Notes under the pieces: model-generated
What the model saw: the letters and a program-made list of their open reading frames with translations, nothing else
Told to the model about the DNA's origin: nothing
Databases searched by the model: none
Source: an uncultured Tolumonas sp.
GTDB taxonomy: Bacteria; Pseudomonadota; Gammaproteobacteria; Enterobacterales; Aeromonadaceae
Direction of reading: 5' to 3'
NCBI RefSeq assembly: GCF_963676665.1
Contig: NZ_OY781378.1
Location: forward strand, 1,208,001 to 1,272,000
DNA length: 64,000 nucleotides
Made by a program: the position numbers and the translations under genes
Shown: positions 1-64,000 of the stretch, piece by piece
Layout of the letters: every line of letters begins with the position of its first letter
Position numbering within the stretch: position 1 is the stretch's first letter

Positions 1-39
1 CTATAGCTATAAGCCATCCAACCTGCCAGTTTATCGCTG

Positions 40-906
40 TTAGATGGCTAAAATTAGCGCAATATGATGGTGAACCCGCGTTTCCAGCGCAGGATCCTGA
101 TGTAATTGCACTAATAATGGATATAACGCATAGATAACCTGTCGAGTCTCATATCCTTGCGGTAGCGGCCACGTTTCGGTATATCCCTGCATAAAATCAT
201 CATAGTTCGGACAGAATGTTGTTAACCAAGCGAGATCTAATTCCCGATCACCACAATAACAAGCGTTATCGGGTAGAAAAAGTCCGTTACTGGTCACTAA
301 TATATTATCCAGCAGCAATTGCCCATGCAGTAAGCAAGGTTCTGGGTGATGGTGATGCAGCAAGCGATGTATCACACTGGTGATATCTGAGATATTAAAA
401 AGATGTTTCCCTTTTTCCTGATGTAACTGCAACTGCCAGCCAATACGTTGCTCAGAATAAAAAGAGGCCCAGTTTTTTTGCCAGCGATTCGGCTGAATTT
501 GCTGATAAATAAACGTGTCTTCATCCCAGCCATACATACCTTGCTGACTTTCATGGTGCATTTTGGCAAAGCGTTTACCTAGTGCATGCCATTCATTCGG
601 TAGCGGGGGGCTTTCCTCGACATCAAAGGTTTCAAAGACTACAAAACACTGATCAGCGGTAGAACCATATAAAATGATTTTTGGTGATATCAGCCAGTCT
701 GCCATCAAAGACAAATTGCGTGTCACCATGTCGAATTTAGTCGCCATGGACTTAGGTGTAATGCGAACTATGTATGACACCCCAAGTTTTTGATCACTGA
801 TCTGATAGTAATTTGAATCTTGGGTGTGCAGCAGTAATTGCCGTTTATCAATATTAAACGGTGCATCCATACAATCTGTGATCTGTTTTGTTATGGATTG
901 CCACAT
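40..906 (-). CDS. Fructosamine kinase / YniA-like phosphotransferase with altered catalytic motif
   Basis: 288 aa, close to the usual length of the fructosamine-3-kinase (YniA) family, which phosphorylates ketoamines on glycated proteins. Family features seen: an N-terminal lobe, the loop PCLLHGQLLLDN near residue 195, and the CGDRELDLAW segment near residue 220. The family loop normally reads HGDLWxGN, so the catalytic Asp is Gln here (codon CAA read on the minus strand near 318-323). The magnesium-binding FIDPA motif is also altered (LPDNA). The start is supported by a GGAGGT Shine-Dalgarno just upstream (about 910-916). It stands alone and is transcribed away from pilU. It may be a pseudokinase or have changed activity; family membership is fairly sure, function is not. 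Confidence 0.75.
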   Translation of the reverse strand: MWQSITKQITDCMDAPFNIDKRQLLLHTQDSNYYQISDQKLGVSYIVRITPKSMATKFDMVTRNLSLMADWLISPKIILYGSTADQCFVVFETFDVEESPPLPNEWHALGKRFAKMHHESQQGMYGWDEDTFIYQQIQPNRWQKNWASFYSEQRIGWQLQLHQEKGKHLFNISDITSVIHRLLHHHHPEPCLLHGQLLLDNILVTSNGLFLPDNACYCGDRELDLAWLTTFCPNYDDFMQGYTETWPLPQGYETRQVIYALYPLLVQLHQDPALETRVHHHIALILAI

Positions 907-1089
907 ACAAACCTCCGACCTCAGTTGACACGCTATCCAAAGTATAGAGCAGGTTATTGAAATACGGATGTATCTTTGGTCACAGTTGTTGTCTTTACAT
1001 TTTTATCTATATATTTCTGGTGGATGACTTAAATAAACGGCCAAAATGCACCAGAATAAATAACAGTGAAGTAATTTAAGGAGAAAAGC

Positions 1090-2253
1090 ATGTCTGCTGC
1101 TGATGGAACCATGGAATTCGAGGATATGCTGATCAAGCTGGCCACTGAAAATGGTTCAGACTTATATCTGGCAACCGGCGCCGTGCCCAGTATCAAATTT
1201 AATGGTGTATTAACACCAATCCAGGAACGTCCGATGGAATTAGGCCAGGTTGCCGAAATTGCCAATCGGATCATGGATGAAGAACAGCGCATTATTTTTG
1301 ATAAAGAATTGGAAATGAACCTAGCGCTTTCGTTATCTAAAGTAGGGCGTTTCCGTGTCAATATTTTCCGCCAACGGAATGAAATCTCCATCGTTGCCCG
1401 TAATATCAAATTAGATATTCCGACGTTTGAAGAACTGAAGCTGCCGCCAATCCTGTTGGATGTAATCATGGAGAAACGAGGGTTGGTATTGTTTGTTGGT
1501 GCGACAGGTTCTGGTAAGTCCACAACATTGGCGGCATTGATAGATCATCGAAATACTAATACCAGTGGGCATATCATTACCATTGAAGACCCTATCGAAT
1601 ATGTTCATCCGCATAAAAAGAGCATCATCAACCAACGTGAAGTAGGGGTGGACACTCGCAGTTTCCATGCGGCCTTGAAAAATACCTTGCGTCAGGCACC
1701 GGATGTTATTTTGATTGGGGAAATTCGTGACCGCGAAACGATGGAACACGCATTAGCGTTTGCGGAAACCGGCCATTTAGCTATTTCAACCTTGCATGCG
1801 AATAATGCAAATCAGGCGTTGGATCGTATTATCAATTTCTTCCCAGAAGAGCGTCGGCCACAATTGATGAACGATTTAGGGAATAACCTGAAAGCGTTTG
1901 TATCGCAACGATTAGTTAAAACAAAAGATGGGAAACGACGCGCCGCCATTGAGGTATTGCTGGGTACCGCAACGATTCAGGATATGATCCGCCGAGGTGA
2001 TTTCGGTAATATTAAAGAAATCATGGAAAAATCAGTTAACTTGGGCATGAAAACATTCGACCAATGTTTGTTTGAACTGTTCTGCGAAGGCGCTATTGAT
2101 GAAGAAGAAGCGCTTCGGAATGCCGACTCTGTTAACAACTTAAAACTGAAAATTAAACTCCATACCGAAAATGGTGCGCTCAAAATGTCAGGTCAGGTGT
2201 TAAGCTGGGAGCTGGACCCAATCAAGCATGATGAACCCGATCCTTTCTTCTGA
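1090..2253 (+). CDS. pilU: PilU-type twitching motility ATPase
   Basis: 387 aa, typical for PilU, the accessory retraction ATPase of type IV pili, acting at the inner-membrane base of the pilus with PilT. Seen: Walker A GATGSGKST at residues 137-145, Walker B with the DVILIGEIRD segment at 205-214, and the HANN motif near 236. The C-terminal extension after ADSVNNLKLKIKL favours PilU over PilT. The start has an AAGGAG ribosome site 7 bases upstream. PilU genes usually follow pilT; here no pilT lies beside it, so the partner must be elsewhere. It ends in a hairpin before the next gene. Confidence 0.87.
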   Translation: MSAADGTMEFEDMLIKLATENGSDLYLATGAVPSIKFNGVLTPIQERPMELGQVAEIANRIMDEEQRIIFDKELEMNLALSLSKVGRFRVNIFRQRNEISIVARNIKLDIPTFEELKLPPILLDVIMEKRGLVLFVGATGSGKSTTLAALIDHRNTNTSGHIITIEDPIEYVHPHKKSIINQREVGVDTRSFHAALKNTLRQAPDVILIGEIRDRETMEHALAFAETGHLAISTLHANNANQALDRIINFFPEERRPQLMNDLGNNLKAFVSQRLVKTKDGKRRAAIEVLLGTATIQDMIRRGDFGNIKEIMEKSVNLGMKTFDQCLFELFCEGAIDEEEALRNADSVNNLKLKIKLHTENGALKMSGQVLSWELDPIKHDEPDPFF

Positions 2254-2275
2254 TTGATTTCCGTTTTTTGTAATG

Positions 2276-2300
2276 ACAAGCCGGCTTTTGCCGGTTTGTT
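2276..2300 (+). terminator. Hairpin terminator after pilU
   Basis: Ten-base stem ACAAGCCGGC / GCCGGTTTGT with a TTTT loop (one G-T pair), 22 bases after the pilU stop. The T-tract is weak (TTGTATTG), so termination may be partial and allow some reading into the EamA gene. Confidence 0.6.
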
Positions 2301-2321
2301 GTATTGGTATTTGAGGTTTTT

Positions 2322-3206
2322 ATGTCTTTAGAGTGGCTGGCATTGGTGTCGGCTTTTTTGTGGGCTTGCGCTAGCTTATTGTCGGTCACCCCAGCTCGTC
2401 ATTTAGGTACTTTTGCTTTTAGCCGCTGGCGTATGGCTTGTGTCAGTTTGATGTTGGGCTTAATGAGTCTGATCAGCGGTGGTTTTCATACACTGTCATT
2501 ATCACAAATTGGCATGATGGCCACGTCAGGGTTAATCGGTATCTTCATCGGTGATACCTGTTTATATGCTTGCATGAATCGGGTTGGGCCGCGTCGGGCC
2601 AGTTTATTGTTCGCAACACATGCTGCATTTTCCGCATTATTTGGGATCTGGCTATTTAAAGAGCATTTGTCTTTGCAAGGCTGGGCAGGTGCTGCATTAG
2701 TGTTAGCCGGCGTTATGGTTGCTGTTGCATTCAGTGGTAATAAGCCGCAAAAACTGGAATATAGCCATGGTGCTTTGTGGTTGAGTCTGGCATTGGGGTT
2801 AATGGCTGCGCTGTGTCAATCGCTAGGAACCATTATTGCGAAACCGGTTATGTCTGCAGGGGCCGATCCGATTGCAGCATCGTGTGTGCGGATGTTGGTT
2901 GCATTTGCTGCACACTCAGGGTTACGTCTAGCGCAGGTACCTTTCAGTCGTGCTGTATCGCCGATCACCTGGCGTGTATTAGGCATCATTTGCCTGAACG
3001 GGTTATTGGCGATGGTCTTAGGTATGACTATATTTTTGTTCGCATTACGTCATGGCAATGTAACACTGGTGGCGATCATGTCATCAACATCGCCAGTCAT
3101 GCTTTTACCTATTCTCTGGTTTTTTACTCGACAGCGCCCCAGCCTGGGTGCTTGGCTGGGGGCTATATTAGTTGTTTGCGGAACGGCACTGGTATTAGCC
3201 CGATAA
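2322..3206 (+). CDS. EamA (DMT superfamily) transporter
   Basis: 294 aa from the ATG at 2322. About ten hydrophobic segments in two repeated halves, as in EamA/RhaT-type drug/metabolite exporters of the inner membrane. Seen: GLIGIFIGDTCLY near residue 80 and a second half starting near 155 with a repeated WxGAxLVxxGxxL pattern at the end. An upstream TTG at 2304 keeps the frame open, but the GAGG Shine-Dalgarno at 2313-2316 fits the ATG at 2322. Substrate cannot be read from the sequence. The 3' end lies two bases from the convergent rsuA. Confidence 0.8.
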   Translation: MSLEWLALVSAFLWACASLLSVTPARHLGTFAFSRWRMACVSLMLGLMSLISGGFHTLSLSQIGMMATSGLIGIFIGDTCLYACMNRVGPRRASLLFATHAAFSALFGIWLFKEHLSLQGWAGAALVLAGVMVAVAFSGNKPQKLEYSHGALWLSLALGLMAALCQSLGTIIAKPVMSAGADPIAASCVRMLVAFAAHSGLRLAQVPFSRAVSPITWRVLGIICLNGLLAMVLGMTIFLFALRHGNVTLVAIMSSTSPVMLLPILWFFTRQRPSLGAWLGAILVVCGTALVLAR

Positions 3207-3208
3207 GG

Positions 3209-3904
3209 TTAAAACAGGCTAATCTCTTTTGCTGTCAGCGCCCGGAAGTCACCTTCCGGCAGGTTAGCATCTAAAACTAAAGCGCCAATCTGCTCGCGAT
3301 GTAATCGCTCAACATGGTTGCCTACTGCAGCAAACATCCGTTTGACCTGATGATACTTACCTTCGTGAATGGTGAGTAATACTTCACGTGGTGTGACAAT
3401 TTCCAACTGTGCCGGGCGTGTTGGTTGTGTCTCACTGCGTAACAGAATTCCCTTTGCGAACTGTTTGCTCGTGTCATCAGAGATTGGCTCTGCCAACCAG
3501 ACACGGTAAATCTTTTCACACTGTTTTCGAGGGGAGGTTACGCGATGTGACCACTGTCCGTCATTAGTGACTAACACTAGCCCTGTGGTATCAACATCTA
3601 ATCGCCCGGCCGCATGCAATTCATCGGCACGTGGCAAATCGAATAATTGGGTAATGCTGGGATGATTAGCATCCGCATTAGCACACACATAACCTTGCGG
3701 TTTATGCAGCATAAAATAATAAAGATTTTCCCCGGGTGCTTGCAGGTTATTGTCATCCAGCAGAATAACATCCTGTTCATTAACATGCAGAGAACCACTT
3801 TTGGCTATAGTGCCATTTACAGTGATACGACCTGCTCGTAAAAGCAACGAAGCTTGTGAGCGAGAAATACCAAGACATTGGTGAAGGTGTTTATCTAAGC
3901 GCAT
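3209..3904 (-). CDS. rsuA: 16S rRNA pseudouridine(516) synthase RsuA
   Basis: 231 aa, the same length as E. coli RsuA, which converts U516 of 16S rRNA to pseudouridine during small-subunit assembly. Seen: an N-terminal S4-type RNA-binding domain (residues 1-50, RLDKHL...SRSQASLLLRAGRITVNG), then the catalytic GRLDVDTTGL motif with the nucleophile Asp103, and a C-terminal EGKYHQVKRM segment typical of RsuA/RluB/E/F. Tail-to-tail with the EamA gene with two bases between. Confidence 0.93.
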   Translation of the reverse strand: MRLDKHLHQCLGISRSQASLLLRAGRITVNGTIAKSGSLHVNEQDVILLDDNNLQAPGENLYYFMLHKPQGYVCANADANHPSITQLFDLPRADELHAAGRLDVDTTGLVLVTNDGQWSHRVTSPRKQCEKIYRVWLAEPISDDTSKQFAKGILLRSETQPTRPAQLEIVTPREVLLTIHEGKYHQVKRMFAAVGNHVERLHREQIGALVLDANLPEGDFRALTAKEISLF

Positions 3905-4020
3905 TATTTTTCTATTTTGTGAAACTATTAGTTTATTGTGCTCTAGTGTATTGCTTTTATGACTGTAAGGGTATTTTAATGTAAAGAGTAAATAAGTTAC
4001 TGCTTTATTCAGGATCGTGA

Positions 4021-5226
4021 ATGTCGGTTTTACAATTATCTACAGAAAACTATCAGAACGTAGCTATCCGCGACATCAAGTTAGGCATGTTCGTGGTTGC
4101 TGTTACAAAACAGAAAGGCGATATTCATTTTAAACCTGGAATGGTTTCCAGTGAGGCTACATGCCGGTCATTACAATCCATGGGTGTTCTAGAGGTTAAA
4201 ATTGACCTTTCTCGTAGTAAACACCAGCAAGAAACTCTCCTTGAAAACCCCGAATCAAACCTTGCGCCTGAAGAGCAAGAACAAGAGATTCTGACTACTA
4301 CCGAAAAAACTGAATTGCGTAAACGTGCACAAAAACTTTATGCTGAAGCAAAAGTTTTGCAGACCAAGTTGCTGAATGCATTAAAGAACGGCGAAGTTGT
4401 TGATATTGCGCCAATAGAAGCAATGGCCGATGAAATGGTCGATTCCATTTTTAAGAATCCAGATGCCATGGTATTTCTATCTCGTATCAGAGAAAAAGAT
4501 ACTTATTTAATGGAGCATTCCTTGAACGTTGGAATGCTGTTGGCGAATTTTGGTCGTTTTCTGAAACTGTCTCGACAAACGATTAAAGAACTGTTGGTTG
4601 GTGGTTTGTTGCATGATACTGGCAAAATTATGGTGCCTGATGAAATCTTGCATAAACCGGGTAGATTGACGGTCGATGAATTCGCCATCATGAAAAAGCA
4701 TGTCGAATTCAGTGTGCAATTTCTGGATAAATCGGAAGGCATTAGTAAGATTGTCCGCACAGTGGCAGCCAACCATCATGAACGACTTGATGGTTTGGGT
4801 TACCCGCGCGGGTTAAAAGGCTTAGAGCTGTGCCTGATTTCACGCATTAGCACTATCGTCGATGTATTTGACGCATTGACTGCAGATCGTTGTTACAAAA
4901 AAGGCATGCAGGCAACGCAGGCATTCCGTATTTTGTTACAAGGTGGCGGTACGCAATTTGATGAAACACTAGTGAAAAAATTCATCAAATGTATGGGGAT
5001 ACATCCAACGGGTAGTTTGGTGAAACTTAAAACAGGCAAACTCGCCTTAGTTGTAGAAAGTAATGACAGTGCGCCGTTACAGCCGGTGGTAAAAATTATC
5101 TACAGTACGACCGGTAAGCATTATCTGGATGTCAAAGTCATCGATTTGGCGAAAACACCTACAGAAGAGATTGAAAGTGCCGTTGATCCCAAAGAATATG
5201 GCATCGATATTCAAAAGTTTTATTAG
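4021..5226 (+). CDS. HD-GYP domain protein with DUF3391, probable cyclic-di-GMP phosphodiesterase
   Basis: 401 aa. The N-terminal ~120 residues match the DUF3391 region found before HD-GYP domains (IRDIKLGMFVV at 16-26). The HD-GYP part has HDTGK at 198-202, NHHERLDGLGYP at 251-262 and DVFDALTADRCYK just after, so the metal ligands and GYP signature are intact. Members hydrolyse cyclic di-GMP and so favour motility over biofilm, in line with pilU and motY in this window. No receiver or membrane segment is visible; it looks cytoplasmic. A strong terminator follows. Confidence 0.88.
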   Translation: MSVLQLSTENYQNVAIRDIKLGMFVVAVTKQKGDIHFKPGMVSSEATCRSLQSMGVLEVKIDLSRSKHQQETLLENPESNLAPEEQEQEILTTTEKTELRKRAQKLYAEAKVLQTKLLNALKNGEVVDIAPIEAMADEMVDSIFKNPDAMVFLSRIREKDTYLMEHSLNVGMLLANFGRFLKLSRQTIKELLVGGLLHDTGKIMVPDEILHKPGRLTVDEFAIMKKHVEFSVQFLDKSEGISKIVRTVAANHHERLDGLGYPRGLKGLELCLISRISTIVDVFDALTADRCYKKGMQATQAFRILLQGGGTQFDETLVKKFIKCMGIHPTGSLVKLKTGKLALVVESNDSAPLQPVVKIIYSTTGKHYLDVKVIDLAKTPTEEIESAVDPKEYGIDIQKFY

Positions 5227-5263
5227 TTGAACTGCGGAATAATTCTTTTACTGGGCAAACCCA

Positions 5264-5293
5264 AAGCTGCTTCATAACGAAGCGGCTTTTTTG
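5264..5293 (+). terminator. Rho-independent terminator after HD-GYP gene
   Basis: Stem AAGCTGCTTC / GAAGCGGCTT with loop ATAAC and a run of six T. Confidence 0.85.
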
Positions 5294-5328
5294 TATCAAA
5301 TAGACTGAGATTTGATTTATTTTGGAAT

Positions 5329-5360
5329 AAAAAAAAGCCACCTGATTAGGTGGCTTTTAA
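5329..5360 (-). terminator. Terminator of the initiator tRNA
   Basis: Stem GCCACCT-GATT-AGGTGGC (5337-5354). Read leftward it is followed by a run of eight or more T, ten bases past the tRNA CCA end. A-rich and T-rich flanks make it able to work from both sides. Confidence 0.85.
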
Positions 5361-5363
5361 ATT

Positions 5364-5440
<77 letters not shown>

Positions 5441-5452
5441 TCAATGGAGCGC

Positions 5453-5481
5453 ATAATAGTGAGCTGACTCACATTTGGCAA
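5453..5481 (-). promoter_or_regulatory. Promoter of the initiator tRNA
   Basis: Read leftward: -35 TTGCCA (5476-5481), 17-base spacer, -10 TATTAT (5453-5458), followed by the GC-rich discriminator GCGCTCC. Such a discriminator is typical of stable-RNA promoters under stringent (ppGpp) control; that control is inferred. Confidence 0.75.
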
Positions 5482-5590
5482 GGAGTATTTTCAGCTTATT
5501 TTACCGTTGCTCAATAAGTTAGCAATTCGCTGATAAATGCAACAATCAGTATCTTCCCGTCAATTCATATCTGTTTTAGCAATTCACAGC

Positions 5591-5596
5591 TATAAT
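5591..5596 (+). promoter_or_regulatory. Probable -10 box of the rlmKL promoter
   Basis: Perfect TATAAT 33 bases before the rlmKL start. No good -35 hexamer lies at the right distance, so the call rests on the -10 alone. Confidence 0.45.
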
Positions 5597-5629
5597 GCGC
5601 GTTTATTTGTACCGATGAATTAGAGACGA

Positions 5630-7768
5630 ATGGCTGACTTTTTTGCAACATGCCCGAAAGGGTTAGAATCTATACTGGCTGCTGAACTATCAGGGCTTGG
5701 CGCATCCGATATCAAAGAAACAGTCGCGGGTGTCGCATTTAGCGGTGAGCTTGAAGTGGCATACCGGGCATGTTTGTGGAGTCGTTATGCGTCCCGTATT
5801 GCATTAGAATTAACTTCTTTTTATGCCGATACCGATCTGGATCTTTATCTCGGTTGCTTTAACGTGCAGTGGGAAAACCATTTCTCAGTAGACCAATCAT
5901 TTGCCGTCGATTTCTCCGGCTCTTCAAAAGCCATCAATAATACTCAATACGGTGCGTTAAAAGTTAAAGATGCGATTGTTGATCGCTTCACTAAACGCAG
6001 TGGCATTCGTCCCTCAGTCGATAAAAAAATTCCTGACGCCCGTGTATTAGTGCACTGGAAAAAAGATACCGTTACCGTTTCTCTCGACTTATCTGGCCCG
6101 GCATTACATCAGCGTGGTTACCGCGATGAAACAGGTGAAGCACCGTTAAAAGAAAATCTGGCTGCAGCGGTGTTAGCCCGTAGTGGCTGGCAAAATGAGC
6201 CGTTGCTCGATCCGATGTGCGGTTCTGGTACGCTGTTAATTGAAGCAGCCATGCAGGCTTGTGATATGGCGCCGGGCTTATTACGTCGTCGTTTTGGCTT
6301 TGAAGGCTGGTTAAAGCATCAGCCGGATATTTGGTTGCCCATTATGGCTGAAGCCTCTGTTCGTGCGAAACGCGGACATAAAGAGGCGCTGTTACAAGCA
6401 GATCGTTTTGTTGGGTTTGATATTGATACCCGAGTATTGCAACGCGCTAAAGCGAATGCGAATCGTGCCGGTGTCGGTGACCTGATCCGTTTTGAATCCG
6501 CCGATGTGATGCAATTGCATAACCCTTGGCCAAACAGCAAAGGTTTCTTAGTCAGTAACCCGCCGTATGGTGAACGTCTGGGCGAATTCCCTGAACTGTT
6601 AAAGTTATATCAAAGTTTAGGTAGCGCACTACGTACTGAGTTTCAGGGCTGGCGCGTGACAATTTTGTCTGCATCGCCGGAACTGCTGAGCTGTCTGCGT
6701 CTGCGTGCAGACAAACAATACCGTCTGTTTAATGGTGCGTTGGAATGTCAGTTACGTAATTACCAAATTGCGGATAACTCTGTCGCATCACAGAAAATGG
6801 TGGCGGAAGATTTTGCCAACCGTTTGCGTAAGAATATCAAAACGTTGGATAAATGGGCTCAGCAAGAAGGCATCGATGCTTATCGTATCTACGATGCTGA
6901 TTTGCCGGATTATAACGTGGCGATCGACCGTTACACGAACCATCTGGTTATTCAGGAATATGCACCGCCGAAAACTATTCCAGAGCATGTTGCGCGTCAG
7001 CGTATTCTCGATTTGATGCAGGCGGCTATCGAAGTCACCGGTGTGCCGGGTAAAAACGTGATCCTGAAAGTGCGTGAACGCCAGAAGGGGGAGTCGCAAT
7101 ACCAGAAACTGAATACCGAAGGGCAGTTGCTCGAAGTCAAAGAGTACAACGCGAAATTTTTGGTCAACCTGCGTGATTATCTGGATACCGGTCTGTTCTT
7201 GGATCACCGCTATACCCGCCGTATGTTAGGGCAAATGGCGAAAGGAAAAGACTTCTTAAACCTGTTCTCTTATACCGGTACTGCCACAGTGCATGCAGCA
7301 CTCGGCGGCGCGCGGACTACCACGACTGTGGATATGTCCCGCACTTATCTGAACTGGGCGCGCGATAACATGCGCCACAATGGCTTAACGAGCTGGCAGC
7401 ATAAATTTGAACAAGCCGATTGTTTAGATTGGTTACGTCATTGCGAGCAGACGTTTGACCTGATCTTCATTGATCCGCCAACCTTCTCGAACTCTAAACG
7501 TATGGACGATACGTTTGATGTGCAGCGCGATCATATCGATGTGATGGCGATGCTGAAGAAAATTCTGAACCCGGATGGCCTGATTGTTTTCTCAAACAAC
7601 AAACGTCAGTTCAAAATGGATTTTAATGGTCTCGCTGAACTGGGTTTAGTTGCTGAAAATATCAGTGCGAAAACCTTACCCAAAGATTTCGCGCGTAATC
7701 CACATATCCATAACAGCTGGTTGATCCGTCATGCTCCAAAGACTGACGTATCGCAGGAGCAAGCTTAA
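5630..7768 (+). CDS. rlmL: Bifunctional 23S rRNA methyltransferase RlmKL
   Basis: 712 aa, near the ~700 aa of E. coli RlmKL. It makes m2G2445 (N-terminal RlmL half) and m7G2069 (C-terminal RlmK half) in 23S rRNA using S-adenosylmethionine. Seen: a THUMP region in the first ~160 residues, SAM-binding DPMCGSG at 194-200 and catalytic NPPY at 310-313 in the first half. The second Rossmann fold has LNLFSYTGTATVHAA near 545 and FIDPPTFSNSKR near 615. Six bases separate it from uup, so the two are probably one transcript, an arrangement conserved in enterobacteria. Confidence 0.96.
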   Translation: MADFFATCPKGLESILAAELSGLGASDIKETVAGVAFSGELEVAYRACLWSRYASRIALELTSFYADTDLDLYLGCFNVQWENHFSVDQSFAVDFSGSSKAINNTQYGALKVKDAIVDRFTKRSGIRPSVDKKIPDARVLVHWKKDTVTVSLDLSGPALHQRGYRDETGEAPLKENLAAAVLARSGWQNEPLLDPMCGSGTLLIEAAMQACDMAPGLLRRRFGFEGWLKHQPDIWLPIMAEASVRAKRGHKEALLQADRFVGFDIDTRVLQRAKANANRAGVGDLIRFESADVMQLHNPWPNSKGFLVSNPPYGERLGEFPELLKLYQSLGSALRTEFQGWRVTILSASPELLSCLRLRADKQYRLFNGALECQLRNYQIADNSVASQKMVAEDFANRLRKNIKTLDKWAQQEGIDAYRIYDADLPDYNVAIDRYTNHLVIQEYAPPKTIPEHVARQRILDLMQAAIEVTGVPGKNVILKVRERQKGESQYQKLNTEGQLLEVKEYNAKFLVNLRDYLDTGLFLDHRYTRRMLGQMAKGKDFLNLFSYTGTATVHAALGGARTTTTVDMSRTYLNWARDNMRHNGLTSWQHKFEQADCLDWLRHCEQTFDLIFIDPPTFSNSKRMDDTFDVQRDHIDVMAMLKKILNPDGLIVFSNNKRQFKMDFNGLAELGLVAENISAKTLPKDFARNPHIHNSWLIRHAPKTDVSQEQA

Positions 7769-7773
7769 ACATC

Positions 7774-9696
7774 ATGGCTATTTATTCTATTCAGCAAGGG
7801 TATCTCTCATACAGTGCGGCGCCGTTATTAGATCATGTGGAATTGCACATTGAGTCTGGTGAACGCCTGTGTTTGGTTGGTCGCAATGGCGCAGGTAAAT
7901 CCACCCTGATGAAAGTGATCAGTGGTGAAGTTTTACTGGATGATGGTGCAATCACGCATTTGCAGGATCTAAAAATTGCCCGTCTGGAGCAAGACCCGCC
8001 ACAAACAGAATCAGCTACTGTCTATGATTATGTCGCGGATGGTGTGGCTGAACTGGGTAAGATCTTAGCCGATTATCACCACCAACTTACGCTATTAGCA
8101 GATCACCATGATGACGACCGTGTCATGCGTCGCCTAAGTGAGTTGCAAGAGCAGCTTGATCAGCAACAAGGCTGGCAGTTCGACACCCGGATCAGCCAGA
8201 TCCTCAGTCTGTTATCACTGACTGCGGATACCTCGCTTTCTGATTTATCCGGTGGCTGGCTGCGTAAGGTCGCATTAGCTCGTGCACTGGTTAATGAGCC
8301 TGATCTACTGCTGCTTGATGAGCCAACCAACCATCTGGATATTGATTCGATCGCTTGGTTGGAAGATTTTTTGCGCCAATACAAAGGTGCCATTGTCTTT
8401 ATCAGTCATGACCGTGAATTCATCCAACGCATGGCAACCCGTATCGTTGATCTGGACCGTGGCGTATTAACGTCATGGCCGGGTAACTACGATGCCTATC
8501 TGGCCGGTAAAGAAGAGTGGTTACGGGTTGAAGAGCTGAAAAATGCCCAGTTTGATAAAAAACTGGCGCAGGAAGAAGTTTGGATCCGACAAGGCGTAAA
8601 AGCGCGTCGTACCCGTAATGAAGGCCGTGTTCGTGCACTGAAAGCATTACGCATGGAACGTGGCGATCGCCGTGAAAAAGTCGGCACCTCTAAAATTCAG
8701 CTGGATGAAGCGGTTCGTTCCGGAAAAATCATCTTTGAAGGCGAGGGTGTTAATTACAGTATCGATGGGAAATCGCTGATCCGTAATTTTGATTTCCGTG
8801 TCATGCGCGGCGATAAAATCGCCCTGATTGGTCCGAATGGCTGCGGTAAAACAACACTGATTAAATTATTGCTGGGTGATCTGCAGCCGGATAGTGGTTC
8901 TTTGTATTGTGGTACCAAATTAGAAGTCGCTTATTTTGACCAGTATCGTCAACAACTCGATCTGGAAAAAACAGTGATGGATAACGTGGCGGACGGTCGT
9001 CAGGAAGTCGATTTTGCTGGTCGTCGTCGTCACATTCTCGGTTATTTGCAGGATTTCCTGTTCGAGCCAAAACGGGCGATGACACCGGTTAAAGCACTTT
9101 CTGGTGGCGAGAAAAACCGCTTATTACTGGCGAAGCTATTCCTGAAGCCATGTAACCTGCTGATCCTCGATGAACCAACCAACGATCTGGATATTGAAAC
9201 GCTTGAATTGTTGGAAGAGTTACTGGCGGAATACCAAGGTACATTATTGTTAGTCAGCCATGATCGACGCTTCATTGATAACACAGTAACGCATAGCTGG
9301 TTGTTTGAAGGCGATGGTCGGATCACGCCTTATGTTGGTGGTTTTGCCGATGTAATGGCTACTCGTCAACAGCAGACTGCAAAAGTAGTTACGTCTGCAC
9401 CAGTGGTAAAAAACACCTCTGATGCACGTGATAAAGAAGATAAAACCGCAATACCGAAAAAAACTCGTAAACTTTCGTATAAGTTGCAGTCAGAGCTGGA
9501 CGGATTACCACTTCAACTGGAACAATTAGAAGCGAAAATTGACTCAATACAATCTCAGATCAATCAACCTGACTTTTTCAGTTTGCCAGTAGAGCGCACC
9601 AAAGAAATATTAGATGCCTTACAACAAGCTGAATTGAATTTGGAACAGGCTTTCGCCCGCTGGGAAGAGCTGGAAGCGATGAAGAACGAGGAATAG
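7774..9696 (+). CDS. uup: ABC-F ATPase Uup
   Basis: 640 aa, as in E. coli Uup. ABC-F proteins have paired ATPase domains without membrane segments and act on ribosomes; uup mutants raise precise transposon excision. Seen: Walker A GRNGAGKST at 36-44 and GPNGCGKTT at 353-361; signatures LSGG at 158-161 and 442-445; LDEPTNHLDI and LDEPTNDLDI Walker B segments; and a charged linker between the domains. The last ~80 residues (from KKTRKLSYKLQ) form the coiled-coil C-terminal domain typical of Uup. Confidence 0.95.
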   Translation: MAIYSIQQGYLSYSAAPLLDHVELHIESGERLCLVGRNGAGKSTLMKVISGEVLLDDGAITHLQDLKIARLEQDPPQTESATVYDYVADGVAELGKILADYHHQLTLLADHHDDDRVMRRLSELQEQLDQQQGWQFDTRISQILSLLSLTADTSLSDLSGGWLRKVALARALVNEPDLLLLDEPTNHLDIDSIAWLEDFLRQYKGAIVFISHDREFIQRMATRIVDLDRGVLTSWPGNYDAYLAGKEEWLRVEELKNAQFDKKLAQEEVWIRQGVKARRTRNEGRVRALKALRMERGDRREKVGTSKIQLDEAVRSGKIIFEGEGVNYSIDGKSLIRNFDFRVMRGDKIALIGPNGCGKTTLIKLLLGDLQPDSGSLYCGTKLEVAYFDQYRQQLDLEKTVMDNVADGRQEVDFAGRRRHILGYLQDFLFEPKRAMTPVKALSGGEKNRLLLAKLFLKPCNLLILDEPTNDLDIETLELLEELLAEYQGTLLLVSHDRRFIDNTVTHSWLFEGDGRITPYVGGFADVMATRQQQTAKVVTSAPVVKNTSDARDKEDKTAIPKKTRKLSYKLQSELDGLPLQLEQLEAKIDSIQSQINQPDFFSLPVERTKEILDALQQAELNLEQAFARWEELEAMKNEE

Positions 9697-9702
9697 TGTC
9701 TA

Positions 9703-11418
9703 ATGAAAATGACAAAAATTGCAGCCATATTGCCATTATTGATGGTAGGTGCTGTATCTGCTGCAGCTCAGGATCCGTTTTACTCAATCTCAGAGGTTGT
9801 TTCTGCCGCAAACATAGGAAGTGCTAACTATGGCCCATGGGCATTAAGCATTTCTGGTGATGGAGCTGAAATTGCTAGCGTAGCGGTGAAAAGCGATTGG
9901 TATCATTATTTTCATATGTCGCCAAGTGGAATGGATCTGGCGCATCGTTTTCATTATGAAAATGGTTGTACTGCTCTTCTATCTAGCACTACTTGTAAAA
10001 ATTATTTGGAAACATCTAATTGGACTGCGACTTGGTTCTCTGACCTAAGCTCAAATGTCGATCAGACTTTTAATGTAACTTCATCGACTGTCACTGCTGA
10101 ATCTGCAGGGATTATAACTAAGTATGGCTCCGATACCTCAGCTATCACATCAGTAGGTTATATGAGTCTTGCTTCACACAATCGTGAGGCTGTCGCTACG
10201 TTACCATCTGCAACAGCTTATCTGAATACAGTGAATGGTACTGGTTATGCTTTCGCTTCAGCTTATGACATTGTACCGGCTGGTTCGAATTATCTGGTAG
10301 TTGGTACTGCTGGAGCACAAAAAGCTACAGCATATAATAATTGCTATAACGGCAATTCAGAAATTCAAACTTATAGCCCTTATTGCCCTGGTTATGAAAC
10401 TCAAGCTGCATTTTGGTTGGTGAATGCGTCAGGAACGCCAAGTTCCTCATTGCTGGCAACGTCACATAACACATCTACGTCAACAAACTATCCTTACACA
10501 GCTAGTGCTATGGGTGTTGCGAAAGTTGGTTCTGAATATATCGCAGTTGGGTATTCAGCAACAGTTGGTTATGGCATCGGATCAACAAGCAGCTTACCAA
10601 AAAATGTGGCTGCATTCTGGAAATTAGGCGACGGTTCATTAAGCACAACACCAACAACTTCTTTAGTATTTGCAAACGATAGTGATAATCCTGGAACTAA
10701 TAGTGATTACACAATCGATAATAGCTGGGCGGTTGGTGTTAATTCTAATGGTTACATAGTTGGTAACCGATCATATCGCGCCAAAGAGAGCCGAAATTAT
10801 CCAACGAAGATGTTTATCGCTAAATATTCATCCTCTTCAGATGCTATTTCTAGTACCACAACCCCAATCACCACTTCTAGCGTTAACTCAGAAGCTGCAG
10901 CTGTAAATAATGCTGACCAAGTTGTTGGCTGGACAGATGAACGTGGTGTCACCAGTCAGCCTGTATTTGGCTCAGTTTCTCGCTTACAAGAAGCGTTTAT
11001 TTACAATATTAATACGGGTAATCGTTACGCACTTAACGATCTAATTTGTAGCTTGGATAGTGCGGGTGCTAAATCATGTGTGCAGAACGGTAAGTATTAC
11101 TACATTGAGTATGCAAATGGTATTACTGATGATGGGACAATAGTTGCTTCTGCTCGTCGTTTTGATAGTTATACTGATTGGTCGACGTTGAGCAATGGAA
11201 CAAATGTTGTAGTAAAACTATCTGTATCTTCATCTACTGCATTTGATAGTAACCACGATATTCCAGCCGGTTATGTAGTTGCCAATCAGCTACCGGTATT
11301 TGATTACGGTGCTAGTGATAGCAGTGGCGGTGGTAGCTTCGGCATCTTTGGTTTACTGGCTATGGCTGGTGCGGCAGCTGTAGGTCAGTATCGCCGTTTT
11401 GTAAAGAAAGGTTCATAA
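9703..11418 (+). CDS. Secreted DUF3466-like protein with GlyGly-CTERM-like tail
   Basis: 571 aa, starting just after the uup stop. A cleavable signal peptide is visible (ILPLLMVGAVSAAAQ, cut near residue 23). The body is rich in Ser, Thr, Asn and Tyr with recurring short units such as SxGxIVGxxS and AVNNADQVVGW, consistent with a DUF3466 beta-repeat protein found after uup in Vibrio/Shewanella-type genomes. The C-terminus has SSGGGSFG, a hydrophobic stretch and RRFVKK, the three-part form of the GlyGly-CTERM signal processed by rhombosortase. This suggests handling through type II secretion and surface release. Molecular function is unknown. Confidence 0.75.
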   Translation: MKMTKIAAILPLLMVGAVSAAAQDPFYSISEVVSAANIGSANYGPWALSISGDGAEIASVAVKSDWYHYFHMSPSGMDLAHRFHYENGCTALLSSTTCKNYLETSNWTATWFSDLSSNVDQTFNVTSSTVTAESAGIITKYGSDTSAITSVGYMSLASHNREAVATLPSATAYLNTVNGTGYAFASAYDIVPAGSNYLVVGTAGAQKATAYNNCYNGNSEIQTYSPYCPGYETQAAFWLVNASGTPSSSLLATSHNTSTSTNYPYTASAMGVAKVGSEYIAVGYSATVGYGIGSTSSLPKNVAAFWKLGDGSLSTTPTTSLVFANDSDNPGTNSDYTIDNSWAVGVNSNGYIVGNRSYRAKESRNYPTKMFIAKYSSSSDAISSTTTPITTSSVNSEAAAVNNADQVVGWTDERGVTSQPVFGSVSRLQEAFIYNINTGNRYALNDLICSLDSAGAKSCVQNGKYYYIEYANGITDDGTIVASARRFDSYTDWSTLSNGTNVVVKLSVSSSTAFDSNHDIPAGYVVANQLPVFDYGASDSSGGGSFGIFGLLAMAGAAAVGQYRRFVKKGS

Positions 11419-11506
11419 GGTTGTCATGGTGACATGATTAAAATGGAGTTCAGCACGAAAAATAGGTGAACTCTTATTGATCTTTATCCTCAGATCCGAT
11501 ATCAAT

Positions 11507-11542
11507 AAAGACGACAGAGCATCAGTACTGTCGTCTTTTTTC
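11507..11542 (+). terminator. Terminator of the DUF3466 gene
   Basis: Ten-base stem AAGACGACAG / CTGTCGTCTT with a ten-base loop and six T. It sits 26 bases before rmf, so rmf probably needs a promoter inside or just upstream of the hairpin, or relies on readthrough. Confidence 0.85.
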
Positions 11543-11567
11543 ATTGTGGAAAAGAGGAACATTTAGT

Positions 11568-11744
11568 ATGAAGAGACAGAAAAGAGATCGTTTAGAAAGA
11601 GCGCGTACCAAAGGTTATCAAGCCGGTTTAGCCGGGCGTTCTAAAGAGGTCTGTCCTTATCAATGTATAGATGCACGAGGTTACTGGTTAGGTGGTTGGC
11701 GTGATGCGTTCGATGAGCGGTCACAGGGATACATGGTTAACTAA
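11568..11744 (+). CDS. rmf: Ribosome modulation factor RMF
   Basis: 58 aa from the ATG at 11568 (Shine-Dalgarno AAGAGG 11 bases upstream); an in-frame upstream extension is not needed. The sequence begins MKRQKRDRLERARTKGYQAG and has CPYQ and WLGGWR motifs, nearly the same as E. coli RMF. RMF joins 70S ribosomes into inactive 100S dimers in stationary phase. It lies between uup and fabA as in enterobacteria, but pqiABC is absent and a DUF3466 gene takes that place. Confidence 0.97.
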   Translation: MKRQKRDRLERARTKGYQAGLAGRSKEVCPYQCIDARGYWLGGWRDAFDERSQGYMVN

Positions 11745-11757
11745 CTCGAATTCATAT

Positions 11758-11790
11758 AAAAAGGCTCACTTAGGAAGTGAGCCTTTTTAG
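11758..11790 (+). terminator. Bidirectional terminator between rmf and fabA
   Basis: Stem AAGGCTCACTT / AAGTGAGCCTT with T-rich right flank and A-rich left flank, so it can end rmf rightward and fabA leftward. Confidence 0.85.
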
Positions 11791-11808
11791 TTTTTGCGTT
11801 CTAAATAA

Positions 11809-12366
11809 TTAGAACGCAGAAGTATCTTGGAATAGACCTACTTTCAGGTCGGTCGCTGAATAGATTGGACGGCCATCAACTTCAACCACACCATCAGCAA
11901 TACCCATGATCAATTTACGCATGATGACGCGTTTCATCTGAATTTTATAAGTGACTTTCTTCGCAGTCGGCAGGATCTGACCAGTGAATTTCACTTCGCC
12001 AACACCCAATGCACGTCCTTTACCTGGGCCGCCTTTCCAGCCAAGGAAGAAACCAACCAACTGCCACATGGCATCCAGACCTAAACAGCCAGGCATAACT
12101 GGGTCACCAGGGAAATGGCAATCGAAGAACCATAAATTAGATGCGATATCCAGTTCAGCAATGATTTCGCCTTTTTCGAATGCACCGTCAGTGTCAGTGA
12201 TTTTGACAATGCGATCCATCATCAGCATGTTAGGTGCTGGTAATTGGCTGTTGCCCTCACCAAATAGTTCACCACGGCTACACGCCAGCAGGTCTTCTTT
12301 AGTGAAACTGGTACGACCCTGATCGCACAGGGATACTTTAGGAGTATTGGTCATTTCTGCTGACAC
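11809..12366 (-). CDS. fabA: 3-hydroxyacyl-ACP dehydratase/isomerase FabA
   Basis: About 185 aa from the GTG at 12366; E. coli FabA has 172. It dehydrates 3-hydroxydecanoyl-ACP and isomerises the product to the cis-3 form, starting unsaturated fatty acid synthesis. Seen: [11 protein letters not shown], the catalytic His in [11 protein letters not shown], the catalytic Asp in LGLDAMWQL, and the invariant end GLFQDTSAF. Start is uncertain: AAGGA lies ten bases before the GTG; a TTG at 12375 is too close to it, and an ATG at 12354 lacks a Shine-Dalgarno. The N-terminus is 9-13 residues longer than in E. coli. Confidence 0.95.
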
Positions 12367-12423
12367 GCTTATCAAATCCTTATAGTCAATTTTGAACTGG
12401 AGAATCTACCCAACATACGGCGA

Positions 12424-14415
12424 CTAAGCAAGTCCAACCAGTACCCGCAACCTGCGGAAAAGTGTGCTTAATAGCCCATTTCTGCCTGATGGGCCGTTTA
12501 AGTCATCTAATCGCTGTCTGATCCGGCCAAACAGGGTTCTTTCATCATCACTCGACCCGGCAGGGCAGCCCATCAATAATTCGACGGCTTCTTCAACATG
12601 ACCGACCGGATAAATGTGAAATTGGCCATTTTTAACCGCCTCAACTACTTCATCAGATAAAATCAGTTGCAGATAATTTGACTCTGGGATGACGACACCT
12701 TGTTTTCCGTTCAGCCCCTGAATCGAACAAACGCGGAAGAAACCTTCGATTTTTTCATTTAGTCCACCGACCGGCTGTACATTACCAAATTGGTCTACGG
12801 CACCGGTTACGGCTAGATGTTGGTAGATCGGTTGTTGTGCCAAAGCAGAGAGCAGGGCACAAAGACCGGTAAGTGCAGCACTGTCGCCATCTATTTCACT
12901 GTACGATTGTTCGAACACCAGATTGGCTGACAAAGGCGAGGGGTTTTCAGCACCAAATAACGTAGAGAGATAACCATGGATGATCATCATGGCTTTTGCA
13001 TGAATATGACCTGCTAACTCAGCTTTACGTTCAATGTCGGAAACATCACCGTCGCCCATATGAACAGTAGCAGTTAATCGCACCGGCTCGCCAAAGTCAT
13101 AAGGGTGGCCCATGATCTGAATGACTGAAAGCCCGTTAATCTGACCAACGACTTCACCTTCGGTTTGTAACAGGATCTGCTGGTCCACGATGCCTTGGTC
13201 AGATTGTTCGACGATGTAGTTCAGTCGATATTCCTGCTCAGACAACGCCGCTTTAATATGTAGCGAAGAGATCAGCTCTGCACCTTGTTCGGAGGCAATA
13301 CTGTGTGCCAGTTGCATCAATGCGACCAGCTGCGTTTCGGCAAAAGAGAGAATGCGTTGGTGTTCACATAAACGACAGGAAAAACGCATCAGCTCTTTGA
13401 TTGCCGATGAGTCGAAATCCAGTAATTCCCAATGATGACGAATATGGCACAACAACCCGGTAAATTGGGCTACAGAATCTTCGTCATACGGGAATTCGGT
13501 GATGAGATCGGTTCGCAGAAAAATCTTCTCTGAAAACTCATTATCCAACAGATTGAATTCTGCAATAGAGATACGATCACCGACCAGAATCAGTTTGATA
13601 TCTAATGGCGTAGCTTCTGGCTGGAAAAACGGTGTTTGTGGCGGCGTATCTTCCGGCGCAGACCAATCGAGATAACCAGTAGCCAGTGCATTATGCAGTT
13701 TGAACCACAATTGTGGTTTCATCAGCAATTCATCCACTGGGATGATCAAATAACCGCCATTGGCTTCACGTAATAAACCGGCTTCCAGTAAATGGTGGTT
13801 ACTGTAAACGCTACCTTGTTCTGTCACATAATTAATAGAACCAAACAGGGAACGCCAGGTTAAATCTCGGGCGTAAATGACCGGTGGCTGCGGTTGCAGT
13901 TGGTGGATCATCAGATTCATCAAGACCGGATGTGTAAACACACCATCTTGTGCCACATGCGCGGACAGTTCCGTCAGGTATTCAGCCAGTTTTTCGTCAT
14001 TATCCTGTTTCCGCAGGATCTTGTTAACCAGCTCTTCTGCGTCTAGTTTCAGTCGCAGTAATTTGAACAGGTCATCTAATAAATCGCAAAACTCTGGGCC
14101 GGTACCTGCTTTCAATTTCAGCCATATTGGGCGGAAAGGGTTTTTCAGATTTTCGGTATAGCAAAGATCAAAACTACGATTAAATGGTTTTGGGCAGTCA
14201 TCAATCAGATCCATGATGACACGTTCGTAGTTGACGCCAGGGAAACCACTTAACAGTAAAGCCGGACAGCTTTGGCTGGCAGTATTGAGGCGCAAAATAG
14301 CTGATGCCGCACGTTCTTGCGTTTCAGCGAAACTAATCGGTTGAACAGAGGATAATTTCTCGCACGACAAATCTGAAAAGTCGGGAAGGAGGGCTTCTGC
14401 AGCTAGTTCTGTCAC
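12424..14415 (-). CDS. Lon-like protease (YcbZ/LonH family)
   Basis: 663 aa, GTG start, AAGGA upstream. An AAA-like N-terminal part has a degenerate P-loop (LLLSGFPGVNYERV near 53-66, no GKT), followed by a C-terminal Lon serine-lysine protease domain. The catalytic dyad is visible: Ser512 in IDGDSAALTG and Lys555 in GLNEKIEG. E. coli ycbZ sits beside fabA in the same orientation, which supports the assignment. In E. coli matP is divergent from ycbZ; here that position holds a small-RNA candidate and a DTW gene. Confidence 0.9.
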   Translation of the reverse strand: MTELAAEALLPDFSDLSCEKLSSVQPISFAETQERAASAILRLNTASQSCPALLLSGFPGVNYERVIMDLIDDCPKPFNRSFDLCYTENLKNPFRPIWLKLKAGTGPEFCDLLDDLFKLLRLKLDAEELVNKILRKQDNDEKLAEYLTELSAHVAQDGVFTHPVLMNLMIHQLQPQPPVIYARDLTWRSLFGSINYVTEQGSVYSNHHLLEAGLLREANGGYLIIPVDELLMKPQLWFKLHNALATGYLDWSAPEDTPPQTPFFQPEATPLDIKLILVGDRISIAEFNLLDNEFSEKIFLRTDLITEFPYDEDSVAQFTGLLCHIRHHWELLDFDSSAIKELMRFSCRLCEHQRILSFAETQLVALMQLAHSIASEQGAELISSLHIKAALSEQEYRLNYIVEQSDQGIVDQQILLQTEGEVVGQINGLSVIQIMGHPYDFGEPVRLTATVHMGDGDVSDIERKAELAGHIHAKAMMIIHGYLSTLFGAENPSPLSANLVFEQSYSEIDGDSAALTGLCALLSALAQQPIYQHLAVTGAVDQFGNVQPVGGLNEKIEGFFRVCSIQGLNGKQGVVIPESNYLQLILSDEVVEAVKNGQFHIYPVGHVEEAVELLMGCPAGSSDDERTLFGRIRQRLDDLNGPSGRNGLLSTLFRRLRVLVGLA

Positions 14416-14447
14416 TTAAATTTAATTCCTTTGCTATAGACTAGATG

Positions 14448-14453
14448 ATTATA
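14448..14453 (-). promoter_or_regulatory. Probable -10 box for the lonB-like gene
   Basis: TATAAT read leftward, 32 bases before the GTG start. The -35 position (ATAGGT) is poor. Confidence 0.4.
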
Positions 14454-14631
14454 CCTGACAGAATCCGTAAACCTATCTCTTCTCGTTATCTATCAAAAAA
14501 CGAATTTCGTAATTTGATTACATAAATGAAATTAAAAAAAGATTAAATCACGCCAATAAATGATCTAAAACAATAAAAAACAGATATCTGCTGCTTTGCT
14601 GACCAAAAAATTTTGTTATTACGTAAAAAAA

Positions 14632-14660
14632 TTACAAATTGTGCTGGACATTTGTACGAT
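14632..14660 (+). promoter_or_regulatory. Candidate promoter of the small-RNA region
   Basis: TTACAA (14632-14637), 17-base spacer, TACGAT (14655-14660). Both boxes are only partial matches to sigma-70. The flanking 14480-14640 stretch is very A+T rich, as in regulated promoters. Transcription would start near 14667. Confidence 0.4.
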
Positions 14661-14667
14661 TAGGATC

Positions 14668-14850
14668 AAGAATTAACACATTGACTCAGCTTCTGCTTTG
14701 TCTTCATTGTTTCCTTTGTTGTTGTGTGTTGTTGCCCATCAAGTGGTTGCCGGTGATTCACCCCCACTAAACCAGTTGAAAGGGCATTTCTTTTTACTGA
14801 TTATTGTCAGTGCCTCGTTTTTTGGGGTAACCGAAAGGTTACCCCTTTTA
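14668..14850 (+). ncRNA. Candidate Hfq-type small RNA, GcvB-like
   Basis: No convincing reading frame, but clear RNA layout over ~180 bases: a G/U-only run (TTTGTTGTTGTGTGTTGTTG, 14715-14734) resembling the GcvB R1 seed; a small hairpin GGTG-ATT-CACC (14752-14762); a second hairpin ACTGA-TTATTG-TCAGT (14796-14811); and a strong terminator GGGGTAACC-GAAA-GGTTACCCC with T-rich tail (14824-14850). In E. coli GcvB the R1 run is likewise followed by a hairpin with GATTCA in its loop; here GATTCA also spans the hairpin loop. GcvB normally lies beside gcvA, which is not here, so the identity is inferred. A frame open from 14698 into the DTW gene is probably accidental. Confidence 0.5.
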
Positions 14851-14865
14851 TTTTGGTTTTTTTCT

Positions 14866-15588
14866 ATGAATGCATTCCAACGATTGAGACAACAACGACT
14901 GGCGAAAGCAACAAAGCCGTTTAATGCCCGTGGCGGATCGATTGCCCGCTGTGAAGGCTGCGGTTTACCGGTTGTGCAGTGTGCTTGTGCATTAAAACCA
15001 GAAGGTATGCCGCAAGCAGCGTTCTGTTTACTGATGTACGACACCGAGCCAATGAAGCCTTCCAACACAGGTCGATTGATTGCCGACATTTTTCCGCATG
15101 ATACTTACGCTTTTATGTGGTCGCGCACAGAGGTTGATGAAGGCTTACTGGCTTTATTGGCTGATCCGACTTATTCACCGGTTGTGGTGTTTCCGGAAAG
15201 CTATGTGCAAGAAGGCGAGCGCGTCGTGATCAGCACCGTAGAGACATTACCAAACCGGCCACTCTATATTTTGCTCGATGGCACATGGAGTGAAGCGCGT
15301 AAGATGTTTCGAAAAAGCCCGTATCTCGAGCAATTTCCAGTCGTATCCGTGCAGCCACAAACCTTGTCAGCTTATCGTTTGCGCGTGGCATCTAACGAAA
15401 ATCAACTTTGTACCGCTGAGGTTGCTTGTTGTTTATTACAACAACAAGGTGATATTGCCGCATCAACCATGCTGTATGACTGGTTTTCGCTGTTCCGCCA
15501 ACGTTATTTAACGATCAAACCGCACCATCAACGTTTTCTGACCGATAACCTCTCTGCTGATGATGACCTGCGTAGTACGATCAGTTAA
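14866..15588 (+). CDS. DTW-domain tRNA aminocarboxypropyltransferase
   Basis: 240 aa from the ATG at 14866. DTW proteins (TapT/TuaA family) add an aminocarboxypropyl group to uridine in tRNA (acp3U47). Seen: zinc-type CEGCGLPVVQCAC cluster at the N-terminus, and LLDGTWSEARKM, the segment carrying the family's D-x-T-W signature. The frame stays open upstream to 14698, but that stretch reads through the terminator hairpin of the candidate small RNA and does not resemble the family. No Shine-Dalgarno is visible before 14866. It may be expressed by readthrough of the upstream RNA. Overlaps the convergent LysR gene by 8 bases. Confidence 0.83.
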   Translation: MNAFQRLRQQRLAKATKPFNARGGSIARCEGCGLPVVQCACALKPEGMPQAAFCLLMYDTEPMKPSNTGRLIADIFPHDTYAFMWSRTEVDEGLLALLADPTYSPVVVFPESYVQEGERVVISTVETLPNRPLYILLDGTWSEARKMFRKSPYLEQFPVVSVQPQTLSAYRLRVASNENQLCTAEVACCLLQQQGDIAASTMLYDWFSLFRQRYLTIKPHHQRFLTDNLSADDDLRSTIS

Positions 15589-16534
15589 CCAGAGTTGTAA
15601 ATTGCTGAACGATGTAATCCCGCACATATTGATGCGCTGGATCATGATCATGCAGCCGATGCCAGACCAGATTGAGCGGTACGTTTACATCCTGATCGGC
15701 GAATGGCACTACGTTGAATTCATCAAAGAGTGAATATTGGCTGATCATGAGTCTTGGCAAAATCACCAATACCGGGCACATTGCGATGATTGCCGGAATC
15801 GCGGTGATCCCTGATGTTGTTGCCATGATTTTGCGCTTTAGGCCATGCGCCTGAAAGTAATTTTCAATAATACTGCTCGTGTTATGTGCATAGCTGGTGG
15901 TGAGTTGCGGCACGGCCGCCAATTCTTCCAGTGTTGGATTATCCGGTAACGTGAGTAATTTAGGGTTATATACATACACAAAATGACTACGAGTCAGTAG
16001 TTGCTGTTGATATCCCTCAGACAGGTCAATTTGTGCGCCAGTAATTGCCAGATCAAGACCACCGTTATCTAATTCATCACTGAGTTGAAAAATAGGGACG
16101 GCTTTGACATGAATGTGGATCCCTGGAGCATTAGCGCCTAAATATTGTAATAAGTCGGGCAATAACAAGCGTTCTAAATGCTCTGGCATTCCTAAGCGTA
16201 ATGAGGCTTTGATGGTCATCGGGTCAAATAATTGCGGGCTAAGTTCCGCCTGTAATTGATCCAGCCATTGCGCAACAAAAGGCGCTAATTGGCTTGCGCG
16301 TGCGGTCGGTTGCATTTTGGCGCCACGTTTTACAAATAAGGGGTCATCCAACATGTCGCGTAAACGGTTCAAGGCATGACTCAATGCTGACTGACTCAAA
16401 CCCACTCGCTGCGCTGCGCGAGTTACATTACCTTGTTCGGCATACAACGCTTCCAAAACCACCAACAGGTTAAGATCCCAGTGACGGAATTGCTGGAAAA
16501 AGCTCGCCGATCTTGCATTATTCATTTCATTCAT
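15581..16534 (-). CDS. LysR-family transcriptional regulator
   Basis: 317 aa. An N-terminal winged helix (residues ~15-75: DLNLLVVLEALYAEQGNVTRAAQRVGLSQ then SALSHALNRLR) and a LysR substrate-binding domain behind it. The DNA-binding part resembles the NodD/LeuO/PcaQ-like subgroup, not GcvA. It is divergent from the DHA2 transporter at 16609 and probably controls it. No Shine-Dalgarno precedes the start; a perfect TATAAT lies seven bases before the ATG, so a leaderless mRNA is possible. Confidence 0.88.
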   Translation of the reverse strand: MNEMNNARSASFFQQFRHWDLNLLVVLEALYAEQGNVTRAAQRVGLSQSALSHALNRLRDMLDDPLFVKRGAKMQPTARASQLAPFVAQWLDQLQAELSPQLFDPMTIKASLRLGMPEHLERLLLPDLLQYLGANAPGIHIHVKAVPIFQLSDELDNGGLDLAITGAQIDLSEGYQQQLLTRSHFVYVYNPKLLTLPDNPTLEELAAVPQLTTSYAHNTSSIIENYFQAHGLKRKIMATTSGITAIPAIIAMCPVLVILPRLMISQYSLFDEFNVVPFADQDVNVPLNLVWHRLHDHDPAHQYVRDYIVQQFTTLVN

Positions 16535-16574
16535 AATGACTATTATATATGCTCATTTGATTCATAATATGACT
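16530..16574. promoter_or_regulatory. Direct repeats in the LysR/MFS divergent region
   Basis: TTCATAATGACT (16530-16541) and TTCATAATATGACT (16561-16574) are near-identical direct repeats 31 bases (about three helical turns) apart, with a leftward TATAAT between them. Candidate binding sites for the LysR protein; inferred. Confidence 0.4.
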
Positions 16575-16585
16575 TTCTTACAATA

Positions 16586-16605
16586 TATACCTCTTGCGAG
16601 GTATA
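16586..16605 (+). promoter_or_regulatory. Inverted repeat covering the transporter ribosome-binding site
   Basis: TATACCTC-TTGC-GAGGTATA, a perfect eight-base stem with four-base loop. Its right arm contains GAGGT, the Shine-Dalgarno of the ATG at 16609. As RNA it would hide the ribosome site; as DNA it could be an operator. Confidence 0.55.
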
Positions 16606-16608
16606 CCC

Positions 16609-18084
16609 ATGTTGTACGCAGCTCCATTTAATCCGCCGATTATCCGGCAACTTCTCCGTATCAATATTGGCCTGATGGTTTGTATTGAATTTATTATGAA
16701 TGCCATGTTGTCATTTTCATCCTCATACCTGTGTGGTGGTTTAGGGATGACATTGCATACCTACAGTTTGACGACCGCTGTCTATGCAGGAACGGCGATC
16801 TTAATGATCGCGCAGCATCATTGGCTGGTTTCTCAGCTTGGTTACCGTCGGTTTATTCGTTACGCACTTGTTTTCTTTACCGTTGGTTCATTGATTTGCG
16901 CTAATGCAGATGCCGCGCCGTTGTTTATTTTCGGACGAGTTATTCAGGCGATTGGTGGCTCTGCCTTTTTTACCGCGGCGCGCGTACACGTTAATTTTTT
17001 TGCACCAACACCTGCCGGACGCGGGCTGGCGATACGTTACATGGCATATTGCTTAGTGGGCGGAAGTGCGATGGCTGCATTTTTGGCGGCGTTGATTTTG
17101 GAGCATTACAGCTGGCGTGCGTTGTTCTTGATTCAACTGCCACAAATAGCCGCTGTCTGGTGGTTAACTGGGAAGACTACCAGTAATGTGCGCAAGCTTC
17201 GGCCATCCGGGAAATTACACCCAACGAATATGTTCTGTTTGGTGGCTGGGGTGTTTGTATTGCAGTACATCGTTGAAAATGCGCCGTATGATTATTTTAG
17301 CGATGAGTCGTTATTTTGTGGATTATTGCTGCTGGCGATCACAGGGCTTGGCTTGTTTGTTTGGTTTGAACACCAACGTCACCATTCACTGCTTTCTTTC
17401 CGTCATTTCTTCTCCAGCCGTTATTTAGCCGGATTGATGATTTATGCGCTTTGTTATCTGGTTATCGCTTCCACCAATTATCTGATCCCGATTTTTCTGC
17501 AAAAAGGGCTTTCGTTCCCGGTGCTTAACTGTGGTGCTTTACTGACCACCACATCACTCTGTTCGCTGATATTTGCCTGGCTGCATCTTAAGGTTTCCGC
17601 CAAGCATTCAAATCAGAAACACTATCTTTTATTTGCCTTCGCCTGCCTGAGTGTTTTTGGTCTGCTCAGTAGTCATTTAAGTTCTGGTATTCGCCTTTGG
17701 GATATGGCAATTCCACTGATTTTTCTCTCTGGTTTTGCTGCGATAGGGCAAGGCACTGCCGCCTTTAATACCTTCAGGGAAACAGATAGCCGGCTATTTT
17801 CGCAAGCTTATCAGACTAAAAATATGCTGCGGGAATTAATGAATTCAACCGCGGTTTCACTGACGAATGTGTTTTTGCAAACCAGAGAAGCCGAACACTA
17901 CACGCGGCTTGCTGAGAATGTGAATGAACAAACTATTGCGCACTATAGTGTTTCAATGTCACAGCTATATAACTTGGCGACGCAGCAGTCCGTGGTGATG
18001 TCGTGTCTCGATGCATTTTGGGGTATTGGTGTTGCGGGCGGTTTGTTTTTTATCTTTAGCTGGTGGCAGAAAAAGATCGTCTGA
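16609..18084 (+). CDS. DHA2-type MFS multidrug transporter
   Basis: 491 aa from the ATG at 16609, chosen because GAGGT lies seven bases upstream; a TTG at 16594 is in frame but inside the hairpin. About fourteen hydrophobic segments; FGRVIQAIGGSAFFTAAR near residue 110 is the MFS motif C region of the EmrB/QacA type. C-terminal region before the last helix is longer and polar (NVFLQTREAEHYTRLAENVNE). It lies divergent from a LysR regulator, a common efflux arrangement. Substrate unknown; no EmrA-like partner is nearby. Confidence 0.8.
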   Translation: MLYAAPFNPPIIRQLLRINIGLMVCIEFIMNAMLSFSSSYLCGGLGMTLHTYSLTTAVYAGTAILMIAQHHWLVSQLGYRRFIRYALVFFTVGSLICANADAAPLFIFGRVIQAIGGSAFFTAARVHVNFFAPTPAGRGLAIRYMAYCLVGGSAMAAFLAALILEHYSWRALFLIQLPQIAAVWWLTGKTTSNVRKLRPSGKLHPTNMFCLVAGVFVLQYIVENAPYDYFSDESLFCGLLLLAITGLGLFVWFEHQRHHSLLSFRHFFSSRYLAGLMIYALCYLVIASTNYLIPIFLQKGLSFPVLNCGALLTTTSLCSLIFAWLHLKVSAKHSNQKHYLLFAFACLSVFGLLSSHLSSGIRLWDMAIPLIFLSGFAAIGQGTAAFNTFRETDSRLFSQAYQTKNMLRELMNSTAVSLTNVFLQTREAEHYTRLAENVNEQTIAHYSVSMSQLYNLATQQSVVMSCLDAFWGIGVAGGLFFIFSWWQKKIV

Positions 18085-18096
18085 ATTCGGTGTTAT

Positions 18097-18136
18097 GGAA
18101 AAACATCAGGGTTTAGGCGCGATAAACCCTGATGTT
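18097..18136 (-). terminator. Long perfect hairpin, probable leftward terminator
   Basis: Fourteen-base perfect stem AACATCAGGGTTTA / TAAACCCTGATGTT (18102-18115 and 18123-18136), seven-base loop. The T-tract lies on the leftward side, so it would end transcripts of the small gene at 18299. It also lies 18 bases after the MFS stop. The 18137-18298 interval shows no credible frame. Confidence 0.65.
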
Positions 18137-18298
18137 AGCATGGTAAATCGCGTAATTGTTCTGAGAGCTCAGTATTGTCGTTGAGCGAATGACTCTTGCT
18201 CATAGCGTTCGGCACTGATTTGAGACCAAACAATCGTTGTTTTTGCTTAATTCAACTGGAAGATAAGCGTACCTTCTACAGATTAAAAACATAGCTGA

Positions 18299-18595
18299 TT
18301 ATGGGTTTAACTTAGCCCAGATTTCTTTTTCAGTGGGTACTAAATCTTTATTTCTCAATGGCAGTTTTCCGCCTGAGCTTATCGTTTTAGCCCATGTCAC
18401 AATGCTTTCTACCGGTTTGGGTTGCCAGTTATTAGAGAGCAACCACTGTTCAATTTCAGCAGGGTTTACCGGAACTTTATTCTTATGTATGGCCCGAAAT
18501 GTGACTTTTATCCGGTCTTCATCCACTGCCTGTAATGATGATTTATTGCATGTGTTTGACAGTGAAGTCAGTGCTTTTAACAGAAGACTATTCAT
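18299..18595 (-). CDS. Small YoaC-like (DUF1889) protein
   Basis: 98 aa, about the length of E. coli YoaC. The segment NPAEIEQWLLSNNWQPKPVE then TWAKTISSGGKLPLRN resembles the YoaC pattern of a helical start followed by NGW-P and WAK. Soluble, no signal peptide. Function unknown. It lies downstream of the LysE remnant on the same strand. Confidence 0.6.
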   Translation of the reverse strand: MNSLLLKALTSLSNTCNKSSLQAVDEDRIKVTFRAIHKNKVPVNPAEIEQWLLSNNWQPKPVESIVTWAKTISSGGKLPLRNKDLVPTEKEIWAKLNP

Positions 18596-18615
18596 ATATT
18601 TCCAATTTGATTGCT

Positions 18616-18740
18616 TTACGCTTGGGTTGGTTTTTTTGCTGCTAAGGCTAATGTTATACCAAGCGCAATAAACAGAGAGCCAATCCTCTTATTCAACCAA
18701 AAACTAACGGTGCGACTGACTTTGAGGCGTTTACTGGCTA
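18616..18740 (-). pseudogene. C-terminal remnant of a LysE/RhtB-family exporter
   Basis: Reading leftward from the yfaE stop, in a different frame, about 38 residues run from YLASKRLKVSRTV through FWLNKRIGSLFIALGITLAL to a TAA at 18616. This matches the last amphipathic-plus-membrane segment of LysE/RhtB amino-acid exporters (basic linker, then RxxGxLFIxLGxxLAL). There is no start or upstream part: a TGA precedes it inside yfaE. It seems a deletion fused the 3' end of a lost exporter gene to the ribonucleotide reductase operon. Confidence 0.55.
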
Positions 18741-19022
18741 AATAGTCGCTGCATTTTCAGCAACTGGTAGATCAAGTACCAGCGTGGATTCAGGTTTTCC
18801 ACAGCACGTCAGCACTTCGCCGGCAGGAATAAAAGCCAGTGGCAGGGTAGGATAACTTACTTCCCCCGACACCAGCTTACAGCGGCAAGCACCACAATAC
18901 CCATTGCGACATTGATATTCGATCTGATGACCGGTACGCAATAAGCCATCCAGCAGACTTTCGTCGCTGGACAGCTTAAACGTTGCATGTGGGGTTATTA
19001 TGGTAACTTTTTTCCGTTTCAT
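18738..19022 (-). CDS. yfaE: 2Fe-2S ferredoxin YfaE
   Basis: 94 aa plant-type ferredoxin. Cluster ligands visible in CRNGYCGACRC and the later TCC (C-x4-C-x2-C ... C). In E. coli YfaE, encoded right after nrdB, helps maintain the diferric-tyrosyl cofactor of NrdB. Here it follows nrdB by 41 bases on the same strand, so the same role is likely. Confidence 0.93.
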   Translation of the reverse strand: MKRKKVTIITPHATFKLSSDESLLDGLLRTGHQIEYQCRNGYCGACRCKLVSGEVSYPTLPLAFIPAGEVLTCCGKPESTLVLDLPVAENAATI

Positions 19023-19063
19023 CGCTTCTGATTTGTTTTTATCGCTTCATGCTATATGCAAGA

Positions 19064-20197
19064 TTACAGCAGGAAATCACCGAGATCATCCGGGTTAACT
19101 TCCGAATCGATCTGACCTACCAGATAAGAGCTGATTTCGACTTCTTGCGGTGCAACTTGCACGTTATCTGAGTTCAGCCAAGTATTGATCCATGGTAGCG
19201 GATTTTGACGATCAGCATCAAAGGCTAATGGTAAACCGACACCTTGCATCCGCACGTTAGTAATAAACTCGACGTACTGGCACAGAATATCTTTGTTCAA
19301 ACCGAGCATTGAGCCATCTTTAAACAAATAGGCTGCCCACTCTTTTTCTTGTTCTGCGGCTTTTTTGAACAGTTCAAAACATTCGCTATGCAATTCACGA
19401 GCGATTTCAGCCATTTCAGGATCATCATTGCCTTCGCGCAAGATATTCAGCATGTGCTGCGTGCCGGTTAAATGTAAGGCTTCGTCACGCGCTATCATCT
19501 TGATGATCTTGGCATTCCCTTCCATCAGTTCACGTTCAGCAAAGGCAAACGAGCAGGCGAAGCTGACGTAAAAACGGATCGCTTCCAGTGCATTCACGCT
19601 CATTAAGCACAGATAAAGTTTCTTTTTCAGCTCGCGGCGCGAAACCACCACGGTTTTGCCATTGATCAGATGCGAACCTTCACCCAGCAACTGCCAGTAT
19701 TGGGTCAGCTCAATCAGTTCATCGTAATAACCGGCGATATCTTCCGCACGTTTGATGATCTGTTCGTTCACAACGATATCATCGAAAACTACTGCCGGAT
19801 CATTCACGATATTACGGATGATGTGGGTGTAGGAGCGGGAATGAATAGTTTCAGAAAATGCCCAGGTTTCGATCCAGGTTTCCAGTTCTGGCAGAGAAAC
19901 CAACGGTAACAATGCCACGTTGGGGCTGCGACCTTGGATGGAATCCAACAGGGTTTGATATTTCAGGTTGGAAATAAAAATGTGCTGTTCATGCGGCGGC
20001 AGCGCTTGATAGTCGATACGATCGTGCGAAACATCGACTTCTTCCGGGCGCCAGAAAAATGAAAGTTGCTTCTCGATCAGGCGCTCGAAAACTTCATATT
20101 TTTGTTGGTCATAACGCGCCACGTTAACGGTCTGGCCGAAAAACATCGGCTCTTTGCGGGCATCGTTAGGTTGTTTGGAGAAAGTGCTATACGCCAT
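19064..20197 (-). CDS. nrdB: Class Ia ribonucleotide reductase beta subunit NrdB
   Basis: 377 aa, close to the 376 of E. coli NrdB. It holds the diiron-tyrosyl radical that starts catalysis in NrdA. The radical tyrosine is visible as Tyr123 in [11 protein letters not shown]; iron-ligand segments FSETIH and ARDEALH are present. The C-terminal tail ([12 protein letters not shown]) is the NrdA-docking peptide. Lies between nrdA and yfaE on the minus strand. Confidence 0.97.
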
Positions 20198-20212
20198 TAT
20201 TCTATTCCTGCT

Positions 20213-20257
20213 TATACCCTTCGTATTTAAGCATCAACGCCAATTACTTTGGGTATA
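20213..20257. repeat. Possible short palindromic repeat between nrdA and nrdB
   Basis: TATACCC (20213-20219) and GGGTATA (20251-20257) bracket 31 bases, giving a 45-base element with matching ends. Many gammaproteobacterial genomes carry dispersed repeats with TATACCC...GGGTATA ends. Only one copy is visible in this window, so the repeat nature is inferred. Confidence 0.35.
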
Positions 20258-20267
20258 TTAGTATTAA

Positions 20268-20286
20268 GGCCTCTCCGTGAGAGGCC
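20268..20286 (-). other. Hairpin in the nrdA-nrdB intergenic region
   Basis: GGCCTCTC / GAGAGGCC with a three-base loop, eight bases after the nrdA stop, without a T-tract. More likely an mRNA-stability or processing hairpin than a full terminator. Confidence 0.5.
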
Positions 20287-20294
20287 ATACCTGC

Positions 20295-22571
20295 TTAAAT
20301 CTTACATGCACCGCCGGCGCAATCATCCGCTTGGGCTACCTGCAATTGTGCATCATCCGCACCGTCACGGGTGTTATGGTAATACAGCGTTTTCAGACCG
20401 TATTTGTAGGCAGTTAACAGATCTTTAAGCAGTTGTTTCATCGGCACTTTGTGGCCTTCAAACCGGCTAGGGTCATAGCTGGTGTTAGCAGAAATCGCTT
20501 GATCGACGAATTTTTGCATCACACCGACTAATTGCAGATAACCGTCATTGTTTGGCTGGCTCCACAGTAACTCGTAGTTATCTTTCAGTTCCGTGTAATC
20601 AGGCACAACCTGACGCAAAATACCGTCTTTCGATGCTTTCACGCTGATCAAACCACGTGGTGGTTCAATACCGTTGGTGGCATTGGCAATCTGACTGGAC
20701 GTTTCAGATGGCATCAGCGCTGTCAGTGTTGAGTTACGCAGACCGTGTTGTTTGATTTCGCTGCGCAGTGTTTCCCAATCCAGATGTAACGGTTCCTGGC
20801 ACAGGTCATCCAGATCGCGTTTATAAGTATCGATCGGCAGAATACCTTGTGCATACATGGTTTCATTGAAACGCGGGCAGGCGCCAGATTCTTTGGCCAG
20901 TTTTACCGATGCTTTCAACAGGTAATATTGGATCGCTTCGAAAGTACGATGCGTCAGACCCAGCGCGGAACCATCGGAGTAACGCACGCCGTTTTTCGCC
21001 AGATAATAGGCGTAGTTGATGACACCAATACCTAACGGACGACGCCACATTGCGCCATTATTAGCCGCTGGAATTGGGTAATCTTGGTAATCCAACAACG
21101 CGTCTAACGCACGCACAGCCAGTTCAGCCAGTGGTTCCAATTCATCCAGTGATTCGATAGCACCTAAGTTAAACGCCGACAGCGTACACAGAGCGATTTC
21201 ACCTTTCTCATCCAGATAATGATCCAGTGCTTTGGTTGGCAGCGCGATTTCCAAGCACAAATTGCTTTGGCGGATCGGCGCGACGGCTGGGTCAAACGGA
21301 CTGTGTGTGTTGCAATGATCGACGTTCTGAATATAGATACGGCCGGTGCCGGCACGTTCCTGCATCAGCAGTGAAAACAGTTCAACGGCTTTGATCTGAC
21401 GTTTACGGATCGCCGGGTCTTGCTCATATTGCAGATACAGACGTTCGAATTCGGTCTGATCCGCAAAGAACGCATCGTATAAACCCGGTGCATCGGATGG
21501 CGAGAACAGCGTGATGTTACCGCCTTGGATCAGACGCTGATACATCAAACGGTTGATCTGCACACCGTAGTCCATGTGACGAACACGGTTTTCTTCCACG
21601 CCACGGTTATTTTTCAATACCAGCAGTGATTCGACTTCCAGATGCCATAGTGGGTAGAACACAGTCGCCGCACCACCACGAACGCCGCCCTGAGAACAAC
21701 ATTTCACCGCAGTCTGGAAGTATTTGTAGAATGGGATACAACCCGTGTGGAAGGCTTCGCCACCACGGATTTCACTACCCAGCGCACGAATACGACCAGC
21801 GTTGATACCAATACCGGCACGCTGAGAAACGTAACGCACGATAGAAGAGGCAGTTGCGTTGATAGAATCTAAGCTGTCACCACACTCGATCAAGACACAA
21901 GAGCTGAATTGACGGGTAGGGGTGCGCACGCCAGACATAATTGGTGTCGGCAGCGAAATTTTGAAGGTAGAAACCGCATCGTAAAAACGTTTGATGTAAT
22001 CCAGACGCGAGGTTCTTGGATAATTAGCAAACAAACACGCCGCCACCAGCATATACAGGAACTGCGGGCTTTCGTAGATTTCACCGGTCACACGGTTTTG
22101 CAGCAGGTATTTACCTTCCAGCTGTTTTACCGCCGCGTAAGCAAAATGCATATCGCGTTCATGCACCAGATAGCTATCCAGCAGATCGAACTCTTCTTGG
22201 CTGTAATCAGTCAGTAACTGCTGGTCGTAACGACCGGCTTCCACTTGCGTTTTTACCTGTTCAAACAAAGATGGTGGTGTGAAACCGCCATAAGCTTTTT
22301 TGCGCAGATGGAACATCGCCAGGCGAGCAGCCAGATATTGGTAATCAGGTGCTTGTTCGGAAATCAGATCAGCCGCCGATTTGATCAAGGTCTCATGGAT
22401 GTCGGATGTGCGAATTCCATCATAAAACTGGATATGAGCACTTAACTCAACCTGCGAGACAGAAACACCCTGTAAGCCTTCTGCAGCCCATGTTACAACG
22501 CGGTGGATCTTATCCAGATTAAGTGGCTCGGTAACGTTATCCCGTTTCGTGACCATCAAGCTGACTGTCAT
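20295..22571 (-). CDS. nrdA: Class Ia ribonucleotide reductase alpha subunit NrdA
   Basis: 758 aa, near E. coli NrdA (761). It reduces ribonucleoside diphosphates to deoxy forms. Seen: an N-terminal ATP-cone (VTKRDNVTEPLNLDKIHRVV), the active-site SSCVLIECGDS segment, NLCLEIALPT, and a C-terminal redox pair CAGGAC that passes electrons from thioredoxin/glutaredoxin. GGGAG precedes the ATG. An NrdR box sits in the leader, so repression by NrdR is expected. Confidence 0.97.
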   Translation of the reverse strand: MTVSLMVTKRDNVTEPLNLDKIHRVVTWAAEGLQGVSVSQVELSAHIQFYDGIRTSDIHETLIKSAADLISEQAPDYQYLAARLAMFHLRKKAYGGFTPPSLFEQVKTQVEAGRYDQQLLTDYSQEEFDLLDSYLVHERDMHFAYAAVKQLEGKYLLQNRVTGEIYESPQFLYMLVAACLFANYPRTSRLDYIKRFYDAVSTFKISLPTPIMSGVRTPTRQFSSCVLIECGDSLDSINATASSIVRYVSQRAGIGINAGRIRALGSEIRGGEAFHTGCIPFYKYFQTAVKCCSQGGVRGGAATVFYPLWHLEVESLLVLKNNRGVEENRVRHMDYGVQINRLMYQRLIQGGNITLFSPSDAPGLYDAFFADQTEFERLYLQYEQDPAIRKRQIKAVELFSLLMQERAGTGRIYIQNVDHCNTHSPFDPAVAPIRQSNLCLEIALPTKALDHYLDEKGEIALCTLSAFNLGAIESLDELEPLAELAVRALDALLDYQDYPIPAANNGAMWRRPLGIGVINYAYYLAKNGVRYSDGSALGLTHRTFEAIQYYLLKASVKLAKESGACPRFNETMYAQGILPIDTYKRDLDDLCQEPLHLDWETLRSEIKQHGLRNSTLTALMPSETSSQIANATNGIEPPRGLISVKASKDGILRQVVPDYTELKDNYELLWSQPNNDGYLQLVGVMQKFVDQAISANTSYDPSRFEGHKVPMKQLLKDLLTAYKYGLKTLYYHNTRDGADDAQLQVAQADDCAGGACKI

Positions 22572-22600
22572 GGTAACTCCCGTATTTGTTGTTTAAGAAA

Positions 22601-22616
22601 ACACTATATGTAGTGC
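22601..22616. promoter_or_regulatory. NrdR box upstream of nrdA
   Basis: ACACTATATGTAGTGC, an imperfect 16-base palindrome close to the NrdR consensus ACACwATATaTwGTGT, 30 bases before the nrdA ATG. NrdR sites usually come in pairs about 31 bases apart; the expected partner at 22632-22647 is not convincing. Confidence 0.7.
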
Positions 22617-22714
22617 TTATGATGCATATAAAATACAACATAAAGAATAAAAGCGATAGCTTGACAAAAACTGGTTGTTGAAAAATGTAGCAGTAAATCA
22701 CAGGAATGGAGAAA

Positions 22715-22738
22715 ATAAATGGCTCTTAAAAAGAGCCA
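22715..22738 (-). terminator. Probable terminator of the ubiG-HAD operon
   Basis: GGCTCTT-AAA-AAGAGCC (22721-22737), read leftward followed by ATTTATTTTC, a broken T-tract, 34 bases after the HAD phosphatase stop. Confidence 0.6.
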
Positions 22739-22771
22739 GCGGTGTTATCTGAGGGGTTAACAGAAGCCTGA

Positions 22772-23443
22772 TTATTCGCGAGATAACCATGCTAATAAGC
22801 TGTGTGGATCAGCCATTTCAACGTCTGCCAACCAGTCGGTCAGGCGTTCATTTTCCGCAATATAGCCCCATGCTGCAATAGCTGTCGTCATTCCAGCATT
22901 CCGTCCGGCTTCGATATCGCGAATATGATCGCCAACATAGAGACACTCTTTTGCCGTCACTCCGATTTGCTCACAGGCATGCCATAACGGCTCAGGATGT
23001 GGTTTTCGCAACTGCAGGGTATCGGCACTGACTGCGACTGCACAGTTAGGTAATTCTGTGACTAAAGCTAGCAGCGGCTCCGTTAAAAAAGCCGGTTTAT
23101 TGGTAACGACACCCCATGGAATAGCGCGGCTATTCAGCCAGGTAATCAGCTCAACCATGCCGTCATACGGGCGGGTACCGACATATAAATGTTGTGCGTA
23201 ATGGTCTAACAATTGTTGCCGTAAAATAGTTAAGTCGTGTTCGGCTTGCTCAGTTTCAGAAAGCCCGGCCTTAATTAAAGCGAGTGCGCCGTCAGAAGCC
23301 GTTTGCCGGATCACGAAATCCGAGAGCGGTGCTTTACCTATTTGCGCTAACACGTGGTTGGCGGCCGCACCGAGATCGGGTGCGGTATCCAGCAATGTGC
23401 CATCTAAATCAAATAAGACCGCAGAAAAACGAGAATGATGCAT
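22772..23443 (-). CDS. HAD phosphatase, MupP-like (or phosphoglycolate phosphatase)
   Basis: 223 aa HAD subfamily IA hydrolase. Seen: DLDGTLLDT (nucleophile Asp), VVTNKP, KPHPEPL and GDHIRDIEAGRNAG motifs. It follows ubiG with a one-base overlap (TAATG). That is the Pseudomonas ubiG-mupP arrangement, where MupP removes phosphate from MurNAc-6-phosphate in cell-wall recycling. The WGVVTNKP and GYI...DW-ADV segments look more like MupP than Gph. No gph neighbours (rpe, trpS) are here. Substrate assignment is inference. Confidence 0.8.
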   Translation of the reverse strand: MHHSRFSAVLFDLDGTLLDTAPDLGAAANHVLAQIGKAPLSDFVIRQTASDGALALIKAGLSETEQAEHDLTILRQQLLDHYAQHLYVGTRPYDGMVELITWLNSRAIPWGVVTNKPAFLTEPLLALVTELPNCAVAVSADTLQLRKPHPEPLWHACEQIGVTAKECLYVGDHIRDIEAGRNAGMTTAIAAWGYIAENERLTDWLADVEMADPHSLLAWLSRE

Positions 23444-24138
23444 TATGGTTTTTCACAGAAAATTTGATAATTAACTGAAACATCGTCAGACAATTTAAAA
23501 TGCTCAGTCAGCGGGTTATAACGCACGCCTTTGACTTGTTTAGTCAGCAAATCAGCGCTGTCACAACAACGAATAAGTTCAGCCGGGCGAATAAATTTCG
23601 CGTGGTCGTGCGTTCCTTTCGGCACGATCTTCAAAACTTGTTCTGCTGCTAAAATCATCAATAACCAGGATTGCCTTGTACGGTTAATGGTTGAGAAGAA
23701 AAGTTTTCCGCCCGGTTTAGCTAATTTGGCACAAGCACGCACGATAGAGGCGGGATCAGGCACATGCTCCAGCATCTCCATGCAGGTGACGACATCGAAT
23801 GAGGCAGGGCGCTGTTCGGCCAACTCTTCGACGGTAATGCGTTGATAATCGAGTTTTACGTTTTGTTCCAATGCATGCAGGCGAGCCACTTGTAACGGTT
23901 CATGGCCCATATCAACGCCTAAAACCTGTGCGCCTTGTTTCGCCATGCTTTCACTTAAAATGCCGCCGCCACAGCCGACATCCAGCACTTGTTTGCCAAA
24001 TAAACCTTCGCAATGGTCAGAAATCCACTCTAAACGCAGCGGGTTCATCAGGTGTAATGGCTTGAAATCACCATGAGGATCCCACCAGTGACTGGCAATG
24101 GCTTCAAATTTAGCGATTTCCTGCGAATCAACATTCAT
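23443..24138 (-). CDS. ubiG: Ubiquinone biosynthesis O-methyltransferase UbiG
   Basis: 231 aa. It makes both O-methylations in ubiquinone synthesis. Seen: the [18 protein letters not shown] start typical of UbiG, SAM motif [13 protein letters not shown] near residue 50, and [18 protein letters not shown] precedes the ATG. Divergent from gyrA with 162 bases between, a pairing widespread in gammaproteobacteria. Confidence 0.96.
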
Positions 24139-24224
24139 TTATTGCTGTCCTTTGTGACAGTTTAGGGTTGGCATCTGCGCATTATATCCAACGAGTTAGC
24201 TTAAAACAGAGTATCTGTCAGCGA

Positions 24225-24253
24225 TTGGGGAAATCCATCATTTGTGATAGAAT
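24225..24253 (+). promoter_or_regulatory. Probable gyrA promoter
   Basis: TTGGGG (24225-24230), 17-base spacer, TAGAAT (24248-24253). A small hairpin TTCAAG-TAG-CTTGAA follows in the leader (24269-24283). Confidence 0.55.
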
Positions 24254-24300
24254 TCGCGACCATTGCTTTCAAGTAGCTTGAAGTAGGAACCTATAATTAT

Positions 24301-27006
24301 ATGAGCGATCTAGCCAAAGAGATCATCCCGATAAATATCGAAGACGAGTTACGTAACTCTTATCTCGATTATGCAATGAGTGTTATCGTCGGGCGTGCAC
24401 TGCCAGACGTGCGGGATGGTTTAAAACCAGTGCATCGTCGCGTTTTATTCGCGATGCACGAGTTGAGTAACGACTGGAATAAACCTTATAAGAAATCTGC
24501 TCGTGTCGTCGGTGACGTGATCGGTAAATATCACCCACACGGTGACTCTGCGGTGTACGACACCATTGTTCGTATGGCGCAAGATTTCTCCATGCGTTAC
24601 ACGCTGGTTGATGGTCAGGGTAACTTCGGTTCCGTCGACGGCGACTCCGCTGCGGCGATGCGTTATACCGAAATTCGTATGGACCGCATTGCTCACGAGC
24701 TGCTGGCTGATCTGGAAAAAGAAACCGTAGATTGGGTTCCTAACTACGACGGTACAGAACTGATCCCAGCAGTTATGCCAACCAAAGTACCTAACCTGCT
24801 GGTTAATGGTTCATCGGGTATCGCGGTCGGTATGGCGACCAATATTCCGCCACATAACCTGACTGAAGTCGTCGATGGCTGTCTGGCGTTGATGGAAAAC
24901 TCAGAGTTAACAATCGATGAGTTGATCCAGCTGATCCCAGGCCCAGACTTCCCAACGGGCGGTATTATCAATGGTCGTTCCGGTATTCTGGATGCGTACC
25001 GTACTGGTCGCGGTAAAATTTACGTGCGTGCGCGCACCGAAATTGAAACTGACGAAAAGAATGGTAAAGAGTCCATTATCGTTACTGAGTTGCCATACAC
25101 CGTCAACAAAGCCCGTTTGGTCGAAAAAATTGCCGAACTGGTAAAAGATAAAAAAATCGAAGGTATCACTGCACTACGCGACGAGTCTGATAAAGACGGT
25201 ATGCGCGTAGTGATTGAATTGCGTCGTGGTGAATTGACCGAGGTTATGCTGAATAATCTCTACACGCACACACAGATGCAAAACGTGTTCGGTATCAACA
25301 TGGTGGCGCTGGTTAATGGCCAACCAAAAACACTGAATCTGAAAGAAATTTTAGCTGCCTTCATCGACCATCGTCGTGAAGTAGTTACCCGCCGCACCGT
25401 ATTTGAATTACGTAAAGCGCGTGAACGTGCCCATATTCTGGAAGGTCTGGCGATCGCGCTGGCGAATATCGACCCGGTTATTGAGTTGATCAAAAACTCA
25501 TCCAGCCCGGCAGAAGCGAAACAAGGCTTGGTTGCGCGTGGTTGGGCTCTGGGCGCTGTTTCTGAAATGCTCGAACGTGCTGGTGATGATGCTGCGCGTC
25601 CTGAATGGCTGGAACCAGAATTTGGTATTCGCGATGGTCTGTATTTCTTAACTGAACAACAAGCGCAAGCGATTCTGGATCTGCGTCTGCACAAGCTGAC
25701 TGGTCTGGAACATGAAAAGATTCTCGATGAATATCGTGAACTGCTGACTGAAATTGCCGCTTTGCTGTTCATTTTGGCAAGCCCAGAACGTTTGATGGAA
25801 GTGATCCGCGAAGAGCTGGAATTTGTTAAATCGCAGTTTGGTGATAAGCGTCGCACGGAAATTCAGGCCGCTAGCATCGAAATCAACATGGAAGATCTGA
25901 TCACACCAGAAGACGTCGTGGTAACACTGTCGCACGAAGGTTATGTGAAATATCAGCCATTGTCTGATTACGAAGCGCAGCGTCGTGGTGGTCGTGGTAA
26001 AGCGGCTGCCAAAGTAAAAGATGAAGATTTCGTTGAACAGCTGCTGGTGGCGAATACACACGATACCATTCTGTGCTTCTCGACCATGGGTCAAGTTTAC
26101 TGGCTGAAAGTGTATCAACTGCCAGAGGCCAGCCGTACTGCGCGCGGTCGTCCAATTATCAACTTGTTGCCGTTGGATGAAAACGAACGTATTACTGCGA
26201 TCCTGCCAGTGAAATCTTACGATGATGACAAATATGTCTTCTTCGCAACTGCTAATGGCACCGTGAAGAAAACAGCCTTGTCTGCATTCTCTCGCCCATT
26301 GAGTTCCGGTATTCGTGCGATCACCTTGAAAGAAGGTGATGAGCTGATTGGTGTTGATATCACCGACGGCAGCAACGAAATCATGTTGTTCTCTGATGCT
26401 GGTAAAGTGGTACGTTTCGCGGAAGGTAATAACCGTGGCACAGAGTCTGACAATGATTCAGATGATGATGCAACCGACGAAGTAGAAACCGAAAACACGG
26501 AAAATGCAGAAGTTAGCACGTCTGGTAAGGGTATCCGCCCAATGGGCCGTACTGCTGCCGGTGTGCGTGGTATCAAACTGGCGGAAGGTGATCGTGTTGT
26601 TTCGCTGATCATTCCTCGCAGTGAAGGCGCGATTCTGACTGCCACAGAAAATGGCTACGGTAAACGTACTGCGTTGTCTGAATATCCTGTGAAGAGCCGT
26701 GCGACCTTGGGTGTTATCTCTATTCAGGTTTCTGAGCGAAATGGCCGCGTAGTGGGTGCTATTCAGGTTGATGAAGCAGATGAAATCATGCTGATCACCA
26801 ACGGCGGCACACTGGTGCGAACTCGTGTTTCTGAAGTCGGTCTGATTGGTCGTAATACTGCGGGTGTTCGTTTGATCCGTACGTCGGAAGATGAAAAACT
26901 GGTTAGCCTGGAACGTGTTGCGGAGCCAGAAGGTGACGAGTCTGATGTTTCAGAGATCAATATCGAAGTCGATACTGGTTCATCTGAAGAATCATCAGCT
27001 GAATAA
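24301..27006 (+). CDS. gyrA: DNA gyrase subunit A
   Basis: 901 aa, about 25 longer than E. coli GyrA. With GyrB it introduces negative supercoils. The catalytic Tyr122 ([12 protein letters not shown]) is present. In the quinolone-resistance region Ser83 and Asp87 ([10 protein letters not shown]) are the sensitive wild-type residues. The C-terminal beta-pinwheel carries an acidic insert of about 30 residues (roughly 711-740, rich in Asp, Glu and Asn) just before [14 protein letters not shown], and an acidic tail. The insert lies between pinwheel blades and accounts for most of the extra length. Confidence 0.97.
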
Positions 27007-27027
27007 GCCAGAGCGAGGACGTAGTAC

Positions 27028-27702
27028 ATGAACGCTTGGAAATTCTGTTTGGCAGCGATACTGTTTAGTGGGATCCAGACTGTATCTGTGGCTTCAACGG
27101 ACTCAGGTGAAAAAAATGCACCTACTAAACCGTCCATGGTGACACCGGAAGTGATGGCAAAATATGCCATCACGAAACAAACGCTGGATAAAAAGCCGAA
27201 CTGTAACGACGTTACAGTTCCACTTTTACAAGCGTATTGTGAACGGCCGATCCTGAATACTTTGGACGGTCAAATCCGTAAGCTGATGGTTGAACTCGCC
27301 ACTAAGCAGTCGTCATATCATGTCGATTTGCAAAAAGATCAGCAATCTTGGTTGTCACGACATGATGCATGTATGAAAGATAAAGACTTGAAAATGTGTC
27401 TTGAACTTTCTTACATGGAACGCTTATCTCAGCTACAGGCACAGTTTGAATTGGTTCCTAAAGAGGGGCCGATTCATTATCAGTGCGGTACTGATAAACA
27501 AGATGCCTGGCTGACTTTCTACGCAACACCGCTGCCAGCTGTGTTTGTTAAATATCATGATCAAGTTCGGGAAGCCTTTATGGGGCCGCTCAGCCGGGGT
27601 GTAAAATACGCTTCGCATGAGTTAACCGTCATTGAACGTAAAAAGGCAGCGACAATCTCCTGGGATGATAAAACACTGGATTGCCAGCAATTATCGAACT
27701 AA
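27028..27702 (+). CDS. Secreted protein with LprI-like and MliC-like regions (lysozyme inhibitor-like)
   Basis: 224 aa with a signal peptide (FCLAAILFSGIQTVSVAS). Residues ~55-135 follow the LprI/DUF1311 pattern: Cys pairs, a long helix, DQQSWLSRHDAC and CLELSYMERL. Residues ~150-215 resemble the MliC lysozyme-inhibitor fold: HYQCGTDK, then AVFVKY, GVKYASHELTVIERKKAATISW. Both families inhibit lysozyme, so a periplasmic inhibitor is plausible. It follows gyrA by 21 bases with its own ribosome site and may be cotranscribed. Only pattern-level support for the MliC half. Confidence 0.62.
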   Translation: MNAWKFCLAAILFSGIQTVSVASTDSGEKNAPTKPSMVTPEVMAKYAITKQTLDKKPNCNDVTVPLLQAYCERPILNTLDGQIRKLMVELATKQSSYHVDLQKDQQSWLSRHDACMKDKDLKMCLELSYMERLSQLQAQFELVPKEGPIHYQCGTDKQDAWLTFYATPLPAVFVKYHDQVREAFMGPLSRGVKYASHELTVIERKKAATISWDDKTLDCQQLSN

Positions 27703-27724
27703 GAAACAGATTGAATTGGATCTA

Positions 27725-27756
27725 AAAGGGCAGACTTCGGTTTGCCCTTTCTTTTT
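27725..27756 (+). terminator. Terminator after the lysozyme-inhibitor-like gene
   Basis: Stem AAAGGGCAGAC / GTTTGCCCTTT with loop TTCG and following T-rich CTTTTT. Confidence 0.85.
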
Positions 27757-27814
27757 ATGACTACACTTACATCAATGTTCATGCATAACATGAAGAAAAA
27801 TGTGGGGTGTGTGT

Positions 27815-29905
27815 ATGCAGACGAAAAATGGGCATTGCCGGCAACTTGGCGCAACCATTGAATCGGGGGGCGTCAATTTTTCTTTATGGGCTCGTTTAGC
27901 CAGTGCGGTTGAGTTGCTGCTTTTCTCCTCGCCAGATGATGTTACGCCTACCATTATTAAATTAAATCCGAAAGTAAACCGCACGGCCTATTACTGGCAT
28001 ATCTGGGTCGAGGGCATTGGTGATGGTCAGTTGTATGGCTTTCGTATTAATGGGCCATGGCGTCCGTATGAAGGCACGCGTTTTGACCCGCAAAAAATTC
28101 TGCTTGATCCCTATGGCGTCTTAGTTAATGTCCCCCAGAATTATGACCGTATGGCGGCTGCAAGGGTCGGTTCAAATATTCATTGCTGCGCAAAAAGCGT
28201 GGTGGTCGATATTCATAATTATGACTGGGAAGGCGATATCATGCCTTGCCATCCTTTATCCCGCTCCGTGGTTTATGAATTACATGTCGGTGGTTTTACT
28301 AAACATCCATCTTCCGCGTTACCAGAAAATCTCAGAGGCACTTATGCCGGGCTGATCGAAAAAATACCTTATCTCAAATCATTAGGTATTACCGCCATCG
28401 AATTATTGCCCGTTTTTCAATTTGATCCGCAGGATGCCCCCCCGGGTAAAAGTAATTACTGGGGATATTCGCCGATGTCATTTTTTGCCCCGCATCATCA
28501 GTATTCCAGCGACCAAAGCCGAACCGGGCCGATTAATGAGTTCCGAAAAATGGTCAAAGCGCTGCACCGTGAGGGTTTAGAGGTCATTTTGGACGTGGTT
28601 TATAACCATACAGCGGAAGGCGCCGAAAATGGCCCGTTATTTTGTTTCCGCGGTACCGACCATGAGGCGTATTACATTCTTGATCCTATTACCCGAACTG
28701 ATACCAATTATTCCGGATGCGGCAATACCCTTAATGGCTCACATCCGGTCACGAAACGGATGATCGTAGATAGCTTGCGTTTTTGGCGGGAATTCATGCA
28801 TGTGGATGGATTCCGTTTTGATTTGGCGTCGATACTTTCACGAGATGAAGATGGCAATCCGTTGGTTAACCCTCCCACTTTGCTCGCTATTGACACGGAT
28901 CCGGTGTTGTCTAATTGCAAAATGATCGCGGAAGCGTGGGATGCCGGCGGGTTATATCAGGTTGGTTCTCTGGCTGGGTCTCGCTGGCGCGAATGGAATG
29001 GGCAATTTCGTGATGATGTCAGAAGTTTCATCAAAGGTGAGGATGGCACCACCAGGCGATTTGCTGATCGCATGATGGGAAGCCCGGATATCTATCAATA
29101 TCATCATTCTGATCCAGAAAAGAGCATTAATTTTGTCACCTGCCACGATGGTTTTACGTTATGGGATCTGGTCAGTTACGACGGAAAACATAATGAAGCT
29201 AATGGTGAGCATAACCGTGATGGTTCAGACAACAATCATAGCTGGAACCATGGGGTCGAGGGGGAAACGGATGATCCGGCTATTAATTCATTACGTGTTC
29301 GGCAAGCAAAGAACTTAATGACTGCCAATTTACTGTCTATTGGTACGCCAATGCTGTTAATGGGGGATGAGTTATTGAGAACACAGCATGGTAATAATAA
29401 TGCTTACTGCCAAGATAATGCGATCAGCTGGATGCAATGGGAAACCGGTCCGCGTGGACATGATATGTCCCGATTTGTGCGAGAATTACTGAAATACCGT
29501 CGTTATTTATTCAGCCGGGAACGGGAAGATGGCAGCATGTTGTCGCTGGCTGAAATGTTACGGCGGGCGGATATTTGCTGGCATGGGGTGCACTCTTATT
29601 CACCGGATTGGGGCGAAAAATCCCACGCACTGGCATTTTCTGCCATTTCACTCGATGTCGATATGGCGATTTACATCATCTTTAATGCTTTTTGGGACGA
29701 ATTATCGTTCATTTTGCCATTACCGCCGCATGATATTGAAGGCTGCTGGCATCGAGTATTAGACACGTCGTTGCCTTCACCGTATGACATCATTCCGATG
29801 GGGGAACAGCTTCCACAAATTGAAACCAGTTATTTGGCTAAACCACGTTCCGCCAGTTTATTTGCTTGCGGAAATTTTGCCGGGATCGAGCATCGTTTTC
29901 GTTAA
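27815..29905 (+). CDS. glgX: GlgX-type glycogen debranching enzyme (isoamylase family GH13)
   Basis: About 696 aa from the ATG at 27815 (an ATG at 27800 is in frame; the G-rich stretch before 27815 favours the later start). It cleaves alpha-1,6 branches of limit dextrins. Seen: an N-terminal CBM48-like region (VNFSLWARLASAVEL), then the GH13 barrel with DVVYNHT, the nucleophile Asp in GFRFDLAS, the acid Glu in IAEAWDAGG, and FVTCHDGFTLWDL. No glgB/C/A/P gene lies beside it, so it stands apart from a glycogen operon here. TreX-like isoamylase is the alternative name. Confidence 0.88.
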   Translation: MQTKNGHCRQLGATIESGGVNFSLWARLASAVELLLFSSPDDVTPTIIKLNPKVNRTAYYWHIWVEGIGDGQLYGFRINGPWRPYEGTRFDPQKILLDPYGVLVNVPQNYDRMAAARVGSNIHCCAKSVVVDIHNYDWEGDIMPCHPLSRSVVYELHVGGFTKHPSSALPENLRGTYAGLIEKIPYLKSLGITAIELLPVFQFDPQDAPPGKSNYWGYSPMSFFAPHHQYSSDQSRTGPINEFRKMVKALHREGLEVILDVVYNHTAEGAENGPLFCFRGTDHEAYYILDPITRTDTNYSGCGNTLNGSHPVTKRMIVDSLRFWREFMHVDGFRFDLASILSRDEDGNPLVNPPTLLAIDTDPVLSNCKMIAEAWDAGGLYQVGSLAGSRWREWNGQFRDDVRSFIKGEDGTTRRFADRMMGSPDIYQYHHSDPEKSINFVTCHDGFTLWDLVSYDGKHNEANGEHNRDGSDNNHSWNHGVEGETDDPAINSLRVRQAKNLMTANLLSIGTPMLLMGDELLRTQHGNNNAYCQDNAISWMQWETGPRGHDMSRFVRELLKYRRYLFSREREDGSMLSLAEMLRRADICWHGVHSYSPDWGEKSHALAFSAISLDVDMAIYIIFNAFWDELSFILPLPPHDIEGCWHRVLDTSLPSPYDIIPMGEQLPQIETSYLAKPRSASLFACGNFAGIEHRFR

Positions 29906-29964
29906 TACTGCTGGAGTGTCGGGTATAGATCAGTAGAATGGCGGCCTGTAATATTGAGGTCGCC

Positions 29965-30948
29965 ATGCCATTAGATTCCTTATCAATCACTGCGCCACAA
30001 GGCCGCATTATTCTTGCACCAATGGAAGGTGTACTTGATTCTTTACTGCGTGAAATTTTAACGGCAGTGAATCACTACGACCTGTGTGTCACCGAGTTTG
30101 TGCGTGTTGTTGATCAACTACTGACTAAAAAAACACTCTATCGGCTGTGTCCGGAATTGCTGCAAGGCGGTAAAACTACCAGCGGTACGCCTGTGCGTGT
30201 GCAGTTATTGGGGCAACATCCGCAGTGGTTAGCGGAAAATGCAGTGCTGGCAACCGAATTAGGTTCTCCCGGTATCGATATCAACTTTGGTTGCCCAGCT
30301 AAACGGGTCAATAACTCCTGTGGTGGCGCCGCTTTACTGAAAGAGCCAGAAAGTATCTACCGCATCTTACGCACCGTGCGCGACGCATTACCTGCCGAGC
30401 AACTGTTATCGGCTAAAGTCAGACTTGGCTGGAGTTCGCCGGATGAGTGTCATGAAATCATTGATGCGGTGTTACAAGGCGGTGCCGGAGAGCTGGCGAT
30501 CCATGCCCGCACTAAAGAAGATGGTTATAAAGCGGATGCGATAAAGTGGGAATGGATTGATATCCTGCGGCCAAAAATCACTATTCCGTTGATCGCCAAT
30601 GGTGAGATCTGGAATGCTGAAGATGCCGCTAATTGTCGCCAGATCACCGGATGTCAGGACGTGATGGTTGGGCGAGGGGCCTTACAGCTACCTAATTTAG
30701 GCGCGGTTATCGCGAAAAATCAGCAAGCCATGGTATGGACAGACGTACTTGATTTGTTGATCCAATATGCGGATGCAGCCTTGCAGCTGCCAAGATCGGA
30801 TTATGTACCCAGCCGTTTGAAGCAATGGCTGGTGTATTTGAAACATCAATATTCGCAGGCGGCTGAATTATTCATGTCGATCCGTACCGAACATGACACG
30901 ACCAAATTTATTGAACGATTAAGAACCGCAAAAACAGAGCGGGCCTGA
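29965..30948 (+). CDS. dusC: tRNA-dihydrouridine(16) synthase DusC
   Basis: 327 aa from the ATG at 29965, chosen for its GAGGT four bases upstream; an ATG at 29938 would add nine residues. FMN enzyme reducing U16 in tRNA. Seen: ILAPMEGVLDSLLRE at the start (the DusC form of the Dus opening), catalytic Cys in INFGCPAKRVNNSCGGA, and IHARTKEDGYK. Its stop codon lies in the loop of the following hairpin. Confidence 0.93.
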   Translation: MPLDSLSITAPQGRIILAPMEGVLDSLLREILTAVNHYDLCVTEFVRVVDQLLTKKTLYRLCPELLQGGKTTSGTPVRVQLLGQHPQWLAENAVLATELGSPGIDINFGCPAKRVNNSCGGAALLKEPESIYRILRTVRDALPAEQLLSAKVRLGWSSPDECHEIIDAVLQGGAGELAIHARTKEDGYKADAIKWEWIDILRPKITIPLIANGEIWNAEDAANCRQITGCQDVMVGRGALQLPNLGAVIAKNQQAMVWTDVLDLLIQYADAALQLPRSDYVPSRLKQWLVYLKHQYSQAAELFMSIRTEHDTTKFIERLRTAKTERA

Positions 30949-30957
30949 GCCCGCTCG
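30931..30957 (-). terminator. Shared hairpin terminator between dusC and rnt
   Basis: GAGCGGGC-CTGA-GCCCGCTC (30937-30956). The loop contains the dusC TGA stop. Read leftward it is followed by TGTTTTTGC, so it mainly ends rnt transcripts. Confidence 0.75.
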
Positions 30958-30975
30958 ATATCCAGAGCTACATTG

Positions 30976-31596
30976 TTACTCGGTATCGGCCAATGGCCAG
31001 CCACCCAGCGATTTCCATTTATTAACGATATGGCAAAACAGCTCCGCTGTTCGTTCTGTATCGTATAAAGCAGAATGTGCTTCACTATTATCAAACGGAA
31101 TTGCAGCTGTCTGACATGCTTTAGCCAGCACGGTCTGACCTAATGCCAGACCCGCCAGAGTTGCCGTGTCGAAAGTAGCAAACGGATGAAATGGATTGCG
31201 TTTCAGAGATGCGCGCTCAGACGCTGCCATCAGAAAGTTATGATCAAACGCCGCATTATGTGCAACCACAATAGCGCGATTGCAGCCCGCCGCTTTCATT
31301 CCTTTACGGATAGCTTTAAATATCTCATGCAACGCATCATATTCACTGACTGCACCGCGTAACGGGTTAAATGGATCAATGCCATTAAAATCAATGGCGG
31401 CTTTTTCAATGTTAGCCCCTTCAAAAGGCTCAACATGGAAATGAACGGTCTGGTCGAGAGTCAACCAGCCATCTTGATCCATCTGTAATGTTGTCGCGGC
31501 AATTTCCAACAATGCATCCGTTTTCGGGTTAAACCCGGCAGTTTCTACATCGATCACAACCGGGTAATAACCACGAAAGCGTTCTTTCAAGCACAT
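30976..31596 (-). CDS. rnt: Ribonuclease T
   Basis: 206 aa. DEDDh 3'-exonuclease that trims tRNA and other stable RNA ends. Catalytic residues visible: DVETAGF (Asp and Glu), [10 protein letters not shown] (Asp) and the [13 protein letters not shown] segment (His and Asp). It lies beside motY across uraA, as rnt and motY do in Vibrio-type genomes. Confidence 0.95.
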
Positions 31597-31629
31597 AAAC
31601 AGATACCAACTCAGAATTAATTATAATTT

Positions 31630-32895
31630 TTACGGTTCGATGATGTCTTGGGTGCTCATCAGACCCAATTTTTCAAACAAACCAAACAGCAGGCTCACTA
31701 CGATGGCCAGCAATGTGGCTAATGCCATCCCTTTCAGAGAGACAGTACCTACTTCAACGTGCGCGCCAGATAAACCAACGGTCAACACGATAGAGGTCAG
31801 GATCAGGTTTTTCGGTTTGCTGTAGTCGACTTTAGATTCCACCAGCATACGGACACCGGATGCAGCAATTACCCCGAACAACAGTAAAGACACACCGCCC
31901 ATGACTGGTACAGGAATACTGCCGATAACTGCAGTAAATTTGCCCATGAATGCCATCGCAATCGAGATAATAGCCGCGCCGCCGATAACCCAAACACTGT
32001 AGACGCGGGTGATCGCCATGACGCCGATGTTCTCACCGTAAGTGGTGGTTGGTACAGAACCAAAGAAACCAGACAGGGTAGTTGATACACCATCACCCAT
32101 CAGAGAGCGGTGCATGCCGGGGTCTTTTCTCAGGTTTTTACCGATAATTTTTTCAGTCACAATAAAGTGGCCAATATGCTCAGCAATAACCACAAAAGCG
32201 GCTGGAATAACGGTAATGATGGCGCCCCAGTTTAATTCTGGTGCGTAAAATGTCGGCATAGAAAATACAGCTGCCGTATTAACCGCATCAAATTTAACCA
32301 TTCCCATCGACAGTGCCAGCAAATAACCCGCCACGATCGCGATCAGAATTGGAATAACGCCCAGAAAACCACGGAATAAAACAGAACCAAAAACCACCAC
32401 GCCAAAAGTAAACATAGAGACGGTAACAGTATTCGCATCTAAAGTTTTGGCTGTTAAACCAGCCATATCGGCGGCGACAGGAGCGAGTTCCAGACCAATG
32501 ATTGCAACAATCGCGCCCATGGCAGCTGGTGGGAATACCACCTCAATCCAGCGGTGACCAAATGCTTTAATGATCAAGGCGACAGTAATGAAAATCAGGC
32601 CGGAAGCGATGAATCCACCTAACGCTGCGTTATAGCTGGCGCTGCTCATCACGGCAAAAACAGGTGATAAAAACGCGAAACTGGAACCTAAATAAGCAGG
32701 AACTTTACCCTGACATAACGCCAGATAAATCAGAGTACCAATACCGTTAAATAACAGCACAGTGCCCGGATCGATTTTGAACAACATCGGAACCAGCACA
32801 GATGCACCAAACATGGCGAATAAATGCTGCAGACTTAACGGGATCGCTTGTAGTAGCGGCGGACGTTCATCAACCTGAATAATCTGTGTGCGCAC
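31630..32895 (-). CDS. uraA: Uracil permease (NCS2 family)
   Basis: 421 aa with 14 hydrophobic segments, as in UraA, the proton-coupled uracil importer. Seen: SLQHLFAMFGASVLVP at the N-terminus, the substrate-site Glu in VIAEHIGHFIV, and a second in TTYGENIGVMAITRVYS. GGAGGC precedes the start. upp is not next to it, unlike the upp-uraA pair of E. coli. Confidence 0.9.
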   Translation of the reverse strand: MRTQIIQVDERPPLLQAIPLSLQHLFAMFGASVLVPMLFKIDPGTVLLFNGIGTLIYLALCQGKVPAYLGSSFAFLSPVFAVMSSASYNAALGGFIASGLIFITVALIIKAFGHRWIEVVFPPAAMGAIVAIIGLELAPVAADMAGLTAKTLDANTVTVSMFTFGVVVFGSVLFRGFLGVIPILIAIVAGYLLALSMGMVKFDAVNTAAVFSMPTFYAPELNWGAIITVIPAAFVVIAEHIGHFIVTEKIIGKNLRKDPGMHRSLMGDGVSTTLSGFFGSVPTTTYGENIGVMAITRVYSVWVIGGAAIISIAMAFMGKFTAVIGSIPVPVMGGVSLLLFGVIAASGVRMLVESKVDYSKPKNLILTSIVLTVGLSGAHVEVGTVSLKGMALATLLAIVVSLLFGLFEKLGLMSTQDIIEP

Positions 32896-33066
32896 AGACG
32901 CCTCCTTTCATTGAGAGATGCAATAATTAAATCCAAAAAATCGGAGTATTATCGCAAAAACAGGCTTTCATTTATATGGGATTCAGCAGAAATAGCTGAG
33001 CTAATAATAGTTCTAAAGATTGGAGGAATATGGCCGATAGAGGGATAAGGCAGAGGAGGTGGTACA

Positions 33067-33966
33067 GTGAAATACTGGATTGGAATTTTGGGATCTTTGT
33101 TTATCCCAATCAGTCAGGCGGGTGTGCTGGAATATGGCGCATCACTCGATCAGTCTGTCTGGAAAATGACCGCAGCCACACCTCTGGAATGTCGGTTGGA
33201 ACACATCATTCCCGGTTGGGGAAAAGGGGCTTTTGTTAGCCATGCCGGTAAAAATACCAATATGGACTTTGAGTTAAAACCGTTGCGGCCTCAAGCTCGT
33301 ATTCAAACAGTGACTGTACGTTCAATGCCTCCATCATGGCGCCCTGGCGTGGCGGAAAGTGGTATTTCCCGAGTAAAGTTTTATAAACAATTTGACGGTT
33401 TAGTGAATGGTCAAGCGGCATGGACCATGCTGGACGAACTGGAGGGCGGATATACACCTTCATTTTTGTTCAGAGATTGGTATCACCAAAACCAGCCAAT
33501 CACTGTATCTGTTTCTGCTGTTGGATTTCGCAGCACGTATCAGAATTTTCTGGGTTGCATGCAATCATTACTGCCTTACACCTTTGAGGATATTGCATTC
33601 ACTATTCTCAATTACGAAAAAAACAGTGATGAATTAACACCATATTCGAAACGTCGCTTGGCTATGATCAGTGATTACCTGAAGGCTGATCCGCAAATTG
33701 ATCTGGCGTTAGTGGATGCCTATACCGACAGTATGGGAGCTAAATGGCCAAATCAACAGTTATCGGAAAAACGAGCCAACAGCGTGAAGAAATTTTTTAC
33801 TGGGCTTGGGGTTGATGAAAAACGTGTAAAGATAGAAGGGCATGGTGAAAAACAACATGTTGCCACAAATGAAACAGAACGTGGTCGAGAAGTTAACCGA
33901 CGCGTGGTGATCTCCATGCAACGTTGGACACCACCAGAATTTATGGAAAAAACGGCCTCACGATGA
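33067..33966 (+). CDS. motY: Sodium-type flagellar motor T-ring protein MotY
   Basis: 299 aa, GTG start with a strong GAGGAGGT seven bases upstream. A signal peptide is followed by the MotY-type N-terminal half (LEYGASLDQSVWKM...CRLEHIIPGWG) and, from about residue 180, an OmpA-like peptidoglycan-binding domain (VDAYTDSMG, LSEKRANSVKKF, GHGEK, GREVNRRV). MotY with MotX forms the T-ring that anchors PomAB stators of polar flagella. The last codons overlap a terminator arm. Confidence 0.9.
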   Translation: MKYWIGILGSLFIPISQAGVLEYGASLDQSVWKMTAATPLECRLEHIIPGWGKGAFVSHAGKNTNMDFELKPLRPQARIQTVTVRSMPPSWRPGVAESGISRVKFYKQFDGLVNGQAAWTMLDELEGGYTPSFLFRDWYHQNQPITVSVSAVGFRSTYQNFLGCMQSLLPYTFEDIAFTILNYEKNSDELTPYSKRRLAMISDYLKADPQIDLALVDAYTDSMGAKWPNQQLSEKRANSVKKFFTGLGVDEKRVKIEGHGEKQHVATNETERGREVNRRVVISMQRWTPPEFMEKTASR

Positions 33967-33977
33967 GGCCGTTTTTA
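33949..33977. terminator. Bidirectional terminator between motY and gloA
   Basis: Twelve-base stem AAAACGGCCTCA / TGAGGCCGTTTT with loop CGA and T-tracts on both outer sides. The motY stop TGA lies in the right arm. Confidence 0.88.
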
Positions 33978-33983
33978 TATGAT

Positions 33984-34391
33984 TCAGTTACCTAAACCCT
34001 TACCGGCATCTTTTTTACTGATCAGTTCAATTTTGTAACCATCCGGATCTTCAACAAAGGCAATCACCGTTGTGCCACCTTTCACTGGGCCTGGTTCGCG
34101 TGTAATTTTTGCACCTGCTGCACGTAGAGCTTCACAGGTGGCGTAAATATCTTCCGCTTCCAAAGCCAGGTGACCAAACGCGGTGCCTAACTCATAACTT
34201 TCTACACCCCAGTTATAAGTCAGCTCAATCACAGCTTGTTCACTTTCTTCACCGTAACCGACGAAAGCCAAAGAATATTTGTATTCTGTGTTATCACTTT
34301 GACGCAGCAATTTCATACCCAATACATTGGTATAAAATTCGATGGAACGTTGTAAATTACCTACGCGTAACATGGTGTGTAAAAGGCGCAT
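33984..34391 (-). CDS. gloA: Lactoylglutathione lyase (glyoxalase I)
   Basis: 135 aa, as E. coli GloA. Converts the methylglyoxal-glutathione adduct to lactoylglutathione. Metal ligands visible: His5 (LLHTMLRV), Glu in VIELTYNW, His in FGHLALE and Glu in KIELI. It follows nth by 12 bases on the same strand and may be the last gene of the rsx operon, before the terminator at 33949. Confidence 0.96.
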
Positions 34392-34403
34392 AACTTATCC
34401 CTA

Positions 34404-35039
34404 TCAATCTTCAGTTTTAGAAGTATATTCGCATAAATCTTCGATCAGACAAGAGCCGCAACGTGGCTTGCGTGCGATGCAAGTGTAACGACCATGTAAG
34501 ATCAGCCAGTGATGAACATCCAGCTTAAACTCAGCCGGGACATGTTTGAGGAGTTTTTCTTCCACCTCATTCACATCTTTACCTGGCGCAAAACCGGTAC
34601 GGTTGGCCACACGAAAAATATGTGTATCAACGGCAATCGTTGGCCAGCCAAAAGCCGTATTCAGCACGACATTCGCCGTTTTTCGACCCACACCGGGCAG
34701 CGCTTCTAATGCAGCTCTGTCTTCAGGTACTTCGCCGTTATGTTTTTCCAGCAGCATACCGCAGGTCTTAATGATGTTCTCTGCCTTGGCATTATATAGG
34801 CCGATGGTTTTTATATAGTCTTTCAAGCCATCAACACCCAAGTTCAAAATGGCTTGGGGCGTATTTGCCACCGGATACAACTTAGCCATGGCTTTATTGA
34901 CACTGACATCGGTTGCCTGAGCCGACAAAATCACGGAAATAAGCAGTTCAAAGGGCGAGGAATATTCCAGCTCCGTCGTTGGGTGCGGGTTAGCATCCCG
35001 CAAGCGTTCCAGTATCTGTCGGCGTTTATCTTTATTCAT
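34404..35039 (-). CDS. nth: Endonuclease III
   Basis: 211 aa, the usual length. DNA glycosylase/AP lyase for oxidised pyrimidines. Seen: helix-hairpin-helix LPGVGRKTANVVL with the catalytic Lys, the Asp in AVDTHIFRVANR, and a C-terminal 4Fe-4S cluster (CIARKPRCGSCLIEDLC). Directly follows rsxE, as in E. coli. Confidence 0.97.
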   Translation of the reverse strand: MNKDKRRQILERLRDANPHPTTELEYSSPFELLISVILSAQATDVSVNKAMAKLYPVANTPQAILNLGVDGLKDYIKTIGLYNAKAENIIKTCGMLLEKHNGEVPEDRAALEALPGVGRKTANVVLNTAFGWPTIAVDTHIFRVANRTGFAPGKDVNEVEEKLLKHVPAEFKLDVHHWLILHGRYTCIARKPRCGSCLIEDLCEYTSKTED

Positions 35040-35043
35040 ATCA

Positions 35044-35787
35044 TCAGAATGTAGTTACACGAACACGTTCGATCTGAACTTTGGCCACGACTTTTTTACG
35101 GGCAAAACGGGCATTAATTACATTTTTCAATGCAATGATCAAACCTAAAACTAAAAATGCACCTGGCGGTAAAATAGCCAACAGGAACGGGCTATCGCTA
35201 TTATAAATATTAATTTTTAAGACAGATGCCCACGAGCCGAACAGAATGTCTGCCCCGGCAAATAACGTACCTTGGCCAAGGATCTCTCTGATGCTACCCA
35301 GCACAAAGAGAACAAGCGCAAACCCCATTCCCATCATAAAACCATCAAATGCCGATTTTAGCGGGCTATTTTTGCTCGCAAACGCTTCGGCCCGTCCAGC
35401 AACAATACAATTTGTCACAATTAATGCGATAAAAATACCCAACGACTCATACAACGCATGCGCGTAGGCATTCATGACCAATTGCAAGCATGTGACAATG
35501 GCGGCGATTAGTAGGACATAAACCGGGATGCGAATTTCATTTGGGATCCAGCGGCGAAAAATAGAAATACCCAAATTAGACAGCATCAGCACCAACATCG
35601 TTGATATTCCCATACCTAACGCATTGGCTGCCGATGTGGTAACTGCCAATGTAGGGCATAACCCCAGTACTTGGATCAGGATCGGGTTGTTTTTCCAGAG
35701 ACCCTGTTTTGCAATGGAAAAGAAGCTGTCTCCATTCTCAACATTTTTTGGCGACAGATCGTGACAACCTTTCGGTGACTGTTCCAT
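35044..35787 (-). CDS. rsxE: Electron transport complex subunit RsxE
   Basis: 247 aa membrane subunit of the Rsx/Rnf complex, with six hydrophobic segments and [26 protein letters not shown] near the start. Similar to RsxA, its paralogue. RsxABCDGE keeps SoxR reduced in E. coli; Rnf homologues couple electron flow to ion transport. Overlaps rsxG by one base. N-terminal ~25 residues ([16 protein letters not shown]) form an extra polar stretch before the conserved start. Confidence 0.95.
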
Positions 35788-36410
35788 TATTCCACCTTAC
35801 AGGCTGGTGCCTGTTCAATCAATTCAGGATGTTGTACCAGTAACAGAACGTTTTTTAATTGTTTAACAACGGCTCTTGGCGTAATGGTTGCGCCAGTAAA
35901 ACTGTCAAATTGGCCGCCATCTTTTTTAACTGCCCAGCTGCTGTCAGTTTCATTTTGCAGATGTTTATGTGTAAAACTGTCCAGCCAATTGCCTTTGTTG
36001 CGATCGACTTTATCGCCTAAACCGGGTGTTTCATGATGTTCTAAGACTTCCACGCGTTGCACTTCACCACTGACACTGACGCCAGTCAGCAAACGAATCG
36101 AACCGCTGTAACCATCTGGGGCGACAGATTCGACGATATAGCCACTTACGGTGTTGCCTTTACGAGCAACATAAACGGGATATGACTTTGTATTACCTAA
36201 ATACGCGTTAGTCAGCATGTGGCAATCTGTTGCTAATGCATTGTCATAACTATCAGCAGGTAACATTTTCCCCAATATCTGCTGTTGCATCGATTGCTGT
36301 TGAGCCACGATAGCATCATGCGTGCTGTAATCGGTAGCCACGATCAATCCGGTACATGCTAAAGCAAACATACTGAGGCGAAGACCATTTTTCTGCATAG
36401 ATTTCAGCAT
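35787..36410 (-). CDS. rsxG: Electron transport complex subunit RsxG
   Basis: 207 aa. One N-terminal membrane helix ([18 protein letters not shown]) and a periplasmic domain with the FMN attachment motif SFTGATIT near residue 175, where FMN is linked to Thr by a phosphoester bond. Between rsxD and rsxE in the standard order. Confidence 0.95.
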
Positions 36411-36413
36411 GGG

Positions 36414-37460
36414 TTAGTGTCCATATACGCGGGATTGGCTGTATTTATCGATTAGTGGCACCAGTATGTTGCATAACAACACGGAAAACGCCACACCATC
36501 AGGATAACCACCAAAATGCCGGATCAGGAAAACGAGCCCGCCGACAAGTGCGCCGAAGATCAAGCGCCCACGAGACGTGGTGCTGCTCGTTACTGGGTCG
36601 GTCACAATAAAGAATGCACCCAACATGGTGGCACCACTAAGTAACTCGATTTCAGGCACCACAAAGTGCGCCGGAGACAAATAATGAGCGATAGCACTAC
36701 AGGCGGCCAGAGTGCCCAGCATTGCGAATGGGGTTTGCCATGGGATCAAGCGGAAAGCAAACAGCATTACGCCACCGGCCAGAAAACTTAAGTTGATCCA
36801 GTGCCAGCCATCATGGCTGATAGCAGAAAAGTGTGGCAGTGCGATCGCTGACTCAACAGAATGACCACGCTGGGTTTCTGTTTTCATGTGATCCAACGGC
36901 GTAGCCATGGTTGTGCCATCAACCAGCGTTTTTAATTGATAGCTGTTCAAACCTTCGTTGGTTTTGCCTTTAAAAATAACCGCCGCAGTATCAGCCACCG
37001 TTAATTGTTGTGCGGATACGGCTTGTGGCGCTAACCAAGTCGTCATCGGCACGGGGAAGGAAACCAATAACATCACGTAACCCACCATTGCTGGGTTAAA
37101 TGGATTTTGGCCCAAACCACCATACAGTTGCTTGGCAATGACGATCGCAAATGCCGTTGCCAGCACGGTCATCCACCAAGGAAGCAATGGTGGGATCGCA
37201 ACCGCAATTAATGCCGCTGTCAGCAGGGCGCTGCTATCGCGCAAGGAAGGTAAAAGGGCATAACCGCGTAGGCGTAAAACAGCGGCTTCAGCAGTGAGCG
37301 CGGTAACACAGGTTATTGCAAGTTGAAGTAAGACTCCCCAGCCAAACAAATACCATTGGGCACCAATCGCCGGCACTAACGCCAGCAATGTCAGCCGCAT
37401 CACGCTACTGGTACTTTTCTGGCTATGGCCATGGGGTGAGATAGCAATGGCAAACGACAT
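36414..37460 (-). CDS. rsxD: Electron transport complex subunit RsxD
   Basis: 348 aa multi-spanning subunit with about nine or ten membrane segments. GLGQNPFNPAMVGY and LLSGATMLGAFFIVTDPVTS are the hallmark stretches; SGAT is the covalent FMN site. Five bases after rsxC in the operon. Confidence 0.95.
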   Translation of the reverse strand: MSFAIAISPHGHSQKSTSSVMRLTLLALVPAIGAQWYLFGWGVLLQLAITCVTALTAEAAVLRLRGYALLPSLRDSSALLTAALIAVAIPPLLPWWMTVLATAFAIVIAKQLYGGLGQNPFNPAMVGYVMLLVSFPVPMTTWLAPQAVSAQQLTVADTAAVIFKGKTNEGLNSYQLKTLVDGTTMATPLDHMKTETQRGHSVESAIALPHFSAISHDGWHWINLSFLAGGVMLFAFRLIPWQTPFAMLGTLAACSAIAHYLSPAHFVVPEIELLSGATMLGAFFIVTDPVTSSTTSRGRLIFGALVGGLVFLIRHFGGYPDGVAFSVLLCNILVPLIDKYSQSRVYGH

Positions 37461-37465
37461 GATGA

Positions 37466-39601
37466 TTATCCCTGTTTTTCAGTGTTACTGGCGGAGTCAG
37501 CCTCAGCCTGTGCTTTCTTGGCCTTCGCCCGTGCAATCGCTGCGGCTACAGCGGCCTTTCTGGTGGCATCGGGATCGACTGCTTCGGTGGCTTGTTCCAT
37601 GTCTACGACAGGAGCGACAGACTGCTCAGTCTGCGCTTTTTTGGCTTTCGCTCTGGCAATTGCAGCAGCAACAGCCGCTTTTCTGGCTACATCAGGGTCA
37701 ACCGCTTCGGTGGCTTGTTCCTCGTCTATGACAGGAACCGCAGGTTGTTCAGTCTGGGCTTTTTTAGCCTTCGCTCTGGCTACTGCAGCAGCGACAGCTG
37801 CTTTTCTGACAGCATCAGGATCAGTTGATGCCGCAGGCTCTTGTTCTGCGTTTATCATTGAACTATCTGATGTATTGCCGACTAATTCCGCTTTGCGTGC
37901 TTTAGCTCTTGCCAGTGCCGCCGCGACAGCAGCTTTACGGGCATCGTCGCTGCTTGCAACTGCTGGGTCAGTATTTCTTCCGCTGGCAGCTTGCTGTGCT
38001 TTTTCTGCCTGATGCTGACGAGCTTGTTCTTTGCGAGCTTCGCGTTCAGCCTGAATGTCTATGTTGCTAGCTGCAGCTTTATTTTGCTGCGCTTTAATCC
38101 GTAAAATAGCTGCGGCTACTGGATCACTGCCGCCCGCAACCGTAGGGCGAGCAGGTGCAGGCGCTCGGACTTCGCGAGCCAATCGCTCTTCTTCCAAACG
38201 CTGTTTTTTCGCTTCAAAACGCAATTTTGCGCGTTCGGCTTGTGCTGCTTCTTCGCGCAGATGTTCGATTTCTGCTTTTTCCTGACGATAGTAATGCACC
38301 AGTGGAATGTTGCTCGGGCAGACCCACGCACAGGCACCGCATTCAATACAATCTGACAGATTATATTTCTCAGCGTTCTCGTGATCACCAGCCCGGCTAT
38401 ACCAATAGAGCTGCTGTGGCAGTAATTTGACTGGACACACATCGGCACATTTCGCGCAGCGAATGCAATTTACTTCGTCATCGCGCGGCGGTAACTCAGA
38501 CACACTGGGCGCTAAAAGACAGTTGGTAATTTTTACTACCGGTACATCGGCATGGGGTAGGGTAAAGCCCATCATGGAACCGCCCATGATGACACGCTGG
38601 CGTGGTTCCGGAACCAATGAGAATTGTGTCAGTAACCAGCGAACAGAGGAACCTAACCGTACCCAGGCATTGCCTGCTTTCTTAAATTGTGAACCTGTGA
38701 GTGTCACGACACGGCGGATCAACGGTTCATCTTCGATAATGGCCTGCCGGATGGCGTAAGTCGTACCGACGTTCACCATGACAACACCCATCGACAATGA
38801 GCGTCCACCGGCTGGAACCTGTTTGCCAGTCAGGATCTCGATCAGCTGACGTGCACTGCCAGACGGATATTTGGTCGGGATAACTCGTACAATCACATCG
38901 TCAGGCAACGGGTGTAATGAAAAAGCGGCGATAGCTTCCGGTTTGTTATCTTCAATCGCGACGATAGTAATAGTCGGGCGCAAGATATGTTTGATGATCT
39001 CAACGCCTTCAAGGATCTCCCGAGCATGCTCACGCATCAGACGATCATCGGCGGTAATGTAAGGTTCGCATTCCGCACCGTTGATGATGACGATCTCAGC
39101 TTTTTCACGGGCTACACTTAATTTGGCATAAGTCGGGAAGCCTGCACCGCCTAAACCAGCAATACCAGCCTGACGAATACGATCGAACAGTTGAATCGCA
39201 TCATAACGGCGAAAATCTGGCCAGGGTTCACGCTCACGCCATTGATCTAAACCATCGGGCTTGATGTGAATACAAGGTTCACTTAAACCGGATGGATGCG
39301 CCACCGTATGCAATTCAATCGAGGTGATGACACCCGAGCTACTGGCATGTACCGGCACTTCCATCGGGTGATCGCTGGCGGTTAACTGCTGACCCGTTAA
39401 AACATGATCGCCGACTTTTACCAACAAACGTCCGATGCGACCACTGTGTTGTTTGATTGGAATAACCAGAAACGGGGGGATACCGGCGTTAACTAACGGT
39501 GCTTCGCTGGATTCGCGCTTATGTTCATCGGGATGTAAACCGCCATGGAAGTCCCAGATCTTTCCTTTACGGATTTTACTGATGATATTCAGAATACTCA
39601 T
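37466..39601 (-). CDS. rsxC: Electron transport complex subunit RsxC with repetitive C-terminus
   Basis: 711 aa. NADH/FMN-binding RnfC core with [11 protein letters not shown] near residue 155, then two 4Fe-4S motifs [12 protein letters not shown] (about 373) and [12 protein letters not shown] (about 413). The last ~250 residues are a charged helix ([20 protein letters not shown]) and an Ala/Lys-rich tail with four copies of [17 protein letters not shown]. The tail length varies among relatives. Overlaps rsxB by four bases (ATGA). Confidence 0.95.
37497..37960 (-). repeat. 123-base tandem repeats inside rsxC
   Basis: Four copies of a unit coding for [17 protein letters not shown]; the last three have an exact 41-residue (123-base) period (for example GCTTCGGTGG at 37581 and again at 37704). 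Prone to length change by recombination. Confidence 0.85.
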
Positions 39602-40155
39602 TGCACCATTCTCACTGGAATTGTTTCAACATCCCACTTCCAGCGATCCGGCGTGGCAGGTAATTCGATCATTTCAATACAGTCAGTTGGGCAGGGGTCA
39701 ACACACAGATCACAACCGGTACATTCGCTGCGCAAGATGGTATGCATCTGTTTTGGCGCACCAATGATGGCATCTACAGGGCAGGCCTGAATGCATTTAG
39801 TACAGCCAATGCACAGATTTTCATGGATAAATGCCACGCGTTTGGGTGGAGTTAATAGCAATTCATCATCATCCGACGGCGGTTCAACCCCCATCAGATC
39901 GGCAATTTTTTGGATTGTCTGTGAACCACCTGGCACACACTTATCGATAGTATCGCCATTAGCAATGGCTTCAGCGTATGGGCGGCAACCGGGGTAACCG
40001 CATTGCCCGCACTGTGTTTGCGGCAAAATCGCATCGAGTTTTTCGACAATCGGGTCTGATTCGACTTTAAATCGAATCGCAGCATAACCGAGCAGTAACC
40101 CGAAAATCAGCGCAAGCAAGGTGAAAATGATGATGATGAATAAGATCTGATTCAT
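39598..40155 (-). CDS. rsxB: Electron transport complex subunit RsxB
   Basis: 185 aa. N-terminal membrane helix, then the [15 protein letters not shown] cluster motif and two ferredoxin 4Fe-4S motifs ([12 protein letters not shown] and [12 protein letters not shown]). Peripheral electron carrier between RsxC and the membrane subunits. Confidence 0.96.
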
Positions 40156-40159
40156 GATA

Positions 40160-40741
40160 TTAGAGCTTTATTAAGCCAGTGAAACCGAGAAAAGCCAGAG
40201 ACATCAACCCTGCGGTCACCATGCCAATGGCTATACCTTGAAACGGTACGGGTACATCGCCCGCCGCGATGCGTTCGCGCAGAGAGGCAAATAGCACTAA
40301 TACCAACATGAACCCCATGCCACCACCAAAGCCATACACCACACTTTGCATAAAGTTGTGCTGCAGATTGATGTTCAGCAGAGCCAAACCCAGCACGATA
40401 CAGTTAGTGGTGATCAACGGCAGATAGATACCCAGCACGCGATAAAGGTCAGGCGCACTTTTCTTAATGACCATCTCAGTAAATTGCACGACAACGGCGA
40501 TGACTAATATGAATGCCAATGTGCTGAGTGATGTAGCATTCAACGGCGTCAATATGTAATGGTCAACCAGATAACAGAAAGCCGATGTCAGCGTTAATAC
40601 AAATGCAGTAGCGACACCCATGCCAATGGCGGGTTCAATTTTTTTCGACACGCCCATAAAAGGACAAAGGCCGAGAAACTTAACTAATACGAAGTTATTG
40701 ACCAGTACAGTACTGACCAGAAGTAACAGGTATTCGGACAT
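40160..40741 (-). CDS. rsxA: Electron transport complex subunit RsxA
   Basis: 193 aa membrane subunit with six hydrophobic segments; [22 protein letters not shown] near the start is characteristic and holds the Cys that contributes to the membrane Fe-S centre. First gene of the leftward rsxABCDGE-nth-gloA series; the promoter should lie in 40742-40880. Confidence 0.96.
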
Positions 40742-40797
40742 AATTCATACCTCAGCTTGCAAGCGGGCACATTATCTTAGTATGCCAGATGCTTAAC

Positions 40798-40817
40798 AAC
40801 CCTTAATCCTAAGGGTT
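40798..40817. promoter_or_regulatory. Palindrome in the rsxA/EamA divergent region
   Basis: AACCCTTA-ATCC-TAAGGGTT, a perfect eight-base inverted repeat between two divergent genes. No T-tract; an operator is more likely than a terminator. Confidence 0.35.
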
Positions 40818-40882
40818 TCTGGCTATTGGTACGCTGAATGGCTAGACTTTGCTCTCTTTGGCCCCATTTTCAGGAGGTAATT

Positions 40883-41785
40883 TTGGGTGGCTTATCGATG
40901 CTGGCACTTACTCTTGCCATGCTGCTTTGGTCCAGTGCATTCATCTCATTGAAATATCTGCTGGATTACTTTCATCCGACACAGATTGTATTCATCCGTA
41001 TGTTGATTGCCAGCGGCTGTTTTTTGCTTTTTGGTAAGAAGCTTTTACGGTTTCGTTATGAAGCCGGCGACTGGCGCTGGCTGCTGGTAATGGGGATTGC
41101 GGAACCCTGTTTATATTTCTTATTTGAAACATCGGCGTTGCAATACACTACAGCTGGACAAGCGGGCGTGATCACCGCGACATTGCCGTTACTGGCGTCT
41201 GTGGCTGCATTCCTGATCTTAAAAGAGCGTATTGGAAAACCGCAAATTGTCGGTTTTATTATCGCGATTCTTGGCTGTTCAGGGTTAAGTATGGCAGCTC
41301 AAAATGGCGAACAAGCCAGCAACCCGCTATTGGGAAATATGCTGGAGTTTCTGGCGATGTTATGCGGTGCGGTTTACTCAATATCGATCCGGAAATTATC
41401 AACGCGCTATTCAGCACTGGTGCTGACTTCATTTCAGGCCTTTGTCGGTGCTATTTTCTTTGGCCCGTTAGCTTTGCAACATGATATGCCAGCTAATATT
41501 CCGCTATTTCAGTGGGGTAATTTCATCTATTTGGCAACGATTGTTACCATCGGCGCCTATTGGTTGTACAACTGGGCTATCAGCCGAGTGCCGGTGTCAC
41601 TAGGCACCGCATATATTAATTTGATCCCCGTTTTTACCCTGTTATTGGCATTCTGGTTATTGAATGAACGGCTGAATTTCTGGCAATGTCTGGCTTGTGC
41701 AGTAGTATTCGTTGGTGTGTTAATTAGTCAGTTACCGGAAAAAGAAGTGATAACAGCAGAAGAACAAGCATCCGTTAATGGCTAA
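40883..41785 (+). CDS. EamA (DMT superfamily) transporter
   Basis: About 300 aa with ten membrane segments in two halves; WSSAFISLKYLLDYFHPTQIVFIRML and the second-half PVFTLLLAFWLLNERL are typical EamA. The frame begins at an ATG at 40838 without ribosome site, but GGAGGT at 40873-40878 points to the TTG at 40883 as the real start; an ATG at 40898 is too far. Substrate unknown. Unrelated in sequence detail to the EamA protein at 2322. Confidence 0.78.
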   Translation: MGGLSMLALTLAMLLWSSAFISLKYLLDYFHPTQIVFIRMLIASGCFLLFGKKLLRFRYEAGDWRWLLVMGIAEPCLYFLFETSALQYTTAGQAGVITATLPLLASVAAFLILKERIGKPQIVGFIIAILGCSGLSMAAQNGEQASNPLLGNMLEFLAMLCGAVYSISIRKLSTRYSALVLTSFQAFVGAIFFGPLALQHDMPANIPLFQWGNFIYLATIVTIGAYWLYNWAISRVPVSLGTAYINLIPVFTLLLAFWLLNERLNFWQCLACAVVFVGVLISQLPEKEVITAEEQASVNG

Positions 41786-41800
41786 GCGTTAAGTCTATGG

Positions 41801-41830
41801 TTTAAGGGGAAGCGTGTTCTTCCCCTTAAA
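41801..41830. terminator. Bidirectional hairpin between EamA and DUF2750 genes
   Basis: Twelve-base perfect stem TTTAAGGGGAAG / CTTCCCCTTAAA with loop CGTGTT, between convergent genes. Confidence 0.7.
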
Positions 41831-41840
41831 TCTTGAGCGT

Positions 41841-42194
41841 TTACTCGAAATGAGACAGTACGCGCGCGAAATCCAGAATATCCATTTCCACACCACTCAG
41901 GGTTTCATCCCACTCCACACCGATCAATACACCATCAGCATGTAGGTCATTAACCCATTCATCGAAGAATTCGTCCAATGGAATGGCGGCGGGTTGATAT
42001 TCTTTCCATTCATCACAGCACAAGAGTTGCGCTGCACGTTCAGATGACCACAAAGGTAAGACATCAACAGCTTCATCGTCTTGTGAGTCGCAAACCACCC
42101 ATTCATCTTCAAACTGCAGCCCCCAAAGAACACCATTATCATTGACTTCGGTGATAAAATTTTCTGGGATGTGCTGTTCGATGTGATCTGTCAT
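41841..42194 (-). CDS. DUF2750 family protein
   Basis: 117 aa, strongly acidic. Pattern GLQFEDEWVVCDSQDDEAVDVLPLW, EYQPAAIPLDEFFDEWV and GVLIGVEWDE matches DUF2750. Soluble; function unknown. Alone between two convergent/co-directional neighbours. Confidence 0.75.
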   Translation of the reverse strand: MTDHIEQHIPENFITEVNDNGVLWGLQFEDEWVVCDSQDDEAVDVLPLWSSERAAQLLCCDEWKEYQPAAIPLDEFFDEWVNDLHADGVLIGVEWDETLSGVEMDILDFARVLSHFE

Positions 42195-42250
42195 ATTAAT
42201 TTGTCCAATTTGAGTGGATGAATACAGTTTTGTGTATTGTAGCGGAAAAA

Positions 42251-42766
42251 TCAGATTTCGGTATTTTGTGTCTTCTTAATCAAATCGCGGTTGGTCATAA
42301 ACACGCGGAAATCAAATTCTAACTGATGATATGCCGGTTCCATATAAGTGCAAAACTGGTAGAACGCTTTATCGTGTTGAGTTTCTTTCAGGTGTGCCAG
42401 CTCATGTACAGCTATCATGCGTAAAAACTCCGGCGGCGCTTCCCGGAAAACACTGGCAATAATGATGTCATGTTTCCGTTTTATTTTACTGCCTTGCAGC
42501 TGTGCTTTTCGTACATTCAAACCCAACGCATGATGTACGACCGATAATTTACTGTCATACCGAACTTTGCTAATGGCGGAAACGTTACGCATATAACGAT
42601 TTTTGAGTTCAGCAACATAATCAAACAACGCGGTATCACTCTGGATATCATGCCGTTCCGGATAACGTTTTGCCAACCAATCCCCTAGTTGCTGCTTCGT
42701 GATCAGTTGCCGGACCTGTTGCAGTAACTGTTCAGGGTAACCATTCAGATACATTAAATCAGACAT
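42251..42766 (-). CDS. YgjP-like metallopeptidase-domain protein
   Basis: 171 aa with a zinc-protease motif HELAHLKETQHDKAFYQF (HExxH plus downstream His), as in YgjP/DUF45 (M48-type) proteins. No signal peptide or membrane helix. Five bases after the VF530 gene on the same strand, so probably one transcript. Substrate unknown. Confidence 0.78.
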   Translation of the reverse strand: MSDLMYLNGYPEQLLQQVRQLITKQQLGDWLAKRYPERHDIQSDTALFDYVAELKNRYMRNVSAISKVRYDSKLSVVHHALGLNVRKAQLQGSKIKRKHDIIIASVFREAPPEFLRMIAVHELAHLKETQHDKAFYQFCTYMEPAYHQLEFDFRVFMTNRDLIKKTQNTEI

Positions 42767-42771
42767 GGTTG

Positions 42772-43023
42772 TTACTCTTTATTGGGCTCTTTTTTAACCC
42801 AAGGTGAATTTTGAGTTAATACATACAAATCTTCTACTTTGGCCCTGGCCCAAGGTGTGCGGCGTAAAAATTTGAGACTCGACTTAATACTCGGTTCATT
42901 TTGAAAACAGTTGATGTCGATACGCTGACCTAACTCATCCCAGCCATAATGAGCTACCAGTGCTGTAACGATATGTTCCAGCGTCACGCCATGCAGCGGA
43001 TCTTTGGATTGAAATTGGGACAT
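42772..43023 (-). CDS. VF530-family DNA-binding protein
   Basis: 83 aa. The segment [21 protein letters not shown], then [23 protein letters not shown], is the VF530 (DUF2132) signature, a small protein named from Vibrio fischeri with reported DNA-binding character. Upstream of the YgjP-like gene. Confidence 0.88.
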
Positions 43024-43158
43024 ATTGATTCATGTTCTTCCATATAAAAATAAGCCGACAGAGTAGGAGATGAAGGCCGAAATAGCAAATCAGCAAAGAT
43101 AGAAATAGACAGTTATCTGTGTGATGATGATCACTTTTCCACATCTATCATAATTATC

Positions 43159-43920
43159 ATGGAATTAGAGCTTTCAACCCTGTTCTTACTGGCTTTCTGT
43201 GGCATTGCTGCCGGATTTATCGATTCAATTGCTGGTGGCGGTGGATTATTAACTGTACCCGCTTTACTGAGTGTGGGGATCTCGCCAGCTCAGGCGTTGG
43301 CCACCAATAAATTACAAAGTAGCTTTGGCAGTTTTTCTGCCACATTCTATTTTTTACGCCGCGGCTATATTGATCTGAAATTGATCAGAAACGGTATCTT
43401 TTTTACCTTTATTGGTAGTGCGTTAGGCACTTTGCTGGTTCAGCAAATTGACCCGTCGGCATTAAAACAAGCCATTCCTTTTATGCTGATCGGTTTTGCT
43501 CTGTATTTCATGTTTTCTCCGCGTATTGGCGAAGAAGATCGCCAGCAACGGATCAATTTTTCACTGTTTTGTTTGTTAGTCGGGTTGGGCGTGGGTTTTT
43601 ATGACGGCTTTTTCGGCCCGGGAACCGGCTCATTCTTTGCTATCGCTTTTGTCGCGCTTGCTGGCTTTAATCTGTCTAAAGCAACGGCGTATAGCAAATT
43701 ACTGAATTTCACATCGAATGTGGCTTCACTTATTTTCTTTATGCTGGGTGGAAAAATCCTCTGGCAAGTGGGCATTGTGATGGGCGTTGGGCAGTTTATC
43801 GGTGCGCGGCTCGGCTCAAAAATGGTGGTGAGTAAGGGAAGCAAAATCATTCGTCCGTTACTGGTGACCATGTCATTGATCATGTCGGCGCGATTACTCT
43901 GGCAACATTATGCAGGCTGA
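43159..43920 (+). CDS. TauE/SafE (YfcA-type) membrane exporter
   Basis: 253 aa with about eight hydrophobic segments. GIAAGFIDSIAGGGGLLTVPALL and the repeat-half GVGFYDGFFGPGTGSFFAI are the two conserved TauE/SafE stretches; the YfcA group is closest. The family exports sulfite/organosulfonates or similar anions. No Shine-Dalgarno is evident; CATAAT ends five bases before the ATG. Confidence 0.88.
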   Translation: MELELSTLFLLAFCGIAAGFIDSIAGGGGLLTVPALLSVGISPAQALATNKLQSSFGSFSATFYFLRRGYIDLKLIRNGIFFTFIGSALGTLLVQQIDPSALKQAIPFMLIGFALYFMFSPRIGEEDRQQRINFSLFCLLVGLGVGFYDGFFGPGTGSFFAIAFVALAGFNLSKATAYSKLLNFTSNVASLIFFMLGGKILWQVGIVMGVGQFIGARLGSKMVVSKGSKIIRPLLVTMSLIMSARLLWQHYAG

Positions 43921-43997
43921 TTTTTAGTCATCATATTGTCATTTTCCACTGGCACTCTGCACTGGTAATTCGAACAAAATAACCAAAGAGAGTGCCG

Positions 43998-44114
43998 ATG
44001 AAACTACGCCGTAAAAAAATTAAACAGCGCCATATGTGGTTCAGCTTATGGCAGCATGAATTATCACCAGTCAATCAAGCAAATTTGACACCAATCAAGG
44101 TCAGCGAACGATAA
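43998..44114 (+). CDS. Possible 38-residue basic small protein
   Basis: ATG to TAA, starting MKLRRKKIKQRHMWFSLWQH. GAGAG lies eight bases upstream. Very basic N-terminal half (nine Arg/Lys in the first eleven residues or so), two Trp, no membrane segment. It fills the 272-base gap between the TauE and ybjD genes, which otherwise shows nothing. Not recognised. Confidence 0.4.
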   Translation: MKLRRKKIKQRHMWFSLWQHELSPVNQANLTPIKVSER

Positions 44115-44192
44115 ATACGGTTGTTCTTGCAGAACAGACGGCGGCTTTGCTATCAGTTTGTTATAGTTAAAAATAAACGCTGGTAATGCCTT

Positions 44193-45818
44193 ATGTTTCT
44201 GGAACAAATTGAAATAACAGGATTCCGTGGCATCTCCAGGCTATCAGTAAAACTGGGGCAAATTACCGCGCTGATCGGCGAGAATGCCTGGGGTAAAAGC
44301 AGTCTATTAAGAGCATTATGGAGTCTGCTTGGTCATGATGAATTACCTTATCAATTTGTAGCTGACGATTTTTACCGAGCGCCCTGTGATGGCGCCGACG
44401 GTCAGGAACTTATTATCCGTCTTACCTTCCGGGAACATCGCCCGGGTATCAGTCAGCATTCTCACCGCCTAAACCGATTATCCAGTATCTGGACTCGCCA
44501 TCACTTAGATATGTTTCACCGTATTCATTACGTAGCCAAAGCCACCTTGAATGCGGAGAACATTATCTCAGAACATTATTTTGAAGATGCGCATGGCAGC
44601 CGTGTGTCTGATGAAAATAGTGTGGAATTGATCCGTTTATTAAGCTCAATGAACCCAGTGTTGCGTTTGCGCGATTCCCGATCAATCAGTGCATTAGTTG
44701 AACCTGCTGTCGAACCAGATGATTTTGTCGGTGACATTACCGACTTATTACCGGATTGCACTCCCGACCGGCAACAGCATATTACGGAAGGTGTTCATGC
44801 CGCAGAATATTTGCTTGATCGCTATTTCATGAACGTTCCTCATCAAACCAAACGCAGCCAGCGCGACATTATCAACCAACCAGGTTCATTGCACGGTCTG
44901 ACAGACTGGCATGATCTGTTGCGAAATATGGATAATGACACCATGCAACAAATGCTGGCCCGGATTGGTCATGCTTTGTTGTCATCGCATTCCGGGCGTA
45001 AGTTAGAACACGAAGCTCGTCCTATCTATATTTTAGAAGATCCGGAAAGTCGCTTGCATCCCACGATGATGTCAATTGCCTGGGGGCTTATCCAGCAACT
45101 GCCGGGGCAAAAAATATTAACGACTAACTCTGGCGATTTATTGACCACATTACCTTTGAGCCAGATCAGGCGGTTAGTTCGCACTAATGGCACAGCCAAA
45201 AGTTATCAGATGGATGAAAATCGTTTCACGGCGGATGATTTACGCAAGATCACGTTTCATGTGCGTATCAACCGTCCGATGTCACTATTTGCCCGCTGCT
45301 GGCTGCTAGTTGAGGGTGAAACAGAGCTGTGGTTACTCTCTGAATTGGCTCAGTTATGTGGTTATCATCTGCCTGGCGAAGGCGTGCGTATCATTGAATA
45401 TGCGCAGTGTGGTTATTCACCATTGATTAAGTTGGCCAATGATCTGGGTATATCATGGCATATGCTGGCTGATGGCGATGAAGCGGGGGTTCGATATGTT
45501 CAGGGCGCCAGAAGATTAATGGCCGAGGAGCATCAGCATGGTAGTGCTAGCAATTTGACGTTGTTACCCAGTCGAGATATTGAGCATTTTCTTTTTACGC
45601 ATGGTTTTGAAGATGTCTATCGGCGGGAAGCGGGTAATCGTGATTTGCATAATTTACCAGCGAACAAAATTATCGAGCGTGCAGTTTCTCGTCGCTCAAA
45701 ACCGGGTATGGCATTAGCGGTGATTGAAGAAGCGATGAAGCAAGGTGTTGGTAGCGTACCAAGTCTACTACAAAACATGTTTAACAGAGTTGTAGCTTTG
45801 GCAAGAGAACAGGCATAA
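44193..45818 (+). CDS. ybjD: OLD-family ATP-dependent endonuclease YbjD
   Basis: 541 aa. N-terminal ABC-type ATPase with Walker A GENAWGKSS at 29-37 and the YILEDPESRLHPTMM Walker B region, then a Toprim domain from about residue 370 (LLVEGETELWLLSELA with the catalytic Glu, MLADGDEAG with the Asp pair). This is the YbjD/DUF2813 branch of OLD nucleases, chromosomal and widespread, not phage-linked here. Cellular role is not established. Confidence 0.88.
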   Translation: MFLEQIEITGFRGISRLSVKLGQITALIGENAWGKSSLLRALWSLLGHDELPYQFVADDFYRAPCDGADGQELIIRLTFREHRPGISQHSHRLNRLSSIWTRHHLDMFHRIHYVAKATLNAENIISEHYFEDAHGSRVSDENSVELIRLLSSMNPVLRLRDSRSISALVEPAVEPDDFVGDITDLLPDCTPDRQQHITEGVHAAEYLLDRYFMNVPHQTKRSQRDIINQPGSLHGLTDWHDLLRNMDNDTMQQMLARIGHALLSSHSGRKLEHEARPIYILEDPESRLHPTMMSIAWGLIQQLPGQKILTTNSGDLLTTLPLSQIRRLVRTNGTAKSYQMDENRFTADDLRKITFHVRINRPMSLFARCWLLVEGETELWLLSELAQLCGYHLPGEGVRIIEYAQCGYSPLIKLANDLGISWHMLADGDEAGVRYVQGARRLMAEEHQHGSASNLTLLPSRDIEHFLFTHGFEDVYRREAGNRDLHNLPANKIIERAVSRRSKPGMALAVIEEAMKQGVGSVPSLLQNMFNRVVALAREQA

Positions 45819-45819
45819 A

Positions 45820-45848
45820 AAAAGCCTTCCTGAAAGGGAAGGCTTTTT
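45820..45848. terminator. Bidirectional terminator between ybjD and pfkA
   Basis: AAAAGCCTTCC / GGAAGGCTTTT with loop TGAAAG and A/T-rich flanks for both directions. Confidence 0.88.
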
Positions 45849-45859
45849 AATGATAACGA

Positions 45860-46822
45860 TTAGAACAAAGTTTCTGTCAGGTTATACAGTTCTTCGTTAA
45901 ATGGACGTTTCATGTTCTCGATACAATCGATGATGTCGTGGTGAACCAGTTCATTTTTCAACAAACCAACACAACGACCACCTTCGCCTTGCAGCAGCAG
46001 GTCAACAGCATAAGCGCCCATGCGGCTAGCAAGAACACGGTCACGAGCAGTTGGTGAACCACCACGTTGGATGTGACCCAGAATAGTTGCACGCGTTTCC
46101 AGACCAGTATGCAACTCGATCAGATTGGCCAGCGCGTTAACATCAGTAACATGCTCACAAATAGTGATGATTGCGTGACGTTTGCCATTGGCAATACCTT
46201 CATCGATCTGAGCCAGCAATTCTTCTTTTTTGAAGCCTTTTTCTGGAACGATAACGAATTCTGCACCACCTGCTACAGCCGCAGCCATTGCTAAGTCGCC
46301 ACAGTGACGACCCATTACTTCAACCACAGAGATTCGTTTGTGGGAAGTTGAGGTATCACGCAGACGGTCAATCGCTTCCATTACTACGTTCAGTGCAGTA
46401 TCGAAACCGATAGTGAAATCAGTACCGGCGATATCGTTGTCGATAGTGCCTGGCAGACCGATACATGGGTAGCCCATTTCAGTCAGTTTTTTCGCGCCCA
46501 TATAAGAGCCGTCGCCACCGATAACAACCAGTGCTTCGATGCCGTGTTTATTCAGGTTAGCGATCGCTTCACGACGTACACTTTCTTCTTTGAAAGCAGG
46601 GAAGCGAGCAGAGCCCAGCATGGTGCCACCACGGTTAATGATGTCTGAGACGCTGCGGCGATCCAGTTTTTCGATACGGTCGCGGTGTAAGCCCAAATAA
46701 CCGTCACGAATACCGTAAACTTCAATACCTTTAGCCAGCGCAGCACGAACTACAGAGCGGATTGCCGCGTTCATACCTTGTGCATCACCACCACTGGTCA
46801 AAACACCAATTTTCTTGATCAT
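45860..46822 (-). CDS. pfkA: 6-phosphofructokinase I
   Basis: 320 aa, the E. coli PfkA length. Glycolytic ATP-dependent kinase. Seen: [15 protein letters not shown] at the N-terminus, GGDGSYMGA, and the catalytic [18 protein letters not shown] with Asp. AGAGG precedes the ATG. Followed downstream by the ybjD terminator; tpiA lies upstream on the same strand, an arrangement also seen in enterobacteria (pfkA and tpiA close together). Confidence 0.97.
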
Positions 46823-46950
46823 TGTGTGCCTCTATAGAGAAATTACAAAACAAACAGATTCTTGAGTGAGTACTACACATGGCATGTCGTTATGATTTTA
46901 TCAGCCGTCTGGAAGTTCACCCGTTCATATCCGGACCGTGTAATACAAAA

Positions 46951-46981
46951 CAAGGCACCCTCTATGAGGATGCCTTGCAAA
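46951..46981 (-). terminator. Terminator of tpiA
   Basis: Stem AAGGCACCCTC / GAGGATGCCTT (one mismatch) with loop TAT, followed leftward by TTGTTTTG. Ends tpiA transcripts before pfkA. Confidence 0.75.
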
Positions 46982-46986
46982 AACAA

Positions 46987-47742
46987 TTATTTAGCTGCAG
47001 CTTCGATGATGGCAGAGAAATCAGCCACTTTCAGAGATGCACCACCGATCAGACCGCCATCGATGTCAGCTTGAGCCAGCAGTTCAGCCGCGTTTGCCGC
47101 GTTCATAGAACCACCGTACAGAACCTGTACTTTAGCGGCTACATCAGCGTTGAAACCAGCCAGGTAAGCACGGATGTGTGCGTGTACTGATTGAGCGATT
47201 TCTGGAGTAGCAGTTTTGCCAGTGCCGATTGCCCATACTGGTTCGTAAGCGATAACTGCGTTAGCGAAAGAGTCGATACCCGCTACGTCGATCACTGCTT
47301 TCAGCTGAGTTTCAACAACAGCTTTAGTTTCGTTAGCTTCGAACTGTTCCAGTGTTTCACCGATACACAGAACAGGGATCAGGCCGCCAGCTTGAATAGC
47401 AACGTATTTAGCAGCAACAACAGCGTCAGTTTCTGCATGCAGAGTACGACGTTCGCTGTGACCAACCAGAGCGTATTTACAGCCGAATTCTTTCAGCATA
47501 ACTGGAGAGTTTTCACCAGTGAATGCGCCAGAGGTATGAACGTCTGCATCTTGTGAACCGTATTTCAGTGCAGAACCGGCAGTCAGTTGTTCAACTTGAC
47601 CCAGGAAAATAACAGGTGCACAAACAGCCACTTCAACGTTTGCTGCTGCAGCTACTGGTGCTTTCAGACCTTCAACCAGAGCTTCAACAGACGCTTTAGT
47701 GCCGTTCAGTTTCCAGTTACCCATGATCAGGTGTTGTCTCAT
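46987..47742 (-). CDS. tpiA: Triosephosphate isomerase
   Basis: 251 aa. Seen: GNWKLNG with catalytic Lys, the electrophilic His in VGHSERR, and the catalytic Glu in AYEPVWAIGTG; phosphate-gripper YGGSMNAAN and GGASL. A -10 TATAAT lies about 50 bases upstream. Confidence 0.98.
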   Translation of the reverse strand: MRQHLIMGNWKLNGTKASVEALVEGLKAPVAAAANVEVAVCAPVIFLGQVEQLTAGSALKYGSQDADVHTSGAFTGENSPVMLKEFGCKYALVGHSERRTLHAETDAVVAAKYVAIQAGGLIPVLCIGETLEQFEANETKAVVETQLKAVIDVAGIDSFANAVIAYEPVWAIGTGKTATPEIAQSVHAHIRAYLAGFNADVAAKVQVLYGGSMNAANAAELLAQADIDGGLIGGASLKVADFSAIIEAAAK

Positions 47743-47791
47743 TTGCTGTATCCTCAGGATGGTTTGTGATGTTTATAAGTATTTGCACCGC

Positions 47792-47797
47792 ATTATA
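47792..47797 (-). promoter_or_regulatory. Probable -10 box of tpiA
   Basis: TATAAT read leftward, 49 bases before the tpiA start; the -35 (TATTCG at 17 bases) is weak. Confidence 0.4.
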
Positions 47798-47930
47798 GAA
47801 GGTGTGACGCCCGACGAATAGTCGCCATTTTGTTACCGCTCGTAATTTTTTCTCTTATTACTGATCCATATCAGGAACTTCACTTGAAAAAAAACAAAAC
47901 GAAATAAAAAGTGCTCTATTTGTTAACAAG

Positions 47931-48686
47931 TTAGTTACGTAAGCGGTTCCATAATTGACCAATCCATTCATGCAATGCCATTTCAGAATACATAAGATAA
48001 CGTCCGGACGGTAAATAACCATAGGCCGGAACCGCCAATTGTTGCTCTCTGCCTACATATTGGGCCGGTGCCGGGATCGGGTTCATACCTATCTGATGGA
48101 ATAATGTCATAGCTCTGGGCATATGCGATGCGGAGGTAACAAGTGCTGTAGGACGGTCGGAAATTAGCTGACTGTCGCGCGCCACTTCCTCTTCTGTATC
48201 TCGGGCATTTTCAATCAATGTCATGTCATTGCGTGCTACGCCATTAGCTTCGGCGACACGGGCGTACATCTCTGCACCAGAAATTGGGTCGCCAGCAATG
48301 CTGCCGGAAAAAATCATATGAGCCTTGGGGTTCAGCCGTTTTATGCGCAAGGCTTCTTGTATTCGTGCACTAGCGGCTTCAGTGAGCTGGCTCGCTAAAG
48401 GCACCGATGGATCAGAGACATGCCCATGACCTAACACAATAATAAAATCGACAGGCTGTTGGTCGGGAAAAGCGGGGTACATTTGTTCTAACGGGCGATT
48501 TAATTCCACGCTGACCGGGCGGATTGAAAAAGTGATCAAGAGAATGGTTGCCACAGAAACGAGTAACTTTCCACTTTTCTGCCAGCGTGTCAGCCACAAT
48601 AAAAATAAGCCAATAAAAAGCAGTACAGCACAAAAAGGCAGCGGCATTAGCAGTAGCCCTAGCCATTTTTTAAGCATAAAAAGCAT
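47931..48686 (-). CDS. elyC: ElyC/SanA-type DUF218 envelope protein
   Basis: 251 aa. Two N-terminal membrane helices, then a DUF218 domain with FIIVLGHGHVSDPSVPLASQLTEAASARI, MIFSG and LVTSASHMPRAM. In E. coli ElyC supports envelope integrity and peptidoglycan/lipid-carrier metabolism at low temperature. It lies divergent from cmoM-mukFEB, exactly as in E. coli. Confidence 0.88.
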   Translation of the reverse strand: MLFMLKKWLGLLLMPLPFCAVLLFIGLFLLWLTRWQKSGKLLVSVATILLITFSIRPVSVELNRPLEQMYPAFPDQQPVDFIIVLGHGHVSDPSVPLASQLTEAASARIQEALRIKRLNPKAHMIFSGSIAGDPISGAEMYARVAEANGVARNDMTLIENARDTEEEVARDSQLISDRPTALVTSASHMPRAMTLFHQIGMNPIPAPAQYVGREQQLAVPAYGYLPSGRYLMYSEMALHEWIGQLWNRLRN

Positions 48687-48780
48687 ATCTTTATCCCGAA
48701 TTGACGATCAAAATTCCACGTTTTCGCGGCTTATGACAGAATAGCGGCCCTTTTCCATCAGATACAGCAGAATAACCTTT

Positions 48781-49554
48781 ATGTCAGATCACTCTTTTGA
48801 TGGGCTGTCAGAGAAATTTGCACAGAACATCTATGCCACTAGTAAAGGAAAGATCCGTACCGCGGTTGTCTGGCGAGATCTGGAACAGGGGCTGGCGCGC
48901 TTTGGCAATCAGCGGTTACGTATTTTAGATGCCGGTGGTGGCTTTGGCTTTTTTGCACAAAAATTAGCGGCTCTGGGGCATGATGTCACATTATGTGACC
49001 TGTCTGCCGATATGCTGGAACTGGCGAAAGAGCAAATTGCTGAAAAAGGGCTGACTGAACGAATTCGTCTGGTGCATTGCTCTATTCAGGATTTGCCAGA
49101 GCATGTCGATGGCACATTTGATTTTGTGCTGTGTCATGCCGTGGTGGAATGGCTGGCCGATCCAAAATCGACGTTGATGGGTTTGCTGCACTATTTGAAA
49201 CCGGGCGGGCTGTTTTCTCTGCTGTTTTACAACCGTGATGCGTTGCTGTTTCAAAGTTTGGTCGTGGGGAATTTTGACTACATCCGTGCTGGTCTGGTAA
49301 AAAAACGGCAGCAAAAACTAACACCGACCAACCCGCAAACACCAGCCGATGTCTATCAATGGCTGGCGGAGTGGCAGATGCCACTGTTGTGTCGCAGTGG
49401 TGTGCGTGTGATCCACGATTACATGCGGCATAAAGAAGATCAGCACAAAAAGTTTTCCGATTTATTGGAAATGGAATTACGTTATTGTCAGCAAGAGCCA
49501 TTCGTCCATTTAGGGCGTTACATGCATGTGCTGGCCAGTAAGCCGTGCCAGTAA
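48781..49554 (+). CDS. cmoM: tRNA cmo5U34 methyltransferase CmoM
   Basis: 257 aa class I SAM methyltransferase (ILDAGGGFGFFAQKLA at about 46-61; LCDLSADMLELAK). CmoM methylates cmo5U34 of tRNA to mcmo5U. Its place directly before mukF identifies it (formerly smtA). 23 bases separate it from mukF. Confidence 0.93.
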   Translation: MSDHSFDGLSEKFAQNIYATSKGKIRTAVVWRDLEQGLARFGNQRLRILDAGGGFGFFAQKLAALGHDVTLCDLSADMLELAKEQIAEKGLTERIRLVHCSIQDLPEHVDGTFDFVLCHAVVEWLADPKSTLMGLLHYLKPGGLFSLLFYNRDALLFQSLVVGNFDYIRAGLVKKRQQKLTPTNPQTPADVYQWLAEWQMPLLCRSGVRVIHDYMRHKEDQHKKFSDLLEMELRYCQQEPFVHLGRYMHVLASKPCQ

Positions 49555-49577
49555 ATCATGATTGATAAGAGATTATA

Positions 49578-50915
49578 ATGACCGAACAACTTAGGCCTGA
49601 GCGCAGCCTGCCGGAATTAGTCGGTTGGGTGAAACAGGAACAGCTGGAACTTCATCTTAGTAATGAACGTTTGGCGTTTCTGATCGCGATATCCTCAATG
49701 GCACGGGATGAGCAAACACAGGAATTAAGCGAAGCCGCATTGCATGATGCGTTTAGTTACGTCAGCCAGTTATATGGTTTGATGGATGAAACCTTATCAG
49801 TGCGTGCGAACAACGCGATCAACGAATTAGTCCGCCAACGGCTGTTATCACGTTTTAATACCGACCCTGTGGCAGGCGAGAGCGTATACCGTTTGACGCG
49901 TTTAGCGGTGGGGATCATCGAATTTTATGTTGATCAGCAGCAGGTCAACAGCGTCAAATTGTCACTGTTGTTAGAGCAGGTTGCCGGTGAGTTGGATAAA
50001 GCCTATACCGCTGCAGTGCATGCGACCGATGATTCCGCTTGGGAAACAGAAGTTTATCCGCGCCTGAAATATTCGGTGGAAGAGATCTTAAGTCGCATCG
50101 ATCTGACTCAAAGGGCGATGGATGATCAACAAAATCAGGTCAAAGCTGAGATAGCTGATCTTTTGAATCAGAATTGGACGCAGGCCATCCACAACTGCGA
50201 AAAGCTGCTGCGTGAAACTGGCCAGACGTTGCGTGAATTGCAAGATACGCTCGATGCTGCTGGGCATAAATTGCAATCGGGTCTGCTGAATATTCAGGAA
50301 ACCGCCCGGGCGCAGGTGATTACCTCGGTACAGGTTGAACACCTGACTTTTGAGCTGCAAAGCCGTATCGATGCGATTCTGAGCTGGGGCCAGCAGTGTA
50401 TTGAGCTGTGGGCGCGATATGATCGTCATGTGCATAAATTTATCCGTAACGCGATTGATATGGATAAAAACCGCGTATTTAGCCAACGCCTGCGCGAGTC
50501 GATTCGTGATTTTGATAACCACAACTGGTTATTACTGGTAGCACAAGAAGCCCGTCTGCTGGAACTGCGCGATGAAACGCTGGTGCTGCATAACGATGAG
50601 ATCACCGGCGAACTACCCGTTGCGCTGGAATTCCAAGAAATTCAGGCGCTGGATGAAAAACTTGCTGAACATATCAGCGGCTATCTGGCCGATTTCCAAC
50701 TGCACGGTAAGCCGCTCGATATGGCCGATCTGTTAAAAGATTACCTGCAACAATTTCCTGAATATCAACACTTTGATGTCGCCAGAATGCTGGTCGATCA
50801 AGCGGTTCGTCTGGGTTATTCCAGTGCAGAACTCAGCAGTGCCCGTCATCCGAAGTGGAAACCAATTAACGATTTAGGTGCTAAGGTGCAAGCGCATGTC
50901 ATTGATCAATACTGA
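49578..50915 (+). CDS. mukF: Condensin kleisin subunit MukF
   Basis: 445 aa, near the 440 of E. coli. Kleisin that dimerises through an N-terminal winged-helix domain (LPELVGWVKQEQLELHLSNERLAFLIAI), has a long helical middle, and binds MukB head and neck. The C-terminal winged helix ends in PKWKPINDLGAKVQAHV. Overlaps mukE by 20 bases, so the three genes are translationally coupled. Confidence 0.96.
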   Translation: MTEQLRPERSLPELVGWVKQEQLELHLSNERLAFLIAISSMARDEQTQELSEAALHDAFSYVSQLYGLMDETLSVRANNAINELVRQRLLSRFNTDPVAGESVYRLTRLAVGIIEFYVDQQQVNSVKLSLLLEQVAGELDKAYTAAVHATDDSAWETEVYPRLKYSVEEILSRIDLTQRAMDDQQNQVKAEIADLLNQNWTQAIHNCEKLLRETGQTLRELQDTLDAAGHKLQSGLLNIQETARAQVITSVQVEHLTFELQSRIDAILSWGQQCIELWARYDRHVHKFIRNAIDMDKNRVFSQRLRESIRDFDNHNWLLLVAQEARLLELRDETLVLHNDEITGELPVALEFQEIQALDEKLAEHISGYLADFQLHGKPLDMADLLKDYLQQFPEYQHFDVARMLVDQAVRLGYSSAELSSARHPKWKPINDLGAKVQAHVIDQY

Positions 50916-51618
50916 GTTACCTATCGCATTACGCCTTGCACAGGCGATTGCCAACCCGCTGTTTCCGAAATTGGATACCGCGCTACGCAGTGGCAAACAC
51001 ATCAGTGCCGACGATTTAGATCAGCACTCTTATCTGCTTGATTATCATGATGAGCTGGAAAGTTTTTACAGCCGTTATCAGGTGGAATTAATTAAAGCGC
51101 CGGAAGGTTTTTTCTACATCCGCCCGCGTTCAACTTCAGAAATCGGCACTTCAGTGTTGTCTGAGCTGGATATGCTGGTGGGCAAAGTGCTCTGTTATCT
51201 CTATCTCAGCCCAGAGCGTTTGGCGAATGAAGGTATCTTTTCACTGCTTGATTTGCAGGAAGAGGTGGTTTCGTTAGCGGATGAGCGGCAATTATTGCGC
51301 ATGGTCAACCAGCGCAGTGGCGGCACCGATTTAGATAAGAAAAAATTGCAGGAACGTATTCGTACCTCGATGCGGCGTTTGCGTCGGTTAGGTATGGTCA
51401 CCGCATTGGGTGTGGGCGATAAATTCCGCGTGAATGAAGCCGTGTTTCGCTTTGCTGCCGACGTTCGCACTGACGAAGACCCACGCATTGTGCAGTTACG
51501 CATGATCCGCGAGGGCGAAGCGATTTTACATGATGATGAATTACCAACCCGTGAAACCGTATGGGATTCACTGGATGAAGCAGAAGAAGATGAAGAGCAA
51601 TTGGGACTGGATATATGA
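50896..51618 (+). CDS. mukE: Condensin subunit MukE
   Basis: 240 aa from the ATG at 50896, with AAGG eight bases upstream inside mukF; a GTG at 50878 is in frame but lacks support. KITE-type winged-helix protein (SDELDMLVG, RMRRLRRLGM regions) that binds MukF. Acidic C-terminal tail (DEAEEDEEQLGLD). Ends on the ATGA overlap with mukB. Confidence 0.96.
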   Translation: MSLINTELPIALRLAQAIANPLFPKLDTALRSGKHISADDLDQHSYLLDYHDELESFYSRYQVELIKAPEGFFYIRPRSTSEIGTSVLSELDMLVGKVLCYLYLSPERLANEGIFSLLDLQEEVVSLADERQLLRMVNQRSGGTDLDKKKLQERIRTSMRRLRRLGMVTALGVGDKFRVNEAVFRFAADVRTDEDPRIVQLRMIREGEAILHDDELPTRETVWDSLDEAEEDEEQLGLDI

Positions 51619-54600
51619 TCACGCGCGGTAAATTTCTCTCTTTCACCATGATCAACTGGAACGGCTTTTTTGCTCGAACCTTTGAACTCGATCAGATGGT
51701 GACGACATTATCCGGCGGTAACGGCGCGGGTAAATCGACCAGCATGGCGGCGTTAATCACGGCGCTGATCCCCGATCAGACGTTGCTGCATTTCCGTAAT
51801 ACGACAGAAGCCGGTAGTTCTTCGGCCAGCCGTGATCGTGGCTTATACGGTAAATTACAGCGTGGTCACTGTTATTCCCTGATTGATGTACTCAATTCCA
51901 AAGGGCAACGTTTGTGGTTTGGCGTGCACTTAGAGCAAGTGGCTAACCGCGACAACAAAGTCAACATCACGCCATTTTGTTTGCTCGATGTGCCTGCGGC
52001 GCTGCAACCGACTGATTTTTTACTGGAAAAATTAGATAGCGATAAGGCGAAAGTGCGTCCGTTTAACGAACTGCGCAAACAGGCGGCAGAGCTGGGCGCT
52101 ATTCGTTTCGTCAAATTCAATTCGGTGACCGATTATCACAATGTGATGTTCGAATACGGTGTGACAGCGAAAAAACTCCGTGATCAACGAGATCGCTCAA
52201 GATTTTATCGCCTGATCGAAGCGTCACTGTATGGTGGTATCTCATCTTCCATCAGCCGTTCGCTGCGTGAATATTTGCTGCCAGAAAATTCTGGTGTGCG
52301 GAAAGCATTTCAGGATATGGAAGCGGCGATCCACGAAAATCGCCGTACTCTTGATGCCATTAAAGATACACAGTCGCAACGCGATCTGTTCCGTCATTTG
52401 ATCACCGAAACCACCAATTATGTGGCGGCCGATTATGTGCGTAATCAGAGCGAAAAGAACCGTTTATCCGAATTGGCGCTGCATGGACGTAAGCAGTTGC
52501 AGGATAAACAGCGTTTGATCCGCGAAGAAAAACAGCGAGCGATTTATCTGGCAGAAGAAGCCGAGCAGATGGGTGCCCGTGAGAAACATCTGACCGAAGA
52601 TCTGGAATTAGCTGCCGAGCATCTGGCGAAAGTCATGGCCGCAACTGGCTTGACCAATAAGATTGTGCAATATCGTGAAGATGTTGAAGATCTGAGCGTT
52701 AAAGCGGAAGAGCAGTCGGCTATTACGCTGGAACTGACGGAAGAAAAAGCCGAGCTGGAGCTGCGGAAATTACAAAGTGAAGACGAAGCCGACAGCCTGA
52801 AAAGCCAGTTGGCCGACTACCAGCAAGCGCTGGATGTGCAGCAGACGCGGGCGATCCAATATCAGCAAGCAGTTAATGCGTTGGAACAAGCACAAAAACT
52901 GTGTGATTTGGCGGATTTGACCCCGGATAACGTGGCTGGTTTTCAGCAGACCTTACGCGATCAGGAACAACAAGCAACCGACCAAATGTTGTCGTTACAG
53001 CAGCGTCTGCGCTTAGCGAAAGCGGCGGCCGATCAATACGAACAGGCATTTACTACCTTACAGCAAGTCACCGGCCCGATTTTCCGTGAGCAGGCGTGGG
53101 AACAGGCGCAAAAAGTCATCGAACAAGCGCGTGAACACCGTACATTAGTGGCTCGTCGTGCACAGGTTGAAAGTGCTTTGCTGGATATTCGTCGTAATCA
53201 GGAGCAGCAAAATGCGCTGATTGCCGTTCAGGAACAACTGCTGCGTCAGCTCGAAACGCAAGGCAGTCAGTATGACCTGACTGACAACGAGCAGTTGAGC
53301 GAGTTAGCCGCGGCATTGGCAGAACAGCAAGAGGATTTGCAACAACGCTTAGAACACGATCAGCAAGATCGCATTCGACTGCATCATCAACTCGATGCGA
53401 CACGGCAACAGATTGAACAGCTGCGGAAAAAAGCACCGGCATGGTTGTTGGCGCATGAGAAATTAGAAAAGCTGCAGGAAATGACTGGTGAAACACTCGA
53501 TTCACCGGTTGCCATCAGTCAGTTACTGCAACGGACGCTGGAACAAGAGCGCTCACTCGAACAGGAAAAACGCCTGTTACAGCAGCAAAAAGAGAGCTTA
53601 GAGCAACAGCTGCGCAACCTGCAGCAGTTTGCCGGGAATGAAAACCCACAGTTGGTGCGCATTTGCGAGCAACTAGGCGGCGTGCTGTTGACCGATGTGT
53701 ATGACGATATCTCACTTGACGATGCGCCGTATTATTCCGCCTTATTTGGCCCGGCCCGCAGCGCTATTGTGGTGGTTGATCTGGAAGGTGCGATTAATCA
53801 CCTGAATACGCTGACCGAGTTACCGGAAGATATTTATCTGATCCAGGGTAACCCCGATGCGTTCGATGAAAATCTGCACGATGCCAGCGAGTTTGATAAA
53901 GCTGTGTTGGTGCGAGCCAGTCAGCGAGAAATTCGTTATTCTCGTTATCCTGAAGTGCCAGTCTTTGGTCGTGCAGCTCGCGAACAACGTATAGAAGTGC
54001 TGTCAGCACAACGTGATGAAATTGTTGAAACTTATGCCAAGTTGGCATTTGAGCAACAAAAACAGAATCGTTTATACCATCATCTCAGCCAGTTTATGAC
54101 TGAGCACCTGCATGTGGCGTTTGAAGATGACCCAGAAGCAGCGCTGGCGGTTTTACAAACTGAGATCCGCCAGACTGAGAATAATCTGCAGCAACAGCAG
54201 CAAAACGAACATCAATATCGCCAGCGTGTGATGGCGTTGCAGCAGCAACAACAGCTGGTTGCTCGTCTGCAATCGCAATTTAATCTGTTGTTTGATAATT
54301 CGCTGAATGATCGTCTGCAACAAGCAGAAACAGAATTTGCAACGTGCCAAAGTGCTCAACAGTTCCTCGATCAGCATGACAAGGCGTGTCGTAAGCTGGA
54401 AACATTACTTGATGCGCTGCGCGAAGACCCTGCTGCATTCGATGAATTACAGCAAGCCAGCTTTGCTGCCGAGCAGCAGCTGACGGCCGTTCGTCGCCAG
54501 GCGTTTGCGCTGGATGAGTTATTTGCCCGTCGTGCCTATTTTGCCTATCACGATGCTGAGAGTTTGTTAGGTCAAACCTCTGAAATCAGTGAGCGGTTAA

Positions 54601-56069
54601 AACAAAAACTGGGCGATGTGGAGCAACTGCGTCGTCAGTTAGCGGAGCAACTGAAACAGATCACACAACGCTATCAGGAAGCGCTGCAAATCCAGACTGC
54701 ACTTAATTCCAGCTTACAGGCTAAAACGCAGACATTGCAAGAGTTCGAGCGTGAGCTGCAACAAATGGGTCTTCAGATAGCGGCTGACATGGAAGATCAG
54801 GCGAGAGGTAAAAAACGCGATCTGGAAGATCAGTTGGTGCGTACCCGTAGTCGCCGCACGCAGGCGGAAACGCAATATCAGATCTGCCGCCGCGATATAG
54901 ACAGTTTGAATCAGCGTTTCAATGCAGAAAATAAAGAGTACCGCGCTGCGCGTCATCTGCTGCTGGAACACAAGAAAAACTGGAGTCGTGTATTAACGTT
55001 AGCGCGCACTAATGGCGTAGAAAAACAGCTGAATCGCCGTGAACTGGCGTATTTGGAAGCAGAAGAGCTACGTTCCATGTCCGACAAATCGTTGGGAGCA
55101 TTGCGGTTAGCAGTGGCAAACGATGACTCGCTGCGCGACACGCTGCGCTTATCAGAAGGTAATCGACAGACCGAGCAGAAAGTGCAATTTTACATTCAGG
55201 TCTATCGCTATCTGAAAGATCGCATTCGTCATGACATTATCCGTTCTGATGATCCAATCGATGCGATTGAAGAAATGGAAATTGAGCTGGCGCGTCTGGC
55301 CGATGAACTGAAGCAACGTGAAACGCATCTATCGCTCTCGTCACACGAAGTAGCAGCGAAGATCACTAACATCATTCGCCGTGAGCAAAATCGTATCCGC
55401 GTGATGAACCAAGGGCTGCAAAACATTACCTTCGGTCAGGTGCGTGGCGTACGCTTGAATGTGAACGTACGAGAGTCATATGCGCGCTTATTGCAAACGT
55501 TGGGTGAACACGCGCAGCAACATCAGGATCTGTTTGCCAGTAACGAACTGAGCTTCTCAGAAGCGATGGCGAAGCTGTTCCAACGCCTGAATCCGCACAT
55601 CGATCAGGGCGAGCGTAGTTTCCAAGTGTTGGGTGAAGCGCTGCTTGATTACCGGAATTACCTTGAGTTGGAAATTGAAGTATTACGTGGTGTCGATGGT
55701 TGGTTGCGTGCAGAAAGTGGTGCTTTGTCGACCGGTGAAGCGATTGGTACGGGGCAGGCTATTTTGCTGATGGTGTTGCAAAGCTGGGAAGATGAAAACC
55801 GCCGTCTGCGTAGCAGCGATATTGAACCTTGCCGTCTGTTGTTCCTCGATGAAGCTGCGCGTCTGGATGCTAAATCAATTGCGACACTCTTTGAGTTGTG
55901 TGAACGACAAGATATGCAACTGTTGATTGCCGCACCAGAAAATATCAGCCCGGAAAAAGGCACCACCTACAAACTGATCCGTAAGGTACATGGTAAACAA
56001 GAACATGTGCATGTGGTTGGTTTACGCGGATTTGGTGGCAGCAGCGACACACTGCCATTGAGTGCGTAA
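51615..56069 (+). CDS. mukB: Chromosome condensin SMC-like subunit MukB
   Basis: 1484 aa, nearly the E. coli length (1486). Seen: Walker A SGGNGAGKSTS at about 33-43; long coiled coils rich in Gln/Glu; a hinge around residues 650-780 (VLLTDVYDDISLDDAPYYSALFGP region); C-terminal signature STGEAIGTGQAI and Walker B LLFLDEAARLD. Loop-extruding motor that organises the chromosome and works with topoisomerase IV. Conserved order cmoM-mukFEB. Confidence 0.98.
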   Translation: MITRGKFLSFTMINWNGFFARTFELDQMVTTLSGGNGAGKSTSMAALITALIPDQTLLHFRNTTEAGSSSASRDRGLYGKLQRGHCYSLIDVLNSKGQRLWFGVHLEQVANRDNKVNITPFCLLDVPAALQPTDFLLEKLDSDKAKVRPFNELRKQAAELGAIRFVKFNSVTDYHNVMFEYGVTAKKLRDQRDRSRFYRLIEASLYGGISSSISRSLREYLLPENSGVRKAFQDMEAAIHENRRTLDAIKDTQSQRDLFRHLITETTNYVAADYVRNQSEKNRLSELALHGRKQLQDKQRLIREEKQRAIYLAEEAEQMGAREKHLTEDLELAAEHLAKVMAATGLTNKIVQYREDVEDLSVKAEEQSAITLELTEEKAELELRKLQSEDEADSLKSQLADYQQALDVQQTRAIQYQQAVNALEQAQKLCDLADLTPDNVAGFQQTLRDQEQQATDQMLSLQQRLRLAKAAADQYEQAFTTLQQVTGPIFREQAWEQAQKVIEQAREHRTLVARRAQVESALLDIRRNQEQQNALIAVQEQLLRQLETQGSQYDLTDNEQLSELAAALAEQQEDLQQRLEHDQQDRIRLHHQLDATRQQIEQLRKKAPAWLLAHEKLEKLQEMTGETLDSPVAISQLLQRTLEQERSLEQEKRLLQQQKESLEQQLRNLQQFAGNENPQLVRICEQLGGVLLTDVYDDISLDDAPYYSALFGPARSAIVVVDLEGAINHLNTLTELPEDIYLIQGNPDAFDENLHDASEFDKAVLVRASQREIRYSRYPEVPVFGRAAREQRIEVLSAQRDEIVETYAKLAFEQQKQNRLYHHLSQFMTEHLHVAFEDDPEAALAVLQTEIRQTENNLQQQQQNEHQYRQRVMALQQQQQLVARLQSQFNLLFDNSLNDRLQQAETEFATCQSAQQFLDQHDKACRKLETLLDALREDPAAFDELQQASFAAEQQLTAVRRQAFALDELFARRAYFAYHDAESLLGQTSEISERLKQKLGDVEQLRRQLAEQLKQITQRYQEALQIQTALNSSLQAKTQTLQEFERELQQMGLQIAADMEDQARGKKRDLEDQLVRTRSRRTQAETQYQICRRDIDSLNQRFNAENKEYRAARHLLLEHKKNWSRVLTLARTNGVEKQLNRRELAYLEAEELRSMSDKSLGALRLAVANDDSLRDTLRLSEGNRQTEQKVQFYIQVYRYLKDRIRHDIIRSDDPIDAIEEMEIELARLADELKQRETHLSLSSHEVAAKITNIIRREQNRIRVMNQGLQNITFGQVRGVRLNVNVRESYARLLQTLGEHAQQHQDLFASNELSFSEAMAKLFQRLNPHIDQGERSFQVLGEALLDYRNYLELEIEVLRGVDGWLRAESGALSTGEAIGTGQAILLMVLQSWEDENRRLRSSDIEPCRLLFLDEAARLDAKSIATLFELCERQDMQLLIAAPENISPEKGTTYKLIRKVHGKQEHVHVVGLRGFGGSSDTLPLSA

Positions 56070-56075
56070 TAATGG

Positions 56076-56102
56076 AAGGCAGCCTTGGCTGCCTTTTCTT
56101 TT
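56076..56102 (+). terminator. Terminator after mukB
   Basis: AAGGCAGC-CTTG-GCTGCCTT followed by TTCTTTT. It separates mukB from the next gene by only ~20 bases, so the next gene needs readthrough or a promoter close to or within the mukB end. Confidence 0.8.
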
Positions 56103-56117
56103 GGATAACAATTGAGA

Positions 56118-57044
56118 ATGATGAGCCCAGAGCAAATATTGAGTTCAGCACCGACGGAGTTAATCGCTCGTTTACTGGATAAACGGCAGATCCGTATTCG
56201 TAAGCGCTGGGCCATTATTCAGCTCAACTTATGGTTGCAGCAAGGCTGGGTTACGGCACAAGGTGAGGGCATCTTTAATTTAACGAATGCCGGCGAACAA
56301 GCTTTCCGCCAGTATTTACTCACTCAAGGTGAAAACTCACTGGAGTTGCTGCTACAACAACTGGATATTCAACTGCCAGAGCGTTGTAACAGCCACATCC
56401 TTTCTTATTTGCTAAAACAAGATACCAAAGTCACGCTGGAACACATGCACGAGCATGAAATCAAAGTGTTGCGCGATAGCTATCTGTTGCTGCGTTGTAA
56501 CCTGCCGTGCAGTATTTTTATGCAATCAGGCGAATTGATCGATGTCAGCACCTTGTTTAGTGCATGGGGTGAAGTCGCTATTCCTGAGCGAGCGATTAGT
56601 GCGATTACAAAAATTCTTTGGAAGGAAAAACCGCCACAGCACGTCATTACGATTGATAACCGTGATGCGTTCGTCAGTATGGCATTGCCTGCTGACACGT
56701 TACTGATCCACGCTCCGCTAAAAGACACGACGATGGCTGAGCAGTTATTTCGTGCGTTGACGGATAATATTCACTGGCGCCATTTCGGCGATCTGTCACC
56801 AGTAAGTTTCCAACAAGCCAATTTGTTTGCTGAGCGAATACAGCGGCAGTTAGCGCTGTTTTTACCTGAAAACTGGCCGGATTACCTGCGACTATTGGGC
56901 AAACCGCTTGTGGCGAACGAGAAATGGGCGTTAGCGGGTCTGACGCGTCAGCAGCAAATAAATTTACAATTCCTCTTCGAGAACCAGCAGAAACTGCCAC
57001 AACAGGTCATGGTTTACGCAAAAAACTGGATCCACCTGACATAG
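56118..57044 (+). CDS. DUF2220/JetD-like protein with degenerate Toprim site, next to mukFEB
   Basis: 308 aa from the ATG at 56118 (TTG at 56112 and ATG at 56121 are alternatives). I read three parts: an N-terminal winged-helix-like region (residues 1-70, IRKRWAIIQLNLWLQQGWV), a helical middle, and a C-terminal Toprim-like part with VITIDNRDAF at 176-185 and HWRHFGDLSP at 219-228. These align with DUF2220 (JetD of Wadjet, MksG) motifs VxVENxxxF and hxGDlDxxG. The catalytic Glu is Asp180 here, and the GDxD pair is reduced to Asp225 with Ser227, so nuclease activity is doubtful. JetD/MksG proteins are ~380 aa; this one is shorter. It follows mukB and a terminator, and precedes aspC. Assignment is by motif only. 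Confidence 0.55.
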   Translation: MMSPEQILSSAPTELIARLLDKRQIRIRKRWAIIQLNLWLQQGWVTAQGEGIFNLTNAGEQAFRQYLLTQGENSLELLLQQLDIQLPERCNSHILSYLLKQDTKVTLEHMHEHEIKVLRDSYLLLRCNLPCSIFMQSGELIDVSTLFSAWGEVAIPERAISAITKILWKEKPPQHVITIDNRDAFVSMALPADTLLIHAPLKDTTMAEQLFRALTDNIHWRHFGDLSPVSFQQANLFAERIQRQLALFLPENWPDYLRLLGKPLVANEKWALAGLTRQQQINLQFLFENQQKLPQQVMVYAKNWIHLT

Positions 57045-57152
57045 TTTTGCAAGAAGCGGTGGTCGCTCGTTTTTCTCAGTGGTATAACATAACTCAGCAG
57101 GGCACTTGAGATGTGCCATCCCCCCCACTAGCCAAACTAAACAGGACGAACC

Positions 57153-58343
57153 ATGTTTGAGAAGGTGACTCAGGCTCCAGCCGACCCTATTTTGGGTTTA
57201 ACCGAAGAATTCCGTAATGACCCGCGCACTAACAAAATCAATCTGGGTGTTGGTATTTATAAAGATGAAGCGGGTGCCACGCCAATTCTCAACTGTGTGA
57301 AGAAAGCAGAAAAAATTCTGCTGGAAACAGAAACCACCAAGAACTACCTGAGTATTGAAGGTAATCTGGAATATGGTCAGCTGGTGCAGGAACTGTTGTT
57401 TGGTGCTGATCATGAAATCGTGACCAGCAAACGAGCTAAAACAGCACAAGCACCGGGCGGCACTGGTGCACTGCGTATTGGTGCTGAGTTTTTATTCCGC
57501 CAGGGCATTTCTAAGAAAGTTTGGATCTCTAATCCGACCTGGGTAAACCATTTCCAGGTATTCGGTGTCGCAGGAATGGAAACCGCGGAATACCGTTATT
57601 ATGATGCAGCCAATAAGAACCTTGATTTTAATGGCATGCTGGAATCATTATCTGCTGCGGTAGCAGGTGATGTAGTGCTGCTGCATGGTTGCTGCCATAA
57701 CCCAACCGGTGTTGATCCATCACTGGAACAGTGGGAAGTGTTAGCAAAGTTCTGTGCCGAACGTAAATTGCTGCCATTCTTTGACTTTGCTTATCAAGGC
57801 TTCGGTCGTGGCGTTGAAGAAGATGCGGCTGGTCTGCGTGCTTTTGCTAAGTATAACAAAGAGTTGCTGGTTGCCAGCTCCTTCTCTAAAAACTTTGGTC
57901 TGTATAATGAGCGTGTCGGTGCCATCACGCTGATTACTGATAATAGCGAAGTTGCACTGCGTGCCTTCAGCCAGATCAAAACTACCATTCGCGCAAACTA
58001 CTCTAATCCGCCATCACACGGCGCTGCAGTAGTTGCGACTGTGCTGAAAGATACAGCTTTGCGTACTGAATGGATCGCCGAAGTTAAAGCCATGCGCGAT
58101 CGTATTTGGGAAATGCGTGAATTATTCGTGCAGAAACTGAAAGCGAAAGGTATTCAGCAGGATTTCAGTTTTATCACGGAACAAAATGGCATGTTCTCAT
58201 TCTCTGGTTTGAATAAAGATCAGGTAACTCGTCTGAACAAAGAGTTCGCGATCTATATCGTTGGTTCTGGCCGTATCAGCGTTGCCGGTATTACCAGAAA
58301 TAACATCGAAGCCCTGATTGAAGGCATCGCAGCAGTGATCTGA
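57153..58343 (+). CDS. aspC: Aspartate aminotransferase AspC
   Basis: 396 aa, identical in length to E. coli AspC. PLP enzyme interconverting aspartate and glutamate. Seen: the [15 protein letters not shown] start, [22 protein letters not shown], and the PLP-binding Lys in [15 protein letters not shown]. An AGGACG site precedes the ATG. aspC also lies downstream of mukB in E. coli. TyrB is less likely given the overall match. Confidence 0.94.
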
Positions 58344-58363
58344 TTTTCATCGCAGCAGTAAAT

Positions 58364-58393
58364 AAAAAAGCCCTGAGTTTCAGGGCTTTTTTT
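58364..58393 (+). terminator. Terminator of aspC
   Basis: AAAAAAGCCCTGA / TCAGGGCTTTTTT with loop GTT and seven T. Confidence 0.93.
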
Positions 58394-58410
58394 GTAGATA
58401 AAACGCAGAA

Positions 58411-58437
58411 TAAAAAAAGGGAGCCTAAGCTCCCTTA
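58411..58437 (-). terminator. Terminator of the BMP transporter operon
   Basis: AAGGGAGC-CTAA-GCTCCCTT, read leftward followed by seven T; 22 bases past the stop of the binding-protein gene. Confidence 0.9.
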
Positions 58438-58458
58438 AATAGATTTGTGATCAGTAAA

Positions 58459-59541
58459 TTATTTAGCAACGGTAGCGTCGATACCTTCAACAAACCAGTT
58501 GATCTGAGCCAGTTCTGCGTCAGTCAGTGAATGACCGGCAGCAACTACTTCTTTACCGGTGTTGTCTTTCAATGGACCAGTAAATGGTTTCAGCTCACCA
58601 GATTTGATTTTGTCGTAGTTGGTTTTGATCGCATCTTTCACATTTTGTGGCAGATTGTCATTGATAGACGCCAGTTTAACTACGTCTTCAGCAAAACCAC
58701 CCCAGTAGTCCTGCGGTTTCCAGCTACCATCTTTAACTGCCTGCACAGTCTTCAGATAGTGTGGTTCCCAGTTGTCCTGAATCGAGAAGATATGTGCTTT
58801 TGGCGCGAAATGAGAGACATCCGATGCCTGACCAACTGCACGAATACCTCGTTTTTCAGCAACCAGCATTGGAGCTGGGCTGTCGGTATGCTGCATCATT
58901 ACGTCAACGCCTTGATCGATCAGCGCGTTTGCGGCATCTGTTTCTTTACCCGGATCATACCAAGAGTTTACCCAGACGATTTTAATTTTCACGTTTGGAT
59001 TAACAGATTTAGCGCCCATGAAGGTTGCATCGATATCACGATATACTTCAGGGATCGGGAATGAAGCGATGTAACCAATAGTGTTGGATTTAGTCAGCAA
59101 ACCTGCAGCTACACCAGCTACATAACGGCCTTCATAAGCACGTTGAATGTAAGTAGATACGTTTTTAGTGCGTTTATAACCGGTCGCGTGTTCGAAGATC
59201 ACGTTAGGGAATTTTTTCGCTACTTTCAGAGTCGGGTTCATGAAACCGAAAGAGGTGGTGAAAATGATTTTATTACCACCTTTAGCCAGTTGCGTGATCA
59301 CACGTTCAGCATCAGCACCTTCAGCCACGTTTTCAACATAAGTAGTTTTGATCTGACCTGGCAGTGCTTTTTCCAGCTCTTTACGTGCACGATCATGTTC
59401 ATAGCTCCAGCCATGATCACCTACCGGGCCGACGTACACAAAACCAACTTTCATTGGTTCTTCGGCTGCCGATGCGGCTGAAACAGCGCAGCCGGCAGTC
59501 AATGCGGCTACAGCCAGTAAACGAAAAATCCTTGTTTTCAT
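58459..59541 (-). CDS. BMP/PnrA-family nucleoside ABC transporter substrate-binding protein
   Basis: 360 aa from the ATG at 59541 (GGAGAAA upstream); the frame runs 11 codons further without support. Signal peptide KTRIFRLLAVAALTAGCAVSAASA; the Cys in LTAGC is only a weak lipobox, so a soluble periplasmic form (cut after ASA) is equally likely. KVGFVYVGPVGDHGWSYEHDRA and IIFTTSFGFMNP are BMP-family stretches. PnrA/Med relatives bind purine nucleosides. Last gene of the leftward importer operon, with an 83-base gap before it. Confidence 0.9.
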   Translation of the reverse strand: MKTRIFRLLAVAALTAGCAVSAASAAEEPMKVGFVYVGPVGDHGWSYEHDRARKELEKALPGQIKTTYVENVAEGADAERVITQLAKGGNKIIFTTSFGFMNPTLKVAKKFPNVIFEHATGYKRTKNVSTYIQRAYEGRYVAGVAAGLLTKSNTIGYIASFPIPEVYRDIDATFMGAKSVNPNVKIKIVWVNSWYDPGKETDAANALIDQGVDVMMQHTDSPAPMLVAEKRGIRAVGQASDVSHFAPKAHIFSIQDNWEPHYLKTVQAVKDGSWKPQDYWGGFAEDVVKLASINDNLPQNVKDAIKTNYDKIKSGELKPFTGPLKDNTGKEVVAAGHSLTDAELAQINWFVEGIDATVAK

Positions 59542-59624
59542 GCGTATTTCTCCGATCATTTTTAAGAAACACAAGCCAAAGCTTGCGGCTCATCAATTAC
59601 ACAGCTAAAGCAATCGATGAAAAA

Positions 59625-60551
59625 TTATACTCTGGAATCAAAGGTTTGGCCCAATGACATTGGGGCCGCCAGTTTTTCTTTCATCCGGTTGGAACCGATA
59701 AATATCATCACTATCAGCGTAGCCAGATATGGCAGCATGGCTAACAGGCTAGGGGAGATCTTGATGCCTAACCCTTGTAGTACCAGATGCATGATGCTGG
59801 CGATACCAAACAGATAGGCGCCCAGCACCAGATTTTTAGTCTTCCATGATGCGAAAACGACCAGTGCCAGAGCAATCCAGCCGCGGCCTCCAGTCATGTT
59901 TTCCATCCACATTGGTGTATAAGCTAATGACATGTAAGAACCTGCCAGACCCGCCATGGCGCCACCAAATAGGATCGCCAGATAACGTACAGTCAGAACC
60001 GGCAGCCCAATCGCATTGGCATTATGCGGATTTTCACCAACAGCTCGCAGAATCAAACCGGCACGGGTGCGGACACAGAACCAGCCTACCAGCAGTACCA
60101 TCAACCAGCTGATATAAATCAGCAAGTCATGAGAGAAAAGTAGTGTACCAATAAAAGGTATATCGCCCAGCACTGGGATACGGATGCCTGTAAATCCTTT
60201 TACAGTTTGGCCGACATATGCCGAACCGATAAAGGCACTGAGTCCGGTACCAAAGATGGTTAACGCCAGACCGGTCGCTACCTGATTAGCACGTAAATGC
60301 ATACTGATTACACCGAACAATAGTGACATCAGCATGCCTGCTAACATGGCGGCTAAGACACCTAAGAACAAAGATCCGGTGCTGAATGCAGCAATAAAAC
60401 CGCATACCGCGCCCATCAGCATCATACCTTCCTGACCGAGATTTAGTACGCCTGACTTTTCACAGACCATTTCGCCTAAAGCAACCAGCAATAACGGTGT
60501 ACCCGTTTTAATGGCTGCCGTCAGAATTTGCAAAAGCAGTTCATTATCCAT
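59625..60551 (-). CDS. BMP-type ABC transporter permease (YufQ-like)
   Basis: 308 aa, about nine membrane segments. GTPLLLVALGEMVCEKSGVLNLGQEGMMLMG at the start is the BPD_transp_2 signature of the nucleoside/BMP group (YufQ/NupQ). Overlaps the upstream permease by eight bases, so the two are coupled and should form a heterodimer. Confidence 0.9.
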   Translation of the reverse strand: MDNELLLQILTAAIKTGTPLLLVALGEMVCEKSGVLNLGQEGMMLMGAVCGFIAAFSTGSLFLGVLAAMLAGMLMSLLFGVISMHLRANQVATGLALTIFGTGLSAFIGSAYVGQTVKGFTGIRIPVLGDIPFIGTLLFSHDLLIYISWLMVLLVGWFCVRTRAGLILRAVGENPHNANAIGLPVLTVRYLAILFGGAMAGLAGSYMSLAYTPMWMENMTGGRGWIALALVVFASWKTKNLVLGAYLFGIASIMHLVLQGLGIKISPSLLAMLPYLATLIVMIFIGSNRMKEKLAAPMSLGQTFDSRV

Positions 60552-61614
60552 TCTGAGCTTCCTTAGCGGTTACTTTTACTAAGCGATATTTCAGCAGGAA
60601 ATCACTGGCGAGCAGCAGAAACAGCAGTGCGCCCTGAAATAAGCCGGTGATTGCGGTCGGAACACCTAACTCAATCTGAGCCATGTCGCCGCCCATATAG
60701 ATCAACCCCAGAAACAGACCGGATAGCAGCATACCAATCGGGTGCAAGCGGCCTAGCCATGCGACGATAATTGCGGCATAACCATAACCCGGTGATACCG
60801 ATGGGATCAGCTGACCAATAGGGCCTGAAACTTCACACGCACCAGCCAGACCAGCTAATGCACCAGACAACAGCATGATGCCCCAACGCAAGCGACGAAT
60901 AGAAAAACCGGCATAGTGGGCGGATGACTCATCGTGCCCCAATACGCGGATCTGGAAGCCTAACCAAGTAAAGCGTAATAAGACCCAGCATAACACTGCA
61001 GCAAGTAACGCAAATAACACGCCCAAATGTACTCGGGTATTTTCAATCAGGATCGGTAACAGCTGTGAATCAGTAAACATCGCTGATTCAGGAAAGCCCA
61101 TACCTTCTGGGTCTTTCAGCGGTCCATGCACGGCCCATTGCAATGCGTAAAGGGCAATGTAGTTCAACATGATGGTAGATAAGATGATATTGCTGTTGAA
61201 CCATTGACGCAGTGCAATCGCAATACCGGACCAGGCCATACCGGCCAGAACACCAGCAATCAGGGCAAACCAGACGCTGAGCGAGTTATCAGCAAAATGC
61301 AGACTGACCGCACTACCGACGACAGCGCCCATCAAAAGTTGACCTTCAGCACCGATATTCCACAAATTAGCCTGATAACAAAGTGCCAAGCCAATTGCAC
61401 AAAGTAGCATCGGTGCGGTTTTTACTAATAACTCGCCTATGTTGTAACCATCGGCAAGTGGGCTGATAAAGAACACATGCATTGCATGAAACGGATCTTT
61501 GCCCAGAAAACTAAAGAGCCCCATTCCCAGCAGAACAGTAAAAAACACCGCAATTAACGGTGAAACTATCTGCAGATACCACGGGATAAACGTACGAGGT
61601 TGAAATTGCCACAT
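60544..61614 (-). CDS. BMP-type ABC transporter permease (YufP-like)
   Basis: 356 aa, with about nine membrane segments and the GLALCYQANLWNIGAEGQLLMGAVVG signature, the YufP/NupP counterpart of the neighbouring permease. Six bases after the ATPase gene. Confidence 0.9.
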   Translation of the reverse strand: MWQFQPRTFIPWYLQIVSPLIAVFFTVLLGMGLFSFLGKDPFHAMHVFFISPLADGYNIGELLVKTAPMLLCAIGLALCYQANLWNIGAEGQLLMGAVVGSAVSLHFADNSLSVWFALIAGVLAGMAWSGIAIALRQWFNSNIILSTIMLNYIALYALQWAVHGPLKDPEGMGFPESAMFTDSQLLPILIENTRVHLGVLFALLAAVLCWVLLRFTWLGFQIRVLGHDESSAHYAGFSIRRLRWGIMLLSGALAGLAGACEVSGPIGQLIPSVSPGYGYAAIIVAWLGRLHPIGMLLSGLFLGLIYMGGDMAQIELGVPTAITGLFQGALLFLLLASDFLLKYRLVKVTAKEAQNG

Positions 61615-61620
61615 GGTGGT

Positions 61621-63141
61621 TTATTCCTGCTCCAGAAATTGTCCGGCCATCCACTGACCGATCTGATTCGTGCTGGTGTCCTGAGTTTGAACCACAGGCG
61701 AAAGATGTCCATCGAACAGTGCGGCAATGCGATCACTGATCAGGAACAGTTCATCCAAATCTTCAGAAATCACCACAATAGCCGCACCGCGATCGCGCAA
61801 TTCCATCAGTTCACGGTAGATTGCATTTGCCGCGCCAATATCAACACCCCAAGTTGGGTGAGCGCATACAAAAACATTCGGTTCGAGCGCGAGTTCACGA
61901 CCGATGATAAATTTCTGTAGGTTACCGCCGGAAAGTGATTGGGCGGGCGCATGTTCGTTGTGACATTTGACTTGATGTTGTTCAATGACATCACGAGTCC
62001 GGGCAGAAACTTTATGCCATTTCACCCAACCAAAGCGTTTCAAACCCAGCGTAGCGTTTGTCAGCAGCAAGTTTTCACGGAGGCTCATTTTGGGTGCAGC
62101 ACCGTGACCGAGACGCTCGGCAGGTACATAAGCCATACCCAGACGGCGGCGGCGACCGACATTCAGTCGACCAACGGGCTTGCCATTCATGATGATCTGA
62201 TCGCTGTGCGTACTAACCCGCTCACCACTCAGAATACTGAGTAACTCTTCCTGACCATTACCAGCGACACCGGCAATCCCCAAAATTTCACCACCACGCA
62301 GCGAGAAATTAAGCTTTTTCAGCGCGCAGGCAAAGGGGTTTGGTGCTGATGCAGAGAGGTCTTTAATTTCTAGATTAATTTTTTTGCTGGAGCGACGTTC
62401 ATAGGTTTCAGCAATCGCGCTGTCACCCACCATCATCCGGGCGATACTTTCTGGCGTTTCATTGGAAGGAATACAGGCGCCGGTTACTCGTCCACCACGT
62501 AATATGGTGGCGTTATGACAAAGAGCCGTCACTTCTTTTAGTTTGTGACTGATAAACAGGATCGTACAACCATCAGCAGCAAGCTGACGTAATACAACAA
62601 ACAGGCTATCCACTTCCTGAGGCGTCAATACCGATGTCGGCTCATCAAGAATAAGCAGTTTGACCTGTTGGATCAGGCAGCGAAGAATTTCTACTCGTTG
62701 GCGTTCGCCCATGGACAAGCTAAACACATAACGATCTGGATCGATATTCAGTCCATAATTACCCGACAGCTCACGGATGCGTCCTGCTAGATCACCGATT
62801 TGTTCCCGCATCGACGGGGTTAGACACAAAGCGATGTTTTCCGTGACGGAAAGTGTTTCAAACAGCGAAAAATGCTGGAACACCATACCGATACCTAATT
62901 CGCGGGCATGAGAAGGAGAGCGGATCTGCAACTCCTGACCATCCCACACGATGGAACCACTGTCCGGGGTCACCAAACCATAAATGATTTTGACCAAGGT
63001 TGACTTTCCTGCACCATTTTCACCCAATAGTGCATGGATTTCACCACGTTCGAGCTTCAAATTGATCTTGTCGTTCGCAAGACAGCCGGGATATTGCTTT
63101 TTGATATCCCACAATTCAAGCTGGTAATGATGTGTTGTCAT
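61621..63141 (-). CDS. BMP-type ABC transporter ATP-binding protein (YufO-like)
   Basis: 506 aa with two fused ABC domains. First: Walker A GENGAGKST at about 38-46, LSMGERQRVEI signature, LLILDEPTSVLTP. Second: the degenerate P-loop GVAGNGQEE and LSGGNLQKFIIGRELA, typical of sugar- and nucleoside-type double ATPases (RbsA, YufO). First gene of the operon. The AGAGG at its start abuts the ATG without spacing, so initiation may be weak or a different start used. Confidence 0.9.
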   Translation of the reverse strand: MTTHHYQLELWDIKKQYPGCLANDKINLKLERGEIHALLGENGAGKSTLVKIIYGLVTPDSGSIVWDGQELQIRSPSHARELGIGMVFQHFSLFETLSVTENIALCLTPSMREQIGDLAGRIRELSGNYGLNIDPDRYVFSLSMGERQRVEILRCLIQQVKLLILDEPTSVLTPQEVDSLFVVLRQLAADGCTILFISHKLKEVTALCHNATILRGGRVTGACIPSNETPESIARMMVGDSAIAETYERRSSKKINLEIKDLSASAPNPFACALKKLNFSLRGGEILGIAGVAGNGQEELLSILSGERVSTHSDQIIMNGKPVGRLNVGRRRRLGMAYVPAERLGHGAAPKMSLRENLLLTNATLGLKRFGWVKWHKVSARTRDVIEQHQVKCHNEHAPAQSLSGGNLQKFIIGRELALEPNVFVCAHPTWGVDIGAANAIYRELMELRDRGAAIVVISEDLDELFLISDRIAALFDGHLSPVVQTQDTSTNQIGQWMAGQFLEQE

Positions 63142-63468
63142 CCTCTTTACGACACTCCGAAAAAATTGATGTGGGAGTTAAGCAAAAAATCGTCCAATTT
63201 GCCATTTTTTCTGTATGTGAAATCACTGATCAGCGAAAAAATCACCATGTGAAGAGGGCGATCAGCCGAATAATGTAGCGGATATGTAAAATGCAGGCAT
63301 ATGTCTAGCTTCAATACGGACTCACTGTATTTTAGTGGCGCTGAATTCGTTCCGATTATTTTATAACCGATAACTCATATTTTTCCTGCATTATTTTGAT
63401 GTTGAGAATAGATATGTTGTTGAAAGCGTTTTTCTCTTCGGTTTTTTCTTTTTTATGGCATGGAACAA
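63142..63468. other. Intergenic region upstream of the importer operon and helD
   Basis: 327 bases between divergent genes. It must hold promoters for both, but I see no clear sigma-70 pair, operator palindrome, terminator or small gene. Confidence 0.5.
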
Positions 63469-64000
63469 ATGAGTAACTTAGAACTAAAACGAAGCTGGTT
63501 GGCGCAGTTATTTTTTGGACGGCAAGATGCGGTTTTAGCGCATCAAACAAGCGGATTGAGCATTGCAGATGATTCCAAAAAACAGTTGTTACCATTTGCC
63601 CGCATGAATGCCAAACCAGAAATAAAGCATTGTTTGTTTTGGTCTGATCTTTATATCACGACAGCACGGAAAACCTATCTTTATCGTGGTTTTTCTCGAA
63701 CTCGTTTACGTCAGTTGGTGGTGTTGTTGAATCAAGGCTGGCAAAGTCATATCGAGCAACAATTAAATGCAGAGTATATAAATGCCAAAGCGATAAAAGC
63801 CGAAATACGTGCTTTTGTAGATAGCTCTGCCTATCGGCGTGACTCACAACGTCAGTGGCTGGTGAATCGCTGTCAGGCTGTTTCTTCGGTATCTGCCGCG
63901 TTAAAAGCGCAATTTGCTACGCCTCTTCAGCAATCGACATTTAAATATCTGGCTGCTTTTGTTGCTGCATCGGAAGATAAAGTGAAAAAAGCAAATGCCA
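63469..64000 (+). CDS. helD: DNA helicase IV-like protein, N-terminal part, cut by window end
   Basis: The frame is open from the ATG at 63469 (or 63460) to the window edge, about 177 residues. The N-terminal pattern LLPFARMNAKPEIKHCLFWS then DLYITTARKTYLYRGFS resembles HelD of E. coli (IPFNQLLAIHCKRGLVWGEL) before its UvrD-type helicase core, which would lie beyond the edge. HelD is an SF1 3'-5' DNA helicase. The Walker A motif is not yet reached, so the call is tentative. Confidence 0.6.
   Translation, partial: MSNLELKRSWLAQLFFGRQDAVLAHQTSGLSIADDSKKQLLPFARMNAKPEIKHCLFWSDLYITTARKTYLYRGFSRTRLRQLVVLLNQGWQSHIEQQLNAEYINAKAIKAEIRAFVDSSAYRRDSQRQWLVNRCQAVSSVSAALKAQFATPLQQSTFKYLAAFVAASEDKVKKANA

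What the first reader, a model, noticed from the sequence alone, without database searches (positions are those of the whole stretch)
49578..57044. A fourth, JetD/MksG-like gene directly behind mukFEB
The housekeeping MukBEF condensin is normally three genes. Here a 308-aa gene follows mukB and carries two stretches that look like DUF2220 Toprim motifs (VITIDNRDAF and HWRHFGDLSP). DUF2220 proteins are the nuclease partners (JetD, MksG) in Wadjet and MksBEFG, where the SMC complex drives DNA cleavage of plasmids. Key catalytic positions look changed (Glu to Asp180, second Asp to Ser227). This suggests a relic or a repurposed, non-cutting partner of MukBEF: a possible link between the chromosomal condensin and Wadjet-type systems. 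What I see is gene order and motifs; the partnership is inference.
Basis: partly seen in the sequence, partly recalled or inferred. Interest (0 to 1): 0.85.

Follow-up and report, generated by a model that had tools for sequence, protein, structure and literature searches.

The report
Disarmed Wadjet-type nuclease beside chromosome condensin
Right behind the genes of this bacterium's chromosome-folding machine sits a relative of the DNA-cutting part of a plasmid-destroying machine, with its cutting residues changed but the gene kept intact by evolution; the same four-gene set with intact cutting residues occurs in very different bacteria, some of it beside defence genes, which suggests that the chromosome folder and an anti-plasmid weapon share a past.

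Summary
Window 56118-57044 (308 aa, here G4) follows mukFEB and precedes aspC. It belongs to the JetD/MksG (DUF2220, Toprim) superfamily: its predicted structure matches MksG and JetD best, and degenerate relatives alone match JetD by profile (E 6.6e-11). All three catalytic motifs are changed in 8 of 8 genus members, though the Asp equivalent to MksG D279 is kept. dN/dS is 0.06-0.11 and all 8 frames are open: disarmed, not decaying.

The family reaches further. Aeromonas and Motilimonas also carry G, often with intact motifs. Fifteen loci elsewhere (Endozoicomonas, Vibrio, Rhodoferax, Burkholderia, Planctomycetota and others) have G immediately behind a Muk-type mukB; 5 of the 11 seen with wide context lie beside defence or transposon genes.

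A 2025 paper states that MukBEF lacks MksG/JetD; this lineage is an exception. Against operonic partnership: a conserved terminator-like hairpin separates mukB from G4, and several relatives are not at mukB. Partnership with MukBEF, and descent of MukBEF from a plasmid-cutting complex, are inference.

The parts
49578..50915 (+). mukF (kleisin), 445 aa
   Evidence: NF003615 634 bits, cut-off 407; Pfam KicB, MukF_M, MukF_C
50896..51618 (+). mukE (KITE), about 240 aa
   Evidence: NF003602 370 bits, cut-off 250; Pfam MukE
51615..56069 (+). mukB (SMC), 1484 aa; the only MukB found in this genome
   Evidence: NF003422 1996 bits; one PF04310 match in G000; no PF06470 Smc hinge and no ScpA in G000
56074..56097 (+). 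intrinsic-terminator-like hairpin with T-rich tail between mukB and G4; a hairpin stands here in 6 of 6 genus members looked at and, with another sequence, in G019
   Evidence: -16.8 kcal/mol for the window segment; the regional count of such sites, 4 against 2.4 (sd 1.7) expected, is not itself significant
56118..57044 (+). G4: JetD/MksG-like (CAP-like winged helix plus Toprim) protein, 308 aa, catalytic motifs changed
   Evidence: fold search; profile comparisons; family; dN/dS
56118..56327 (+). N-terminal winged-helix (CAP-like) region of G4, residues about 1-70 (predicted)
   Evidence: model; weak MarR-type matches
56475..57017 (+). Toprim (JetD_C-like) region of G4, residues about 120-300 (predicted)
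56652..56660 (+). motif 1: Ile-Asp180-Asn in place of Val-Glu-Asn (MksG E236, JetD E248)
56787..56798 (+). motif 2: Gly-Asp225-Leu-Ser227 in place of GDLD; Asp225 (equivalent of MksG D279) is kept, the second Asp is changed
56994..57005 (+). motif 3: Leu-Pro-Gln-Gln in place of LEQE (MksG E349/E351)
57153..58343 (+). aspC (aspartate aminotransferase), the constant downstream neighbour of G4 in the genus
   Evidence: downstream in 8 of 8 genus loci

Best explanation
G4 is a catalytically inactive member of the JetD/MksG superfamily. Its ancestor was the nuclease subunit of a four-gene MukFEB-G complex that worked like Wadjet: the SMC motor extrudes DNA and, on a small circular plasmid, triggers the nuclease. 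In the common ancestor of Aeromonadaceae and Motilimonas this gene stood behind the mukFEB that now organises the chromosome. In the window's genus the cutting residues were lost and the protein was kept, most likely as a non-cutting DNA-binding or regulatory partner of MukBEF (for example docking where JetD docks and modulating loading, unloading or ATPase). Shown here: superfamily membership, change of all three catalytic motifs, purifying selection, conserved neighbourhood, existence of four-gene relatives with intact motifs elsewhere. Inferred: that the intact relatives restrict plasmids, that G4 is inactive, that it touches MukBEF, and that the chromosomal G was inherited with mukFEB and not re-acquired.
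For: Fold: the six PDB matches at E<=0.001 of the window model are MksG 8b7f (2.4e-7), JetD 7til (two chains) and topoisomerase VI (three chains). Profile: degenerate sequences alone match JetD, E 6.6e-11. Catalysis: E236A or D279A drastically impairs MksG and E349/E351 are proposed nucleophiles (PMC10123090, passages); by the alignments these are the Glu of VEN, the first Asp of GDxD and the Glu pair of LEQE, and a deposited JetD bears E248A in VEN. All three motifs are changed in 8 of 8 genus members and intact in 34 of 63 distinct family sequences. Selection: dN/dS 0.057-0.114 in the 11 of 28 pairs with measurable dS, all 8 frames open. Linkage: G directly behind chromosomal mukB in 6 of 8 genus members, in G019 of another genus of the family and in Motilimonas pumila with a 3-bp gap; G immediately behind a Muk-type mukB in the 15 loci kept outside these groups. 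Housekeeping: one MukB and no Smc hinge or ScpA found in the window's genome; Smc hinge found in 4 of 4 tested carriers that have only the other kind of set. Co-divergence (weak): between chromosomal and other systems MukB (mean 24.2%) and G (24.1%) are equally diverged over 49 pairs.
Against: A terminator-like hairpin stands between mukB and G4 in the genus, so they may not be co-transcribed. In G008 about 2.4 kb with two opposite genes separate them. The degenerate Aeromonas copies lie at aspC, not at mukB, and three of four Motilimonas copies lie away from mukB. G was found in only 27 of 394 genomes of the order and directly behind mukB in 2 of the 39 mukB genomes looked at, so retention needs losses elsewhere. 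The co-divergence figure averages in fast, degenerate G; for the two intact Aeromonas G alone, G identity to the other systems is equal to or above MukB identity in 14 of 14 pairs, as it mostly is among the other systems too, so it does not exclude a transfer. MukB trees do not settle whether the G-bearing lineage is the first branch (73/83 for, rival p-AU 0.34; a quick full-length tree nests it). Superposition over both domains is poor (TM 0.30-0.49, rmsd 11.6-18.5 A for the matches at E<=0.001). A sequence profile search of PDB missed MksG and JetD. The equivalent of MksG D279 is kept in G4. No interaction, activity or expression was tested.
Confidence: 0.55

Rival explanations
1. G4 is a conserved DNA-binding (winged-helix plus dead Toprim) protein with a job unrelated to MukBEF; it sits behind mukB only because the mukFEB-aspC region is old synteny.
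For: aspC is downstream in 8 of 8 genus members, more constant than mukB upstream (6 of 8 adjacent, 1 separated, 1 at a contig edge); degenerate Aeromonas copies are at aspC without mukB; terminator-like hairpin between mukB and G4; three Motilimonas copies away from mukB.
Against: The order F-E-B-G recurs in unrelated genomes, often with overlapping stop and start, which points to G working with Muk proteins there; in Motilimonas pumila chromosomal mukB and G are 3 bp apart.
Confidence: 0.27
2. The chromosomal mukFEB of the Aeromonadaceae/Motilimonas ancestor acquired G later from a mobile MukFEB-G system; MukBEF itself never had a nuclease.
For: Among chromosomal MukBEF, G was found in one part of the tree only; one gain plus one loss explains it if that part is nested. 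In the JetD-rooted Toprim tree chromosomal G nests among the others, next to Endozoicomonas, weakly (83/79, root itself 60/88). Intact Aeromonas G is as close or closer to the other systems than MukB is in 14 of 14 pairs. Vibrio tetraodonis carries both kinds of MukB in one genome.
Against: Averaged over 49 pairs G and MukB are equally diverged between the two kinds, where a late transfer should leave G clearly closer; chromosomal G (27 rows) forms one side against the other ten (100/98); arrival exactly behind mukB in the ancestral order would be a coincidence; the head-plus-hinge tree has the non-Aeromonadaceae, non-Motilimonas chromosomal MukB as one clade, unstarred (73/83).
Confidence: 0.33
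3. G4 is a decaying pseudogene left over from a lost plasmid-restriction system.
For: All three catalytic motifs are changed; among chromosomal systems G is much more diverged than its MukB.
Against: dN/dS 0.057-0.114 and 8 of 8 open frames over divergence that saturates synonymous sites in 17 of 28 pairs; stretches identical in all 8 genus members, e.g. PCSIFM.
Confidence: 0.03
4. G4 still cuts DNA, with Asp180 in place of Glu and other residues standing in.
For: Asp180 and Asp225 (equivalent of MksG D279) are acidic and invariant in the 8 genus sequences.
Against: E236A alone drastically impairs MksG (PMC10123090, passages); here that Glu is Asp, the second Asp of motif 2 is Ser and both motif-3 glutamates are gone.
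Confidence: 0.06

Closest known systems
MksG of Corynebacterium glutamicum MksBEFG (PDB 8b7f; PMC10123090)
   Same: Best fold match of the window protein and of the Endozoicomonas relative; CAP-like plus Toprim architecture; gene next to a MukBEF-like SMC set
   Different: All three catalytic motifs changed in G4; no DUF3322 match; stands behind the only condensin found in its genome
JetD of Wadjet (JetABCD; PDB 7til, 8q72); a JetD gene of this kind also lies in this genome at G000:C6
   Same: Same superfamily by fold and profile; order kleisin-KITE-SMC-nuclease
   Different: 308 aa against 391 for the own JetD; no PF09983 hit for G4; PADLOC JetD models match three intact relatives (E 2e-12 to 3e-3) but not G4 or the M. 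pumila G; MukB-type SMC of 1470-1521 aa in 7 of the 11 non-chromosomal sets seen with most of their length, against 1080-1150 aa for the four JetC proteins looked at
MukBEF of Escherichia coli and relatives
   Same: mukFEB of the window are equivalogs; only condensin found in the genome
   Different: MukBEF is stated to lack MksG/JetD (PMC7617805, passages); here a JetD-like gene stands directly behind
Topoisomerase VI-A / Spo11
   Same: Fold match, presumably the shared CAP plus Toprim fold
   Different: Catalytic tyrosine and B subunit were not looked for; superfamily kinship only

Membership tests
JetD/MksG (DUF2220, JetD_C) superfamily | CAP-like plus Toprim fold | tested here: met
   Foldseek: MksG, JetD and topoisomerase VI are the only matches at E<=0.001; the model was built on an alignment that includes intact relatives; whole-length TM-scores are low (0.30-0.44)
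JetD/MksG (DUF2220, JetD_C) superfamily | Sequence profile kinship to JetD | tested here: met
   hhalign of 10 degenerate sequences against 5 JetD: probability 97.1, E 6.6e-11
JetD/MksG (DUF2220, JetD_C) superfamily | Pfam PF09983 above its cut-off of 22 bits | tested here: not met
   Window protein: 0 families. Of 12 relatives scanned, 6 pass, all with intact motifs (28.5-45.9 bits); 5 with changed motifs have no PF09983 hit; one intact Vibrio G stays below (16.7 bits)
Active JetD/MksG nuclease | Catalytic residues VEN, GDxD, LEQE | tested here: not met
   IDN, GDLS, LPQQ in the window; changed at all three sites in 8 of 8 genus sequences, D279 equivalent kept; intact in 34 of 63 family sequences
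Active JetD/MksG nuclease | N-terminal DUF3322 (PF11795) | tested here: not met
   No hit in the window protein or in 12 relatives; hit in the own genome's JetD
Active JetD/MksG nuclease | DNA cleavage | not testable with these tools
   -
Wadjet / MksBEFG system | Gene set kleisin, KITE, SMC, nuclease-family gene in that order | tested here: met
   mukF-mukE-mukB-G4 on one strand
Wadjet / MksBEFG system | One transcription unit | tested here: inconclusive
   48-bp gap with terminator-like hairpin; no expression data
Wadjet / MksBEFG system | Plasmid restriction | not testable with these tools
   -
MukBEF (housekeeping condensin) | MukF, MukE, MukB equivalogs; no Smc-ScpAB in the genome | tested here: met
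MukBEF (housekeeping condensin) | Absence of an MksG/JetD gene (as stated in PMC7617805) | tested here: not met
   G4 directly behind mukB

The most novel reading that the evidence does not exclude
MukBEF began as a Wadjet-like weapon (MukFEB-G), and the Aeromonadaceae/Motilimonas branch shows stages of its taming: intact-motif G kept near the only condensin of Aeromonas and in Motilimonas, where the housekeeping motor may still license cutting of plasmids, and, in the window's genus, a disarmed G kept as a structural or regulatory fourth subunit of the chromosomal condensin.
Probability: 0.3. Interest if true: 0.93.

Novelty: new variant of a known kind. Interest (0 to 1): 0.8.

Why it matters
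A review calls the origin of Wadjet and its relation to other SMC complexes not resolved and finds it 'tempting to speculate' that Wadjet gave rise to MukBEF (PMC10586767, section 7 read). A 2025 study states that MukBEF lacks MksG/JetD (PMC7617805, passages). A nuclease-family gene behind a genuine housekeeping mukFEB, with its motifs changed in different ways in related lineages, together with motif-intact four-gene Muk-type sets in unrelated bacteria, gives that question sequence material and a testable protein. It also flags a group of possible defence loci whose genes databases name 'chromosome partition protein MukB/MukE'.

Tried and rejected
Single-sequence routes to identity failed: Pfam, NCBIfam and PADLOC on the window protein (one PADLOC hit, CARF3, E 0.03, taken as chance), PDB by phmmer and PDB by profile (two phosphodiesterase hits at E 1.5, taken as chance).

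Recent gain from phage or plasmid: no phage record with one non-chromosomal G as query, no relative among 21 viral-contig stretches, two plasmid-collection records, of which the 4.9-Mb Aeromonas caviae record is chromosome-sized and one is a Burkholderia megaplasmid.

Pseudogene: rejected by dN/dS and open frames.

Rooting MukB: three trees disagree on whether the G-bearing chromosomal lineage is the first branch; left open. Long branches are flagged in all of them. L118 was left out of the tree for its branch length.

Rows set aside: weak loci L125-L129 (E 2e-5 to 2e-4), not counted as family members, three of them (L126-L128) used as ordinary JetD, G434 (a 165-aa frame with VEN- and GDLD-like motifs and no Muk gene in the 9 kb looked at, i.e. 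a G-like piece away from mukB), G501 (interrupted, weak) and G747 (an ordinary Wadjet by gene order and size); the weaker Planctomycetota matches G1156 and G1269 were not examined. Typing of Aeromonas copies as mukB-side or aspC-side failed for 4 of 21 genomes through shadow reading frames in high-GC DNA, so only copy numbers are used. The frame caller also hides some genes in high-GC loci (e.g. mukB of L133).

Mended on re-check: the co-divergence argument is weaker than first written, because the average mixes degenerate G; confidence in the best explanation was lowered from 0.58 to 0.55 and that of later capture raised from 0.30 to 0.33.

Full report
WHAT IS THERE. Its family is that of Aeromonas (a genome of the same family, G029, shares a contig of the same length, 126994, with Aeromonas fluvialis L092); the genus is Tolumonas by recall only. 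mukF, mukE and mukB are equivalogs by NCBIfam. The next frame on the same strand, 56118-57044, encodes 308 aa, 48 bp behind the mukB stop codon, and aspC follows. I call the gene G4 and its family G.

THE OBSERVATION. The motifs sit at residues 176-185 and 219-228. Alone, the protein matches nothing in Pfam or NCBIfam or among PDB sequences. Through relatives it becomes clear. A search of the own genome and 60 relatives found it in 22 of 61, and alignments show VEN, GDLD and LEQE in relatives where G4 has IDN, GDLS and LPQQ. Of 12 relatives scanned with Pfam, 6 pass the JetD_C cut-off (28.5-45.9 bits against 22), all with intact motifs; 5 with changed motifs have no JetD_C hit, and one intact Vibrio G stays below (16.7 bits). 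A profile of ten degenerate sequences alone matches five JetD proteins with probability 97.1 and E 6.6e-11; a profile dominated by intact relatives gives 99.2 and 2.5e-19. An AlphaFold2 model (26 sequences, mean pLDDT 89.3) has MksG 8b7f, JetD 7til and topoisomerase VI as its only PDB matches at E<=0.001. Superposition over both domains is poor (TM 0.30-0.44); I read this as domain movement, which I did not test. A second model, of the Endozoicomonas relative (mean pLDDT 83.6), gives MksG (3.7e-8), JetD, Spo11 and topoisomerase VI. A sequence profile search of PDB missed them.

DISARMED BUT KEPT. In MksG, E236A and D279A drastically impair cleavage and E349/E351 are proposed nucleophiles (PMC10123090, passages). 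By the alignments, which number the chains, these are the Glu of VEN, the first Asp of GDLD and the Glu pair of LEQE; a deposited JetD carries E248A in VEN. Of 63 distinct G sequences, 34 have all three motifs intact (31 with the commonest letters, 2 with PDYD, 1 with MEQE); the 8 of the window's genus are changed in all three, keeping the D279 equivalent. The Aeromonas copies at aspC (DS/TALD/LSAE and similar), two genomes of another genus (SR/GDLH/LPLE and TS/GDLH/LEQE) and Motilimonas pumila (QQ/ADLA/LEQE) are changed in other ways. In the window's genus dN/dS is 0.057-0.114 in the 11 pairs with measurable dS (17 of 28 pairs are saturated) and all 8 frames are open; aspC gives 0.013-0.036 in 6 pairs. 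In Aeromonas, mukB-side G has 0.18-0.35 (21 pairs), aspC-side G 0.14-0.21 (6 pairs), mukB 0.03-0.06 (3 pairs).

NEIGHBOURHOOD. G4 was found in 8 of 10 genus genomes; the two misses are 63 and 70% complete. In these 8, mukB is directly upstream in 6, separated by about 2.4 kb in G008, and off the contig in G005; aspC is downstream in 8 of 8. G019 of another genus has mukF-E-B-G. In Aeromonas, of 21 genomes with a match in the order sample, 12 have two G and 9 have one. Of 20 Aeromonas loci found by the collection scan, 12 show mukB upstream on the same strand at 2.4-9.8 kb, 3 do not within 9-10 kb, and 5 hold 5.5 kb or less upstream. Motilimonas pumila has mukF-E-B-G with 3 bp between B and G; three other Motilimonas have mukFEB without G behind it and G elsewhere, with aspC on the same fetched stretch. 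One further genus of the own family (g2) has no G in 12 of 12 genomes; mukB is present in the 3 of them that were searched. In the order, 40 of 119 genomes have mukB; in the 39 looked at downstream, mostly 1.5 kb or more but less at contig ends, G is directly behind in 2, the own genome and M. pumila.

A terminator-like hairpin lies between mukB and G4 (56074-56097). A hairpin with a T-rich tail stands there in 6 of 6 genus members looked at, and a different one in G019; M. pumila has none. So G4 may be expressed apart from mukFEB.

THE FOUR-GENE SETS ELSEWHERE. A class-level search (5 of 369 genomes match, own included) gave one complete set, G715: MukF 442 aa, MukE, MukB 1472 aa and G with VENLGAY, HFGDLDPKG and WLEQE, beside a CBASS-like cluster (DncV-like nucleotidyltransferase, E1/E2, patatin). 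A phylum-level sample added none (1 of 398, the own genome). A scan of the collection of 84,980 species' genomes gave 38 loci: 20 Aeromonas, 4 Motilimonas, 9 others (Syntrophobacteraceae, Endozoicomonas elysicola, two Vibrio, two Betaproteobacteria including Rhodoferax, Thermoanaerobaculia, Planctomycetota, Phycisphaerales) and 5 weak ones set aside. All 9 have a MukB-like gene directly upstream of G (72 bp away at most). MukF and MukE were both called in 6 of 9 (L116, L117, L118, L122, L123, L124); in L116 MukB is split over two frames. MukB is 1470-1521 aa in 5 of 9, about 1025 aa in L120 and L123, and cut short in L119. A Burkholderia pyrrocinia megaplasmid has MukF-like, MukE, MukB and 'DUF2220' genes behind WYL and SAVED genes. 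Of 199 Planctomycetota genomes, 7 match, 5 of them strongly; the 4 besides the known one have MukB directly upstream (MukF and MukE lie outside the short loci). That makes 15 loci kept, all with G at mukB; the set-aside pieces, including one G-like fragment without Muk genes nearby (G434), are listed under Tried and rejected. Of the MukB-like proteins, 10 were scanned: 10 match Pfam MukB and 9 MukB_hinge; of 9 MukF-like, 7 match MukF_M; of 7 MukE-like, 7 match MukE. PADLOC matches to the 10 MukB are weak and mixed, best JetC1 at 1.2e-10; its JetD models match G715 G at 2e-12 and Aeromonas G at 2e-9. NCBIfam hits none of the 4 G scanned and names the 2 MukB scanned 'chromosome partition protein MukB' above cut-off. 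Context: of the 11 sets seen with more than the gene itself, 5 lie beside defence or transposon genes by Pfam or annotation: G715, Burkholderia, Rhodoferax (N6 methylase), L118 (TniQ and Csy2-like) and L120 (TniQ, TniB-like, transposase). For the others I saw no such gene by eye and did not scan. 'Defence' is thus inference.

HOUSEKEEPING OR NOT. Smc hinge was found in G715, Endozoicomonas, Rhodoferax and the planctomycete, and not in the own genome, Vibrio tetraodonis, M. pumila or Aeromonas fluvialis (4 of 8). MukB above cut-off: one in each, two in V. tetraodonis; G715 has a second match below cut-off. ScpA was not found in the own genome, V. tetraodonis and M. pumila, but was found in the other five, A. 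fluvialis included. So G4 stands behind the only condensin found in its genome, whereas the four carriers with an Smc have the set as an extra.

ORIGIN. In the G tree chromosomal G (27 rows) and the others (10) are separated by a 100/98 branch. Rooted by JetD on the Toprim region, chromosomal G nests among the others next to Endozoicomonas, with weak support (83/79; root branch 60/88). For MukB, a quick full-length tree puts the G-bearing chromosomal lineage inside chromosomal MukB beside family f22; trees of heads, or heads plus hinge, set the rest apart from it (87/98; 73/83), with the rival not rejected (p-AU 0.34). Identity between chromosomal and other systems is 24.2% for MukB and 24.1% for G (49 pairs); among the other systems 30.7% and 35.7% (21 pairs); among chromosomal ones 63.1% and 33.9% (21 pairs). 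The last two lines suggest that MukB slowed after taking the housekeeping role while G did not. The first is weak evidence for joint descent, because it averages in degenerate G; the two intact Aeromonas G alone are as close to the other systems as MukB or closer in 14 of 14 pairs. I favour inheritance with mukFEB over later capture, about three to two.

PRINT. 'MukBEFG' is in 0 papers of the library; MukBEF with DUF2220, and MukB with DUF2220, only in the MksG paper; other searches, judged by titles and abstract starts, listed nothing on a JetD-like gene at mukFEB. PMC7617805 (section 52 and passages) surveyed Wadjet-group operons, inspected AlphaFold2 models of neighbours of operons without MksG, and states that MukBEF lacks MksG/JetD; its supplements, which may list the Muk-type four-gene operons, could not be read. 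I therefore do not claim that those operons are unlisted, only that I found no description of them and none of the exception reported here.

VERDICT. The finding is real and better than its first statement. Sure: superfamily, changed motifs, selection, recurrent mukB-G sets. Likely: no cutting by G4. Open: whether it binds MukBEF, and whether MukBEF was once a weapon.

Noticed in passing
G000:C6 about 400100-406800 (L048 10100-16808, - strand): The same genome holds what looks like an ordinary JetABCD Wadjet locus; its JetD is confirmed by Pfam and PADLOC and has VEN, GDLD and LEQE, the other three genes are named by order and size only. The changed G4 thus coexists with a motif-intact relative.
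   Followed up: partly
window 56074-56097: Terminator-like hairpin between mukB and G4, with a hairpin at the same place in the 6 genus members looked at.
   Followed up: yes
L030 (G008) about 6136-8509: About 2.4 kb with two opposite-strand frames separate mukB and G4 in one genus member.
   Followed up: partly
L118 11158-15897 (Vibrio tetraodonis): A Muk-type four-gene set lies just before TniQ, a Csy2-like gene and two further genes in the order of a type I-F CRISPR-associated transposon (that reading is recalled; only TniQ and Csy2 were scanned).
   Followed up: partly
L120 13222-18310: TnsA/TnsB-like fused transposase, TniB-like and TniQ genes downstream of a Muk-type set in a betaproteobacterial MAG: possibly cargo of a Tn7-like element.
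   Followed up: partly
L183 1-10978 (Burkholderia pyrrocinia megaplasmid): WYL and SAVED genes stand before a MukF-like, MukE, MukB, DUF2220 set; the record calls MukE and MukB chromosome partition proteins.
   Followed up: yes
L104 10001-10989 (Aeromonas piscicola): The mukB-side G is split over two overlapping frames; intact copies exist in other Aeromonas.
   Followed up: no
L110 4759-5757 (Aeromonas molluscorum): mukB-side G with VGN instead of VEN, otherwise intact motifs: a possible fresh loss.
   Followed up: no
L120, L123: Muk-type sets of two Betaproteobacteria have a short MukB of about 1025 aa, close in size to JetC.
   Followed up: no
L090 1850-2347 (G434): A 165-aa G-like frame with CENLGAF and HFGDLDPEG and no Muk gene in the 9 kb looked at.
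   Followed up: no
window 44193-45818: A 541-aa protein that looks like an ATPase plus Toprim (OLD-type) protein lies upstream in the window; identity from reading only.
   Followed up: no
G1103 (Aeromonas fluvialis), C21:19324-19956: ScpA is present although no Smc hinge was found and a MukB is present.
   Followed up: no
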